IMG/VR virus record: IMGVR_UViG_3300044618_001043
Location: 1-41,745 of that record
DNA: 41,745 bases
Source: a virus
Strand: one strand, 5' to 3'
Position 1 is the first letter of the stretch. Each line of letters opens with the position of its first letter. Position numbers and translations under genes: made by a program. This document shows positions 1-41,745 of this stretch, piece by piece. The notes below the pieces were generated by a model, which was not told the DNA's origin, did not search any database, and saw only the letters and a list, made by a program, of their open reading frames with translations.

Positions 1-1681
1 GGCCACCCTGCGCCATCGGAGCGGCATTGTATTCGCCAGACGTGACCCTCGGCCAATTGCGCGCCATGAATTGATCAAGCGTCAGATTGCTTGCTGTCGC
101 ATCGCGCTGCATCCTGGCCCAATCCCAGACAACGCCCGGACGGTTGATGTATTCCTGCTGCGCGGCCGGCAACGCTCGCGTTTGTGGCGGGGCGGCTTGA
201 GCCTGCCCGCCACCCTGTGATGCCAGCAGCGCGCCACCCGCAAGAAGAGGCGCAAGATTGCCGCCGAGAAGGCCGCCAATGCCAGAAGACTGGCCGCCGG
301 CAGCCGCCGGCGTCTGCCCTGCAGGAGCGCCAAGACCTAAAGTTTCAAGAATGCCACGCTGTTGTGGCCTAAACTCCATCTGTCTGGTTTGTTCGTTCAG
401 TTGGTAAGTTCCGGGGGCGGGCTTCAATTCAATGAAACCAGTACTCGGATCAGCCTGATACACGCCAGGGCGCCCGTCAGGCATCACGCCAGCAGAACCC
501 GGCGCCGGCGCTAGCGTGCCGTCAGGCTGTTGCACAGGCGTTGCCAGTGGCACTTCACCACTCATATTCTGAACCACAGATTGGGATGGCTTGATAAACC
601 CAGATGCCAAGCCAGACAGAACGCCGGCCGCCGCCGCCTGCTTTGGATCCATCCCGGCAGTCAGGCCAGTGCCAAAGCCCGAGGTGGCCGCCTCAATGCC
701 GCGCTTAATGCCCTCAGTGCCGCCAGCGCCAGGACCAAAGCCAGCAATGTCGCCAGCAAATTCTTTGCCGATAGCGCCAATGCCAGCGCCCAACGCACCA
801 CGCAGAGCACCGCTAAACGGGTTACGGCCTTGAATAGCCGAGGCACCCGAGCCGAGAATAGTGCCGCCCAAAATATTCGAGGCAGTTTCACCCAATCCCA
901 GGCCCAAGCCAGAAGTAATGCCTTGGCCAAGAACATTGCCCAAGCCACTGCCAATTGCGCCACTCAAGGCGCCCTGCATTAGATTGCCGCCAGTCAGTGC
1001 AGACGAGCCGGCGCCAAGAAGAGCACCGCCGAGGGCGGGCGCAATATATGGCACCAAGCCAGCCATGGCAGTGCCCCCGAAAAGGCCGCCTGCGATACTC
1101 GTGCCGATCGCCGTGCCAATGCCTGGGGCGACAATGCTTAAGACAATCGGCGCAGCTGCCGCGAGGACTGGGCCAAGACTAGATCCTAGACCAAAATTCT
1201 TTTTCTTCCAGAACGGCTTGTATTCGCGCAGGCCAGTTTGGGGATTGATTGTGCCAGAGCCACCAGCTCGGCGCAGCATTTCCGCCTCTTGGGGGTTTAT
1301 GTGCGCTAGGATTGTATCGCCGCCACGCCCGGCAGCCTGCACACGCCGCGCCGCGACAGTCAGGCCACCACGGGCATAGCCCTGCTCTTGCAGGCGATCC
1401 TGCAGGCCATACAGCGCAACCAAAAGCGAAATGATGTAAATCGGATCAAACTGAGGCGGCAGCGTATTCTCGTCGATTTCTTCGTCTTCAATCGCCGCCT
1501 GACGAACCTCGCCATACTTGTCGGGGTTCTGGATCACAAACTCCAAGAGGGCGATGATTTCATCCAGATCCTCTGGAGTGACGGGCATATTGATGACCGC
1601 CTGCTCCATGGCGTCGATCGCCTGAGAGAAGCTTGGGTCAGACTGAGCTACCTGCATAATTTGATCGCGGATCATCGCCAT
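1..1681 (-). CDS. Large glycine-rich virion protein, C-terminus beyond left edge
   Basis: An open frame of 560 codons runs from ATG at 1681 to the window edge without a stop, so the gene is partial. GGAG lies about seven bases before the ATG, and the start is five bases after the upstream stop. Residues 1-100 are acidic and helical. YARGG follows at 102-106, then a segment ending INPQEAEMLRRAGGSG (128-143). Residues 165-365 are a long Gly/Ala-rich hydrophobic stretch that could cross or disturb membranes. Near the visible end is WDWARMQRDATASNLTLDQF followed by MARNW (519-543). Both motifs recur in the ADP-ribosyltransferase-like protein at 23910-27020. Its place after the gp10-like hub and its composition suggest an internal or ejected virion protein; function unknown. 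Confidence 0.85.
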   Translation of the reverse strand, partial: MAMIRDQIMQVAQSDPSFSQAIDAMEQAVINMPVTPEDLDEIIALLEFVIQNPDKYGEVRQAAIEDEEIDENTLPPQFDPIYIISLLVALYGLQDRLQEQGYARGGLTVAARRVQAAGRGGDTILAHINPQEAEMLRRAGGSGTINPQTGLREYKPFWKKKNFGLGSSLGPVLAAAAPIVLSIVAPGIGTAIGTSIAGGLFGGTAMAGLVPYIAPALGGALLGAGSSALTGGNLMQGALSGAIGSGLGNVLGQGITSGLGLGLGETASNILGGTILGSGASAIQGRNPFSGALRGALGAGIGAIGKEFAGDIAGFGPGAGGTEGIKRGIEAATSGFGTGLTAGMDPKQAAAAGVLSGLASGFIKPSQSVVQNMSGEVPLATPVQQPDGTLAPAPGSAGVMPDGRPGVYQADPSTGFIELKPAPGTYQLNEQTRQMEFRPQQRGILETLGLGAPAGQTPAAAGGQSSGIGGLLGGNLAPLLAGGALLASQGGGQAQAAPPQTRALPAAQQEYINRPGVVWDWARMQRDATASNLTLDQFMARNWPRVTSGEYNAAPMAQGG

Positions 1682-1685
1682 ATCG

Positions 1686-1919
1686 CTACTCCAAAGCCTG
1701 ACAAAAACGCTCAGCCCATTCCCGCCAATTATCGAAATAATATGGGATTGGGAAATTTTCTTTGAGCGTCATATTGTTAAGAAACTGCATGGCCCAATTC
1801 TGCCACTGATCCTCAATGTCCAGACGCCCAAAGGTGCCATAAGGATCAAGGTCCAAGGCAATCTGATCTGCCCAATCCCGCAACCCAAGCCCAGTAGGGA
1901 GAGTAACGCGAATGCTCAT
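1686..1919 (-). CDS. Small conserved phage protein next to tail hub
   Basis: A 77-residue acidic, Trp-rich protein (DWADQIALDLDPYGTFGRL, WREWAERF near the end). The ATG overlaps the stop of the gp10-like gene by four bases (ATGA), so it is probably translationally coupled. It ends five bases before the large virion gene. No domain is recognised. The length and position fit a small tail-neck accessory or chaperone, but that is context only. Confidence 0.75.
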   Translation of the reverse strand: MSIRVTLPTGLGLRDWADQIALDLDPYGTFGRLDIEDQWQNWAMQFLNNMTLKENFPIPYYFDNWREWAERFCQALE

Positions 1920-3760
1920 CCCAGTACCGTCCTGTCGCCCACAGACATATGGCCAATGATCTGGCCCATCTGATAATCGCCATAGACTTCATTGCTTTCA
2001 AATCGCACCCGTAATTCACGGCGCTGCTCCTTGAGCATGACAATCTGTTCATGTGGCGTGGATGGGTTCTCAGGGAACGTGAAGATTGTGCTGTAAACCT
2101 CTGGAGCCCTTGCATTAGCTCGGCCAGTAACTTGCACAGTCATCGCGCCGCGCTGCACAAAGTCAGGCTCAATCGTCGTGATCCGCAGATACTCGTTCTG
2201 GCCCTGAACCAACTGCGACAAGTCGGCAGTCTCAAAGTATGACTGGATGGGGAAGATGTTCGGCCCATCATACTCGTCAGTCAGCTGCTCCTGCACCCAA
2301 ACCTTGTAGCCGTCCACATTCTGAGTGACGCCCGTCAGAACAGGCGCCGCAAAGGAGTTTGCAAACTGGCCGGCAGAACGCCCGCCATTCGGCAACTCAG
2401 TGTCGTACCAAGTGTTTTCGCGGGCATTGTAGATGACGGCATGCGTGCATTCGGTGGCATCGCCACGCGGGTAGCACCACCAAATCTCGCCATACCGAGG
2501 CACCTTAAAGGCAAAGACCTTATTCTGCTGTGATTTGTTAAGACCGTCAAAGAAGTAATTGATATTCATATTGTTTGGCACTTCACGCACCACGCCATTG
2601 AACATCATGAAACGGTCAACGCCACACCAGAAAAACACGCCGTCATAGTCAATGACGCAGGTGGGAGACAAAATAGACGTGTCAGTCGCGACAACGTCAA
2701 ACTGGAAGACGGAAGCGCCACCCGTGAAGGTGGCGCGGATGACCGCATCAAATGCCCAGAAGATGCCCGCAGGGGCACTCCCAGAGCCAGCACGCAAGGG
2801 AAGGCCCTTGATGATCTTCTGGCCCCACACGCGCGCCAATCCGGCACCTGCAGCCGTATCGCGAAGCTCTGTCGGCTCCCCAGGCTTGGACCACCCAATG
2901 ATCCCATCAGTGCCGTAGTAAAACAAATACGGGTGCAGGGAGACAATTCCGCCAGTGGCATTTGCATCGGCCGGCAGCGAAATGGACTTCAGCTTATTCG
3001 TCCCCAAAACATCGCCATAGAAAATCTGGCCACCCTGGTCATTGCAGATGCAACTCAAATTCGGGGCGGCATGCGCAAGGATGTAGTTTTGGTTTGAAGA
3101 CGATTCATACTGATAGTCAAACATCCAGGCATTGTCGGCGCTTGCCGTGTAGGCAAATGACCCGCCGGCCATGTCAGTGTGCGTCTCTGTGATGGTGGTG
3201 GTCGTGACCGCCACTTGGTAGCTATTGGGATCCGACCCAGCCGCAGCCGCCGCACTGATCGTGATGATTGGGCCGACGGCCGCCGCCGTGTATTCCGGCA
3301 CAGACGTGTGGGCATTGATGTTGGCCGCAACTGCAGTCGCCGTGGTCGATAAGTTCGTCGTGAAGGCGACAGACCCAGACATGATGTTGACGCCGTCAAC
3401 CGTGATCATATCAACAGACCCAGCAGCGCCGCCAGTCAATGTCACCGTCGCAGTCGCGGCCACATTGATAGGCGTCCTGTCAGTCACAACCGAGCTGTTG
3501 AAGCTCGCATCAATCGTGAACCGCTCAAGGTAATTCTCACTGCCAGAATGGCAGTAAACAAACCCATTCTGGGTGAATGTAGAAAAGCCGCGGCTGATTT
3601 CGCTTAGATATTTTTGAACAGAACGATAGCCGCCAATCTTGCGAGGCAAGCCGCGCTGCCACCGCACCCACTGGCCGTCAATATAATTGTCGCCCTCAAA
3701 GCGCGTACCGTCACGCTTAATGCCCGCCGCAGACTTGAGGACGACAGTCGTTGCCTTCAT
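1916..3760 (-). CDS. P22 gp10-like tail hub / packaged-DNA stabilisation protein
   Basis: A 614-residue protein. The frame is open further upstream, but ATG at 3760 (MKATTVVLKSAAGIKRDGTR) overlaps the preceding stop as ATGA and starts the conserved N-terminus, so I use it. The opening (GIKRDGTRFEGDNYIDGQWVRW, continuing with a KIGGYR-type motif) and the beta-rich body (FYYGTDGIIGWSKPGEP, MMFNGVVREVPNNM) match phage gp10-type stabilisation/tail-hub proteins of P22-like podoviruses. Residues about 90-190 form a Thr/Ala/Ser-rich insertion that looks like an extra beta-sandwich. In that family gp10 follows gp4 and closes the portal channel below the neck. Neighbours (adaptor, fibre-like, gp4) support this; identification is by motif and context. 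Confidence 0.7.
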   Translation of the reverse strand: MKATTVVLKSAAGIKRDGTRFEGDNYIDGQWVRWQRGLPRKIGGYRSVQKYLSEISRGFSTFTQNGFVYCHSGSENYLERFTIDASFNSSVVTDRTPINVAATATVTLTGGAAGSVDMITVDGVNIMSGSVAFTTNLSTTATAVAANINAHTSVPEYTAAAVGPIITISAAAAAGSDPNSYQVAVTTTTITETHTDMAGGSFAYTASADNAWMFDYQYESSSNQNYILAHAAPNLSCICNDQGGQIFYGDVLGTNKLKSISLPADANATGGIVSLHPYLFYYGTDGIIGWSKPGEPTELRDTAAGAGLARVWGQKIIKGLPLRAGSGSAPAGIFWAFDAVIRATFTGGASVFQFDVVATDTSILSPTCVIDYDGVFFWCGVDRFMMFNGVVREVPNNMNINYFFDGLNKSQQNKVFAFKVPRYGEIWWCYPRGDATECTHAVIYNARENTWYDTELPNGGRSAGQFANSFAAPVLTGVTQNVDGYKVWVQEQLTDEYDGPNIFPIQSYFETADLSQLVQGQNEYLRITTIEPDFVQRGAMTVQVTGRANARAPEVYSTIFTFPENPSTPHEQIVMLKEQRRELRVRFESNEVYGDYQMGQIIGHMSVGDRTVLG

Positions 3761-4962
3761 CAGAACGTGCCGCCATTGATATTGCCGGCCTGGGCAACGC
3801 CCAAGGCAGCCCAAGCCGCCGCCTGATCCACCGCAGTAAATAGAGCAATCCCAGTCGAAGTGCCGCCCAAGTTAATCCGCGCGCCACTTGCCGTGGTGGC
3901 ATTCGTTCCGCCTTGGGCAATTGTAATAGGGAAAGACACGCCGGCAGTGTCGGCCTCAAGAACGTCAGTTCCATCGCAATAGAGGATAGAGCGAGAGCCC
4001 TGGGCAATGTTGACGCTAGAGCCGCCGCCAGATGGCGCAATCGTCAACGTAAACGCGCCAGTCGTCTGGTTATCGACCCAATACTGCTGAATGGTCGCCG
4101 GAACGACGACAATCCGATTGCCAGTCAACACGCCAGCAAATCGGTACGCAATACGATTGAGCTCAGACCCTGTCAGCGTGTAGGTGCCAGTTCCGGCAAC
4201 ACTAATGACAGTATAGTCAAACGCGAAAGTCGCAGATTGCCCAAATCCAATGGTGTGGAAGTTGGTGCCATCCGAAACAATGATGGCCGACTCATCCGGC
4301 TGGAAACTGAGCGTCGCAGACCCATCAATCGTGACAATACCCGGCGGCGTCGCCACAATGGCGCCAGTGCCTGAATTGCGCAGGTAGAGGAACCAATTAT
4401 TGCCCACCACTGCAGGATCCGGCAGCGTAAACACCCCAGCCGCGCCAGTCCAATTGTACATGAGGGCGCGGTCAGCAGTTCCAGACGTGTAGTTGCTGTT
4501 GAACGTCGTGACCGGGACAGACTGGCTGAGAAGAGTGCCAACCGCGACAATCCCATTGCCGGCTAAGGCAGAGGCATTCGCGACACTCGCCGCCGCGCCA
4601 TACTGCAAGGACCGCCAAGTGCCGGCCGCCGTCGTGTTGCTGGCAACATAAACCTGCCACAACTCGCCGCCCGCAATCGTGACAACTTGCGTGCCGACGG
4701 CATTCTTGACAGTGAACGTGCTCCCGCCGCGGTTATTGAAGAGGATCGTATTGCCAGTGCCAGTCTTGTTGGCATCCGGCAGGATGATGCTCAGGCCGGA
4801 AGATGCCGGCGTGACATCAATAATCCTGGTCGCCAGATTGGTATTGGTGGAAGTCTCTTCCGGCCAGCTGAGCGTCACATCAGCAGAAAGCGCGATTGAG
4901 CTGTAGCTGATTTCACTCGGGTAGATATTAGCGCCGCCAAAAACGTCGGTGTAGATAGTCAT
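3760..4962 (-). CDS. Fibre-like structural protein (tail or neck)
   Basis: A 400-residue beta-rich, Ser/Thr/Gly-rich protein with no Cys cluster or enzymatic motif. It begins MTIYTDVFGGANIYPSEISY, carries tandem short beta elements (GTGTYTLTGSELNRIAYRF), and has the fibre-type phrase ITIAQGGTNATTASGARINL near residue 355. It ends INGGTF, and the 998-residue fibre ends IDGGTF, so the two share a terminal tag. The ATG overlaps the adaptor gene's stop, and its own stop overlaps the gp10 start. Probably an appendage of the tail hub; no receptor-binding domain is recognised. Confidence 0.7.
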   Translation of the reverse strand: MTIYTDVFGGANIYPSEISYSSIALSADVTLSWPEETSTNTNLATRIIDVTPASSGLSIILPDANKTGTGNTILFNNRGGSTFTVKNAVGTQVVTIAGGELWQVYVASNTTAAGTWRSLQYGAAASVANASALAGNGIVAVGTLLSQSVPVTTFNSNYTSGTADRALMYNWTGAAGVFTLPDPAVVGNNWFLYLRNSGTGAIVATPPGIVTIDGSATLSFQPDESAIIVSDGTNFHTIGFGQSATFAFDYTVISVAGTGTYTLTGSELNRIAYRFAGVLTGNRIVVVPATIQQYWVDNQTTGAFTLTIAPSGGGSSVNIAQGSRSILYCDGTDVLEADTAGVSFPITIAQGGTNATTASGARINLGGTSTGIALFTAVDQAAAWAALGVAQAGNINGGTF

Positions 4963-5594
4963 CAGGCTTCACTCCTGTTGGCGCTGCGATCCATGATGCG
5001 CTTCAGATCCTCGCCGCTAATGGCCTGAGCCGCCCTGTCATACAAAGCCTGCCAAGTCTGCATGCGCTCGTCGCTCTTCAAGAATGGCGTCGCCTCCAAC
5101 AGCGCCGCATAGAGCAACAAATCAGGCGCATATTCCGTCAGCCAATTCGTCTGCAACTCTTCACCCAACAGCGCAGGCTGCTCGTAATATAAAATCTCCA
5201 GAGTGCTGTCCGCGTCAGGCGTCGGCGCAATCAGCCAGTGCTGGAAGTCATAGTCGGCATAAAACTGCGGGGTGCCAGTTTGGGCCTCATTCGGCCAATA
5301 GTTGCGGCAATACTCGTAAGACCGGGCAAAAATTGGCGCACCATTAAGCGTCATGCTGACAGTGTCGCGCCACCGATCTGGCTTCAAGTAGACCGCAACG
5401 CCAATCTGAAGCGGCGTCTGCACGGCACGAATAAAGCCCTCAATCTTCAGCTCGCGCGCAATCCGGCGCTCGCCCAATGTGATAAGGCGAGGCAACTGGT
5501 CGTAGACAATCTGGTCGCTTTCCTGCGTAAAGCCACGCTCAAGATAACGTCGCAGATCGACCAGCAAACTGTCGTAGGTCATTACATACGCCAT
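4962..5594 (-). CDS. Phage adaptor protein (gp6-like head-tail connector)
   Basis: A 210-residue mostly helical protein. TYDSLLVDLRRYLERGF at the start, LPRLITLGERRIARELKIEG, then YYEQPALL and NWLTEYAPDLLLYAALLEA match the phage adaptor family that forms a ring below the portal. Residues about 80-140 form a beta insert (RWRDTVSMTLNG, PQFYADYDFQHW) typical of these proteins in podovirus-like genomes. It is the first gene after a 106-bp gap holding a possible promoter, and its stop overlaps the next ATG. The partner is inferred to be the portal or gp4 ring. Confidence 0.75.
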   Translation of the reverse strand: MAYVMTYDSLLVDLRRYLERGFTQESDQIVYDQLPRLITLGERRIARELKIEGFIRAVQTPLQIGVAVYLKPDRWRDTVSMTLNGAPIFARSYEYCRNYWPNEAQTGTPQFYADYDFQHWLIAPTPDADSTLEILYYEQPALLGEELQTNWLTEYAPDLLLYAALLEATPFLKSDERMQTWQALYDRAAQAISGEDLKRIMDRSANRSEA

Positions 5595-5648
5595 GCTGAC
5601 TCCGCCGGATTTACTCTCCGCAGCTGCTTCAGCTTGCGCCGTTTTTCA

Positions 5649-5678
5649 AATATAGCCCCTGCCTCATAGCTAAGGCAA
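5649..5678 (-). promoter_or_regulatory. Possible sigma70-type promoter before adaptor gene
   Basis: On the minus strand, TTGCCT (5673-5678) is 18 bases from TATATT (5649-5654). It lies in the 106-bp gap between the endolysin stop and the adaptor start. The spacer and -35 region hold an imperfect hairpin (CCTTGCCT pairing with AGGCAGGG around an 8-base loop) that may instead terminate lysis-gene transcripts. No other gene is seen in the gap. The -35 match is weak. Confidence 0.35.
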
Positions 5679-5700
5679 GGCAATTTACTGCCGAGAATAT

Positions 5701-6240
5701 TCAGGCCCCCGCAGACAATTTGAGGGCCTCTTCCCGCACTTCAGCAACGCGCCGGGTCCAACCCCGGCCGAAAGTAGCGAAGGTGTCCAGGCTCTCCAAG
5801 TAATGCTGGCGAAACGCCTGGAAGGCCTCAATTGCGCTTTTATGGCCAAGGATCCCAACCCAGGCCTTTATCTGCTTCAGGCTGTTGGGCCCAATCGCGC
5901 CATCCGTAACCGCCCCACAAAGGCTCTGGAGGGCCTTGGCAGCCCGGCCTGGGCCGCTGTTCACCGCAAAGTCAAAAGCGCATGCCGCAAGCCCAGGCGA
6001 GATCTCGGCAAGCTCATCGCCCCGGATCTTGGCCCAATATCCCTTGCGGTAGATGGCCTCCAAGTGGTCATCTGGGATGTTGCGCAATTCATCTTTGCTT
6101 GCCGGCCGCCCGAGCCAGTCGGAATACGTCTGGAGCGTCACGCCCTTCATAGTCGCGCCGCCGGGATCATCCTTGTGGTCGCTCCAAAGCCCCTCGTGCT
6201 TCAGAACAGACTTGAGAACCTTGGGAAACAATTCGCTCAT
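5701..6240 (-). CDS. Endolysin, GH108 N-acetylmuramidase
   Basis: A 179-residue peptidoglycan hydrolase. HEGLWSDHKDDPGGATMKGV (15-34) is the family-108 signature, with E16 the expected catalytic acid and the DPGGAT loop following. The C-terminal half (CAFDFAVNSGPGRAAKALQ, GAVTDGAIGPNSLKQI) matches the companion peptidoglycan-binding domain. There is no signal peptide, so export would depend on the holin encoded just upstream. The ATG overlaps the holin stop by four bases, giving a holin-endolysin pair. The length is normal for the family. Confidence 0.9.
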   Translation of the reverse strand: MSELFPKVLKSVLKHEGLWSDHKDDPGGATMKGVTLQTYSDWLGRPASKDELRNIPDDHLEAIYRKGYWAKIRGDELAEISPGLAACAFDFAVNSGPGRAAKALQSLCGAVTDGAIGPNSLKQIKAWVGILGHKSAIEAFQAFRQHYLESLDTFATFGRGWTRRVAEVREEALKLSAGA

Positions 6241-6755
6241 CTGCGAGCCATCCTATTCATCGCGTCTGTTTTCTCTTTACTGCCGGCGGAGGAGCCAAAA
6301 TAGTATGCCATAATGCCACCCCAGGCCGTCCCCAAAGTGCCAAGCATCACCAACATGGCCTCAGACCCGCCGTGCGTTGGAAGGCCATTGATCAACATAT
6401 AAAACAGCACCCCAAAATAGCCACCCGTAACCAACCCGGCTAGGACACGCGGGGTCCAGTCCTTGGCGGCCACTTCCCGGTTCCGTGCGCTGTCGCGGTC
6501 AGCATTAGCAATCCGCTCCAGGTCAATATCCAATTCGCGCATCTTCACGGCAAAATCTTGCTCGGCCTGCTTGAGGGCCAGCAGCTGATCTGGGGTGGCC
6601 TTGGCCGCAGCCTCGGCAAGCTCCTGCTCAGTGCCGTCTGGCTTGCCCAGCAGGGCCTCGGAAATCGCCCTGGTGGCCATGCCGGCCAAAGGCCCCCCAA
6701 CGGCGCTGGCGATGCTGGGCGCAACCGTGCGCACGAGGTTGAGAAGGTTGTCCAT
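6237..6755 (-). CDS. Holin of the three-TM / gene-transfer-agent release type
   Basis: A 172-residue membrane protein with a weakly hydrophobic N-terminal segment (about 8-30), a charged helical middle rich in Lys/Glu/Arg (40-100), then two clear membrane helices at about 103-123 and 132-154 and a charged tail. This layout, with KDWTPRVLAGLV before the first helix, is that of GTA-type 3TM holins common in alphaproteobacterial phages. It is placed directly before the endolysin with an ATGA overlap. Expected to permeabilise the inner membrane to release endolysin. Confidence 0.8.
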   Translation of the reverse strand: MDNLLNLVRTVAPSIASAVGGPLAGMATRAISEALLGKPDGTEQELAEAAAKATPDQLLALKQAEQDFAVKMRELDIDLERIANADRDSARNREVAAKDWTPRVLAGLVTGGYFGVLFYMLINGLPTHGGSEAMLVMLGTLGTAWGGIMAYYFGSSAGSKEKTDAMNRMARR

Positions 6756-6756
6756 G

Positions 6757-7221
6757 TCACTTCTCCAACATAAAGGTCAGGTTCTGATGCCGAGGGTAGG
6801 TGACAGTGCGCTCACCCTCCGGGCATTTGTATTTGATGGTGGCCAAGAGCGTCGCCCGGCCTGGGGCGATAGTCTCCTTGTCTGAGATGTTCAGCAGGTA
6901 GGTGAACGTGTCTATCTCTGGGCCTGCGGGGCCGGTAAACCGCGTCATGCTCGGCGCGGCTTGGTGGATTACGCCAGCGCCGTCGCGAATGGTCACCTCA
7001 AAGTTTTCCACAGAACAGTCGTCGCGCTTTTTGATCCGCGCCACTGTTACCGTAACGGGATGCCCAATTTTTGCCGGTTCAATCCTAAAATGCTCTGGCG
7101 CCCAGGCAATGATTTCATTCTTGAACCACCCAAACTTCTCTCCAGCCGTGTAGCCTCCCACGGCCAGCGCAAAACTAGCCGTGAGGAATTGAACGACAGG
7201 AGTAAGTTTGGGCAACTCCAT
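6757..7221 (-). CDS. Membrane-anchored protein in lysis cluster
   Basis: A 154-residue protein with one N-terminal hydrophobic segment (about 8-25) acting as an anchor, then a beta-rich domain rich in Thr/Val (HPVTVTVARIKKRDDCSVEN, GRATLLATIKYKCPEGERTV) with two Cys that could pair in the periplasm. It ends one base before the holin start region, so it is part of the lysis operon. Candidates are a spanin-like or envelope-anchored accessory, but I see no lipobox and no coiled coil of classic spanins. Function unknown. Confidence 0.7.
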   Translation of the reverse strand: MELPKLTPVVQFLTASFALAVGGYTAGEKFGWFKNEIIAWAPEHFRIEPAKIGHPVTVTVARIKKRDDCSVENFEVTIRDGAGVIHQAAPSMTRFTGPAGPEIDTFTYLLNISDKETIAPGRATLLATIKYKCPEGERTVTYPRHQNLTFMLEK

Positions 7222-7244
7222 TGGGCACTACCAATGCTGACGCA

Positions 7245-7553
7245 TCAGATCACCGTTGGGCCTTCTGATGGTGCGGCAGAGAGAGCAGAGGCTGCTGTAG
7301 CCGCAGCTTGCGCTTCTTGCGCTTCTTGCTCTGCAACAGTCCAGGCATCAATTGCCCATTGGTATGGAGATGGTTCGGTTATTTCTTGATTGCGAACAAT
7401 CCGACCACGTTCATCAGACCATTCTTCTTCACCCCAAGCGCCATACCACTGAACCGCATGGAGGCCAGACGGGGCAGAAGAAACATTAATTTGATGGCCG
7501 ACATCATCGATAGCCATTGTCCCATCTGGGACGATCAGCGTGAATCGCATCAT
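7245..7553 (-). CDS. Small protein after tail fibre, possible fibre chaperone
   Basis: A 102-residue protein (or 101 from the second of two adjacent ATGs; GGAGG is three and six bases upstream, favouring the second). MRFTLIVPDGTMAIDDVG, HAVQWYGAWGEEEW and EPSPYQWAIDAW are conserved in small proteins following fibre genes in many phages. The C-terminus is an Ala/Glu/Gln-rich helix (QEAQEAQAAATAASAL), as in fibre-assembly proteins. The start overlaps the previous stop. Role inferred from position. Confidence 0.7.
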   Translation of the reverse strand: MMRFTLIVPDGTMAIDDVGHQINVSSAPSGLHAVQWYGAWGEEEWSDERGRIVRNQEITEPSPYQWAIDAWTVAEQEAQEAQAAATAASALSAAPSEGPTVI

Positions 7554-7849
7554 ATGCCTCCAATCAATTTTGGGGTGGTTGTAGCGGCAGCAAGCAAAAC
7601 TTGCTGGCTCACCTCATTGGCCTTGACCATTTCGTTGCGAAAACTCTCAACAGCCGCGCCTGTTTGCCGTTGCTGCTGGCTGTTTTCAATAAGCAGCATT
7701 GGAAGCCAAGCTATAGCACACGCCCACTCATCAACTTCTGCGCCAGTATTTGGATTGTGACCGCGAACTTGCGTAAACCAAGCGCAATCAGTTTGCCGAC
7801 AAGGCTGGAAACTATTTAACGGACAATTTGATTTAACTTCAATTTTCAT
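7550..7849 (-). CDS. Cys-containing conserved phage protein
   Basis: A 99-residue protein from ATG at 7849, chosen over an ATG seven codons upstream because MKIEVKSNCPLNSFQPCRQT is the natural N-terminus and the longer frame would overlap the fibre gene. Cys at 9, 17, 22 and 44 (C-x7-C-x4-C-x21-C) could bind a metal or cluster. The C-terminal half is helical and Gln/Ala-rich. It sits between the receptor-type fibre and its presumed chaperone. No function recognised. Confidence 0.7.
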   Translation of the reverse strand: MKIEVKSNCPLNSFQPCRQTDCAWFTQVRGHNPNTGAEVDEWACAIAWLPMLLIENSQQQRQTGAAVESFRNEMVKANEVSQQVLLAAATTTPKLIGGI

Positions 7850-7853
7850 GGCG

Positions 7854-9431
7854 TTAATCCTTGGTCGCAATAATTACATCAACGTATTGCACAGCCAAGT
7901 TAATTGCGGTGCCTGTAAATGAGTGATTGTGTGAACCACCACCACCAGTAGCACCTGATGTTCTACTACCAAAAGAATCTCCACCTCCATCATAAACACT
8001 TCCACCAGTTACAGGCCCGTCATAAGTATGCGTATGACTTGGGATTTGAGCAGTTGATAGCGTTGTGTTTCCAACCGTACCAGCGGGTGTTTGTGAGGCA
8101 AATGCAGTAGTAAAGGCAACACTACCACCACTGCTCGCGGCACCACTCACAACACGCAGGGCCTTATTGTCGTGCGTCGTGCTTTTAGTCCAACCAGTAG
8201 GCGCTGCGGTCTGCACAAACATCATAGCAGTGCCAGCCGCGAAGCCGCCGCCCGCAGTCTGCCAAGAAGGAGCAGCAGCAGAACCATTGGAAGTCAATAC
8301 CTGACCCGAGGTGCCGTAGTTTGCGCCGCCAATACCAAGTTGCCCGGATGAGCCAATTTGAAAGCGTTCCGTATTATTGGTTCCAAGTTTTAGCGGAATT
8401 GCCGTAACGCTGCTAATCGTCATATCAGATGAAGAGGCATACGCAGTTCCATAAAGTACTCCAGCGACTGAAAAACGAATATCAGCCGCGCCAGAACCTT
8501 TATTTAAGTGAAGCAAAGAAAGTGGCGAACTCGTCCCAATCCCCACGTTGCCGCTGCTGTCAATGCGCATACGCTCGGTGTTTGTGGTCAGGAAAACCAA
8601 AGGTATAGCTTGCTGACTTCCAATCGCAGCAGTTGTAACGGTTGCAGAAGCATAGGTTAGATAAGCAGAGCCAGAACTAAATGTGTTGAACGTCCATCCA
8701 TCATTCCCAACACCAATGAACGCCTGCTGCGCCCCTGAAGTGCCAATAACAGCAAACTTTCCGTAGCTACTGGGCGAACTCGTCCCAATCCCCACATTGC
8801 CGCTGCTGTCGATGCGCATACGCTCGGTGTTGTTGGTTAAGAACGCAAGCGGGTTGGATTGGAAATTACCAAAGTTGGTGACAGACCCCGTGTAGGCAAG
8901 CGTGACATCATTCTCAAAAGATGCGCCGTTATATACGGACCAAATCTGACTAAGTGCTGTAGCAGCGCGGTCATTTTGCACCGCCAACTTTGCCCCAGGC
9001 AAACTCGTCCCAATCCCCACGTTGCCGCTGCTGTTAATGCGCATCGACTCAACACCGCCCTCTGTAAAGGCAATGGTGTCAGCCGCAGGAGAAAAAATCC
9101 CGGTATTGGTGTCGCCAGAAAAAGTAATACCCGGCGCAGAAACCGTTCCAGCAGTAAATGCAAGAACGCCAGTCATCGTATCGCCGGCCTTGGCCACGGC
9201 GCCAAGGTTTGTCAGGGCCACAGATGCCGTTGTCGCGCCCGTGCCGCCATTCGCAACCGGCATAACATTCGCCGCAAGAAGCTTTACCGTGCCAGAGGCA
9301 TTCTTGAAGTAGAGCTTCTCGTCAGTCGTGTTGATGGCAAGCTCGCCGTCCGTCAAATTACCGGCAGTAGGCGTCGCGCTCGCAGTCGTCGTGCGATACA
9401 ACTGGATCGGGGTGTAACCTGTCTGTGCCAT
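7854..9431 (-). CDS. Tail fibre with collar-type tip domain
   Basis: A 525-residue fibre. The N-terminus (TAGNLTDGELAINTTDEKLY, VANGGTGATTASVALTNLGA) is a typical particle-attachment module. The shaft has three or more repeats around SSGNVGIGTSSP followed by ERMRIDS. The C-terminus (from about residue 400) resembles phage short-tail-fibre/collar tips: APTGWTKST, then STAQIPSHTHTYDGP and GSHNHSFTG with paired His motifs that bind iron in T4-type tips, ending VDVIIATKD. It is the likely receptor-binding protein. GAGGTAAGCC before the ATG gives a good ribosome binding site. Confidence 0.85.
   Translation of the reverse strand: MAQTGYTPIQLYRTTTASATPTAGNLTDGELAINTTDEKLYFKNASGTVKLLAANVMPVANGGTGATTASVALTNLGAVAKAGDTMTGVLAFTAGTVSAPGITFSGDTNTGIFSPAADTIAFTEGGVESMRINSSGNVGIGTSLPGAKLAVQNDRAATALSQIWSVYNGASFENDVTLAYTGSVTNFGNFQSNPLAFLTNNTERMRIDSSGNVGIGTSSPSSYGKFAVIGTSGAQQAFIGVGNDGWTFNTFSSGSAYLTYASATVTTAAIGSQQAIPLVFLTTNTERMRIDSSGNVGIGTSSPLSLLHLNKGSGAADIRFSVAGVLYGTAYASSSDMTISSVTAIPLKLGTNNTERFQIGSSGQLGIGGANYGTSGQVLTSNGSAAAPSWQTAGGGFAAGTAMMFVQTAAPTGWTKSTTHDNKALRVVSGAASSGGSVAFTTAFASQTPAGTVGNTTLSTAQIPSHTHTYDGPVTGGSVYDGGGDSFGSRTSGATGGGGSHNHSFTGTAINLAVQYVDVIIATKD
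8527..9045. repeat. Three imperfect direct repeats in fibre shaft
   Basis: A unit of about 50 bp containing ACTCGTCCCAATCCCCAC then TTGCCGCTGCTGT recurs at about 8527-8581, 8774-8828 and 9003-9045. Each encodes the NVGIGTS shaft element plus part of ERMRIDS. The near-identity at DNA level suggests recent duplication or recombination between shaft units. A diverged copy lies near 9571 in the neighbouring fibre. Confidence 0.75.
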
Positions 9432-9434
9432 GGC

Positions 9435-9497
9435 TTACCTCAAGTTTCCTGATTTGTACTGGGTTTTCAGTTGAAGAGCAACCATTTCGTCAATCAT
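9435..9497 (-). CDS. Possible 20-residue peptide between the two fibres
   Basis: The stop of the 998-residue fibre and an ATG overlap as TGATG. The frame encodes MIDEMVALQLKTQYKSGNLR and stops three bases before the next ATG, filling the 65-base gap. It may be a real tiny gene, a leader that couples the two fibres, or the remnant of a lost fibre segment. It is too short to judge by composition. Confidence 0.35.
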   Translation of the reverse strand: MIDEMVALQLKTQYKSGNLR

Positions 9498-12493
9498 CAG
9501 AATGTGCCCCCATCAATGCCGGCATATGCAGTCGCCGTGACCGTGCCGCTAACTTGAAGCTTTGAACTTGGGGTTGTTGTTCCAATCCCCACATCGCCAG
9601 CAAAATAATTTGTGGCAGTGCCATTGGCGTAGAAATTCCAACGCCCTGTGCCGGAGGCGATGTTGGAATGGAAGCCGTAATTATTAGTCGCTGCGGTTAA
9701 TCCACTACCAGCCGAGAATCCATATTGGCTTGTAACTGATGAACCGGCGCCAAGAGTTAAAGAAGCTGCAAGATAATGATATGCATTAGTAAGAGTAAAT
9801 GCAGTAGCTTGAGTTGTTGGCGCAGTGTGGTTCACATAAGCATTAGCAGTAACCGCTGATTGTATTTCACCGCCCTGAGAAATACCATAAGCACTTGTTG
9901 CGCCTGAGAAGTTTCTAAGATTCCTGATGGTAAAAGGCTCGGTACCAGCGGTACCAATGCCGATACTTCCCGTGCTACCAATACGCATCCGCTCTACTGG
10001 CGTAGAGGAACCAGCAGGAGTGGTGCTGAACAATATACGCCCAGGCATATCATTAACGCCTGGAGTACCATCTACTTCAGACATAATGCGGGCAGCTTCG
10101 ACAAATTGGGTTCCATCATCCCCAATAAACTTGATGTAACCAAGATCGTCGGCGCTGGTTAAAATAGCAAAACTGCCAGGAGTTACACTCCTTGATTTTA
10201 CAAAATTAAAAAAGCTTCCTGATGTTGAGGCAGTGTATGAATAATTTCCAAAACCATTATTTGATGCGCTATTCCCAAAAACGCTAACTGAGGGCGTATT
10301 TGTGACACCCAAAGATGGTTGCGTTTGCGTGCTGCCGACAATTAAGCGGCCCTCTGCATTCACCACAAACGGCGTGGCATCAGGGTTGGCGCTATCCTCA
10401 ACCACCAGCGCATTGCCAGCGCCTGTCTGGGTAATTCGAAGGCCGTCAGAAGAAGAATTAACAGAGATGACCGTGGGTGTGGTCAGCGTACCAACGCCTG
10501 TGATGCCCGTGTAAGATCCGCTGATGTAGGCAGACCCAACAGTGCCAGACGTAATCTGGTTGCCATTGATTGCAATCGAAACGTCTGTGGCGCTGGTAAT
10601 CTGCCCCTGGGCATTGATGCTCAGCGTCATGGCAGTCGCCGCGCCGCCATAACTGCCAGAGACAACGCCAGTATTGGCAATGTTGAACGTGTATGCCGGC
10701 GACTCAGTCAGGCCCGTGCCGGCAAAATAAGTCAGCGGCGCGCCAAACTGAGAAAACACAATCCCCGTCGTGCCAACCGTAATGGGCAGCGGCGTCTGCT
10801 GCACCCAAGAAGTATTGGCCAGGGTAGATCCGGCAGTAATCAGGAAGAAGTCGCCGGCATCAATCTGATTAACGCCAGACCCGGCAGTGTCAAAATCAGT
10901 CGCCCTGGTCAGAATAAACGGCGAACCCCCGCTGCCAGTTTGGGTGACGACATAAACGCCATTGTGGGCTTGATTGACTTGGTTCTTGACCAAGATGCGA
11001 TTGGTCGCCGCCACCGCAGTGCTATCAACCGACAGGGCGCCATTCGCCGTAGCAGTAAGCGTCGCGCCAACCCCAGAAACGCCATTGTTGTATGTGCAGC
11101 TTGGAAGCGCGGCAGTCGTAGCCAAACGGCAAGACTGGTGAAAATTGATGCCCGCCGCAATAGAATCGGCATAGGTCTTATTGACGATGTCATTGCCGGA
11201 TGACGGCGCAGTCGTAATCGTGCCGCTCGTCATCCCCACAGAGGTAAACGTCCCCGCAGCCGGCGTGGTCGCGCCAATTGACGTGCCATTTACGGTCCCG
11301 CCGGTAATCGCGACGGAAGACGCATTCTGCGTAGACATCGTGCCGAGGCCGGTGATGTCGGTATTGGGGATGGTGGCAGACGCAGTCAGCGCGCTGGTGC
11401 CAGACCCCTTCACATAGCCCGTAAGGGTGTTTGCGCCGGTGCCACCATTGGCCACGACAAGAGTACCACCAAGAGTGACAGCCCCGGTGGTCGTGGTTGC
11501 CGGCGTCAACCCCGTCGTGCCACCCGCAAAGGATGTGACAACATTGGAAATCGCAGTGTTGGTAACAGAGGTAATTTGCCCTTTAGCATTTACCGTGAAA
11601 ACAGGGATGGCCGTAGATGAACCATACGTCCCGGCACTTACGCCAGAAGCAGGCAAATCATCAGTGACCAAAAGCCGGAAGGACGTGGGAGCATCAGGCC
11701 CGCTTGTCGGGCCAGCATAGACCACATTTGCAGCCTGATCAGATACAATCAGCGCAGAGCCCCAGGTGGGCGCTCCAGTGCCGCCAGAAACCAAAACCTG
11801 CCCAGCCGCACCAACAGCACTCACATAAAGCCCATCGGCCCCAGACCACACCACGGCGCCAGGAGTGGCCACAATGCTGCGGGCAGTGCCGCCGCTATTC
11901 AGGCCAAGTATCCCGTCAACCTCGTCGTCAGAGCTTAGGTCGATCGCCGGGTGCCTGTGATCCGCACGGGCAATATCCGTTGAAGTGCCGGCGTCGCCAG
12001 ACTGGAACACCGCCAATGGCGTGGCGCTGCTCAAGTCGGCATTGAGCGTGACATTCGCGCTAAGCTGGCCACCGCCGTTCAAGCCCGTGCCGGCAATGAC
12101 CTGCCGAGTATCTGGCACATATCCGCTAATGGTCGCCGGAACCGTGGTCGCCGCGGTAACGCGGCCCTTGGCGTCAATCGTGAATACCGGGATATTCGTG
12201 GCCGTCCCGTAGACCCCCGCAGTTACCCCAGAATTGGCAAGCTCAGTAGAGCCCACGCCACCCGGCGCAATGCTCAGCGTCACATTGGAGCTAAGCTGGC
12301 CGCCGCCAGTCATGCCAGTGCCGGCAATAACCTGACGAGTAACCGGCACCCCAGCGACGCTAAGAAGATCACCCACCCGGATCTGATAATTGTTGCCCTG
12401 GTAGACAATCATCATCAGGCTGTCCTCGTCGGCCACAGGCGCGACGGGAAGCTGCGTAATGCGGGTCGGGATCAGATTGCTGGGTACAGACAT
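9497..12493 (-). CDS. Large tail fibre / appendage
   Basis: A 998-residue beta-rich protein. The N-terminus PTRITQLPVAPVADEDSLMM is a fibre attachment module. An internal duplication is visible: RQVIAGTGMTGGGQLSSNV at about 53 and RQVIAGTGLNGGGQLSANV at about 130. The phrase VFTIDAKGRVTAAT recurs twice more as VFTVNAKGQITSVT and LSINAQGQITSATD. The distal part has GIGTTTPSSKLQV shaft elements and ends IDGGTF, like the 400-residue protein at 3760. No enzymatic or chaperone domain is seen at the C-terminus. The start is one base after the upstream stop. Confidence 0.8.
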   Translation of the reverse strand: MSVPSNLIPTRITQLPVAPVADEDSLMMIVYQGNNYQIRVGDLLSVAGVPVTRQVIAGTGMTGGGQLSSNVTLSIAPGGVGSTELANSGVTAGVYGTATNIPVFTIDAKGRVTAATTVPATISGYVPDTRQVIAGTGLNGGGQLSANVTLNADLSSATPLAVFQSGDAGTSTDIARADHRHPAIDLSSDDEVDGILGLNSGGTARSIVATPGAVVWSGADGLYVSAVGAAGQVLVSGGTGAPTWGSALIVSDQAANVVYAGPTSGPDAPTSFRLLVTDDLPASGVSAGTYGSSTAIPVFTVNAKGQITSVTNTAISNVVTSFAGGTTGLTPATTTTGAVTLGGTLVVANGGTGANTLTGYVKGSGTSALTASATIPNTDITGLGTMSTQNASSVAITGGTVNGTSIGATTPAAGTFTSVGMTSGTITTAPSSGNDIVNKTYADSIAAGINFHQSCRLATTAALPSCTYNNGVSGVGATLTATANGALSVDSTAVAATNRILVKNQVNQAHNGVYVVTQTGSGGSPFILTRATDFDTAGSGVNQIDAGDFFLITAGSTLANTSWVQQTPLPITVGTTGIVFSQFGAPLTYFAGTGLTESPAYTFNIANTGVVSGSYGGAATAMTLSINAQGQITSATDVSIAINGNQITSGTVGSAYISGSYTGITGVGTLTTPTVISVNSSSDGLRITQTGAGNALVVEDSANPDATPFVVNAEGRLIVGSTQTQPSLGVTNTPSVSVFGNSASNNGFGNYSYTASTSGSFFNFVKSRSVTPGSFAILTSADDLGYIKFIGDDGTQFVEAARIMSEVDGTPGVNDMPGRILFSTTPAGSSTPVERMRIGSTGSIGIGTAGTEPFTIRNLRNFSGATSAYGISQGGEIQSAVTANAYVNHTAPTTQATAFTLTNAYHYLAASLTLGAGSSVTSQYGFSAGSGLTAATNNYGFHSNIASGTGRWNFYANGTATNYFAGDVGIGTTTPSSKLQVSGTVTATAYAGIDGGTF

Positions 12494-12799
12494 TTAGAAC
12501 TCCAGATAACCGTCGCCGTCTTCGGTAATGAAGAACTCGTCACCCTGCTCCTGTATGACGCCAGCAGGCCGAGTATTGATGGGAGTGTCAGGCCGATTGA
12601 ACGGCAACACAATCTGATCAGGCGGCCGAGGCGCAAGGCGATAGGGATCATACTGATCCCGATCTTCATCGCACACCATCAGGCCAGGGTAATTCGGATC
12701 CGGCGCCAAGGCAGACAACAGCATCTTGCGCGAACACCGCCCGCAGATGCCAATGCCATAAGTAGGCTGGCCGGTAGGGTCTAAGAAAATCCCACTCAT
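12494..12799 (-). CDS. Small Cys-motif structural-region protein
   Basis: A 101-residue protein. I take ATG at 12799 (MSGIFLDPTGQPTYGIG) rather than one seven codons earlier, because 12799 overlaps the endonuclease stop as ATGA and the earlier ATG would lie inside that gene. CGRC at about 19-22 and a later Cys in VCDEDRDQYDPYR suggest metal binding. The C-terminus is acidic (GDEFFITEDGDGYLEF). It lies between gp4 and the fibres. Function unknown; possibly a tail-neck component. Confidence 0.75.
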   Translation of the reverse strand: MSGIFLDPTGQPTYGIGICGRCSRKMLLSALAPDPNYPGLMVCDEDRDQYDPYRLAPRPPDQIVLPFNRPDTPINTRPAGVIQEQGDEFFITEDGDGYLEF

Positions 12800-13335
12800 G
12801 CCGTGCCACCTATTTTGCAATGATCAAAATGCCAACGCCTCATGCCTGCAGCTTTACCAGATTTTGTGCATTTTGGGCATGTAATTATAACCCTTTGATC
12901 TTCCCTAGAACGACCATAATTAGGGTTATTTTTACCGCGACGGCCAAACATAGGGTTATTAGAGCCTTTTAATTTTTCCCTAACATCAGCTCGTTTTGAT
13001 GGGTTAAATTCAGGATTTTGCATTCTTTTTGAATGAATAGCCCGAATTTCTGGCGTATTTGTAACCCCCCTACGCCCTTCACCTCCATCAGTCATATTGC
13101 ATAAAGAAATACCCATTTTTCTCAATGTTGAAATCAAAAATTGCTCGTGTTTTGAAGCTTCTTCATTTGATTCCCAGTACGCCAATATTTCTGGCGTATA
13201 TCCATGCTTATTAACAATATTAAACCAAAACTTACTTCTTGATTTCAAGCTTTTATGCCGAGAAGCAACGCCCTTCCCGATATAAAATATATCGCCATTT
13301 GAGTTTTTTCGATGAGCGTATGTATAAAATTTCAT
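12796..13335 (-). CDS. GIY-YIG homing endonuclease with NUMOD3 and zinc finger
   Basis: A 179-residue nuclease. The core has FYTY (3-6) and FYIGKG (17-22), R26, E64 in SKHEQFL, and CNMTDGGEG. Residues 124-143 hold two NUMOD3 DNA-recognition repeats (NNPMFGRRGKNNPNYGRS). A C-terminal C-x2-C-x12-H-x2-HC cluster (153-173) looks like a zinc finger. Base composition is clearly more AT-rich than the neighbours, a sign of transfer. It overlaps gp4 upstream and the Cys-motif gene downstream by four bases each, so it is inserted exactly at a gene junction. Expected to cleave uninserted relatives and spread. Confidence 0.9.
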   Translation of the reverse strand: MKFYTYAHRKNSNGDIFYIGKGVASRHKSLKSRSKFWFNIVNKHGYTPEILAYWESNEEASKHEQFLISTLRKMGISLCNMTDGGEGRRGVTNTPEIRAIHSKRMQNPEFNPSKRADVREKLKGSNNPMFGRRGKNNPNYGRSREDQRVIITCPKCTKSGKAAGMRRWHFDHCKIGGTA

Positions 13336-14312
13336 GCTGTATACGCCCGAATGCCGGGATTGATCTGAATGGGCGAGCCATCTCCATCACCATCCCATGC
13401 CCGTTGCACCGTGATCGCCGCACGCTGCTCAAGCACCGGGATGAGGTTCACATCCACCGCCGGAGTTTCGGCCGCCATGCGCGCCGCAAGGCCATTCACA
13501 ATGGCCTCCAGCCAACGCTGGGGCACCTCAACCTCTTGCTGCAGGTTCTCGGTGTCCATGATCTGCCGGTGCCGCCACAGCACAAGCTGGGCCTGTTCTG
13601 CGGCGCTGAACGGCGCCGGCCAGAGGTAGACGACGGGCTCAGGCAGATCACGCAGGAAGTAGTAGTTGCTCGGCCGGCCAGGAAACACCTTGTTGCTCTG
13701 GTTCACATAGCTGTCGCGGTTCAACTGCCCAAGCGGGATTTCCTGCGGCAAATTGCCCAGCGTGATAGCCGTGTAATTGATGGTGGTTGGCGCCGTGATC
13801 CGGAAATACTGGTATGGCAGGCCAACCGCGATATCCGTCCAGGTGATATCCCCGGCAACCGCAGCAGTCGTCTGGGTGCCAACAGTCGTCCAGGTAACGC
13901 CGTCATTGCTGACCTGGAAGGTCAATGTCGGGGCAACGCCGTTCCATTCCACGCCCACAGTATTCACCACCGTGTCATCGGTGAAATTTACCGTGTAGCT
14001 GGTGGAAGTCGTTGTGGTCGCACCCGAGAGCAATTGCAGGGTCCGATAATTGAGGTTCAGCACCTCAACCGTGCCAATAGGCAGCGTGACGATCGGCTGG
14101 TTCTCATACATCGGCAAGATCAGCTTTTCGATGCACCAGCTGGGCGTCTTGATGTTCGCCAGCTCAGAAAGCATCAAATAGAGGCTATCCAAGGCATAAG
14201 ATTGCATTTCGGCCGTGATTGCCTGGGCAGGCAAACGGCAACGCCTGAAGGCATGATCAACCACCCTCAAGGCATTGAATGTCGTGCCACTTATGCTACC
14301 CGAATAGGCCAT
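13332..14312 (-). CDS. P22 gp4-like tail adaptor with inserted beta domain
   Basis: A 326-residue protein. The N-terminus (LRVVDHAFRRCRLPAQAITA, then YALDSLYLMLSELAN) and C-terminal part (LPEPVVYLWPAPFSAAEQAQ, LVLWRHRQIMD, VPQRWLEAIVNGLAARMA) match gp4-type tail accessory factors that bind the portal. Residues about 91-187 are an insertion rich in Thr/Val with SNDGVTWTTVGTQ and YFRIT, resembling a discoidin-type carbohydrate-binding sandwich. A good promoter lies just upstream. The stop overlaps the GIY-YIG start. In the P22 family gp4 has been linked to peptidoglycan hydrolysis; I do not see clear catalytic residues here. Confidence 0.8.
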   Translation of the reverse strand: MAYSGSISGTTFNALRVVDHAFRRCRLPAQAITAEMQSYALDSLYLMLSELANIKTPSWCIEKLILPMYENQPIVTLPIGTVEVLNLNYRTLQLLSGATTTTSTSYTVNFTDDTVVNTVGVEWNGVAPTLTFQVSNDGVTWTTVGTQTTAAVAGDITWTDIAVGLPYQYFRITAPTTINYTAITLGNLPQEIPLGQLNRDSYVNQSNKVFPGRPSNYYFLRDLPEPVVYLWPAPFSAAEQAQLVLWRHRQIMDTENLQQEVEVPQRWLEAIVNGLAARMAAETPAVDVNLIPVLEQRAAITVQRAWDGDGDGSPIQINPGIRAYTA

Positions 14313-14361
14313 GCGTTCTCCGCTATAAAAGCGTTGGCCGCTGTTTCAGCTTGCCCCGGTA

Positions 14362-14393
14362 GGTTTGCGGCAAACTATAATTCACCGCAAACC
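14362..14393. repeat. Inverted repeat around the gp4 promoter -10
   Basis: GGTTTGCGG (14362-14370) and CCGCAAACC (14385-14393) are a perfect 9-bp inverted repeat with a 14-base centre that contains the -10 hexamer. It can serve as an operator or as a hairpin in the early transcript. Confidence 0.6.
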
Positions 14394-14402
14394 AAATGCC
14401 AA
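14374..14402 (-). promoter_or_regulatory. Sigma70-type promoter for gp4 and tail genes
   Basis: On the minus strand, TTGGCA (14397-14402) is separated by exactly 17 bases from TATAGT (14374-14379). Each hexamer is one mismatch from consensus. It lies in the 93-bp gap after the 451-residue gene and would start transcripts about 55 bases before the gp4 ATG. The -10 is inside the inverted repeat at 14362-14393. Confidence 0.6.
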
Positions 14403-14405
14403 GTT

Positions 14406-15761
14406 TTACTTCTTGCCCCTGCGAGCCTCAGACAGGCCGATTGCAATGGCCTGCTTGCGGCTCTTCACGACGGGCCCAGACTTACTGCCAGAGTGCAGCT
14501 CGCCAGCCTTAAACTCGCGCATGACTTTGCCAACCTTGGCCGCGCCGCCCTTCGCCATCACGCGGCCTGGAACGCCGCCAATATTTGGCGTGCTTCCCGT
14601 TGCGCTGCCCACTTGGCCCGGCTTAGGCATCGCGCCACCCATAGTCTTACGGCCCGGCAGAGGTGCGCCGGGACCGCCAGTACCAACCCTGCTGCCTACA
14701 GGCGGCATGGTTTGCGGACCTCGACCAGCCATCTGTTGTTGCATCTGCCCTCGTACAGATTCCATTGCTTGCCGCTGCGATTGGGGCAATTGTTGATACG
14801 CATCCCACGCCTTTTGTCCCGCTGCGGCTGCCTCCTTTGTTGCATACCGTACATTTTGTGGGTTTGCTGGAATTTGACCTTGCAACATAGAAGAACGCGA
14901 ATTTGGCGAAGGAATTGGCCGCACGTTTGGATTAACTTCAACTTGCGGCAGAGGCCCACCAGCCCCGCGCGGGCGAACGCCGGGAGCCTGCTGCATAATT
15001 TCTTTTGGCGGAATCCTAATCTCACCCTTATTTTGCTGTGCCGCTTCTTGCATAACCCTCAGATCAGATTGAGAAAGCGGCGATGGCGTAGTTTGCATAC
15101 GGGCAACAGACACGCCGGGGCGCCCACCTTGAGCAGCAGCCTGCATTTGAGATTGGGTCATCTTGCCGCCACCCGGCATAACACCACCCATAGCCTTCTT
15201 CACCGTACCGCCACTCTTCATATTCACAGACCCCTTTGCATGGGGCAGCGCAGGCGCCTTACCGTCACGAAGAAGGTTTTTCGCACCAACTTCCTTCTTG
15301 CTGTAAAGCATGTCCGCCTTGGGAGCCGGCGCCGCCTTGGGGCCGCTGATCATAGGCTTGCCGTTGTTGGTCGGGTACTGCTTACGCATCGCCATGCCAC
15401 CCTTCTTGTAACCCGCATCCTCGCCCATAATAGCCCGCTCACGGGCCATTTCAGCGCGAGGGGAGCGCAAACCTTGGGAGATGCGGCGCGGGGCGCGGAG
15501 AAGCGCGGCAGCCCGCTCCGCGGCCATCATATCAGCCATTTCCATGGCCCGCTCGCGGTTGACGGCGTTGATGTATTCACCAACCGTGCGGTCCATCATT
15601 GGGCGGCGGGGATCATCCACCATGCCGCCATCGGCCTTCTTCATCGGCCCACAGGATCCGCCACGGGCGTACCCCTTGACCATCGTCTTGCCGGCAGAGC
15701 CAGAATACCCCTTGTCAGAGGGGAAGCTGAACTCAGAAACATATTTGAGCGTCTTGCCCAT
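14406..15761 (-). CDS. Disordered basic structural-region protein
   Basis: A 451-residue Gly/Pro/Gln/Lys-rich, low-complexity protein with no hydrophobic core. GYARGGSCGPMKKADGGMV near residue 30 is the Y-A-x-G-G motif also seen in the three largest virion proteins. One helical segment (EYINAVNRERAMEMADMMAA) lies around 70. The middle has Met/Gln-rich stretches (MQQQMAGRGPQTM), and the C-terminus is basic (KRGKK-type tail, SGPVVKSRKQAIAIGLSEAR). The last motif resembles short C-terminal tags of phage virion proteins. Likely a DNA-associated internal protein; function not recognised. Confidence 0.75.
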   Translation of the reverse strand: MGKTLKYVSEFSFPSDKGYSGSAGKTMVKGYARGGSCGPMKKADGGMVDDPRRPMMDRTVGEYINAVNRERAMEMADMMAAERAAALLRAPRRISQGLRSPRAEMARERAIMGEDAGYKKGGMAMRKQYPTNNGKPMISGPKAAPAPKADMLYSKKEVGAKNLLRDGKAPALPHAKGSVNMKSGGTVKKAMGGVMPGGGKMTQSQMQAAAQGGRPGVSVARMQTTPSPLSQSDLRVMQEAAQQNKGEIRIPPKEIMQQAPGVRPRGAGGPLPQVEVNPNVRPIPSPNSRSSMLQGQIPANPQNVRYATKEAAAAGQKAWDAYQQLPQSQRQAMESVRGQMQQQMAGRGPQTMPPVGSRVGTGGPGAPLPGRKTMGGAMPKPGQVGSATGSTPNIGGVPGRVMAKGGAAKVGKVMREFKAGELHSGSKSGPVVKSRKQAIAIGLSEARRGKK

Positions 15762-15762
15762 G

Positions 15763-16011
15763 TTAAATCCCTCTCACTCGGTTGCTCTCGATCAGCCGAT
15801 CAAGCTTTGCATCTAGCACCTCAAGGCGGTTCATGACGCGATTGATATCGGCGTGAACCTCAACCTTGGTCACATATTCCTTGGCAATCTCTTCACGGGT
15901 CTTATTCAGCAGGATCGTTACGCGCGCTAATTCAGCCGCCTTATCCCGCAGCACCCAACTGATGATACCGATCACCAAAGACAGGACCGTATTCCACACC
16001 ATCAGTTCCAT
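15763..16011 (-). CDS. Small membrane-anchored coiled-coil protein
   Basis: An 82-residue protein with an N-terminal membrane segment (MVWNTVLSLVIGIISWVL, 4-21) and then a charged heptad-rich helix (ELARVTILLNKTREEIAK, ADINRVMNRLEVLDAKLDRL). The shape suits a holin-like, spanin-like or superinfection-related protein, but it lies among structural genes, far from the lysis genes. It starts just after the 136-residue protein and ends one base before the next start region. Function unknown. Confidence 0.75.
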   Translation of the reverse strand: MELMVWNTVLSLVIGIISWVLRDKAAELARVTILLNKTREEIAKEYVTKVEVHADINRVMNRLEVLDAKLDRLIESNRVRGI

Positions 16012-16023
16012 ACGCCACCCCCG

Positions 16024-16434
16024 TTAAGAGGTGGCGTAGGTTTTAATGCCCTCAATGACGACAGTATAACTGTCGCCAGCAGTGGCATCAGTTGTGGTGA
16101 AAAGAACGTCCCCCGTTACGCCGGCGCCCGCATTACTGGGGATGCCGCCAAACGAAGAGAAATCCATGAGGTAATTGCTGTTTTGAGGGATCATCCACGC
16201 AAATGTATCAGCAGTCGCATCAAACAAAATGCGAATGTTGAGGCCATGATTGGCACCCCAAATTTTATTGATCTTGATCCCATTACAGGCAAAACCAAAA
16301 GCATTTCGGGTCAGCGTTGATACGTCAATTTTTACAACAGCAGTTTCCCCGGTGCCGTCACTAATGCAAGTAAACTTGCCTATGAACAGCCGTTCACCAT
16401 CAAGGATCGTCTGTGAGGAGACTGTATCAGCCAT
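16024..16434 (-). CDS. Conserved phage structural protein
   Basis: A 136-residue beta-rich protein (DGERLFIGKFTCISDGTGE, GLNIRILFDATADTFAWMIP, MDFSSFGGIPSNAGAG, YTVVIEGIKTYATS). It ends in a short Thr/Ser tail and lacks a signal or catalytic motif. It lies directly after the GNVTG-repeat protein with a 12-base gap. Similar small beta proteins follow the capsid gene in many podovirus-like genomes; a decoration or tail-neck role is inferred only. Confidence 0.75.
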   Translation of the reverse strand: MADTVSSQTILDGERLFIGKFTCISDGTGETAVVKIDVSTLTRNAFGFACNGIKINKIWGANHGLNIRILFDATADTFAWMIPQNSNYLMDFSSFGGIPSNAGAGVTGDVLFTTTDATAGDSYTVVIEGIKTYATS

Positions 16435-16446
16435 TGCGACCTCCTA

Positions 16447-16854
16447 TTAGGCCGCAACCGCGCCGCTGATACCAATAATCGCCCAGCCGGCAGCCGTGTA
16501 AACGAGGGTCGCGCTATCACCCACATTGGTGAAGGTGATGGTCGTGAAGCCAATCTTTGTGGTCGGCGTGAGAACGGCAGAACCGCCGTCAACCACATGG
16601 CTGATGATCTTGATCTGACCAGTAGTGCCATTGGCCAGCGTCAAAGCCTGGGCCGCACCCGTAGTGGTCAACGAGGTGAGCATGTCGGTGAGATTAACCG
16701 CGCCAGCGCCAGACAAAGCCTGATCGGTCGCGAAGATGTCGCCCGTCACATTGCCCGTGACATTGCCCGTGACATTTCCGGTAATGTTTCCGGTAACAGC
16801 GCCAATGAAGCCGTTGTCAGACCGGACCGGACCGGAAAAACGAGTTTGAGCCAT
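16447..16854 (-). CDS. Small structural protein with GNVTG repeats
   Basis: A 135-residue protein. After TRFSGPVRSDNGFIG comes a run of five-residue repeats of G-N-V-T type (about 18-38), then a beta domain (TTGAAQALTLANGTTGQIKI, TITFTNVGDSATLVYTAAGW). This layout is common in phage-encoded surface or fibre-stem proteins near the capsid gene. GAGGAAAAC before the ATG is a good ribosome binding site. Could be a head fibre. Confidence 0.75.
   Translation of the reverse strand: MAQTRFSGPVRSDNGFIGAVTGNITGNVTGNVTGNVTGDIFATDQALSGAGAVNLTDMLTSLTTTGAAQALTLANGTTGQIKIISHVVDGGSAVLTPTTKIGFTTITFTNVGDSATLVYTAAGWAIIGISGAVAA
16735..16800. repeat. Tandem 12-15 bp coding repeats (GNVTG)
   Basis: On the plus strand a unit like CCCGTGACATTG recurs back to back about four times, with two diverged copies (TTTCCGGTAATG) beside it. 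It encodes the Gly-Asn-Val-Thr repeats. Copy number may vary by slippage. Confidence 0.7.
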
Positions 16855-16882
16855 AATGTTTTCCTCTCATGCGAGATAGGCG

Positions 16883-17524
16883 TTACAGTCTGCATGACGT
16901 CAGCCGGGACTGTCTGCAACGCCGGTTTAACCCGGAATGTCTATGATATAACAGATATGTTTGCGCCTTGGCTAGTAACTTCTCGTCATCGTTGAAGAGG
17001 CCAATGGCGGTATTGCAGGCCGAGCAGAGCAGTGCCCGAACAGCGCCTGTGACGTGGTCGTGATCGACTGCGAGGTCTTTGGTCTTGCCGGATGCGTGGT
17101 CGGTGGTCTTCTCGCGTTGGTCACAGATGGCGCAGACGCCGCCCTGTTCGCGCAGCATTTCCTGATACCGCGCGGCGTCTATGCCGTATGCCTGCCATTT
17201 GCGCTGTTTAATGTAGTGCTGGTGGCATAAGCTCTTGGCGTACAAGACGTTGTCGCAGCCATCAATCATACACTGCTTCGACGGTTTTTTGCGATCTCGA
17301 TATTGGGTGTGGCCGTGCCGCAGTAGACGCTGATAGTGCGTCTTGCACAGACCCTTAGACTTCACGGGTTCGGCACACCCATCCTCAACGCACTTGGGCG
17401 GCTTTTCGCGAACGCGACTGCGAATGGGAGAAAAGTCTACGCCCCGCAGGCGCTGGGCATAGTGTGTTTGGCAAAGGCCGCGTGCTTTGTGCGGGCGGTC
17501 ACAGCCGTCAATCTGGCAAGGCAT
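16883..17524 (-). CDS. Endonuclease VII-type homing nuclease with three Cys/His repeats
   Basis: A 213-residue nuclease. Residues 119-180 form the T4 endonuclease VII-like HNH fold: C131-x2-C134, DHDH at 154-157 with VTGAVRALLCSACNTAIG, and C167-x2-C170, then a helical LLAKAQTYLL. Upstream are three repeats of C-x4-C-x9-C-x2-H (C3/C8/C18/H21; C45/C50/C60/H63; C85/C90/C100/H103), probably zinc modules for DNA recognition. The last residues (RRCRQSRLTSCRL) look like read-through beyond the fold. It lies between the major capsid gene and small structural genes, and its ribosome binding site is the 3' arm of a hairpin. Typical of a free-standing homing gene. Confidence 0.9.
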   Translation of the reverse strand: MPCQIDGCDRPHKARGLCQTHYAQRLRGVDFSPIRSRVREKPPKCVEDGCAEPVKSKGLCKTHYQRLLRHGHTQYRDRKKPSKQCMIDGCDNVLYAKSLCHQHYIKQRKWQAYGIDAARYQEMLREQGGVCAICDQREKTTDHASGKTKDLAVDHDHVTGAVRALLCSACNTAIGLFNDDEKLLAKAQTYLLYHRHSGLNRRCRQSRLTSCRL

Positions 17525-17530
17525 AAAAAA

Positions 17531-17572
17531 TCTCCTCCGGTAGTTAGGTTTGTAGCCTAATACCGGAGGAGA
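17531..17572 (-). terminator. Long hairpin: capsid-gene terminator that also holds the next gene's SD
   Basis: TACCGGAGGAGA (17561-17572) pairs with TCTCCTCCGGTA (17531-17542), and inner CCTAA pairs with TTAGG, giving a 17-bp stem with one bulged G and a 7-base loop. In the minus-strand transcript the second arm ends GGAGGAGA followed by six U and then the AUG of the endonuclease. It therefore has the form of an intrinsic terminator, and its 3' arm is the gene's Shine-Dalgarno sequence, which would be hidden when folded. Confidence 0.8.
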
Positions 17573-17587
17573 CGTTTTGCAAGTTCC

Positions 17588-17606
17588 TAAAAAGCGTTGC
17601 TTTTTA
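17588..17606 (-). terminator. Second hairpin after major capsid gene
   Basis: TAAAAAGC (17588-17595) and GCTTTTTA (17599-17606) form an 8-bp stem with a 3-base loop, nine bases past the capsid stop. In the minus-strand transcript the second arm is a GC followed by five U. It may be a weak terminator or protect the capsid mRNA 3' end, in tandem with the stronger hairpin beyond it. Confidence 0.5.
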
Positions 17607-17614
17607 AGTGCTTA

Positions 17615-18529
17615 TCACACTCCGGCGGTACCGTACACGCCACGCGGGTCTGTCCAACCAAAAGTATAACGCTCGGTGGCCTTGTAGCGCATGCTGTCGG
17701 TTTCAAAGTCGCCTTCCATGGACTTCTCAAGGCCACGACGCATCATCAGCTTCAGCCCTTCTGGGGCGTCAGTCTGGATCCACCAAGCGGTGGTGGAGGT
17801 GATACGCGAGAGGTTCGCTTGGCCTTCGGCCAGCAAGCCCATCGACTTCACCGGGTTGATGTCGTTGTCAGCCGTGCCAGTCCGCAGAACCGACTTGAGC
17901 AGCACTTCCGCCTGGAAGACGTTGCTCGGGCCAGTCACGATCTTCTTGGGCGTCAGACGGATGCGCTTGCCGTTGTTGTCAACAGCATTGCGGATCTGAA
18001 TGAGGAGCTGCTCAAGAGAGGTCTGCGACAGCGCCGCCGCGGTGGTCAGCTGGTTGCTGAACGTACCATTCACGATCGGATGGTTCGTCGCAACGAGCGC
18101 AACACCATCGCCGCCCGGATAGGCAGCGTTGAAGGCGCGGTTCAGGATGTTGGCGCCCAGCGTCTCCTTCGTTTCGATCAGAGACTGCGCGAGGTGCTTC
18201 GCGTAGGTCTGGCCAATACGAATGTGATCGCCGTCTTCCACAAGCACCTTGGTCAGGCTGAAGGCCAGACCATAGACCTTGTAGAGGTAACGCTGCAGGA
18301 ACAGCACGCCACCGGACTGGTAAGACACGGCCATACCGTCAGGCAGCTCAGGAGCCGCGCCAAAGCCATAGAGCACAGGCTCTTCATGGTAATTGCGCGG
18401 AATGCCCTTCTGCTCACGGAAGACCATCTTCCATTCGTCAGCACGCTGATCATAAACACCATCGAAAACTTCGTTCAGGATGGGTTCGACGACCGACCGA
18501 AAGTCGGTACTACGCATCGGAGTAGCCAT
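17615..18529 (-). CDS. Major capsid protein (HK97-fold type)
   Basis: A 304-residue protein. MRSTDFRSVVEPILNEVFDG at the start, GVLFLQRYLYKVYGLAFSLT, HIRIGQTYAKHLAQSLIETK, then ILNRAFNAAYPGGDGVALV with TNHP, and KKIVTGPSNVFQAEVLLKSV with a C-terminal RYTFGWTDPRGVYG. TNHP and the helix-then-beta order are those of Mu gpT-like and related HK97-fold coats. Length and place after scaffold and decoration-type genes fit. It has no N-terminal delta domain, consistent with a separate scaffold. Two hairpins follow the stop. Confidence 0.85.
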   Translation of the reverse strand: MATPMRSTDFRSVVEPILNEVFDGVYDQRADEWKMVFREQKGIPRNYHEEPVLYGFGAAPELPDGMAVSYQSGGVLFLQRYLYKVYGLAFSLTKVLVEDGDHIRIGQTYAKHLAQSLIETKETLGANILNRAFNAAYPGGDGVALVATNHPIVNGTFSNQLTTAAALSQTSLEQLLIQIRNAVDNNGKRIRLTPKKIVTGPSNVFQAEVLLKSVLRTGTADNDINPVKSMGLLAEGQANLSRITSTTAWWIQTDAPEGLKLMMRRGLEKSMEGDFETDSMRYKATERYTFGWTDPRGVYGTAGV

Positions 18530-18545
18530 AGATCAAACCCTCCTA

Positions 18546-19139
18546 TCAGACCGAGTTGACCGGCGCTTTGTAGTGATGCTCGTTGATGCGAACAGTCACT
18601 TGAACATAAGCGTCAGTGATGGAATCAAAGATGCTGTAAGCAAAGCCCGTGATCTGGAACTGACCAGAGGTCGCCTGAATGGCGGTCAGCTGGCAGTTGC
18701 TCAGGCCCGTCTGGGTGGAACCACCCGGAGAGGCAACGGTCCAGTCGCACTCTTCACCCACCGCGGTCTGCACAGTCGTGCCGGCCGAGGGGTTGGTGTA
18801 CTGAACGTCAAACAGCGTTTCCGGGTCATCATACACCCAGGCAACGATTTCCGTGCCAGTGGCGCCAGACGGCCAGAAGGGGCTGATGGTGGGCTTGCCA
18901 GAGGCGTCGAGATACTGGCAGCCGGCAAAGATGCCCAGCAGGGAGATACCGTCAACGGTGCCCGTGCGGGTGCCGTCAGAGGTGCCAAGCTGGATCACGC
19001 CGTTGTCAGTCAGCTTCACCGGGTCGCCGGAGAAGATGTTCGCCGCGTAGGTCGAAGCAATCGTATAGGCTTTCGGGCGCATCTGCCCACTGTTGTGGTA
19101 GGAAGGCCGGAAGCCGAAAGGCGCGCTAGTCGAAGACAT
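18546..19139 (-). CDS. Capsid-associated (decoration-type) protein
   Basis: A 197-residue beta-rich protein. It begins SSTSAPFGFRPSYHNSGQMR, has IFSGDPVKLTDNGVIQLGTS and AWVYDDPETLFDVQY, and ends VTVRINEHHYKAPVNSV. The N-terminal PFGFRP-Y-H motif is recurrent in proteins encoded just before the major capsid gene in podovirus-like genomes and is usually taken as head decoration or vertex stabiliser. The gap to the capsid start is 16 bases. Confidence 0.75.
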   Translation of the reverse strand: MSSTSAPFGFRPSYHNSGQMRPKAYTIASTYAANIFSGDPVKLTDNGVIQLGTSDGTRTGTVDGISLLGIFAGCQYLDASGKPTISPFWPSGATGTEIVAWVYDDPETLFDVQYTNPSAGTTVQTAVGEECDWTVASPGGSTQTGLSNCQLTAIQATSGQFQITGFAYSIFDSITDAYVQVTVRINEHHYKAPVNSV

Positions 19140-19165
19140 AGCAAAGCTCCAATTCGGAAAGGGGG

Positions 19166-19696
19166 TTACGAGAGGTCAAAAAGAGCCTCCCGACGCTGCC
19201 CAATCTCCAGATTGCCTTCACCGATCTGCAACTTGGACTTAGACGCCCTGGCCTGCTGCTCAAGGAAGTCGGCTGTATCAGTCAACTTTTCCTCTTCTCG
19301 CAGCGGCGCATCATGGTGAGCTTCGTGCATGTACTTCTCGTAAAGAGAAATAGGCAGCTTGAAGGCCAACATTTCATTCACGCCAATAAGTCCCGCCCAA
19401 TCTCCGGTCTTCAGAGTGGCATATTCCCAGCCGGGAACATCTTCCGGCTTCACGGGCTCGTAGCCCAAACGGATGCGCATCTGAATTGAATCACGGGGAT
19501 TGGTAGTCGTAAGCCAGCAGGTGTGCCAGCCAGGAATCGGAGGCAAGTCCGGTAGAGAGGACTGGAAAAATTGTTGACGGAACATTGCAACCCGCTCGTC
19601 ATCCGAGATTTCGCGATTTTGGGTCACAGCGCGATCCTGCATCGCCCTGGTTTCGCGACCTTCACCAGCAGATTTCCTAAACCGTTCGTCAGCCAT
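19166..19696 (-). CDS. Conserved protein between scaffold and capsid genes
   Basis: A 176-residue hydrophilic protein. The core has LPPIPGWHTCWLTTTNPRDS, IRLGYEPVKPEDVPGWEY and YEKYMHEAHHDAPLREEEKL. The C-terminus is a charged helix. The pattern PGWHxCWLxTTNxxD followed by RxGYExV is recurrent in phage head-gene clusters, but I know no function. A small hairpin overlaps the ribosome binding site (19700-19717). Confidence 0.75.
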   Translation of the reverse strand: MADERFRKSAGEGRETRAMQDRAVTQNREISDDERVAMFRQQFFQSSLPDLPPIPGWHTCWLTTTNPRDSIQMRIRLGYEPVKPEDVPGWEYATLKTGDWAGLIGVNEMLAFKLPISLYEKYMHEAHHDAPLREEEKLTDTADFLEQQARASKSKLQIGEGNLEIGQRREALFDLS

Positions 19697-19699
19697 AAC

Positions 19700-19717
19700 A
19701 TCGCTCCTTTCAGCGAT
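19700..19717 (-). promoter_or_regulatory. Hairpin over the ribosome binding site
   Basis: ATCGCT and AGCGAT form a 6-bp stem with a 6-base loop. In the minus-strand transcript the loop and second arm contain AAGGAG, just before the AUG at 19696, so folding could limit translation. The same 62-base gap also contains TGTAAG-A-CTTACA type dyad symmetry at 19734-19746. No further gene is seen in the gap. Confidence 0.45.
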
Positions 19718-19758
19718 TGGGGGAAATATGGAATGTAAGACTTACAAAAGCAAGCATT

Positions 19759-20661
19759 TTAAGACCTGTTCTGCCGGTCATACTCTGCGTACCTCTGCAC
19801 ATATTTGTTCCTCAAAACGGGGTCATCCCAGACCCCCGCCTCAATCAAGGCCTGCTTACGCTCGGGCGAGATGTAGATTTCCCGGCGCGTTGTCGCAGGC
19901 GCATGCTCACGGCCAGAGCCCACGGCCGGGCCGCCACGGGGCTCACGCTTGGGCTCCCGACGGGGCGCCTCGCCCTCAAACCGCTCAGGAAGCCGCTTGG
20001 ACGCCCTCCGGCGCAGCTCCTCCCAATACTCCTCAGTCTGGGGGTTGAAGCCCTCCTTGGCCAAGGATTGGTCAATGGCGATGACAATGGCACTGTCCTC
20101 GTCACGCCCTTGGGCGTCATACCAGGGGTTCTCCTTAATGAACTCCTGGGCATAGTGCATCGTCATTTCATTGATTTGCTGCGGCTGCGGCTTCTGGTTA
20201 CCAAACTGCATCTTTTGGTAATTCAGCTGCTGGATCTTGGCCAAGGCCTGATCCCGGTAGCGCATGGCCTGGGTGACGTCCTCGCCATTGCCGGCGGCCA
20301 CCGCCTTGGCAATCACGCGGTCAGCCATTTCGGCCTCCTGCGTTGCCTTGGCAATCGCCCCATCAAAGGCGCTCAGGTCTAGGCTGTGCGTCCGCTGCTC
20401 CTGGGCGGAAACGCGCCGCTCCAGGTCGTCATTCCTTTTGCGCAGGAAATCAAGCTCAAGTTTGTCCCGGCTGCGGGCCTCATCCCGACGCTGCTTGCGC
20501 TCAAGCTTTTCCTGCCGGCGCCGGTCCCGAATGAAGCCTCTTTCATCCCCACCCTCGCCGTCGTCGTTGCTTAGGCGGGCGTCTTCATCTTGTTGCGAGG
20601 CGTCTTCAATAATGACCAACTCTTCTTGGCCGTCATCATTTTCCTTCAACACGTCAGACAT
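19759..20661 (-). CDS. Scaffolding protein
   Basis: A 300-residue very charged, helical protein: acidic N-terminus (ENDDGQEELVIIEDASQQDE), a long coiled coil (about 45-100, RRQEKLERKQRRDEARSRDK then LELDFLRKRNDDLERRVSAQ), helices to about 230, a disordered basic linker (PRREPKREPRGGP), and a short C-terminal helix-turn (ISPERKQALIEAGVWDDPVL) that could bind coat protein. It sits between the GroES-like and capsid genes. It has no hydrophobic core, Cys or catalytic motif, as expected of a scaffold. Confidence 0.75.
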   Translation of the reverse strand: MSDVLKENDDGQEELVIIEDASQQDEDARLSNDDGEGGDERGFIRDRRRQEKLERKQRRDEARSRDKLELDFLRKRNDDLERRVSAQEQRTHSLDLSAFDGAIAKATQEAEMADRVIAKAVAAGNGEDVTQAMRYRDQALAKIQQLNYQKMQFGNQKPQPQQINEMTMHYAQEFIKENPWYDAQGRDEDSAIVIAIDQSLAKEGFNPQTEEYWEELRRRASKRLPERFEGEAPRREPKREPRGGPAVGSGREHAPATTRREIYISPERKQALIEAGVWDDPVLRNKYVQRYAEYDRQNRS

Positions 20662-20674
20662 GGTTCATCTCCTT

Positions 20675-21082
20675 TCAGATGAATGCTTTGATTGTCAGCG
20701 GATCACCTTCAATTTTGCCAATGATGTCCAGATCATTGAAGATCACGAACATGGCGCTGTCGTCCTTGGTCAGCGCAACTTCCCAGCGATCGCCGCCGTA
20801 CTTAGGCACGCGCACGAAATCACCGGCATGGCACCACTCGCCCTCCGGCCACGTCTGCTGAGTGTCGCGGTTTTTGAACGCCAGGGGGCCAATTGAAACC
20901 ACCTTGGCAACCTGCGTGTTCCACTTCTCGGTATCTTTGGTGTCGGTGGCCAGAATAATGCCACCCTTAGTGACTTTGCGCGGTGTGCGAATTTGGACCA
21001 GAACGCGGCTCCCGAAAGGCTGCACGCCGGCATTAACTGCCGGAAAAGCCTCCGCTAAAGCGTCCTCATAAGTCGTTGTCAC
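20675..21082 (-). CDS. GroES-like co-chaperonin
   Basis: About 135 residues. The open frame has an upstream ATG at 21097, but AGGAGA lies six bases before GTG at 21082, so I take GTG (first residues TTTYEDALAEAF). The fold signature is SRVLVQIRTPRKVTKGGIIL (GGIIL is the mobile-loop end), AKVVSIGPLAFKN, GDFVRVPKYGGDRWEVAL and FVIFNDLDIIGKI. Phage GroES homologues replace or modify the host GroES during coat folding, and its place beside the scaffold fits that. The upstream gene's stop is overlapped by 17 bases. Confidence 0.8.
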   Translation of the reverse strand: MTTTYEDALAEAFPAVNAGVQPFGSRVLVQIRTPRKVTKGGIILATDTKDTEKWNTQVAKVVSIGPLAFKNRDTQQTWPEGEWCHAGDFVRVPKYGGDRWEVALTKDDSAMFVIFNDLDIIGKIEGDPLTIKAFI

Positions 21083-21263
21083 TATTCTTCTCCTCATCTA
21101 GGATTTTCAAGAGCACATCAATCGCAGCCTCGTAGCCGGCGACCAATCCAACGCGATACCCGTACTCAAAAGCATCGCGATGCTGGGGCCGCTTCAAGGC
21201 GTCAACAGAAAATTGCTGTTGCGCCGCCTTGAGGCGGTTTAAGAGCTTCGTCTCAAAATTCAC
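21066..21263 (-). CDS. Small helical phage protein in head cluster
   Basis: A 65-residue protein starting with GTG, which overlaps the upstream stop as GTGA. Sequence elements: MNFETKLLNRLKAAQQQFSV, HRDAFEYGYRVGLVAGYEAA and a C-terminal EEKNSDNDL. The FEYG-x-RVG-x-VAG-x-E helix recurs in small proteins between portal and scaffold genes of related phages. Function unknown. Confidence 0.7.
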   Translation of the reverse strand: MNFETKLLNRLKAAQQQFSVDALKRPQHRDAFEYGYRVGLVAGYEAAIDVLLKILDEEKNSDNDL

Positions 21264-21397
21264 GCTTGGTTCTTTTCAACCTTCGGCTCGGGCGGCAAAG
21301 ACTGCCCGTCAACTTTCTCGCCAGCAGCCAAGCGGTGCTTTTGCTTCACATAGGCGCTGTTCATAGAGACAGTGCCTTCCTTCGGCTTATCGGCCAT
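21260..21397 (-). CDS. 45-residue Lys/Pro-rich protein after portal
   Basis: The frame from ATG at 21397 reads MADKPKEGTVSMNSAYVKQK and ends LPPEPKVEKNQA. It fills the gap between the portal stop (10 bases upstream) and the 65-residue gene, overlapping it by four bases. It is hydrophilic and probably disordered. Tight packing with overlaps on the downstream side supports a real gene; function unknown. Confidence 0.65.
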   Translation of the reverse strand: MADKPKEGTVSMNSAYVKQKHRLAAGEKVDGQSLPPEPKVEKNQA

Positions 21398-21407
21398 GGT
21401 GATTTCC

Positions 21408-23906
21408 TTATCGCGTTCCTGGGTTGATCCCGGTGCCGGTGCTTACCGCCACCTTCTCGCCGGTGGCCATTTCGGCCGCCGCAAGCAACTTGGCGGTGTC
21501 ATTGTCCGCCGTATTCATGCGCTCACGCACGGCCACTTCAGCCGCGGTACGCTGGCTTTCAGCCATCTGCTTAAACTGCTCAGCTTGCAACTTCTCGGCA
21601 CGCGCCTGCTGCTGATCCGTGAGTTTGGCTGCGTCATTCTGCCGCTGCAGCTGCAACTTCTGCTGATCAAGCTGGATCCGAGCCTGATCAACCTGAGCAC
21701 GCTGCTGCAGGGCCTGCCCCTGCATTTGCGCATTGAGCTGCGCAATCTGCATGCTGCTGTCGGGCGGCATGGGCGGCTGCGGCCGGAATTGCTGCGCTGC
21801 CTGATCAATGAGAACCAGCTCTTGGCCAAACGTGCCAAGTTGCTGCTCAATGAATTGCTGGACCTGCAAAATCACCTGCGTCTGCTGCGCGGCCTGCTCT
21901 GGGATCAGGTTTTGCTTCTGCGCCTGATCCACAGCCTCATGCGCCTCAGACAGGTAGTAATTCAACAGGTGGTCGCGCAGGTGAATGGCCATCGGGAACA
22001 TCAACGTCTTCATAATCACCGGATTGCCACCAAACAGGGGCGACTTCAAAAACGCCAAATGCGTCATGATGTGCGCAAGATGATCCTGTTGCGGCAAGAC
22101 GTAGATTGGGCTGCCCATGGTCGCGGCGACATTCTCGCTGACCGGGTCCATGTTCTCGTTTTTCTGCTCAGGCATCAAAACTTCGTCTGCAGGTACCTTC
22201 AAGGTGCGGAGAAACATTTCCTCCACCGCCCTGACATTGTACAGCTGCGGGGCGACAGAAGCGCGCTGCATAAGAGCCTGGGTTTGAGCAAACCTCTGGG
22301 CCTCAGAGAAAATAGAAGGATTGCTGACCGGCACCACATCAAGCGGCCCATCAAAATCAGCCGGGCTGATTTCAATGCCTGCGTCTTGGGCCTCAATGTC
22401 TTCTTCCGTCAGGTAGGCACTGTTGAGGCGGTGCAAAATCTTGAAGCACTTCGCCATGGAATTGTGAAGGCGAGAGTGAATGCTTGAGAAGACCACCATG
22501 CCCTGCTCAATGAGGGCCATAGTCGTGCCAACCGGCTGATTGGCATTCTGATCGCTCAGCTTCTCAAAACTGGTCTGCACGACGCCCTTGCCGGCTTCCA
22601 CCAAAAAGCCGAGCAGCTGATACAGCACCGGGCTCGGGGGGTTGAATGGCATCGGCATGGCCAGCTTGCGCACGTCATCAATAAGCGCGCCGCCTTCCAT
22701 TTCCACCACCTCGGTGGGCTGGAGATTGATTGTCTGGCCGCCAGGGCCTCCCTTGAGCTTCAGGAGGGTCGGCATGTTCTGGATGTGCGCACTGTCCAGC
22801 AACGCACGCAAGGCGCCTGTGGCCGCGCCAGAAAGGCCGCCAATCATGTGCGTCAAGCCAATTGGATAAGCGCCGCGCCAGGGCACAAACGGAAACTCGA
22901 CAATCCAGTCGAGCTCCTTGCGTTGGTCGTCATCCGGCTCCCAGTTGCGATAGAGCGAGAGTGCCTTGCCGCTAGACTTGTCGATGCTGAGAATGTACGG
23001 GCTCACGCCCTCATCAAAATCAAGGTAGGTGTAGATTTCAAAGATGGTGCGCAGGCCATCTTCATTGTAACTCGTGGTCTTGCGGCCCTCGATCTTGTCG
23101 TTGGCGATTGACGCCTTGCTGAACTCTGGATCATCAGGGTAGCCAAGATCCACATCAATATACATGCCGGCCCTTACGCGCCGCTCATATTCCATCTTGG
23201 TGATGTACTGAACGTGCGTCTTGCGCTCGGCCGTGTAGAAATTGGTGGCAGCAAACGGCAGATAGACGTCATCAATCGGCACAAATTCAGATTGCGGCCG
23301 GCGATGCTGCTGGTTCCACATGAACTTCATGTACTGGCCGCCGCCCAAGGGCAGCTGCGTGCTTAATTGCTCCAACTCGCTGCGGAACTCTGGCATCTGC
23401 TCAGTGGTCTGCCAATTCATGAAGGTGGCCTTGCGGTCAGCCTTTTCCACCTTCTCTTTGCTGGACTCGCCGTAAATTTTGCTTTTCACCGGCCCATTTG
23501 GCGGGAAAATTTCCTTCATGAAGCGGGCGCTGAAGTCTACGCACGCCTCCACCAGCATGGGATGCACGACTTTATTGGCGCCGGTAAACTGCGCGCCGCC
23601 GGGCGCGTCATCGCCCAGGCCAGTGCGACGCAGGCCCTCTTCGTAAAGCTTGTCGCGCTTTTCGCGGGCCTCTTTGTCGCGGTCAACCTTTTCGAGGAGG
23701 TCGTTTACTGCTTCCTTGAGAAGACCTGGGTCAACTTCTTCAACGATGTTTTCAAAGTGCTCCAGGCTGCGCTTATTTTGCTCTTCATTTTCAAGGCGAA
23801 TGATTGCGCCGCCATCTTCAGTGTCCTCTACGTTGGAGTTTTCGGGGATGAACTCAACGACTTCACCTTCTTGGGCTTCATCATTTTCAGTAAGCATTCC
23901 AGACAT
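21408..23906 (-). CDS. Portal protein, P22 type
   Basis: An 832-residue protein, in the size range of the large P22-like portals. An acidic disordered N-terminus is followed by the portal core (RDKLYEEGLRRTGLGDDAPG, NKVVHPMLVEACVDFSARFM, EIFPPNGPVKSKI), wing regions with QYITKMEYERRVRAGMY and EIYTYLDFDE, and PVGTTMALIEQGMVVFSSIH in the channel/crown area. From about 620 on it is Gln-rich and helical (QAAQQTQVILQVQQFIEQQL, VDQARIQLDQQKLQLQRQN), like the long C-terminal helical barrel of P22. It forms the 12-fold DNA channel and binds terminase and gp4. Confidence 0.85.
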   Translation of the reverse strand: MSGMLTENDEAQEGEVVEFIPENSNVEDTEDGGAIIRLENEEQNKRSLEHFENIVEEVDPGLLKEAVNDLLEKVDRDKEAREKRDKLYEEGLRRTGLGDDAPGGAQFTGANKVVHPMLVEACVDFSARFMKEIFPPNGPVKSKIYGESSKEKVEKADRKATFMNWQTTEQMPEFRSELEQLSTQLPLGGGQYMKFMWNQQHRRPQSEFVPIDDVYLPFAATNFYTAERKTHVQYITKMEYERRVRAGMYIDVDLGYPDDPEFSKASIANDKIEGRKTTSYNEDGLRTIFEIYTYLDFDEGVSPYILSIDKSSGKALSLYRNWEPDDDQRKELDWIVEFPFVPWRGAYPIGLTHMIGGLSGAATGALRALLDSAHIQNMPTLLKLKGGPGGQTINLQPTEVVEMEGGALIDDVRKLAMPMPFNPPSPVLYQLLGFLVEAGKGVVQTSFEKLSDQNANQPVGTTMALIEQGMVVFSSIHSRLHNSMAKCFKILHRLNSAYLTEEDIEAQDAGIEISPADFDGPLDVVPVSNPSIFSEAQRFAQTQALMQRASVAPQLYNVRAVEEMFLRTLKVPADEVLMPEQKNENMDPVSENVAATMGSPIYVLPQQDHLAHIMTHLAFLKSPLFGGNPVIMKTLMFPMAIHLRDHLLNYYLSEAHEAVDQAQKQNLIPEQAAQQTQVILQVQQFIEQQLGTFGQELVLIDQAAQQFRPQPPMPPDSSMQIAQLNAQMQGQALQQRAQVDQARIQLDQQKLQLQRQNDAAKLTDQQQARAEKLQAEQFKQMAESQRTAAEVAVRERMNTADNDTAKLLAAAEMATGEKVAVSTGTGINPGTR

Positions 23907-23909
23907 GAC

Positions 23910-26900
23910 TTAGAAAGCCCTCCGATAACCGAACAATATCTCTTTCTGGCGCAAAGTAGGATCCACCGCCACATCTAATCCCAACGTCCCGCCAATATTT
24001 GACTCTGGGAACAGCCTTTCGAGTGGAACCTGCAGGCCTCCCGTGATTTGAGTGCCGGCATTCCCCATCCCAGTAGTGCCGCGCCGTCCGCTCATGATGC
24101 TGCCGCCAATGTTTGCCGTGGTGCCCTCTTCATCAAGCGGAATATTCAAATTGCCGCCGTAAGAATACACGCCCTGCGGCTTTGCGCCAGTAAAGCTTGG
24201 CGTCATGGTTTGATAGCCGCCAAAGATGCTGGCAGGCCCATAACTGGCAGACACCCGAGGGCCGTAGCCAGTCATCCCATAATCGCCGGCATTTTCCATG
24301 GCCATCAAGCCTGCGCCAATGCCAATCTTGCGCTCTTGGTCAAGAATGGCATTGATGCCCGTGCTCAGGCCCCTCATGCCCGCACGCTGCCCGTAACGGT
24401 CATCTTCGATTGGGATTTCAAAATAATTGGTTGAAGACGTCACGTTTTCATTGCGCGGGTAGCGCATGTAATTCTTTGGCAAATCCTGCGCGCCAACCGC
24501 CATCGGGGTCTGCACATCAAGGCCCCTCATCAGCATGCGCGCACGCTGCGTCACATCCACAGGGGAAATTTCCCGCATAAATTCGCTGGCGATCGTATCA
24601 ACTTCCCTGGGATCATAGGGGCGCGCCATGCCCTCATCGCCCACCTCGCCGCCCTCGGCATAGCGGTGGTGCAATTCCTCCAGAGACTTTTTGCCTTCCA
24701 CCATGCCGCCGTGCTTCATAAGCCTCGGGGCATTGGTAGCCAAGTTACCCCAGTTGCGGGCAAGATATTGGTCAAGCGTCTGGTTATTGGCTGCAGCATC
24801 TTGCTGGATCTGGGCCCAATTCCAAGGTGCATATGGCGGCGCGCCAGTCAGCTGCTCACTATATCTCTGGTTGAGGGCAGACAAACTTTGATCAATGTTT
24901 TGGCCGGCATTGTCATCCGCCGCAGCGCCAGAGCCAGCATTGCTACTGCCCATGCCGCCAACGCTGGAGCCAACAGTGCTGCTCGTGCCGGCAACGCTAG
25001 AGCCAACATTGCCAGTATTCGTGGTGCTGCCAAACTCAGGCGAGCCAAAAGACATTACACTGGGAGAAACGCCCAAGGCTTGGCTCACCTGCGACCCAAT
25101 CATGCCGCCAAGCATCCCAAGGCCAGGAACGCCCGTGGCAAGCCCAGCAATGCCCAGGCCAAGCCCCACCGGGTCAATTGATACTGCCGGCGTCTGCTGG
25201 CCAATCTCGTTAACATTCACGCCGACTGTGACGCCAGGAGGCGAAAAGGCAGATTGCGCGGCGTAACCAAGAGCTGGCCCCAGCCCAATAGTCCCTCGGC
25301 CTAATGCGCCAAAAGCTTCCCCAATACCGGGCGCCGCACTGAAGCCGGTGGGCGCAACACCGCCAGTATCGGCAATACCAAAACCAAGGCCCGCTTGCTG
25401 CGCAGCCACTGCCGTGTTCATGTTGGCCGCAGCTTGGGTTGCCTCAGGGTCTTGCATAGACATGCTTGGAGCCATGCCGCTTATGCCAGCGATGCCACTT
25501 TCACTGGCGCCCACATCACTCGCGCTTGGGCCCGTTTCTCCGGTAGACCCAGCCCCAGCGCCAGTAGGACCAGCGCCCTGGCCTTGATTACCGCCTACGG
25601 CATCTTGCGTGGCAGCCTCAGACATTGCGGCATCCTGGCCGGTGGCGCCTTCATTGCCTTCGCCAGTGCCGTTGCCGCCCTCACTGCCATTACTGCCGTC
25701 GCCGCCGTTCCCATCGCCGCCATTGCCGCCATTCCCGTCATCAAATGCCGGCACGCCATAGCGCGTCATGCGGCCGGATCCGCCGCGCGCCTTCAGCAAC
25801 GCAGCCTCCTCCGGCGTGATGTAGGCCAGCTCATGGCCCTGGCCCCGAATGGTGGCCTCCTTGGGCGCACGCACAGTGCCGCCATCCGCATACTTGGCGT
25901 CAAGCGCAGCAAGGCCGCCCTCGGCGTAGCGGCGATCAATGTCAATCAGGTCATCGCCAAACATGACGATGTTACGGGTGCCTTGGCCAATATCGCGTGA
26001 ACCCGCATCAAAATAACGCAACCCAGGAATGCCAGCCTCACGCAGTTTTTGCGTTGCCGTAACCGGATCAACTTCGCTCATCATTCTGATAAGGCTTCCG
26101 CCGCCGGTATTCATTAAAGCATCAAGAGAAACTTCCGGGTTTCCTGTTTGCCGCGCAAAATCATTCGCGCGCCAAACGTCGGCCGCCCCTTGCCTCACAT
26201 ATTTTGATTGCTCGCTTAACGGAACATCCCAATCAAGTAATCTTTCTGGTTCTGTGCGAAGATTTACTTCATACAAAGAACCTTCACGCGAAAATCGCGG
26301 CGCAATGTTTTTCTCAAACCATACCAATGCTTCCGGCGTAATTTGCCCAGCTCTTGCAGCTTCCCGCACACCAAGCACATCGCCGTGTTGCATCAATGAT
26401 TCAAGAGCAGACAATTTATCATATTCTGCTTGAGCCGCCCTGGCAGGCAAACGCGCTGTATTTCTTTCTATCTGAGAATACAAATCTATTGGATTTGTGT
26501 TTCCAATTTTTTGATTGAGTGCCGTGATGTAATTTGAAAGAGTATCCCTATACCCTCTCGCAACATCTGGATGCTCGGCGAAATAAAGACCGCGCCCATA
26601 CATTTGGACACCCTCTCCCTCGCCAATCTTGCTGATGTCGAAACGATCAAAACGATACGGGCTGCCATGGTAGGCGCGAATGCTGGCCGGCCCCTCAGCA
26701 AAGCCACGCACGAAATTGATCTGGCGCTCTTCTTCTGGCGTGGGCTCAACATCACCACGCACCACAGCACTCATGCGCTGCCCGGCCTCACCAAAGGAGC
26801 GCGGCATCGGAGCAAACCCACGCCCCTCGGCAGAACGCAACTCACTCACAGGCTCGCCAGAGCCAATCGCGCGGGCAGCAAGGCGCTCAATGAAGTCAGG

Positions 26901-27020
26901 ATCGTAAGGCGTCTCCACAGGCGCCGCGGCAGGGCGCCGAGCCCGGCCACCCTCGGCAAACTTCTTGGGCTTGCCGCGATACTTGCGAGCCAGGGCGAAA
27001 AGAGACTTGCCTTTATTCAT
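23910..27020 (-). CDS. ADP-ribosyltransferase-like polyvalent virion protein
   Basis: A 1036-residue protein; ATG at 27020 (MNKGKSLFALARKYRGKPKK) is chosen over 27065 because the latter overlaps the upstream gene by 53 bases and GAGG lies before 27020. Residues about 113-365 are an ART-PolyVal-type domain: RAYHGSPYRFDRFD (H118), YGRGLYFAEHP (141-151) and RNIVMFGDDLIDID. Then YAEGG and YADGG motifs, the ITPEEAALLKARGGSG module, a Gly/Asn/Asp-rich linker, an Ala/Gly hydrophobic region, WNWAQIQQDAAANNQTLDQY, and a C-terminal beta-rich region with alternating short strands ending GYRRAF. Probably packaged and delivered; target unknown. Confidence 0.75.
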   Translation of the reverse strand: MNKGKSLFALARKYRGKPKKFAEGGRARRPAAAPVETPYDPDFIERLAARAIGSGEPVSELRSAEGRGFAPMPRSFGEAGQRMSAVVRGDVEPTPEEERQINFVRGFAEGPASIRAYHGSPYRFDRFDISKIGEGEGVQMYGRGLYFAEHPDVARGYRDTLSNYITALNQKIGNTNPIDLYSQIERNTARLPARAAQAEYDKLSALESLMQHGDVLGVREAARAGQITPEALVWFEKNIAPRFSREGSLYEVNLRTEPERLLDWDVPLSEQSKYVRQGAADVWRANDFARQTGNPEVSLDALMNTGGGSLIRMMSEVDPVTATQKLREAGIPGLRYFDAGSRDIGQGTRNIVMFGDDLIDIDRRYAEGGLAALDAKYADGGTVRAPKEATIRGQGHELAYITPEEAALLKARGGSGRMTRYGVPAFDDGNGGNGGDGNGGDGSNGSEGGNGTGEGNEGATGQDAAMSEAATQDAVGGNQGQGAGPTGAGAGSTGETGPSASDVGASESGIAGISGMAPSMSMQDPEATQAAANMNTAVAAQQAGLGFGIADTGGVAPTGFSAAPGIGEAFGALGRGTIGLGPALGYAAQSAFSPPGVTVGVNVNEIGQQTPAVSIDPVGLGLGIAGLATGVPGLGMLGGMIGSQVSQALGVSPSVMSFGSPEFGSTTNTGNVGSSVAGTSSTVGSSVGGMGSSNAGSGAAADDNAGQNIDQSLSALNQRYSEQLTGAPPYAPWNWAQIQQDAAANNQTLDQYLARNWGNLATNAPRLMKHGGMVEGKKSLEELHHRYAEGGEVGDEGMARPYDPREVDTIASEFMREISPVDVTQRARMLMRGLDVQTPMAVGAQDLPKNYMRYPRNENVTSSTNYFEIPIEDDRYGQRAGMRGLSTGINAILDQERKIGIGAGLMAMENAGDYGMTGYGPRVSASYGPASIFGGYQTMTPSFTGAKPQGVYSYGGNLNIPLDEEGTTANIGGSIMSGRRGTTGMGNAGTQITGGLQVPLERLFPESNIGGTLGLDVAVDPTLRQKEILFGYRRAF

Positions 27021-29553
27021 TGACTGAACCCTCAATGCCGCCCCCCGCCAAGGCACCCGCGCCAAGGCTCAACAGCGGCTTCTCGCCACGAATGAACATC
27101 CGCAATGTGTCTGCCGGATCCTCGCCACGCATGCGGGCCGTATACTCAACACGCTCATTGAAGAGTTGCGGGAAAGTGCGCGTTGCCGGCGAACCCAAGC
27201 CAGTCAGCTCGCCAGCACCAGACCACGCAGCAGACTGCGTATCAGCCGGCCGCAAATCAAACTCTCGGCCAATGCGAGCATACAACTGCTCTGCTGCAGC
27301 ATATTCGTTCTCACGCGGCTTTGACGCCCAGAAAGATGGAATTTGCAGGGCATCTTCCATCGTGAGGCGCCCCTCTTGATAAAGCTTCTGCGGGCGGAAA
27401 ATGATTGACTTGCCGTCTTCAGAAACTTCGCCGTAACGCTGCGCCATGTTGAGGAGAGCCAAATCTTCTTCATCAAGATTGGTTGCCGCCTTGCCCGTCT
27501 TATTCGGAACCGAGATAGACGTCTCCAAAAATTCAGGGTCGCGCGTCCTCATGCCAATGTTGCGGAAGGCATGCGTGTCAACCGTCACCGGCACCAAATT
27601 GCCCTGCAAGTTTTCAGAGAACGAAGCCGGCTTTGGATTACGCAACACATTAAAGCCGCCAGACTGAATGGTGCCAACATTTTGCAAATGCAGGTTCTGC
27701 GCCATGTGGCCATACGGGTAACGCAAGTCTGCCTTTACCGTCGGCTCGTCGCCACGAGAATAGTAGTAACTGGCGTTCCTGATGTTCGTTGCGACGTCAG
27801 ACCTTGGCGAAGTCGCGGCCACATAATCCATGTATCGGCGGAATTGTTCCGCACCACGCTCCGGTCCAAGCTCGGCAATAAACGCATCGCGAATGGGCTG
27901 CGTGTGATACCACTTGTCTGCGCCCATCTCAATGCCGCGCGCAATGCTCTCACGCAAGCCCGTCTCAACGTCAGGGTTTTCCAGCGCACGCTGCATGCGG
28001 GCCGAAATGCCACGGGCGGGCACAACACGCTGCAACTCACTTTGCGGCGCAGAGTCAATGTTGACTGGGCGAGACAAATCCACCGGGCCAACGCCTGGAG
28101 GTTCTTCTGCAATCGCGCGCAGGGTCGCCTGCTGGGCCTTAGCGTATTCGGGCCCCTTAATCGCAAAGCCCTCCGGCGTCACAATTGGGCGAGGCCGGGG
28201 CGGATTGTTGCCGCCCATCACGGCGCGGGGATTGGCCTCCACCTCAGTCGGCGGAAATTCTGGCCCACGCGGCGGCCGGCGACCACGGCCAGCCCCAAAC
28301 GTGCCGGCAGGCCCGCCCTGCACGCCAGCCATAGGCAGCAGATCCAGCGCCCCAGGCGCAGCAAAAGACACCTCGCCAGTATCCACGTCCTGGCCCACAG
28401 GCAGCACCGCAGAGCGGCGCACAGTCGGCGCGAAGTCGCGCACGTCACGGCCGCCACGCCCCTCAGGATCAATCAGGCGGCCGTCTGCAGTCTCAATCGC
28501 ATAGCCGCTGCGTGTCACGTCCGTCTGCACGATGCGGCCGCCCTCGGGGATCTCAATCCCGGCCATGGCGCTCATCATGCCGCGCTGCACATCCTCAGGG
28601 CGCGGGATCAGGCCAGCCGCAGCCTCAAATGGCGACACGGCATTGCCTGGGTACATCGCCCGGCCACCGCGCGGCACAGGAGCGCCAGCCACGCCCATGC
28701 GCGAGGCCGGCGTCATCAGCGGATCACGCTCGGCCAGACGCCGGTCATACTCTTCATCGCTCAGGCCGGTGGCGGCATCCAAGATGCGCGCAACATCAGG
28801 GCCCGCACGCCGAGGGCGCGCTGCAGGGGCGTCGGCATAGCGGTCTTCCATGTCGTCCAGGCTCTCACGCACCGGGCCGCCCTCGGCATACCCATCCACG
28901 CCAGCACGCCCCAAGACCTTCTTGACGTAATTCTGCGTCTCCAAGATCTGCGGGATCTGGTTGCCGGCACGAGCCACCCTGTTAGGGCCGGCATTATAGG
29001 CGGCCAGCGCCAGGGGCATGGAGCCAAAGCGGTCATAGAGCTGCCGCAAGTATTGCGCACCGGCCTCCAGGTTCTGGGCCGGATCATACCGATCTGCCTT
29101 CAGATCCGACGCCGTGCCGGGCATTAGCTGCGCTAAGCCATGTGCGCCCTTGGGGCTGCGCGCCTCAGGATTGAAGCGGCTCTCCTGGTAGACCAGGGAC
29201 AGGAACACGTCGCGCGGCAGATTGTACTTCTCGGCCAGCCTGCCAGCCTCGGCCACCCAAGGATTATCGGGCGGCAACGCAGCGCCAAGGCGGGTCGGGA
29301 TGGCGTCGCCGGCAGTCTCGCCGGGAAACACGCTAGGGGGGCCAGCCTCTGCAGAGCCACCAGTCCGCTGGGGAGGAACGGCTGGAGGCATGGGCGGCAG
29401 GGGCAGAGGCTGGCGACGGGAAGACCTGCGCTGCTCGGCAATCGCCGCGGCAACGGGGTCAAACTCTTGGGCGGCAGAGCCGCGTGATTGCATCTGGCGC
29501 AGCAGGTCAAGCGGCGGCTGGGGCGGTATGGGAAGAGAGCGGGATCCAGACAT
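27013..29553 (-). CDS. Lytic transglycosylase-containing internal virion protein
   Basis: An 846-residue protein. After a Pro-rich N-terminus, residues about 95-215 are a lysozyme-like SLT domain: VYQESRFNPEARSPKGAHGL with catalytic E124, AQLMPGTA, and LALAAYNAGPNRV. A disordered middle (220-510) contains GYAEGGPVRESLDDM. Residues about 510-815 form a second globular domain with DKWYHTQPIRDAFIAELG, VAATSPRSDVATNIRNASYY and VTVDTHAFRNIG, a combination I recall in phage proteins of unknown function. The SLT part probably opens peptidoglycan during DNA entry. The stop overlaps the ART gene's start by eight bases. Confidence 0.8.
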   Translation of the reverse strand: MSGSRSLPIPPQPPLDLLRQMQSRGSAAQEFDPVAAAIAEQRRSSRRQPLPLPPMPPAVPPQRTGGSAEAGPPSVFPGETAGDAIPTRLGAALPPDNPWVAEAGRLAEKYNLPRDVFLSLVYQESRFNPEARSPKGAHGLAQLMPGTASDLKADRYDPAQNLEAGAQYLRQLYDRFGSMPLALAAYNAGPNRVARAGNQIPQILETQNYVKKVLGRAGVDGYAEGGPVRESLDDMEDRYADAPAARPRRAGPDVARILDAATGLSDEEYDRRLAERDPLMTPASRMGVAGAPVPRGGRAMYPGNAVSPFEAAAGLIPRPEDVQRGMMSAMAGIEIPEGGRIVQTDVTRSGYAIETADGRLIDPEGRGGRDVRDFAPTVRRSAVLPVGQDVDTGEVSFAAPGALDLLPMAGVQGGPAGTFGAGRGRRPPRGPEFPPTEVEANPRAVMGGNNPPRPRPIVTPEGFAIKGPEYAKAQQATLRAIAEEPPGVGPVDLSRPVNIDSAPQSELQRVVPARGISARMQRALENPDVETGLRESIARGIEMGADKWYHTQPIRDAFIAELGPERGAEQFRRYMDYVAATSPRSDVATNIRNASYYYSRGDEPTVKADLRYPYGHMAQNLHLQNVGTIQSGGFNVLRNPKPASFSENLQGNLVPVTVDTHAFRNIGMRTRDPEFLETSISVPNKTGKAATNLDEEDLALLNMAQRYGEVSEDGKSIIFRPQKLYQEGRLTMEDALQIPSFWASKPRENEYAAAEQLYARIGREFDLRPADTQSAAWSGAGELTGLGSPATRTFPQLFNERVEYTARMRGEDPADTLRMFIRGEKPLLSLGAGALAGGGIEGSVNE

Positions 29554-29554
29554 A

Positions 29555-29830
29555 TTACCACTTCACCTTGTTTGCCCAGTATGCCGCACTGCTCGGCCCC
29601 TTGGCGATGTTAGCACCGTGACGCGATTTGAATCTGGCTCGTTGAGATTTCTTCGCTTCGCTCTCGCCCTCTTTGGGCTTGCCGGCGGTCTTGGCGCCCT
29701 GCTCCCCAAAGCGTTTGATCTCTTGCTTCCCATCGTAGCACGCCTTCACGATGTGCGACTTGGTGGGATGGTCAGGCGTGCGGCGCGGCTTGTTGCAGGC
29801 CATCGCATCCTTATCAACGCGGCTGCTCAT
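29555..29830 (-). CDS. Conserved basic phage protein
   Basis: A 91-residue Lys/Arg-rich protein: ACNKPRRTPDHPTKSHIVKA, CYDGKQEIKRFGEQGAKTAG, KSQRARFKSRHGANIAKGPS, ending AAYWANKVKW. This motif set is widespread in phages close to terminase genes and looks nucleic-acid binding, with two Cys and a His-rich patch; no function is known to me. It overlaps the upstream gene by four bases and ends just before the transglycosylase gene. Confidence 0.8.
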   Translation of the reverse strand: MSSRVDKDAMACNKPRRTPDHPTKSHIVKACYDGKQEIKRFGEQGAKTAGKPKEGESEAKKSQRARFKSRHGANIAKGPSSAAYWANKVKW

Positions 29831-30069
29831 GGGGTGCTCCGATAACGCGCCGTCTTGGCCGCGATCTTCTTGGGCTGAGCCACAAACTGCTCGCCCTTAG
29901 CCTTGCCCTCACGCTTGGCGCGGGTGGTCGCGGCATACTCTTGCGGAGACAGCGACTTAATCGCCTTCGCCGGCAGGTAACGCTCGCCAGTCTCCGACGA
30001 CGGCTTGCCGGATTTGGTCCGCCACTTCTGGTCGCCCCAGGCCTTGAGCGATTTCTGCGGCGCCTTCAT
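29827..30069 (-). CDS. Conserved basic phage protein (KWRTKSGKPS family)
   Basis: An 80-residue basic protein: SLKAWGDQKWRTKSGKPSSE, TGERYLPAKAIKSLSPQEYA, ATTRAKREGKAKGEQFVAQP, ending KKIAAKTARYRSTP. I recognise the pattern as a conserved small viral protein (possibly DUF5872, which I cannot verify). Its basic charge suggests DNA or RNA binding. It lies with two similar small basic genes between terminase and the virion proteins. Confidence 0.8.
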   Translation of the reverse strand: MKAPQKSLKAWGDQKWRTKSGKPSSETGERYLPAKAIKSLSPQEYAATTRAKREGKAKGEQFVAQPKKIAAKTARYRSTP

Positions 30070-30111
30070 TTGTAGCCCTCTGCGTTTTCTTGGCGGCAGT
30101 GCTTACAAATC

Positions 30112-30300
30112 TTAGTCACGGTATTTGCCGCCTTTTTCCTTGTACTTCTTGGCTAGGAGCTGCGCCTTGCGTGCGCTCCACTGGCCGGCCGCCGTGCCCT
30201 GCACTGCAGACCCCTTGATGCTCTCAAAGAGCTTCTTGCGCATGCCGGGCTTGGTGTAGTTGCCGGCGGCGTTCACTTTGGACTTGGAGTCAGATCGCAT
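30112..30300 (-). CDS. Conserved basic phage protein (NYTKPGMRKKLF family)
   Basis: A 62-residue protein from ATG at 30300 (MRSDSKSKVNAAGNYTKPGM). The frame is open to 30348, but the shorter form overlaps the terminase end by only 11 bases and starts at the usual conserved N-terminus. The core RKKLFESIKGSAVQG, then GQWSARKAQLLAKKYKEKGG is widespread in phages and some large eukaryotic viruses. Basic and probably nucleic-acid binding; function unknown. Confidence 0.75.
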   Translation of the reverse strand: MRSDSKSKVNAAGNYTKPGMRKKLFESIKGSAVQGTAAGQWSARKAQLLAKKYKEKGGKYRD

Positions 30301-31861
30301 AGGGATTAACGCGCTCCTTCCTAAACTGCCGCGGCTCATCCCGGTCACGGGCCTGGGGCAAATCGAACCACCCTTCGTTCTTCAGGTATATTACGGCTTG
30401 GCTGAACGTGTCCACATAATCATCATGCTCGGCCACCGGGAACTTGGCCAGCTGCTTCAAGAAGGGCTGGGCCCAGCTCACCGGCTGCCCTCGGTTCTTG
30501 CCGCTCTCGGGCAACCAGAGGAAGCCCATCTCCAGCGTGGGGCTGGCCTGATGCGCCCGGCTGATCTTGTCGGCGTTGCCTGGGTTGTAGCCAATGGCCG
30601 GCACCTTGGCCAAGCGCAGATCTTGCAGCAGCGACTGCCCAGAGGCTTTGGCTTCCACCAGGATCCGGTCAGCCCGGCGGGCAGTGCGAAGGCCGTCTTT
30701 GACCGTGGTGCCCCCATACTCGGTTGACCAGTCTTTGATCACCCTGGACCGCAGCTCGGGGTAACTGAGATGCTCGTCCCAGGCGTCAATCAGCATGGCA
30801 TTGCGCTGGCTGTTGTGGCTGAAGATGCCCCAGACAGAGCAGGCGGTGGGGTCGCCCGAGGTCTTCTCCGTGAAGGCGCAATCGTAACTCTGCAAAATAT
30901 ACTCAAACTGCGGCAGGCCCTTATCCGCCGGCCACATCTGGAAGTTGGCCGTCTTCAGGATGCCGCCCTGATTTGGCACCGGATCCTGCTGCAGCTGGCC
31001 GGCAGTGCCGTAGGTGCCGAGCAGTTGCTTGAGCTCGGTGATTTCCTTGGGGCCAAACCTCTCTGGGCAGATGAGCTCGCCCTTCACCTTGCGGGGGTCG
31101 TAGGGCCCGACAGACGTGCTGCGCCGCACGCCATCCCACTCGGCCGGGATCATCAGGTGTTCCCACCCGCCAATGTCTTCCAGGATGTGGCCGCTGATGT
31201 CACGCTCATGCAGGCGCTGCATGATGGTCACCATGGCGTCCTTCTTGGGGTCGTTGAGGCGGGTGCTCCAGACCACGTCAAACCACTCTAGGGCGCTCTC
31301 GCGGATCACGTCGGATTGGGCTTCCTGGGCGCTGTGAGGGTCGTCCAGGATCAGGCGGCTGCCGCCCTCGCCCGTGGCCGTGCCGCCCACGCTGGTGGCC
31401 AGCCGGTAGCCCGTGCAGTCGTTCTCAAAACGCTGCTTGGCGTTCTGGTCGCCGGCCAGCTTGAACATATGCCCCCAGCGTTCCTGGTACCAGGGAGACT
31501 GGATCAGGCGCCGGGCCTTGAGGTTGTCGCGGATGGAGAGGTTGCCGGAGTATGAGGCGCAGAGAAACTTCTGGCTGGGCTCGGTCAGCCATTCCCACAT
31601 GGGCCACATCACGCTGACGATGGTGGACTTGGAATGCCGGGGCGGGATGTTGATCAGGAGCTTGCGGATTTCGCCCGAGCTGATGGCCTCCAGGTGCTCG
31701 CAGATTTCCTGGATGTGCCAGCTCGGGATGAATGGCACGCCCGGCTCCACGACGTGCCAAGCTTGCTTCACAAACTCGTAGAGGCTGGCAGACGCCGCCC
31801 GCCGCTCCTGCTCTCGCTCGATCAGGCCCAGCATGATCTGAGGAGAGACGGGGGCGTTCAT
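30290..31861 (-). CDS. Terminase large subunit
   Basis: A 523-residue ATPase-nuclease that packages DNA into the prohead through the portal. Walker A-type INIPPRHSKST (70-80), coupling region ASYSGNL, Walker B RLILDDPH (169-176), and MVTIMQRLHERD after it. The RNase H-like nuclease has QSYDCAFTE (D327), ILVEAKASGQSL (E403) and EHDDYVDTFSQA (D480/D481/D484). The GYRLATSVGGTATGEGGSRL loop precedes Walker B as usual. The length is normal. The start overlaps the small-subunit stop as ATGA. Confidence 0.95.
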   Translation of the reverse strand: MNAPVSPQIMLGLIEREQERRAASASLYEFVKQAWHVVEPGVPFIPSWHIQEICEHLEAISSGEIRKLLINIPPRHSKSTIVSVMWPMWEWLTEPSQKFLCASYSGNLSIRDNLKARRLIQSPWYQERWGHMFKLAGDQNAKQRFENDCTGYRLATSVGGTATGEGGSRLILDDPHSAQEAQSDVIRESALEWFDVVWSTRLNDPKKDAMVTIMQRLHERDISGHILEDIGGWEHLMIPAEWDGVRRSTSVGPYDPRKVKGELICPERFGPKEITELKQLLGTYGTAGQLQQDPVPNQGGILKTANFQMWPADKGLPQFEYILQSYDCAFTEKTSGDPTACSVWGIFSHNSQRNAMLIDAWDEHLSYPELRSRVIKDWSTEYGGTTVKDGLRTARRADRILVEAKASGQSLLQDLRLAKVPAIGYNPGNADKISRAHQASPTLEMGFLWLPESGKNRGQPVSWAQPFLKQLAKFPVAEHDDYVDTFSQAVIYLKNEGWFDLPQARDRDEPRQFRKERVNPYAI

Positions 31862-32454
31862 TCCTTCTTGCCCGCGGCCTTTATCATCAGGGCTTGCATC
31901 TGCGCCAACTCAGTGTCGCTCAGGTTTTTGAGGTTGAGGCTGGCGATATTGATGGGGCCGCCGTCGGCGCCGGTGAGCTCCTGCAGTATCTTGTCGCCGT
32001 AGATCTTGGGCAGCACCTTGGACAGATACCACTTGCGCGTATCCACCTGCAGGCGCTTGTGGGCGACAGTGTCGGAGCTGAGCGGGATGAGGCGCTTTTC
32101 GACAATGGGCGCGCCCTTATCGTCAAACATCAGATTGCCGTGTCGATCGGTCTTCTGGACCATCACCCACTCGTGGGTCTTGTCGGACAGGTCAATGATG
32201 TCCTCGGCCATGCTGCTCAGGCCGGCCTCACGCGCCGACAGATACCGCTGCCGCGTGCCCGCCGGGTTATCGTCGCGCACCCAGATGCGCACGGTCATGT
32301 GGTCGGGCATGTCGGGATCTGTGGTGCAGATGTTCAGCAGGGAGCGGCCGAGGGCCAGCTGCTCGCAGACGTGCGTGATGATTTTCTCGCGGTCATAGAG
32401 TTGGGGGCGGCCGCCTTTTGCGTTTTTGCGGCGCTCAGGTTCGGGCGTCGTCAC
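31858..32454 (-). CDS. Terminase small subunit
   Basis: A 198-residue protein. The N-terminal half is a helix-turn-helix type segment (ITHVCEQLALGRSLLNICTT, MPDHMTVRIWVRDDNPAGTR, QRYLSAREAGLSSMAEDIID) typical of terminase small subunits. The centre has TVAHKRLQVDTRKWYLSKVL followed by PKIYGDK, a phrase widespread in this family, and the C-terminus is a charged helix. It recognises packaging DNA and loads the large subunit. It overlaps both neighbours by four bases. Confidence 0.85.
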   Translation of the reverse strand: MTTPEPERRKNAKGGRPQLYDREKIITHVCEQLALGRSLLNICTTDPDMPDHMTVRIWVRDDNPAGTRQRYLSAREAGLSSMAEDIIDLSDKTHEWVMVQKTDRHGNLMFDDKGAPIVEKRLIPLSSDTVAHKRLQVDTRKWYLSKVLPKIYGDKILQELTGADGGPINIASLNLKNLSDTELAQMQALMIKAAGKKE

Positions 32455-32789
32455 CGGAGGTTCTCCAATTTGTAGAGCGTGCTCATGTGCAGGGCCGTCA
32501 GGTCATCCAGGATATTCTCCAGGGCCGGCACGCCCTTGCAGATGGCGCTGCGGTTTTCGTTCAGCCAGATGAGCTCGTCGTTGATCATTTTGACGACGTC
32601 ATTGGTTTCGCTCATGCCCACGAGGCCAAAGGCTCCCTGGTAGGCTTCAATCAGGTCATCCATCTTTTTGATGACTTTTTCGTAGTAGCCGCCGAGGGCC
32701 TTGTGTTGGGCATAGGAATTGGTCTTCCAGTGCTCCAAGTGCGCCGCGTTGCGCGCCGCAAACATTCTCTGGATTAGGTCTTTGATCAT
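32451..32789 (-). CDS. Small helical protein before terminase (DUF5856-like)
   Basis: A 112-residue all-helical protein: MIKDLIQRMFAARNAAHLEH, WKTNSYAQHKALGGYYEKVI, KKMDDLIEAYQGAFGLVG. The order of conserved His, Tyr, Asp and Glu resembles ferritin/Dps-like four-helix folds; I recall the phage family as DUF5856, unverified. It is the first gene after the late promoter and just precedes the small terminase gene. Function unknown. Confidence 0.75.
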   Translation of the reverse strand: MIKDLIQRMFAARNAAHLEHWKTNSYAQHKALGGYYEKVIKKMDDLIEAYQGAFGLVGMSETNDVVKMINDELIWLNENRSAICKGVPALENILDDLTALHMSTLYKLENLR

Positions 32790-32811
32790 GGTCCACCCCT
32801 GGGTTCAACAT

Positions 32812-32840
32812 ATTGTATGCAGGGAGCGGGATTGCCACAA
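32812..32840 (-). promoter_or_regulatory. Late-gene sigma70-type promoter
   Basis: On the minus strand, TTGTGG (32835-32840) is 17 bases from TACAAT (32812-32817); the -10 is one mismatch from consensus, the -35 is weak. It lies in the 211-bp gap before the terminase cluster, just behind a terminator, so it is the natural start of the packaging and head operon. The start would be about 15-20 bases before the first ATG (32789). Confidence 0.5.
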
Positions 32841-32865
32841 GCAAAAGCTGGCTTGCGTGCTTTTT

Positions 32866-32901
32866 GGCTTCAAGAAACCATTTTCCTGAAGCCAGGAAAA
32901 T
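32866..32901. repeat. Two overlapping, mutually exclusive inverted repeats upstream of late promoter
   Basis: GGCTTCA (32866-32872) pairs with TGAAGCC (32887-32893); ATTTTCCT (32880-32887) pairs with AGGAAAAT (32894-32901). The two dyads share TGAAGCC bases, so only one can form. They sit 26-60 bases upstream of the -35 of the late promoter, a suitable place for an activator or switch. Just beyond is a direct repeat TCAATGTTTTCAATG, related to sequence in the origin region. Confidence 0.5.
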
Positions 32902-32974
32902 CAATGTTTTCAATGGGATCGCGCGCGTATTTGCTAAGTACCCTCAGAAGAGGCGCGGCGCGTAAAAAGATCAA

Positions 32975-32997
32975 GGGGGCCGGAGCCCCCTTTTTTT
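32975..32997. terminator. Intrinsic terminator, probably bidirectional
   Basis: GGGGGC-CGGA-GCCCCC followed by TTTTTTT on the plus strand. On the minus strand the same stem is preceded by seven A and followed by TTGATCTTTTT. It begins three bases after the stop of the 104-residue gene (33001), so it ends the middle-gene transcript before the late promoter. Confidence 0.75.
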
Positions 32998-33000
32998 GGT

Positions 33001-33315
33001 TCAAAAGTTGTAGTCGTAAAACTTTACGGGGCGTTCACTGAGTGCGTATCGGTTGCCGTGTTTGCAGCGCCACTTGCCATCCTTCTGAAGGCGGATGCGG
33101 AAGACGCGGGCTTCCGGGTTGCTGGTGATTTCCCAGCGTTGACGGTCTTGGTCGGCGAAGTGCCCGACAAAGCCGCCGGCCTGGAAACCCATGCTTTCGG
33201 TGGGGTTGGAGCGTACTGCGTTCATGGCGCGTATTTCGACGGTCTTGTCGCTGACGTGGCGCACGACCTCAAATGGGCTCACGTCTGAGTAGCCGAGGTG
33301 GTTTGCGTAGTTCAT
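33001..33315 (-). CDS. Conserved small protein behind duplicated promoter cassette
   Basis: A 104-residue protein: MNYANHLGYSDVSPFEVVRH, VSDKTVEIRAMNA, GFQAGGFVGHFADQDRQRWE and C-terminal RLQKDGKWRCKHGNRYALSE with KFYDYNF at the end. The same pattern is common in phage and plasmid small proteins of unknown function. It has its own upstream cassette (33342-33421) and terminator, so it is a single-gene unit that may be strongly expressed. CCAGGAGAAACC precedes the ATG as a good ribosome binding site. Confidence 0.8.
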   Translation of the reverse strand: MNYANHLGYSDVSPFEVVRHVSDKTVEIRAMNAVRSNPTESMGFQAGGFVGHFADQDRQRWEITSNPEARVFRIRLQKDGKWRCKHGNRYALSERPVKFYDYNF

Positions 33316-33341
33316 TTTGGTTTCTCCTGGTTGGCGGCGTC

Positions 33342-33421
33342 ATTGCCTTGAAGAGACTTCTATAGAATGTAGCGAAACCCTACAAGCCTTATGAGGGATA
33401 GTTAACCACTTTTTATGTTTT
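33342..33421 (-). promoter_or_regulatory. Regulatory cassette copy A
   Basis: An 80-bp segment that matches 35453-35532 at about 66 of 80 positions by hand alignment. In minus-strand order it holds an AAAACATAAAAAGTGGTTAA block, a poorly conserved spacer, then a TTGTAGGGTTTCGCTACA block with a TGTAG-N7-CTACA dyad and TATAGA, then a TCAAGGCAAT block. The dyad looks like an operator and the TTGTAG / TATAGA pair like promoter elements. Its first 20 bases are the last codons of the methyltransferase gene. Confidence 0.65.
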
Positions 33422-34373
33422 TAATTTGACAGAAAAGCGGCGCATCATTGATGATCCTCTCTCGCGCGATTTTTACATATTCTGGGTTTAGCTCGCAGAG
33501 AATGGCATTGCGGGCGAGGCGATCTGCGACGAGGCCGGTGGTGCCTGCGCCGCCGAATGGGTCGAGTATGGTGTCACCGGGCTTGCTGCTGGCTTTTATG
33601 CAGCGTTCAGCCAGTTCTGGGGGCATTGTGGCAAAGTGGGCGCCGCTAAATGGCTGTGTGGTAATAGTCCAGACGTTGCGGGCGTTGCGGGTGGCGCCGC
33701 CAACTGCTTTCATCGGCCCGTTTGTCTTGACCCCACCATTGGCTCTATTGCTTCCAGCCTGCGATGCAACGTCCTGCGAAAGCCGCGCGAGGCTGCTGTC
33801 TTCTGACGGCTCCGCAATTGCGTCGGCGTCGTAGAAATACTTTTCCCGCTTACTGAACAGAAATACATGCTCATAACTGGAGGTTGGCCTATCTCGCACG
33901 CTTTCTGGCATGGGGTTAGGCTTGTGCCAGACGATGGCGCTGCGGAGATACCACCCGTCAGCGCGCAGGGCGAAGGCGACCATCCAGGGGATGCCCAGGA
34001 GGTCTTTCGGTTTGTAACCATGCGCGGGCCGCCGCGCCGCTTGGTCGCCTGCGCCTTCTGCGTGAAGCCGCTTGGCGCCGACCCCGCGTTGATTGTCGTT
34101 CCGTCCCCCATGCGCGCCGCCTTGAGAGGCATAGCTATCACCAAGGTTCAACCAAAGCGTGCCATCATCGCGCAGCACGCGGCGCACTTCGCGAAAGATT
34201 ACGACCAAATTATTGACGTAAGCCTCTGGTGTTTCTTCAAGGCCAATTTGGCCTTCAACCCCATAATCACGCAAACCGTAGTAGGGCGGAGAGGTAACGC
34301 AGGCTTGGATGGATTTATCTTCCATCATTTCCATGATGTCGAGGCAACATCCAGTGATGATGTTCACTGTCAT
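33402..34373 (-). CDS. Site-specific DNA methyltransferase
   Basis: A 323-residue amino-methyltransferase of the beta arrangement. VTSPPYYGLRDYG (26-38) is the catalytic motif IV; DPFGGAGTTGL (271-281) with NAILCELNPEYVKIARERI is the AdoMet-binding motif I, placed after the catalytic motif. An intermediate region (about 85-260) includes WYLRSAIVWHKPNPMPESV and ERCIKASSKPG. The SPPY motif is compatible with N4-cytosine or N6-adenine methylation. No restriction enzyme gene is nearby, so it is likely a solitary phage enzyme guarding against host restriction or marking DNA. Confidence 0.9.
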   Translation of the reverse strand: MTVNIITGCCLDIMEMMEDKSIQACVTSPPYYGLRDYGVEGQIGLEETPEAYVNNLVVIFREVRRVLRDDGTLWLNLGDSYASQGGAHGGRNDNQRGVGAKRLHAEGAGDQAARRPAHGYKPKDLLGIPWMVAFALRADGWYLRSAIVWHKPNPMPESVRDRPTSSYEHVFLFSKREKYFYDADAIAEPSEDSSLARLSQDVASQAGSNRANGGVKTNGPMKAVGGATRNARNVWTITTQPFSGAHFATMPPELAERCIKASSKPGDTILDPFGGAGTTGLVADRLARNAILCELNPEYVKIARERIINDAPLFCQIKNIKSG

Positions 34374-34549
34374 GGCTTGCGCTCAACTACGTTCAGCACC
34401 TTGCCATCCGGCCGGGTGGTGTGCAGCCAGATGCCGGGCTCTTCTTCTGAGGGGCCGCACCAGCAGCTGGGGCTTTTGATGTGCCGTTTTGTTTCGGTGG
34501 ATGGGATGACGTGCAGGTCACCATCCTCCGGCAATGTGAGCGTGTTCAT
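34370..34549 (-). CDS. 59-residue protein, tandem relative of next gene
   Basis: ATG at 34549 overlaps the upstream stop, and its stop overlaps the methyltransferase ATG (ATGA both sides). It reads MNTLTLPEDGDLHVIPSTET, has SCWCG at 28-32, and ends TTRPDGKVLNVVERKP. The tail matches the neighbour's VTRPDGKVLQVVELQP, so the two arose by duplication or domain swapping. Cys-rich loop may bind metal. Function unknown. Confidence 0.7.
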   Translation of the reverse strand: MNTLTLPEDGDLHVIPSTETKRHIKSPSCWCGPSEEEPGIWLHTTRPDGKVLNVVERKP

Positions 34550-34719
34550 GGTGCCTCCTGTTTCGGTTGAAGCTCCACCACCTGCAGCACCTTGCCATCT
34601 GGCCGGGTGACTTGGAATGGCGGGTTGGTGTAGCCGGCGCGGGTGAGGGGGAGCTTGGGCAGCTCAATGAATGTGCCGCCTTCGTGGTCAAGCCAGTAGC
34701 CCCAGATTGTCTCAGTCAT
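34546..34719 (-). CDS. 57-residue protein, tandem relative of previous gene
   Basis: ATG at 34719 overlaps the HTH gene's stop by eight bases. It reads MTETIWGYWLDHEGGTFIEL, then PKLPLTRAGYTNPPFQ and ends VTRPDGKVLQVVELQPKQ-type tail. CAGGAGGCACC at its end is the ribosome binding site of the next gene. Shares the TRPDGKVLxVVE C-terminus with the neighbour but has an unrelated N-terminal half. Function unknown. Confidence 0.7.
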   Translation of the reverse strand: MTETIWGYWLDHEGGTFIELPKLPLTRAGYTNPPFQVTRPDGKVLQVVELQPKQEAP

Positions 34720-34912
34720 GTTTTTTTGCCTTGATCATAAATTGCAGCATGCGGATAACGGACACGGGCACTTGAGCTCGGCCGCTGGTCCAGGCGTATG
34801 CGCTGGTACGGTGGACGCCGGCCTCTGTGGCCAGTTGGTCTGTGGTGAGGTCCAGCTTCCCGAGCAACTGCTTGAGGTGCTCGGGGCTGGTGTCTATGCG
34901 GGTGGTAATCAT
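34712..34912 (-). CDS. Small helix-turn-helix regulator (Cro/XRE-like)
   Basis: A 66-residue protein. SPEHLKQLLGKLDLTTDQLA then TEAGVHRTSAYAWTSGRAQV and PVSVIRMLQFMI is a compact HTH of the Cro/Xre kind, with the recognition helix at about 34-44 (VHRTSAYAW). A tail of Lys/His follows. It is an obvious candidate to act on the duplicated 80-bp cassettes on both sides (33342 and 35453), since each contains a dyad. That link is inferred. Confidence 0.75.
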   Translation of the reverse strand: MITTRIDTSPEHLKQLLGKLDLTTDQLATEAGVHRTSAYAWTSGRAQVPVSVIRMLQFMIKAKKHD

Positions 34913-34916
34913 CGCC

Positions 34917-35144
34917 TCAATTTTCTATGAGAAGTGAAGGGTGTTTGGCTTCCCGGTAGGGAAAGCTCGTATAGAACCGGCGCCCGCGGTTGCCTTGCAG
35001 CACGCCGATCTGAGGATTTGAGGCCAAGATGACGGCGATCGTGTTTTCCATTTCTTGGGCCTTCTGGGCTTTGGCTAGGGCGGGAAGCTCGGCTTCCCGT
35101 TTTTCGTCCCGAGCGTTGGCTGCGGTAAAAATGCGCTTTGCCAT
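34917..35144 (-). CDS. Small conserved unknown protein
   Basis: A 75-residue protein with a basic helical start (MAKRIFTAANARDEKREAEL), AKAQKAQEMENTIAVILASN and RRFYTSFPYREAKHPSLLIE. It begins four bases after the 92-residue gene and ends four bases before the HTH gene. No domain recognised; the operon position suggests regulation or DNA metabolism. Confidence 0.65.
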   Translation of the reverse strand: MAKRIFTAANARDEKREAELPALAKAQKAQEMENTIAVILASNPQIGVLQGNRGRRFYTSFPYREAKHPSLLIEN

Positions 35145-35147
35145 GTC

Positions 35148-35426
35148 TCAGCCCTCCGCGGTCTTGGCTTTGACGCGGAGGGTGGTCACGACGCCCTTTT
35201 TGGTGCAGGCGGCGATTTGCTCAGCGGAGAGGAAGGACTTCGCCAGGGTCTGGTCGAAGGTGGCGCGCTCGGAGAGGGTCACCTTCACGTCGGCAAATTC
35301 GCCGACCACGTTTTCCACGCCAGAGGCGATGATGTCGTCGCGCACGGCCTTGAGTTCGGCTTCGAGTTCGTCAATGCGGGCCTTGAGGGTGGCGTACTTG
35401 TCGGCGGTGCTGAGGTTGTCGAGCAT
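35148..35426 (-). CDS. Small coiled-coil protein behind duplicated promoter cassette
   Basis: A 92-residue protein. Residues 1-35 form a coiled coil (KYATLKARIDELEAELKAVR), then a beta-type region (FADVKVTLSERATFDQTLAK, TKKGVVTTLRVKAKTAEG). CAGGAGACACTAAA precedes the ATG. It is the first gene after cassette copy B, so it is presumably controlled with the 104-residue gene. Proteins of this shape are common in phage early operons; function unknown. Confidence 0.7.
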   Translation of the reverse strand: MLDNLSTADKYATLKARIDELEAELKAVRDDIIASGVENVVGEFADVKVTLSERATFDQTLAKSFLSAEQIAACTKKGVVTTLRVKAKTAEG

Positions 35427-35452
35427 TTTAGTGTCTCCTGTTTTTCGGCTTG

Positions 35453-35532
35453 ATTGCCTTGAGGAGACTTCTACAGGGTGTAGCGAAACTCTACAATACC
35501 TTTTTTAGATACTTAACCACTTTTTATGTTTT
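35453..35532 (-). promoter_or_regulatory. Regulatory cassette copy B
   Basis: An 80-bp segment matching 33342-33421, ending 26 bases before the ATG at 35426. Minus-strand blocks: AAAACATAAAAAGTGGTTAA, a diverged spacer with an A run, TTGTAGAGTTTCGCTACA (dyad TGTAG-N7-CTACA), CCCTGTAGAA, and TCAAGGCAAT. The remaining 66 bases up to the preceding stop show no gene and only a short GGCG/CGCC dyad. Confidence 0.65.
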
Positions 35533-35598
35533 ACCGGAAAATCCCCCCAGCGCCGGGAGAGTTTGAGCGCCGAGGGTAGGTCCAGGAGAACGGCGTTT

Positions 35599-35838
35599 TT
35601 AGGCGCCGCGTTGAGTATCCTCTGCCTCTAGGGCTTTTTCAAGGATCTTGTCTTGCCGGGCGATTTCTTGTTCTACCCTGGCGATTTCCAGCATGGTGCG
35701 TTGGTGGGCCAGCGTGTCTCTTGCGGCCAGATCTTGCTTGGCGCGGTCATGCAGGTGCGGCAGCCTGTAGCGCAGGGCGCGTGGGCTGTTCAGCAGCCGA
35801 TCGAGCAGGGCTGGGTCTAATGGTTTCACGGGAAACAT
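35599..35838 (-). CDS. Small helical unknown protein
   Basis: A 79-residue mainly helical, charged protein (LDPALLDRLLNSPRALRYRL, MLEIARVEQEIARQDKILEK). Its ATG overlaps the upstream stop as TGATG. It precedes the promoter cassette, so it is the last gene of an early unit. No domain recognised. Confidence 0.65.
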   Translation of the reverse strand: MFPVKPLDPALLDRLLNSPRALRYRLPHLHDRAKQDLAARDTLAHQRTMLEIARVEQEIARQDKILEKALEAEDTQRGA

Positions 35839-36047
35839 CAGTCCAGTCCCAGCAGTGTGCGTGCTTCGCGGTTGGCTTCTTTCGCGCGTATCAACTCAAA
35901 CTCAAGATTGCTTGGCTGGATTGGCTTGAAGAGCTTTTCTGCTCGGATGACGTGACGCATGAAATCAGCCAAATCAAGGTCAAGATCACGAGGATCAGCG
36001 TCATCAAGAAAGACCCCATGCCGGGCAGTTCTGAGTTCTTCATTCAT
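35838..36047 (-). CDS. Small acidic unknown protein
   Basis: A 69-residue protein: MNEELRTARHGVFLDDADPR, DLDLDLADFMRHVIRAEKLF and a helical end. Nine bases separate it from the preceding membrane peptide. No domain recognised; reported for its close packing, overlap with the next gene and phage-like composition. Confidence 0.65.
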   Translation of the reverse strand: MNEELRTARHGVFLDDADPRDLDLDLADFMRHVIRAEKLFKPIQPSNLEFELIRAKEANREARTLLGLD

Positions 36048-36056
36048 GTTTTCCCC

Positions 36057-36170
36057 CTACTTGAAAATGAGCAACAGGATTATTCCTGCCGCCAGGGTGC
36101 CAAAGAAACTGCACCCCATGATGAGTAACAGGGCGAGTGCTGCGCTGCCCCAGTCTGCGCGTTTATGCAT
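36057..36170 (-). CDS. 37-residue membrane peptide
   Basis: ATG at 36170 reads MHKRADWGSAALALLLIMGC then SFFGTLAAGIILLLIFK and stop. AAAGGA lies seven bases upstream and the frame overlaps the resolvase gene by eight bases, which supports a real gene. After a short charged start almost the whole peptide is hydrophobic, with one long or two short membrane helices. Function unknown; may affect membrane or act as a small accessory. Confidence 0.6.
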   Translation of the reverse strand: MHKRADWGSAALALLLIMGCSFFGTLAAGIILLLIFK

Positions 36171-36633
36171 TGGCGTTTCCTTTCGTCGCCACCCACCGGG
36201 CGAGCAGGGCCGCTTCAGCCCGCCCGTCATCTTTCACGCGGTCAAAATCCCGGCACCCTGGCCAGAAGCGTTGCGCCATTTGCCGGGCCCCTCCCTTATC
36301 TGCAGGGACGCCGGCTGCGCGTTTCCATACCGAGGGGCGGTGTAGGCTCACGGGCACCCTGAGGCCCGCGCAAACGCCCGCCAGGATGCCTGCGCTATAC
36401 CCAAAGTTGAACATGCTGGTCACACCCTGGCCGGGCATGGCGCCCACCTCTTCGATCGCGGCCAGCTTGATCAGGTCGTCGTGCTCTTCAAGCATGGCCA
36501 CCAGCATCTGGGGGCTGACCTTCTTCTTGCCGGCGACTTCCACAGTGGGCATGTCGGCCACCCTGATCAGGTGGCCGGTGTCTGATACCCAGGCGATTGC
36601 GCCATTCAGGCCTGGGTCAATGCCGAGGATCAT
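36163..36633 (-). CDS. RuvC-like Holliday junction resolvase
   Basis: A 156-residue nuclease of the RNase H fold. MILGIDPGLNGAIAWV carries the first Asp (D6), AAIEEVGAMPGQG the glutamates (E61/E62), and VKDDGRAEAALLARW the last acidic group (D135/D136, E140). This arrangement matches phage and bacterial RuvC-type enzymes, which cut branched DNA made during recombination and packaging. The length is close to normal. It overlaps the upstream HTH gene by four bases. Confidence 0.85.
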   Translation of the reverse strand: MILGIDPGLNGAIAWVSDTGHLIRVADMPTVEVAGKKKVSPQMLVAMLEEHDDLIKLAAIEEVGAMPGQGVTSMFNFGYSAGILAGVCAGLRVPVSLHRPSVWKRAAGVPADKGGARQMAQRFWPGCRDFDRVKDDGRAEAALLARWVATKGNANA

Positions 36634-37019
36634 GACTTGTATCCTGGAAATGTGCCGGCGTTCACCTGCTGGGCGGGCGTCACATATTCCCCCCGGTTGA
36701 GGCGATCAATTGCCGTCTCAATTGAGTTGTGCGATCTGCCCATGATTTCGGCCATTTGCGAGATAGTCTTGCCTTCCTGTATTAGCTTTAGGAGGCGCGC
36801 CAATTCCTCCGGCGTCCAGGAGCGCCGATAATTGGCGGGTTTTACCGGCGTTTTGGGTTGAGGCTCGCTCATGGCGGTTATGGTTTCCGCCACCCATCTG
36901 GGTGCTGGGGGCGGTCCCTTAAGGAATGCCTCCATGTCGCGGGCCAATTCCATAGCCGATTTAGGGTCTGGCGCGTGGGCCAGGGCGAGCTTCAAAATTT
37001 CCATTCTGTCCATGATCAA
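36630..37019 (-). CDS. HTH / Myb-like DNA-binding protein
   Basis: A 129-residue protein. The C-terminal half holds RRSWTPEELARLLKLIQEGK then TISQMAEIMGRSHNSIETAI, a SANT/Myb or GcrA-like helix-turn-helix (about 65-105). The N-terminal part is helical and ends in a Pro-rich linker. Binding to promoters is likely. The resemblance to the alphaproteobacterial GcrA family is only partial. It overlaps the next and previous genes by four bases. Confidence 0.75.
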   Translation of the reverse strand: MIMDRMEILKLALAHAPDPKSAMELARDMEAFLKGPPPAPRWVAETITAMSEPQPKTPVKPANYRRSWTPEELARLLKLIQEGKTISQMAEIMGRSHNSIETAIDRLNRGEYVTPAQQVNAGTFPGYKS

Positions 37020-37288
37020 TCCACCTTAAGTTTGGCCAGCAGCACGGTGCCGGCTGGGTTACGTCGTTGGGCTGTCGAGATTGTGCCGTCGTCCACCATG
37101 GCCTTGCAGACCCTCCACTGGTCGCGTGGCATGGTTGGCTCCCATTCGCCCCTGCCGGAGGGCCTGACGGCCACGATGATCCAATCATAGCCAATCTCCT
37201 CCACGCCTCCTGCGCGAGCCTGTGTGGCCACGGGAGGCGCCGCTGGGGGCATGGGCCCCCTTGGCTGCTGTGTGGGCTTCCTGGCCAT
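37016..37288 (-). CDS. Unknown protein with Pro/Ala-rich start
   Basis: A 90-residue protein. The first third is low complexity (PTQQPRGPMPPAAPPVATQA); then YDWIIVAVRPSGRGEWEPTM, RDQWRVCKAMVDDGTISTAQ and VLLAKLKVD. The structured part could be a small winged-helix or beta domain. It overlaps the GapR-like gene by one base. Function unknown. Confidence 0.65.
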   Translation of the reverse strand: MARKPTQQPRGPMPPAAPPVATQARAGGVEEIGYDWIIVAVRPSGRGEWEPTMPRDQWRVCKAMVDDGTISTAQRRNPAGTVLLAKLKVD

Positions 37289-37599
37289 CAGAAACGCTCC
37301 TGGGCGGCCTTGCCGAGGGGGGTGTCCGCCAGCTGGCCTAGGGCAGCCATGTAGGTTTCCAGGAGGGCCTCACGCTCTTCGCGCTTGGCTTCATCTTCCG
37401 CCCGGCGTTTAATGATCAGCCGGATGGTGGGCGCGTCGAAGCCGGCGCTCTTGGCTTCCCGGTAGATGTCTTTCACATCCTCGGCCAAGTTCTTCTTTTC
37501 GGCCTCCAGGGCTTCGATGCGCTCAATGATGCTGAGCAGGCGCTTGGCCGTTTCAGAATTGACGCTGCTGTTGTGTCCGATTTTATCGCTCATATCCAT
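37288..37599 (-). CDS. GapR-family (DUF2312) DNA-binding protein
   Basis: A 103-residue protein of the DUF2312/GapR kind: RLLSIIERIEALEAEKKNLA, EDVKDIYREAKSAGFDAPTI, RLIIKRRAEDEAKREEREAL, ending in a helix with MAALGQL. GapR is a nucleoid protein of alphaproteobacteria that clamps overtwisted DNA and works with topoisomerases at replication forks. A phage copy near a candidate origin suggests a role in its own replication or host takeover. Start from MDMSDKIGHNSS; overlaps the upstream gene. Confidence 0.85.
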   Translation of the reverse strand: MDMSDKIGHNSSVNSETAKRLLSIIERIEALEAEKKNLAEDVKDIYREAKSAGFDAPTIRLIIKRRAEDEAKREEREALLETYMAALGQLADTPLGKAAQERF

Positions 37600-38018
37600 T
37601 CATCCTGTTTCGGTTCGTTGGGTTCATCCAGCCACACTCCCTCCCCCGTGGCCGGCTTGGGGTTTCGTTCTGGCGCCTCGTCGGCGATGGCGTCGCGTTC
37701 AGCTGCGTCCACCGGGTCGTCGATCGTGTGGTGCCGAATACGGATCATGTCGGGCGCGGGGTGGCAGTTGCAGCACCTCCATCCCAGGTGGGGCGCGCCC
37801 AATTCAGTCCAGAACCTGATGCCCCCGCCGCAAGGCTTGCAGGGCTCGCCTGGGGGCATTGGGAGCGGGTCGCTCCATCCAATGTACTGCATCTCTGGTC
37901 CAATCTCCCACGCCTTCCGCCACCGGGCCAAATCCCGTGGCGATGCTTGAATTGCCATATGCGCCAGGGTGGGCGCCTTTTTTGTGCGCCTAGACCTTGT
38001 TGCGTTTTTTGGGGCCAT
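37590..38018 (-). CDS. Zinc-ribbon-like protein
   Basis: A 142-residue protein. A basic N-terminus (PKNATRSRRTKKA) and a helix are followed by CKPCGGGIRF and WRCCNCHPAPD, giving two paired Cys clusters that can bind zinc. The C-terminus is acidic and Pro-rich. The overlap with its upstream neighbour is 29 bases, so the start could also be at a later Met (residue 21). Possible DNA-binding accessory factor; function unknown. Confidence 0.7.
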   Translation of the reverse strand: MAPKNATRSRRTKKAPTLAHMAIQASPRDLARWRKAWEIGPEMQYIGWSDPLPMPPGEPCKPCGGGIRFWTELGAPHLGWRCCNCHPAPDMIRIRHHTIDDPVDAAERDAIADEAPERNPKPATGEGVWLDEPNEPKQDEWI

Positions 38019-38280
38019 GACAGCTCTCGCATTTACGGGGGGTTGGCATTCTGTCTTCTGAGATTTTTGCGGCCGAGGTCGCGACTATTGGCTGCCCGCA
38101 CTTGCAGGTTGTCTGCCACAGAAAAATAACCGATGGCATGCCGAACCGATTGATCCATGGGATCCAATCCGTGCAGACAAATTCCTGGCCTTTTTGGGTA
38201 ACCTTATGCCCGAGCTCAAAGCCGGATACCTTGTCATTCGTGACAGGCCACGGGCGTTCATGTATGACAGCGTCAGCCAT
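37990..38280 (-). CDS. First gene after origin region, zinc-finger-like protein
   Basis: A 96-residue protein with TTCKCGQP and PRKCESCHGP (C-x-C and C-x2-C), a probable zinc-binding pair, in a small beta-rich fold (VSGFELGHKVTQKGQEFVC, DWIPWINRFGMPSVIFLW). It is preceded by the promoter at 38345-38374, so it would be the first gene of the early operon. Function unknown; DNA-related by context. Confidence 0.7.
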   Translation of the reverse strand: MADAVIHERPWPVTNDKVSGFELGHKVTQKGQEFVCTDWIPWINRFGMPSVIFLWQTTCKCGQPIVATSAAKISEDRMPTPRKCESCHGPKKRNKV

Positions 38281-38344
38281 CCTGCTGGTCCTTCAGCTTG
38301 ATGTGTTAGGGCCGGGCTGGTGTTGGTAGCACCTCCCGGCTCGC

Positions 38345-38374
38345 CCACTATAGTGGCTCCGAAAATTCTTTCAA
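38345..38374 (-). promoter_or_regulatory. Early promoter overlapped by palindromic operator
   Basis: On the minus strand, TTGAAA (38369-38374) is 16 bases from TATAGT (38347-38352). The -10 is inside the perfect 12-bp palindrome CCACTATAGTGG (38345-38356). A second CACTATAG (TCACTATAGGG, 38381-38391) lies just upstream of the -35. Two half-related sites flanking the promoter are what a repressor would bind. Confidence 0.55.
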
Positions 38375-38399
38375 TCAAAATCACTATAGGGCTTCCGCG

Positions 38400-38467
38400 G
38401 CGACAGTAGGCGCGCCAGCGGGGCCGTCAGGCCCCCCCGCGCTAGCGGGTGGCGCGCCTACTGTTGC
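38400..38467. repeat. Branched palindrome with origin-repeat arms
   Basis: Outer arms ACAGTAGGCGCGCCA (38403-38417) and TGGCGCGCCTACTGT (38450-38464) pair perfectly over 15 bp and extend to 17 of 18. Inside are two possible hairpins, GGGGCC-gtca-GGCCCC (38420-38435) and CCCGC-gcta-GCGGG (38436-38449), making a T-shaped structure. An alternative single inner hairpin (38418-38440) is also possible. The arms begin GCGACAGTA and end TACTGTTGC, matching the repeats at 38645-38911. Nothing codes across it. Confidence 0.75.
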
Positions 38468-38529
38468 GCGGCCAGCCGACCTGTGATCGTTCATTCTTCC
38501 AATCTCCTCTACTCTGTTACCTGCAGCCG

Positions 38530-38555
38530 TTTTATTTTTTTTTTTTTTTTTTTTT
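38530..38555. other. Long T tract
   Basis: TTTT, one A and then 21 consecutive T on the plus strand, next to GC-rich palindromes. No stem precedes it, so it is not an intrinsic terminator on either strand. It could be an easily melted element of the origin; length may be affected by assembly error. Confidence 0.6.
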
Positions 38556-38591
38556 AGGAAAATCTGCTTCAGTCATTTTTCCACCCCCTTC

Positions 38592-38617
38592 CCGGCTATT
38601 CGCTCCCGCGAAGCCGG
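38592..38617. repeat. Hairpin between T tract and repeats
   Basis: CCGGC and TTCGC (38592-38603, two unpaired bases between) pair with GCGAA and GCCGG (38608-38617) around the loop TCCC. A 10-bp stem with a 2-base bulge. No T run follows on either strand. Confidence 0.5.
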
Positions 38618-38644
38618 TGGGGGCCGATACCCTCCTGCGACCAG

Positions 38645-38911
38645 TTTACTGTCGCAAGGTATCTCCCCGCGTTTGCGACAGTAACAGTTTTCCTACTAGG
38701 GGGATTTTACTGTCGCATCCAATGATTTCAATGACTTAGCACGCGACAGTAAATTTACTGTCGCAAACCCAATGTTATCAATGGCTTGCTTCATTTCTTC
38801 TTTCCCTATGGCAACGGACTGCCATCCTTTACATTTCTCACACAACAGGCCTTGCGACAGTAAATGCGACAGTAAACCCGCCTTAAAATTTACTGTCGCA
38901 CTTACTGTCGC
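38645..38911. repeat. Nine-copy repeat cluster, candidate replication origin
   Basis: The 11-mer TTTACTGTCGC (or its complement GCGACAGTAAA) occurs at 38645, 38675 (one change), 38706, 38743, 38754, 38854, 38866, 38889 and 38901 (one change). Copies at 38743/38754 abut as a perfect 22-bp palindrome; 38854/38866 and 38889/38901 are spaced 12 bp and form a larger inverted arrangement. Such clusters of short sites next to a primase-helicase gene are typical of origins (iterons) or of operators for a self-regulating replication protein. They lie directly after the 731-residue primase-helicase gene. A CRISPR is excluded by the inversions and irregular spacing. Confidence 0.75.
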
Positions 38912-38917
38912 ACGCAT
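38696..38917 (-). CDS. Possible 73-residue protein built over the repeats
   Basis: ATG overlaps the stop of the primase-helicase as ATGA, a coupling used by many genes here. It reads MRATVSATVNFKAGLLSHLL, then CEKCKGWQSVAIGKEEMKQA, and ends DATVKSP. All seven repeats inside the frame keep phase: one orientation encodes ATV followed by S, N or K, the other LLS followed by H, R or Q; the two repeats outside the frame do not keep the phase. This favours real coding with the repeats embedded, but the region could equally be non-coding. One C-x2-C pair is present. Confidence 0.5.
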   Translation of the reverse strand: MRATVSATVNFKAGLLSHLLSQGLLCEKCKGWQSVAIGKEEMKQAIDNIGFATVNLLSRAKSLKSLDATVKSP

Positions 38918-41112
38918 CAGAAGGGGGCCTCATCCGGGTTCACGGGCTGGCTCGGCATCTGCATCTCCAGGAATTTGGACCTATCGACGACATATGCTGG
39001 CCTGGGGTGGCGGTCACCCGGATCCGTCACTTGCTTGTCGATTTTGACCGCCCCGCCCTTGATGCACGCGTCAAGATATTGTTTCACCAGCTTCTCGTCG
39101 CAGCCGATCTGGGGGGCGATCCACCTGGGGGCATAGTCGTTGCTGTGGTGGTGGGTGCGGCACCGCTCCGGGCCGGCCTCCAGCATCAGGCGGAGAATTT
39201 CTATTTTCATCTCGCCGGTTAATGCGGCGATGCGGTCAGGCGGCGTCCAAGGCAATGCCGCGGCCACCTGCTCGCCATTGGGGATGGTCTGGCCCTGCAG
39301 CTGATACCACGCCACCTCACCCAACGGGGTGTAGTTCGCCTTGGCATTGTCTATCCTGATGAAGCTCGCCCGCTGCTCTTTCGGGATCTGCAGGGCCTCG
39401 GCTTCCTCCTCCGTCATCCGGGTGAGGGTCAGCACGATACGGGCCGCACCCTGCAGGGCCGAGGCGCCTCTCATCCGGTCCACGTCGCCGGCAATGCCGA
39501 CGCCTTTGCGATCATGGTGCAGGATGACCACGCCAATGTTGAGTTCCTTGGCCAGCTGCCGGAAGGCGGCCAGGATGCTCCGCATGGCCGTGTTGTCGTT
39601 CTCCTCGGCCGTATGCAGCTCGGCCAGGGGATCCACAATGACGTATTCCGCATCCTGTTCCTTGATCAGGTTGCGGAGGTCTTCCATGGCCGCCGTGGGC
39701 ACCACCTCGCCACTGTCCGGGTCGCGGTTGAAGAGCACGCCCACGCCCTCCGGCCCGACGCGGATCACAGACCTGATGGCCTGCCGATCTACGCCACTGG
39801 CGTAGAGGAAGGCCGCATACCGGCGGCGCTGTTCGTCACGGTCATCCTCGGTATTGTAGTTGATGCCCCGCATGGCCTTCACCGGGCTCGCCTTGCCGTA
39901 TTGGGTGCCGGCGGCGATCGAGGTGGTCAGGCCGACGACGTAGGACGACTTGCCCCCGGCGCCCTGGCCGGAGAGGAGGGTTACGCTGCCACGCAGGATG
40001 ACGCCCGGCACCAGCCAGGGGCGCGTGGGGATGTCGTCCAAGTCATCCCCGTCATCCACCCACAGACCCTGGCGGGGCTTGGGCGTGACAGCGTCAACAA
40101 AAGGGTCGCGGTCTGGCAGATCCCACTTCTGCCGGCCGCCGTCGATCATGGCCTGCAGCTCTTCATGCGTCTGGCGCAGGGTGAAGCCGGGCAGCGTGAG
40201 GGCCGGGGCGAAGAGGTGTATCTCTCTGTCGCTGAGCCCGCGGTTGAGCCAAGATGCCACCAAGCGCAGGACGCTGGCGTGCCACTGGCCGGGCTGGCGG
40301 GTGGCGGTGATCAATTCGCTGATGGGCGCATTCTGCCGCACAGGCGGCTGCCAAGCCTTCTCGGGGGCCTCCACCGGCTCCTGGGCTGCCGGCGCATCGA
40401 ATGGCGCGACATCATACTCAGGCGCCCTGGTGGCCAGGAGAGACTGGTTGGCTTCGCGCACGGTGTTGAGCAGCTCGGGCGTGTGCAGGCGCTTCATGCG
40501 CTGGTCTGCCGGCCACAGCAGCTGCGTGATCTCGGCGACGGTGCGGCCCTTCTTGACCGGCCACGCGATCGACCCAGGCAGGCGCATGAGGCGGGTGGGG
40601 TTCACCACTGCAGGGTCGCCACCGAAATGCTTGGCGAGGCCACTGTTGAGCTCCCGCACGATGGCTGGGTCCGTGATGGGCTCGTCCACCGGCCAGAAGG
40701 TCTGGCCGCGGATTTGGGGATCCCGGCCGGTGATGACCAAGTAGGCCGGCTTGAGGGCCAGGGGGTGGCTGGCAAGGCGCGAGACGCTCATGGCGTCGTC
40801 GTGATCAATGTGGGCGCCGGGCGCCTGGAGGAAGTGCTCGTCAGTGGTGCGGCCCGGCAATGCCTTCAGGGTGCAGACCCTGAAATAGACGTTGGCGCCG
40901 GCCACCTTGTTGACGTCATAGGCGAAGGTCACGAGCTCTTCGATTTCGGTCAATTCAAACCGCTTGAACCGATTGAGTTCCTTGGTTTGCGGATCCCGCC
41001 AGCCGAGTTCAATTTGGCCTTCCGTGCACAGGCTGAACCAAAAACTCAGGGCCTCGTGCATCGCGTCGGCATTTGGCCGCAGGCGATCGGGGAACGCTGA
41101 TATATCGGCCAT
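38917..41112 (-). CDS. Primase-helicase (AEP-like primase + RepA/RecA-type helicase)
   Basis: A 731-residue protein. N-terminal part (about 60-200): HIDHDDAM with D103/D105, LVITGRDPQIRGQTFWPVD and NPTRLMRLPGSIAWPVKKG, which resembles the RepB-like archaeo-eukaryotic primase signature. Then a linker rich in Pro/Ala. The RecA-like ATPase at about 360-620 has Walker A LLSGQGAGGKSS (379-390), INYNTEDDRDEQRRR, Walker B AEYVIVDPLAEL (488-499) and VVILHHDRKG (528-537). A C-terminal winged-helix-like segment (640-710) follows. It would prime and unwind at the adjacent repeat cluster. There is no separate loader or polymerase in the window. Confidence 0.85.
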   Translation of the reverse strand: MADISAFPDRLRPNADAMHEALSFWFSLCTEGQIELGWRDPQTKELNRFKRFELTEIEELVTFAYDVNKVAGANVYFRVCTLKALPGRTTDEHFLQAPGAHIDHDDAMSVSRLASHPLALKPAYLVITGRDPQIRGQTFWPVDEPITDPAIVRELNSGLAKHFGGDPAVVNPTRLMRLPGSIAWPVKKGRTVAEITQLLWPADQRMKRLHTPELLNTVREANQSLLATRAPEYDVAPFDAPAAQEPVEAPEKAWQPPVRQNAPISELITATRQPGQWHASVLRLVASWLNRGLSDREIHLFAPALTLPGFTLRQTHEELQAMIDGGRQKWDLPDRDPFVDAVTPKPRQGLWVDDGDDLDDIPTRPWLVPGVILRGSVTLLSGQGAGGKSSYVVGLTTSIAAGTQYGKASPVKAMRGINYNTEDDRDEQRRRYAAFLYASGVDRQAIRSVIRVGPEGVGVLFNRDPDSGEVVPTAAMEDLRNLIKEQDAEYVIVDPLAELHTAEENDNTAMRSILAAFRQLAKELNIGVVILHHDRKGVGIAGDVDRMRGASALQGAARIVLTLTRMTEEEAEALQIPKEQRASFIRIDNAKANYTPLGEVAWYQLQGQTIPNGEQVAAALPWTPPDRIAALTGEMKIEILRLMLEAGPERCRTHHHSNDYAPRWIAPQIGCDEKLVKQYLDACIKGGAVKIDKQVTDPGDRHPRPAYVVDRSKFLEMQMPSQPVNPDEAPF

Positions 41113-41147
41113 GGACCCTCCGAGAGTGCTATATTGTCAGGGGGGCC

Positions 41148-41167
41148 CCCTCCCCGTGAAGGGAGGG
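41148..41167 (-). other. GC-rich hairpin in short gap before primase-helicase gene
   Basis: CCCTCCC (41148-41154) and GGGAGGG (41161-41167) form a 7-bp stem with loop CGTGAA, next to GGGGGGCCCCC. It lies in the 68-bp gap after the SSB-like gene. It lacks a U run on the minus strand, so it is at best a weak terminator or an mRNA-stability element. Confidence 0.4.
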
Positions 41168-41180
41168 AGCCAGTTATTTT

Positions 41181-41745
41181 TCAGAAAGGAATCTGGTCGC
41201 CGGCAGGCGCGCCAAAGTCTTCCATGCCGCCAGATGTAGATCCGGCACCACCAAAGTCTTCTGCGCCAGAGGCGGCGTCTTCCCAATCCAAGCGGCGGCC
41301 GAGGGGTTCGCCGCGCTTGGTGATGATCACGCCATTGAGGCCGGCGCTTACGCCCCGGTTACCGGCAGCCTCGTAGCCATAGAAGTTGGCGAAGACGGTG
41401 CCATAGTAGCCCGAGACAAGGTGCTCATGCGGGCAGTTGACGATTTTGCCGCCCATCATGATTTTGGCGTCAACCGGCTTCTTGCTGGCGACGTTTACGA
41501 ACCACGCATTGCGAAACTCTTCGCCGCGCAAGAAGTTGCCGTCGGCGTCCTTTTCGTCACCATCGCGCAGCGGAGAGCGGAGGCCAGCAGGGGGCTTCGC
41601 ACCCCAGCGAGCTTCACGCGCCGCGACCATGGCGCCGCGCACCAGATCAACCATCGCCTTGTCGGACTTTGGGATGATCATGGTGACGGAATACTTGGGC
41701 TCTGCGCCGTCAGCTGCCGCGCGCGGCTCAATCAGGTGCATGTAG
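41181..41745 (-). CDS. Single-strand DNA-binding protein (DUF2815 / Enc34-like), 5' end beyond window
   Basis: At least 187 codons of one frame. The first Met in view (41741) is at MHLIEPRAAADGAEPKYSVT, which in this family follows a beta strand of the type RLSYPHLFEP; the codon before it is Tyr, so the true start is to the right of the window. Typical motifs: SVTMIIPKSDKAMVDLVRGA, FRNAWFVNVASKKPVDAKI, GYYGTVFANFYGYEAAGNRG. The C-terminus is an acidic, Gly-rich tail ending GDQIPF, as in SSB proteins that recruit partners. It precedes the primase-helicase. Confidence 0.85.
   Translation of the reverse strand, partial: YMHLIEPRAAADGAEPKYSVTMIIPKSDKAMVDLVRGAMVAAREARWGAKPPAGLRSPLRDGDEKDADGNFLRGEEFRNAWFVNVASKKPVDAKIMMGGKIVNCPHEHLVSGYYGTVFANFYGYEAAGNRGVSAGLNGVIITKRGEPLGRRLDWEDAASGAEDFGGAGSTSGGMEDFGAPAGDQIPF

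Follow-up and report, generated by a model that had tools for sequence, protein, structure and literature searches.

A candidate iteron origin behind a phage primase-helicase gene and its apparent exchange with the helicase C-terminal domain

Introduction

Replication of the IncQ plasmid RSF1010 involves three proteins (RepA/RepB'/RepC) and 20-bp iterons, which lie in oriV together with AT-rich DNA and hairpins. In lambdoid phages, a type-specific O initiator and its iterons are inherited as one module; lambda itself carries its iterons within gene O and takes its helicase from the host. SaPI Rep with its ori, and SCCmec Cch2 with its putative ori, each comprise an initiator helicase and iterons directly downstream of its gene (PMC7581432). 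ORF904 of pRN1 is a single protein comprising primase, helicase and a C-terminal winged helix, and a stem-loop origin lies downstream of its gene (PMC4234260). PrimQH and related AEP-ATPase-WH proteins, which join a primase, a RepA/DnaB-type ATPase and a winged helix in one chain, have been catalogued (PMC5862659), and the portion of that catalogue available here holds no description of their origins.

The present study concerns a cluster of 11-bp repeats behind the gene for a probable primase-helicase in a viral record of 41,745 nucleotides (IMGVR_UViG_3300044618_001043), the whole of which is referred to as the window. Like SaPI Rep and Cch2, the protein is a helicase with a C-terminal DNA-binding domain, here proposed, and the repeats lie directly behind its gene. 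Unlike them, it has a RepA/RecA-type motor (AAA_25) rather than D5/Primase_Cterm or DUF927, it carries an additional fused domain that is probably a primase, the setting is a phage genome rather than an island, and the 11-bp sites stand in both orientations. The preferred reading is that the system operates in the manner of SaPI Rep-ori while using a RepA-type motor. It departs from the known systems in joining that motor type with SaPI-like iteron placement, in tailed phages. RSF1010 offers the closest solved structure, its RepA-type hexameric helicase, but the helicase, the probable primase and the proposed iteron binder are a single protein here, and no RepC-like protein was found among the neighbors scanned. 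The likeness to pRN1 lies in the one-protein architecture, the downstream position of the candidate origin and a conserved large stem-loop behind the gene; unlike this locus, pRN1 lacks iterons and uses an SF3 helicase. As in the lambdoid O/ori module, initiator type and iterons appear to travel together, whereas in contrast to lambda the iterons lie behind the gene and the helicase is phage-encoded.

The repeat cluster

Nine copies of TTTACTGTCGC, seven exact and two with one mismatch, lie within 267 bp (38645-38911), all at the positions given in the preliminary description. The exact copies occupy 38645-38655 (+), 38706-38716 (+), 38743-38753 (-), 38754-38764 (+), 38854-38864 (-), 38866-38876 (-) and 38889-38899 (+), and the one-mismatch copies 38675-38685 (-) and 38901-38911 (+). 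The copies at 38743 and 38754 form the left and right halves of a perfect 22-bp palindrome, GCGACAGTAAATTTACTGTCGC (38743-38764). The minus-strand copies at 38854 and 38866 form a 12-bp tandem that faces a second 12-bp tandem on the plus strand (38889 and 38901), producing 24-nt arms that are 96% complementary. Both the palindrome and the facing pairs had been described beforehand and are present as stated.

The nine copies with at most one mismatch compare with 0.0018 expected by chance. Throughout the rest of the 41.7-kb record, which was searched entire and is identical to the window, a single copy with at most one mismatch was found (at 24184), and all exact copies (7/7) fall inside the cluster, so that the 11-mer is enriched here. 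A tenth iteron core, a 9-mer, lies at 38400 within a large hairpin. The coding strand at the cluster is the minus strand: the helicase stop codon occupies 38917-38919 (-), and the cluster starts five bases past it with the outermost copy, at 38901-38911, in agreement with the earlier placement right behind the primase-helicase gene.

Sequence features within and beside the cluster

Two IHF-like boxes of the form CAATGNWWTCAATGRCTTR, which has no other mismatch-free occurrence in the window, lie between the iterons. The box CAATGATTTCAATGACTTA (38720-38738, +) departs from the IHF core consensus WATCAANNNNTTR at one position, and the box CAATGTTATCAATGGCTTG (38770-38788, +) contains a perfect core, TATCAATGGCTTG, at 38776-38788. 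Perfect matches to WATCAANNNNTTR number two in the whole window, no more than chance, so only the placement and recurrence of the boxes carry weight. A 20-mer covering the 38720-38738 box was matched in 89 viral contigs, whereas its reversed control had no match. The boxes are absent from the close relative L046 and from the distant relatives tested.

An AT-rich stretch at 38530-38579 (-), with 16% GC against 57% overall, is a candidate unwinding element. On the coding strand it includes 21 consecutive A (38535-38555), and the A-run is also found in the relatives L044, L046 and L047. Beyond it lies a T-shaped hairpin (38395-38473, -) with a 21-pair main stem capped by two small hairpins. Across four sequences, 97.7% of its cells are paired (35-58% in slid controls), and six pairs show compensatory change. 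No T-run lies behind it, and it is not an obvious terminator. Comparison of the hairpin DNA with plasmids and phages gave short or weak matches only, and Rfam returned no family at the curated threshold here, its sub-threshold matches being mostly to microRNA families. An open frame of 73 codons (38696-38917, -) spans most of the cluster and is probably non-coding. A promoter-like sequence, TTGAAA-16-TAAAAT (38704-38731, -), is a consensus match only and overlaps an IHF-like box and an iteron; a second promoter-like site lies at 38347-38374. The GC skew of the window gave no origin signal.

The 20-mer CTAAGTCATTGAAATCATTG is also present in unrelated viral contigs, beside tRNA-gene-like sequence and just upstream of promoter-like sequence. 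These other settings include L115, L116, L134, L149, L155, L158 and L178, together with L118, L130, L135, L142 and L172, and the element may be a widely reused IHF-type site.

The primase-helicase protein

The gene upstream of the cluster (38917-41112, -) encodes a protein of 731 residues. Its motor, at about residues 350-600, belongs to AAA_25 (Pfam E 6.8e-32). The nearest solved relative of the motor by sequence is RSF1010 RepA (PDB 1g8y, E 2.7e-13), and the motor model matches RSF1010 RepA 1nlf with a Foldseek E of 2.7e-14. The N-terminal third is probably a primase. Compared with PrimQH-type proteins, the N-terminus of the window's protein has no significant AEP match, RepB_primase being matched below threshold over residues 157-180 only (Pfam E 0.19); in the homolog from Rhizobium phage RHph_N65, Prim-Pol (E 0.0003) and PriCT-2 domains are recognizable. 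The N-terminal domain of the close clade differs from the Prim-Pol-like one indicated by the consensus of the distant relatives L048-L085, which suggests that the primase part has also been exchanged.

The C-terminus, from about residue 621 to 731 (38920-39252, -), is predicted to be a winged helix and is the proposed iteron-binding domain. The AF2 model of residues 612-731 is a compact helix-helix-helix-strand-strand-helix domain with a mean pLDDT of 79. In a fold search, the best PDB matches are mostly winged-helix regulators, at weak E values of 0.01-0.07, and the predicted fold is a further likeness to the PrimQH type.

The same layout in relatives

Homologs were collected by a scan for relatives of the helicase and by an independent scan for the 20-base element found between the repeats; the wide helicase alignment was too diverse to serve for a genome scan. 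A word was taken as iterated if its repetition in the 330 bp following the stop codon exceeded that in each of 40 shuffles. By this measure, an iterated word lies behind the helicase stop codon in 31 of the 40 non-redundant relatives that have sequence past the gene, compared with 5 of 60 control positions behind other genes, and upstream of the helicase start in none of 34. The remaining nine of the 40 have no iterated word within 330 bp of the stop, and in some (the L136 family) it lies further on.

The word is usually lineage-specific, as in TGCGACAGT, TGCTCCAGT, TGCGGAAGT, GGCGGAGAT, TGCGGAGGT, TGCGTCGGG, TGCGCCAGT and others, and the majority match TGCG-NN-RGT when the frames are set by eye. 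Adjacent copies are commonly 10-12 bp apart, about one helical turn, with up to 12 sites per cluster. The layout is also found in cultivated phages. RHph_N65 has 12 copies whose word is either ATCTCCGCC or a variant with one mismatch, 11 of them in one orientation, and Microcystis phage Mae-Yong1326-1 has an iterated word behind its helicase in the same way. In both phages, the gene after the cluster points back at the helicase, and the cluster, lying between convergent genes, is therefore not in a promoter region there. RHph_X2_26 encodes a related helicase without an iterated word behind the gene.

Several further observations come from these scans. Searching viral contigs for the exact palindrome gave no matches. 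Some contigs from the direct-repeat scan have their copies on one strand, spaced by multiples of 15 bp, and these were set aside as probable coding repeats. The iteron clusters recognized by the 20-mer in L109, L117, L125 and L165 lie further from the helicase, apparently past an intervening gene. In L194, from a MAG, a distant helicase with 32% identity has the L044/L045 word, ACTGGAGC, downstream of 6212; its C-terminus has no clear similarity despite the common word, and convergence is possible.

Joint change of the repeat word and the C-terminal domain

The closest relatives differ in their word. The window and L047 have TGCGACAGT, L044 and L045 have TGCTCCAGT at matching offsets, and L046 has the window's word in fewer copies. 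Iteron offsets in the window and L044 agree to 1 bp, although the intervening DNA differs. The motor part and the C-terminal part of the helicase give different trees. The motor tree places L044 with the window and L047 and pairs L045 with L046 (100/100), a grouping by iteron type being rejected (AU p 6.6e-6). The C-terminal tree sorts by iteron type, with the alternative rejected (AU p 0.002). Tree support, followed site by site, switches around gene nt 1800-2000, at about residue 630. Identity between the window and L044 drops to 49-68% at about gene nt 2000, stays low through the end of the repeats, then rises again at the hairpin and beyond, reaching 73-90% in the genes past the repeats. 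From these sequences, it appears that the closest relatives have swapped the C-terminal domain and its iterons as a single cassette, in a segment that starts near residue 630 and ends past the repeats.

The association extends to the wider set. Over 30 homologs, the partial Mantel correlation of iteron distance with C-terminal distance, given motor distance, is 0.285 (reached in 0 of 2000 permutations), and the reverse test yields 0.125 (p 0.12). Because the C-terminal codons adjoin the iterons, a crossover would shift both, whatever protein binds the iterons, and part of the association could come from physical linkage. That identity recovers past the repeats argues against linkage as the sole explanation. 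When the five closest sequences are compared, the positions distinguishing the two types (HHH/HHL, LVK or LIK/LIR, the wing DRH.RP/TRRPRP and VVD/VVN) map to the predicted recognition helix and wing or close to them.

Origin function and alternative explanations

The cluster is probably (about 0.8) an iteron replication origin of the phage, bound by the helicase encoded just upstream; we infer both the binding and the origin activity from the iterated sites, their position behind the helicase, the co-segregation of word and C-terminal domain, the A-tract, the IHF-like boxes and the hairpin. The origin reading offered in the preliminary description thus gains support from comparison, in the 31 of 40 relatives and in a word that tracks the C-terminal domain. 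In the proposed mechanism, the C-terminal winged helix would bind the iterons, IHF would bend the DNA between them and the AT-rich stretch would open; the RepA-type ring would be loaded at the opened stretch, and the enzyme's own N-terminal domain would lay primers, possibly at the hairpin. Coupled change of the binding domain and its iterons would explain why relatives differ in the word.

Two alternatives concern which protein binds the sites and for what purpose. The iterons may form an origin recognized by a different phage or host protein, with the helicase recruited second, as the several small DNA-binding proteins encoded downstream would allow; lambda O, RSF1010 RepC and plasmid Rep proteins are all separate initiators. 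This is unlikely, given that iteron type tracks the C-terminal domain of the helicase and that the helicase is the neighbor common to the cluster across lineages. The GapR-like protein was considered as a possible binder and set aside; nothing found points to it. The preliminary description had also allowed for operator sites, and the array might be bound by a repressor, or by the helicase as autoregulator, to control the downstream minus-strand operon. The shared orientation of the downstream genes, the two promoter-like sites and the HTH-like and GapR-like proteins encoded nearby are in keeping with such control. That proposal is weakened by RHph_N65 and Mae-Yong1326-1, where a promoter is unexpected between convergent genes. 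The word, moreover, tracks the helicase C-terminus, the cluster remains with the helicase across lineages, and clusters of as many as 12 sites, commonly spaced 10-12 bp apart, are larger than operators usually are; an operator array is accordingly quite improbable.

The remaining two alternatives would make the repeats a by-product of a coding sequence or of RNA structure. The 73-codon frame overlaps the helicase stop (TGATG), holds the copies in one frame and is open in L047 (intact), L044 and L045 as well as in the window, so that repeated codons of a small protein might have produced the DNA repeats. Substitutions between L044 and L045, however, number 11/18/21 by codon position, with no clear third-position preference, and the L046 copies fall in different frames; the frame was set aside as the cause. 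In RHph_N65 and other lineages, repeats of other sequence stand at this place, and one word in both orientations is unexpected for a protein repeat, which leaves this explanation very improbable. Equally hard to credit is an RNA element in which copies of opposite orientation pair into hairpins on the helicase transcript and control its stability or termination. The cluster has many inverted pairs, and the T-shaped hairpin downstream is conserved with compensatory changes, but no Rfam family passes its curated threshold here and, with 11 of the 12 RHph_N65 copies in the same orientation, the role shared by these clusters cannot be for copies to pair with one another.

If the origin reading holds, the region just behind an AAA_25 primase-helicase gene provides a sequence-only route to likely origins in uncultured phages of this kind. 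Since the word changes with the DNA-binding end of the enzyme, protein-site matching can be studied from sequence; the close relatives amount to natural specificity swaps, in which the co-change of initiator and origin without mutual loss becomes directly testable. A broader proposal, put forward tentatively at slightly under even odds, is that a widespread phage initiator family (a single protein with probable primase, RepA-type helicase and winged helix) carries its origin and binding domain as a cassette, the word diversifying within TGCG-NN-RGT. On that proposal, the type-separating residues would form a readable code for specificity, and origin decoys or satellites may be what drives it. 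Escape from origin decoys is one possible reason for fast word change, because ectopic lambda origins arrest lambda replication (PMC4488673).

Phage and gene neighborhood

The phages with this system are tailed phages, probably of alphaproteobacteria; the nearest terminase match is to Roseobacter phage CRP-901 (44%). An Enc34/gp2.5-type ssDNA-binding protein is encoded just upstream of the helicase (41181-41741, -) and a RuvC-like resolvase downstream (36163-36633, -), and their flanking of the helicase fits a replication module. Shortly after the cluster lies the gene for the GapR-like DNA-binding protein (37288-37599, -, Pfam E 7.9e-27), and an N6/N4 DNA methyltransferase is encoded at 33402-34373 (-, Pfam E 3.5e-51).
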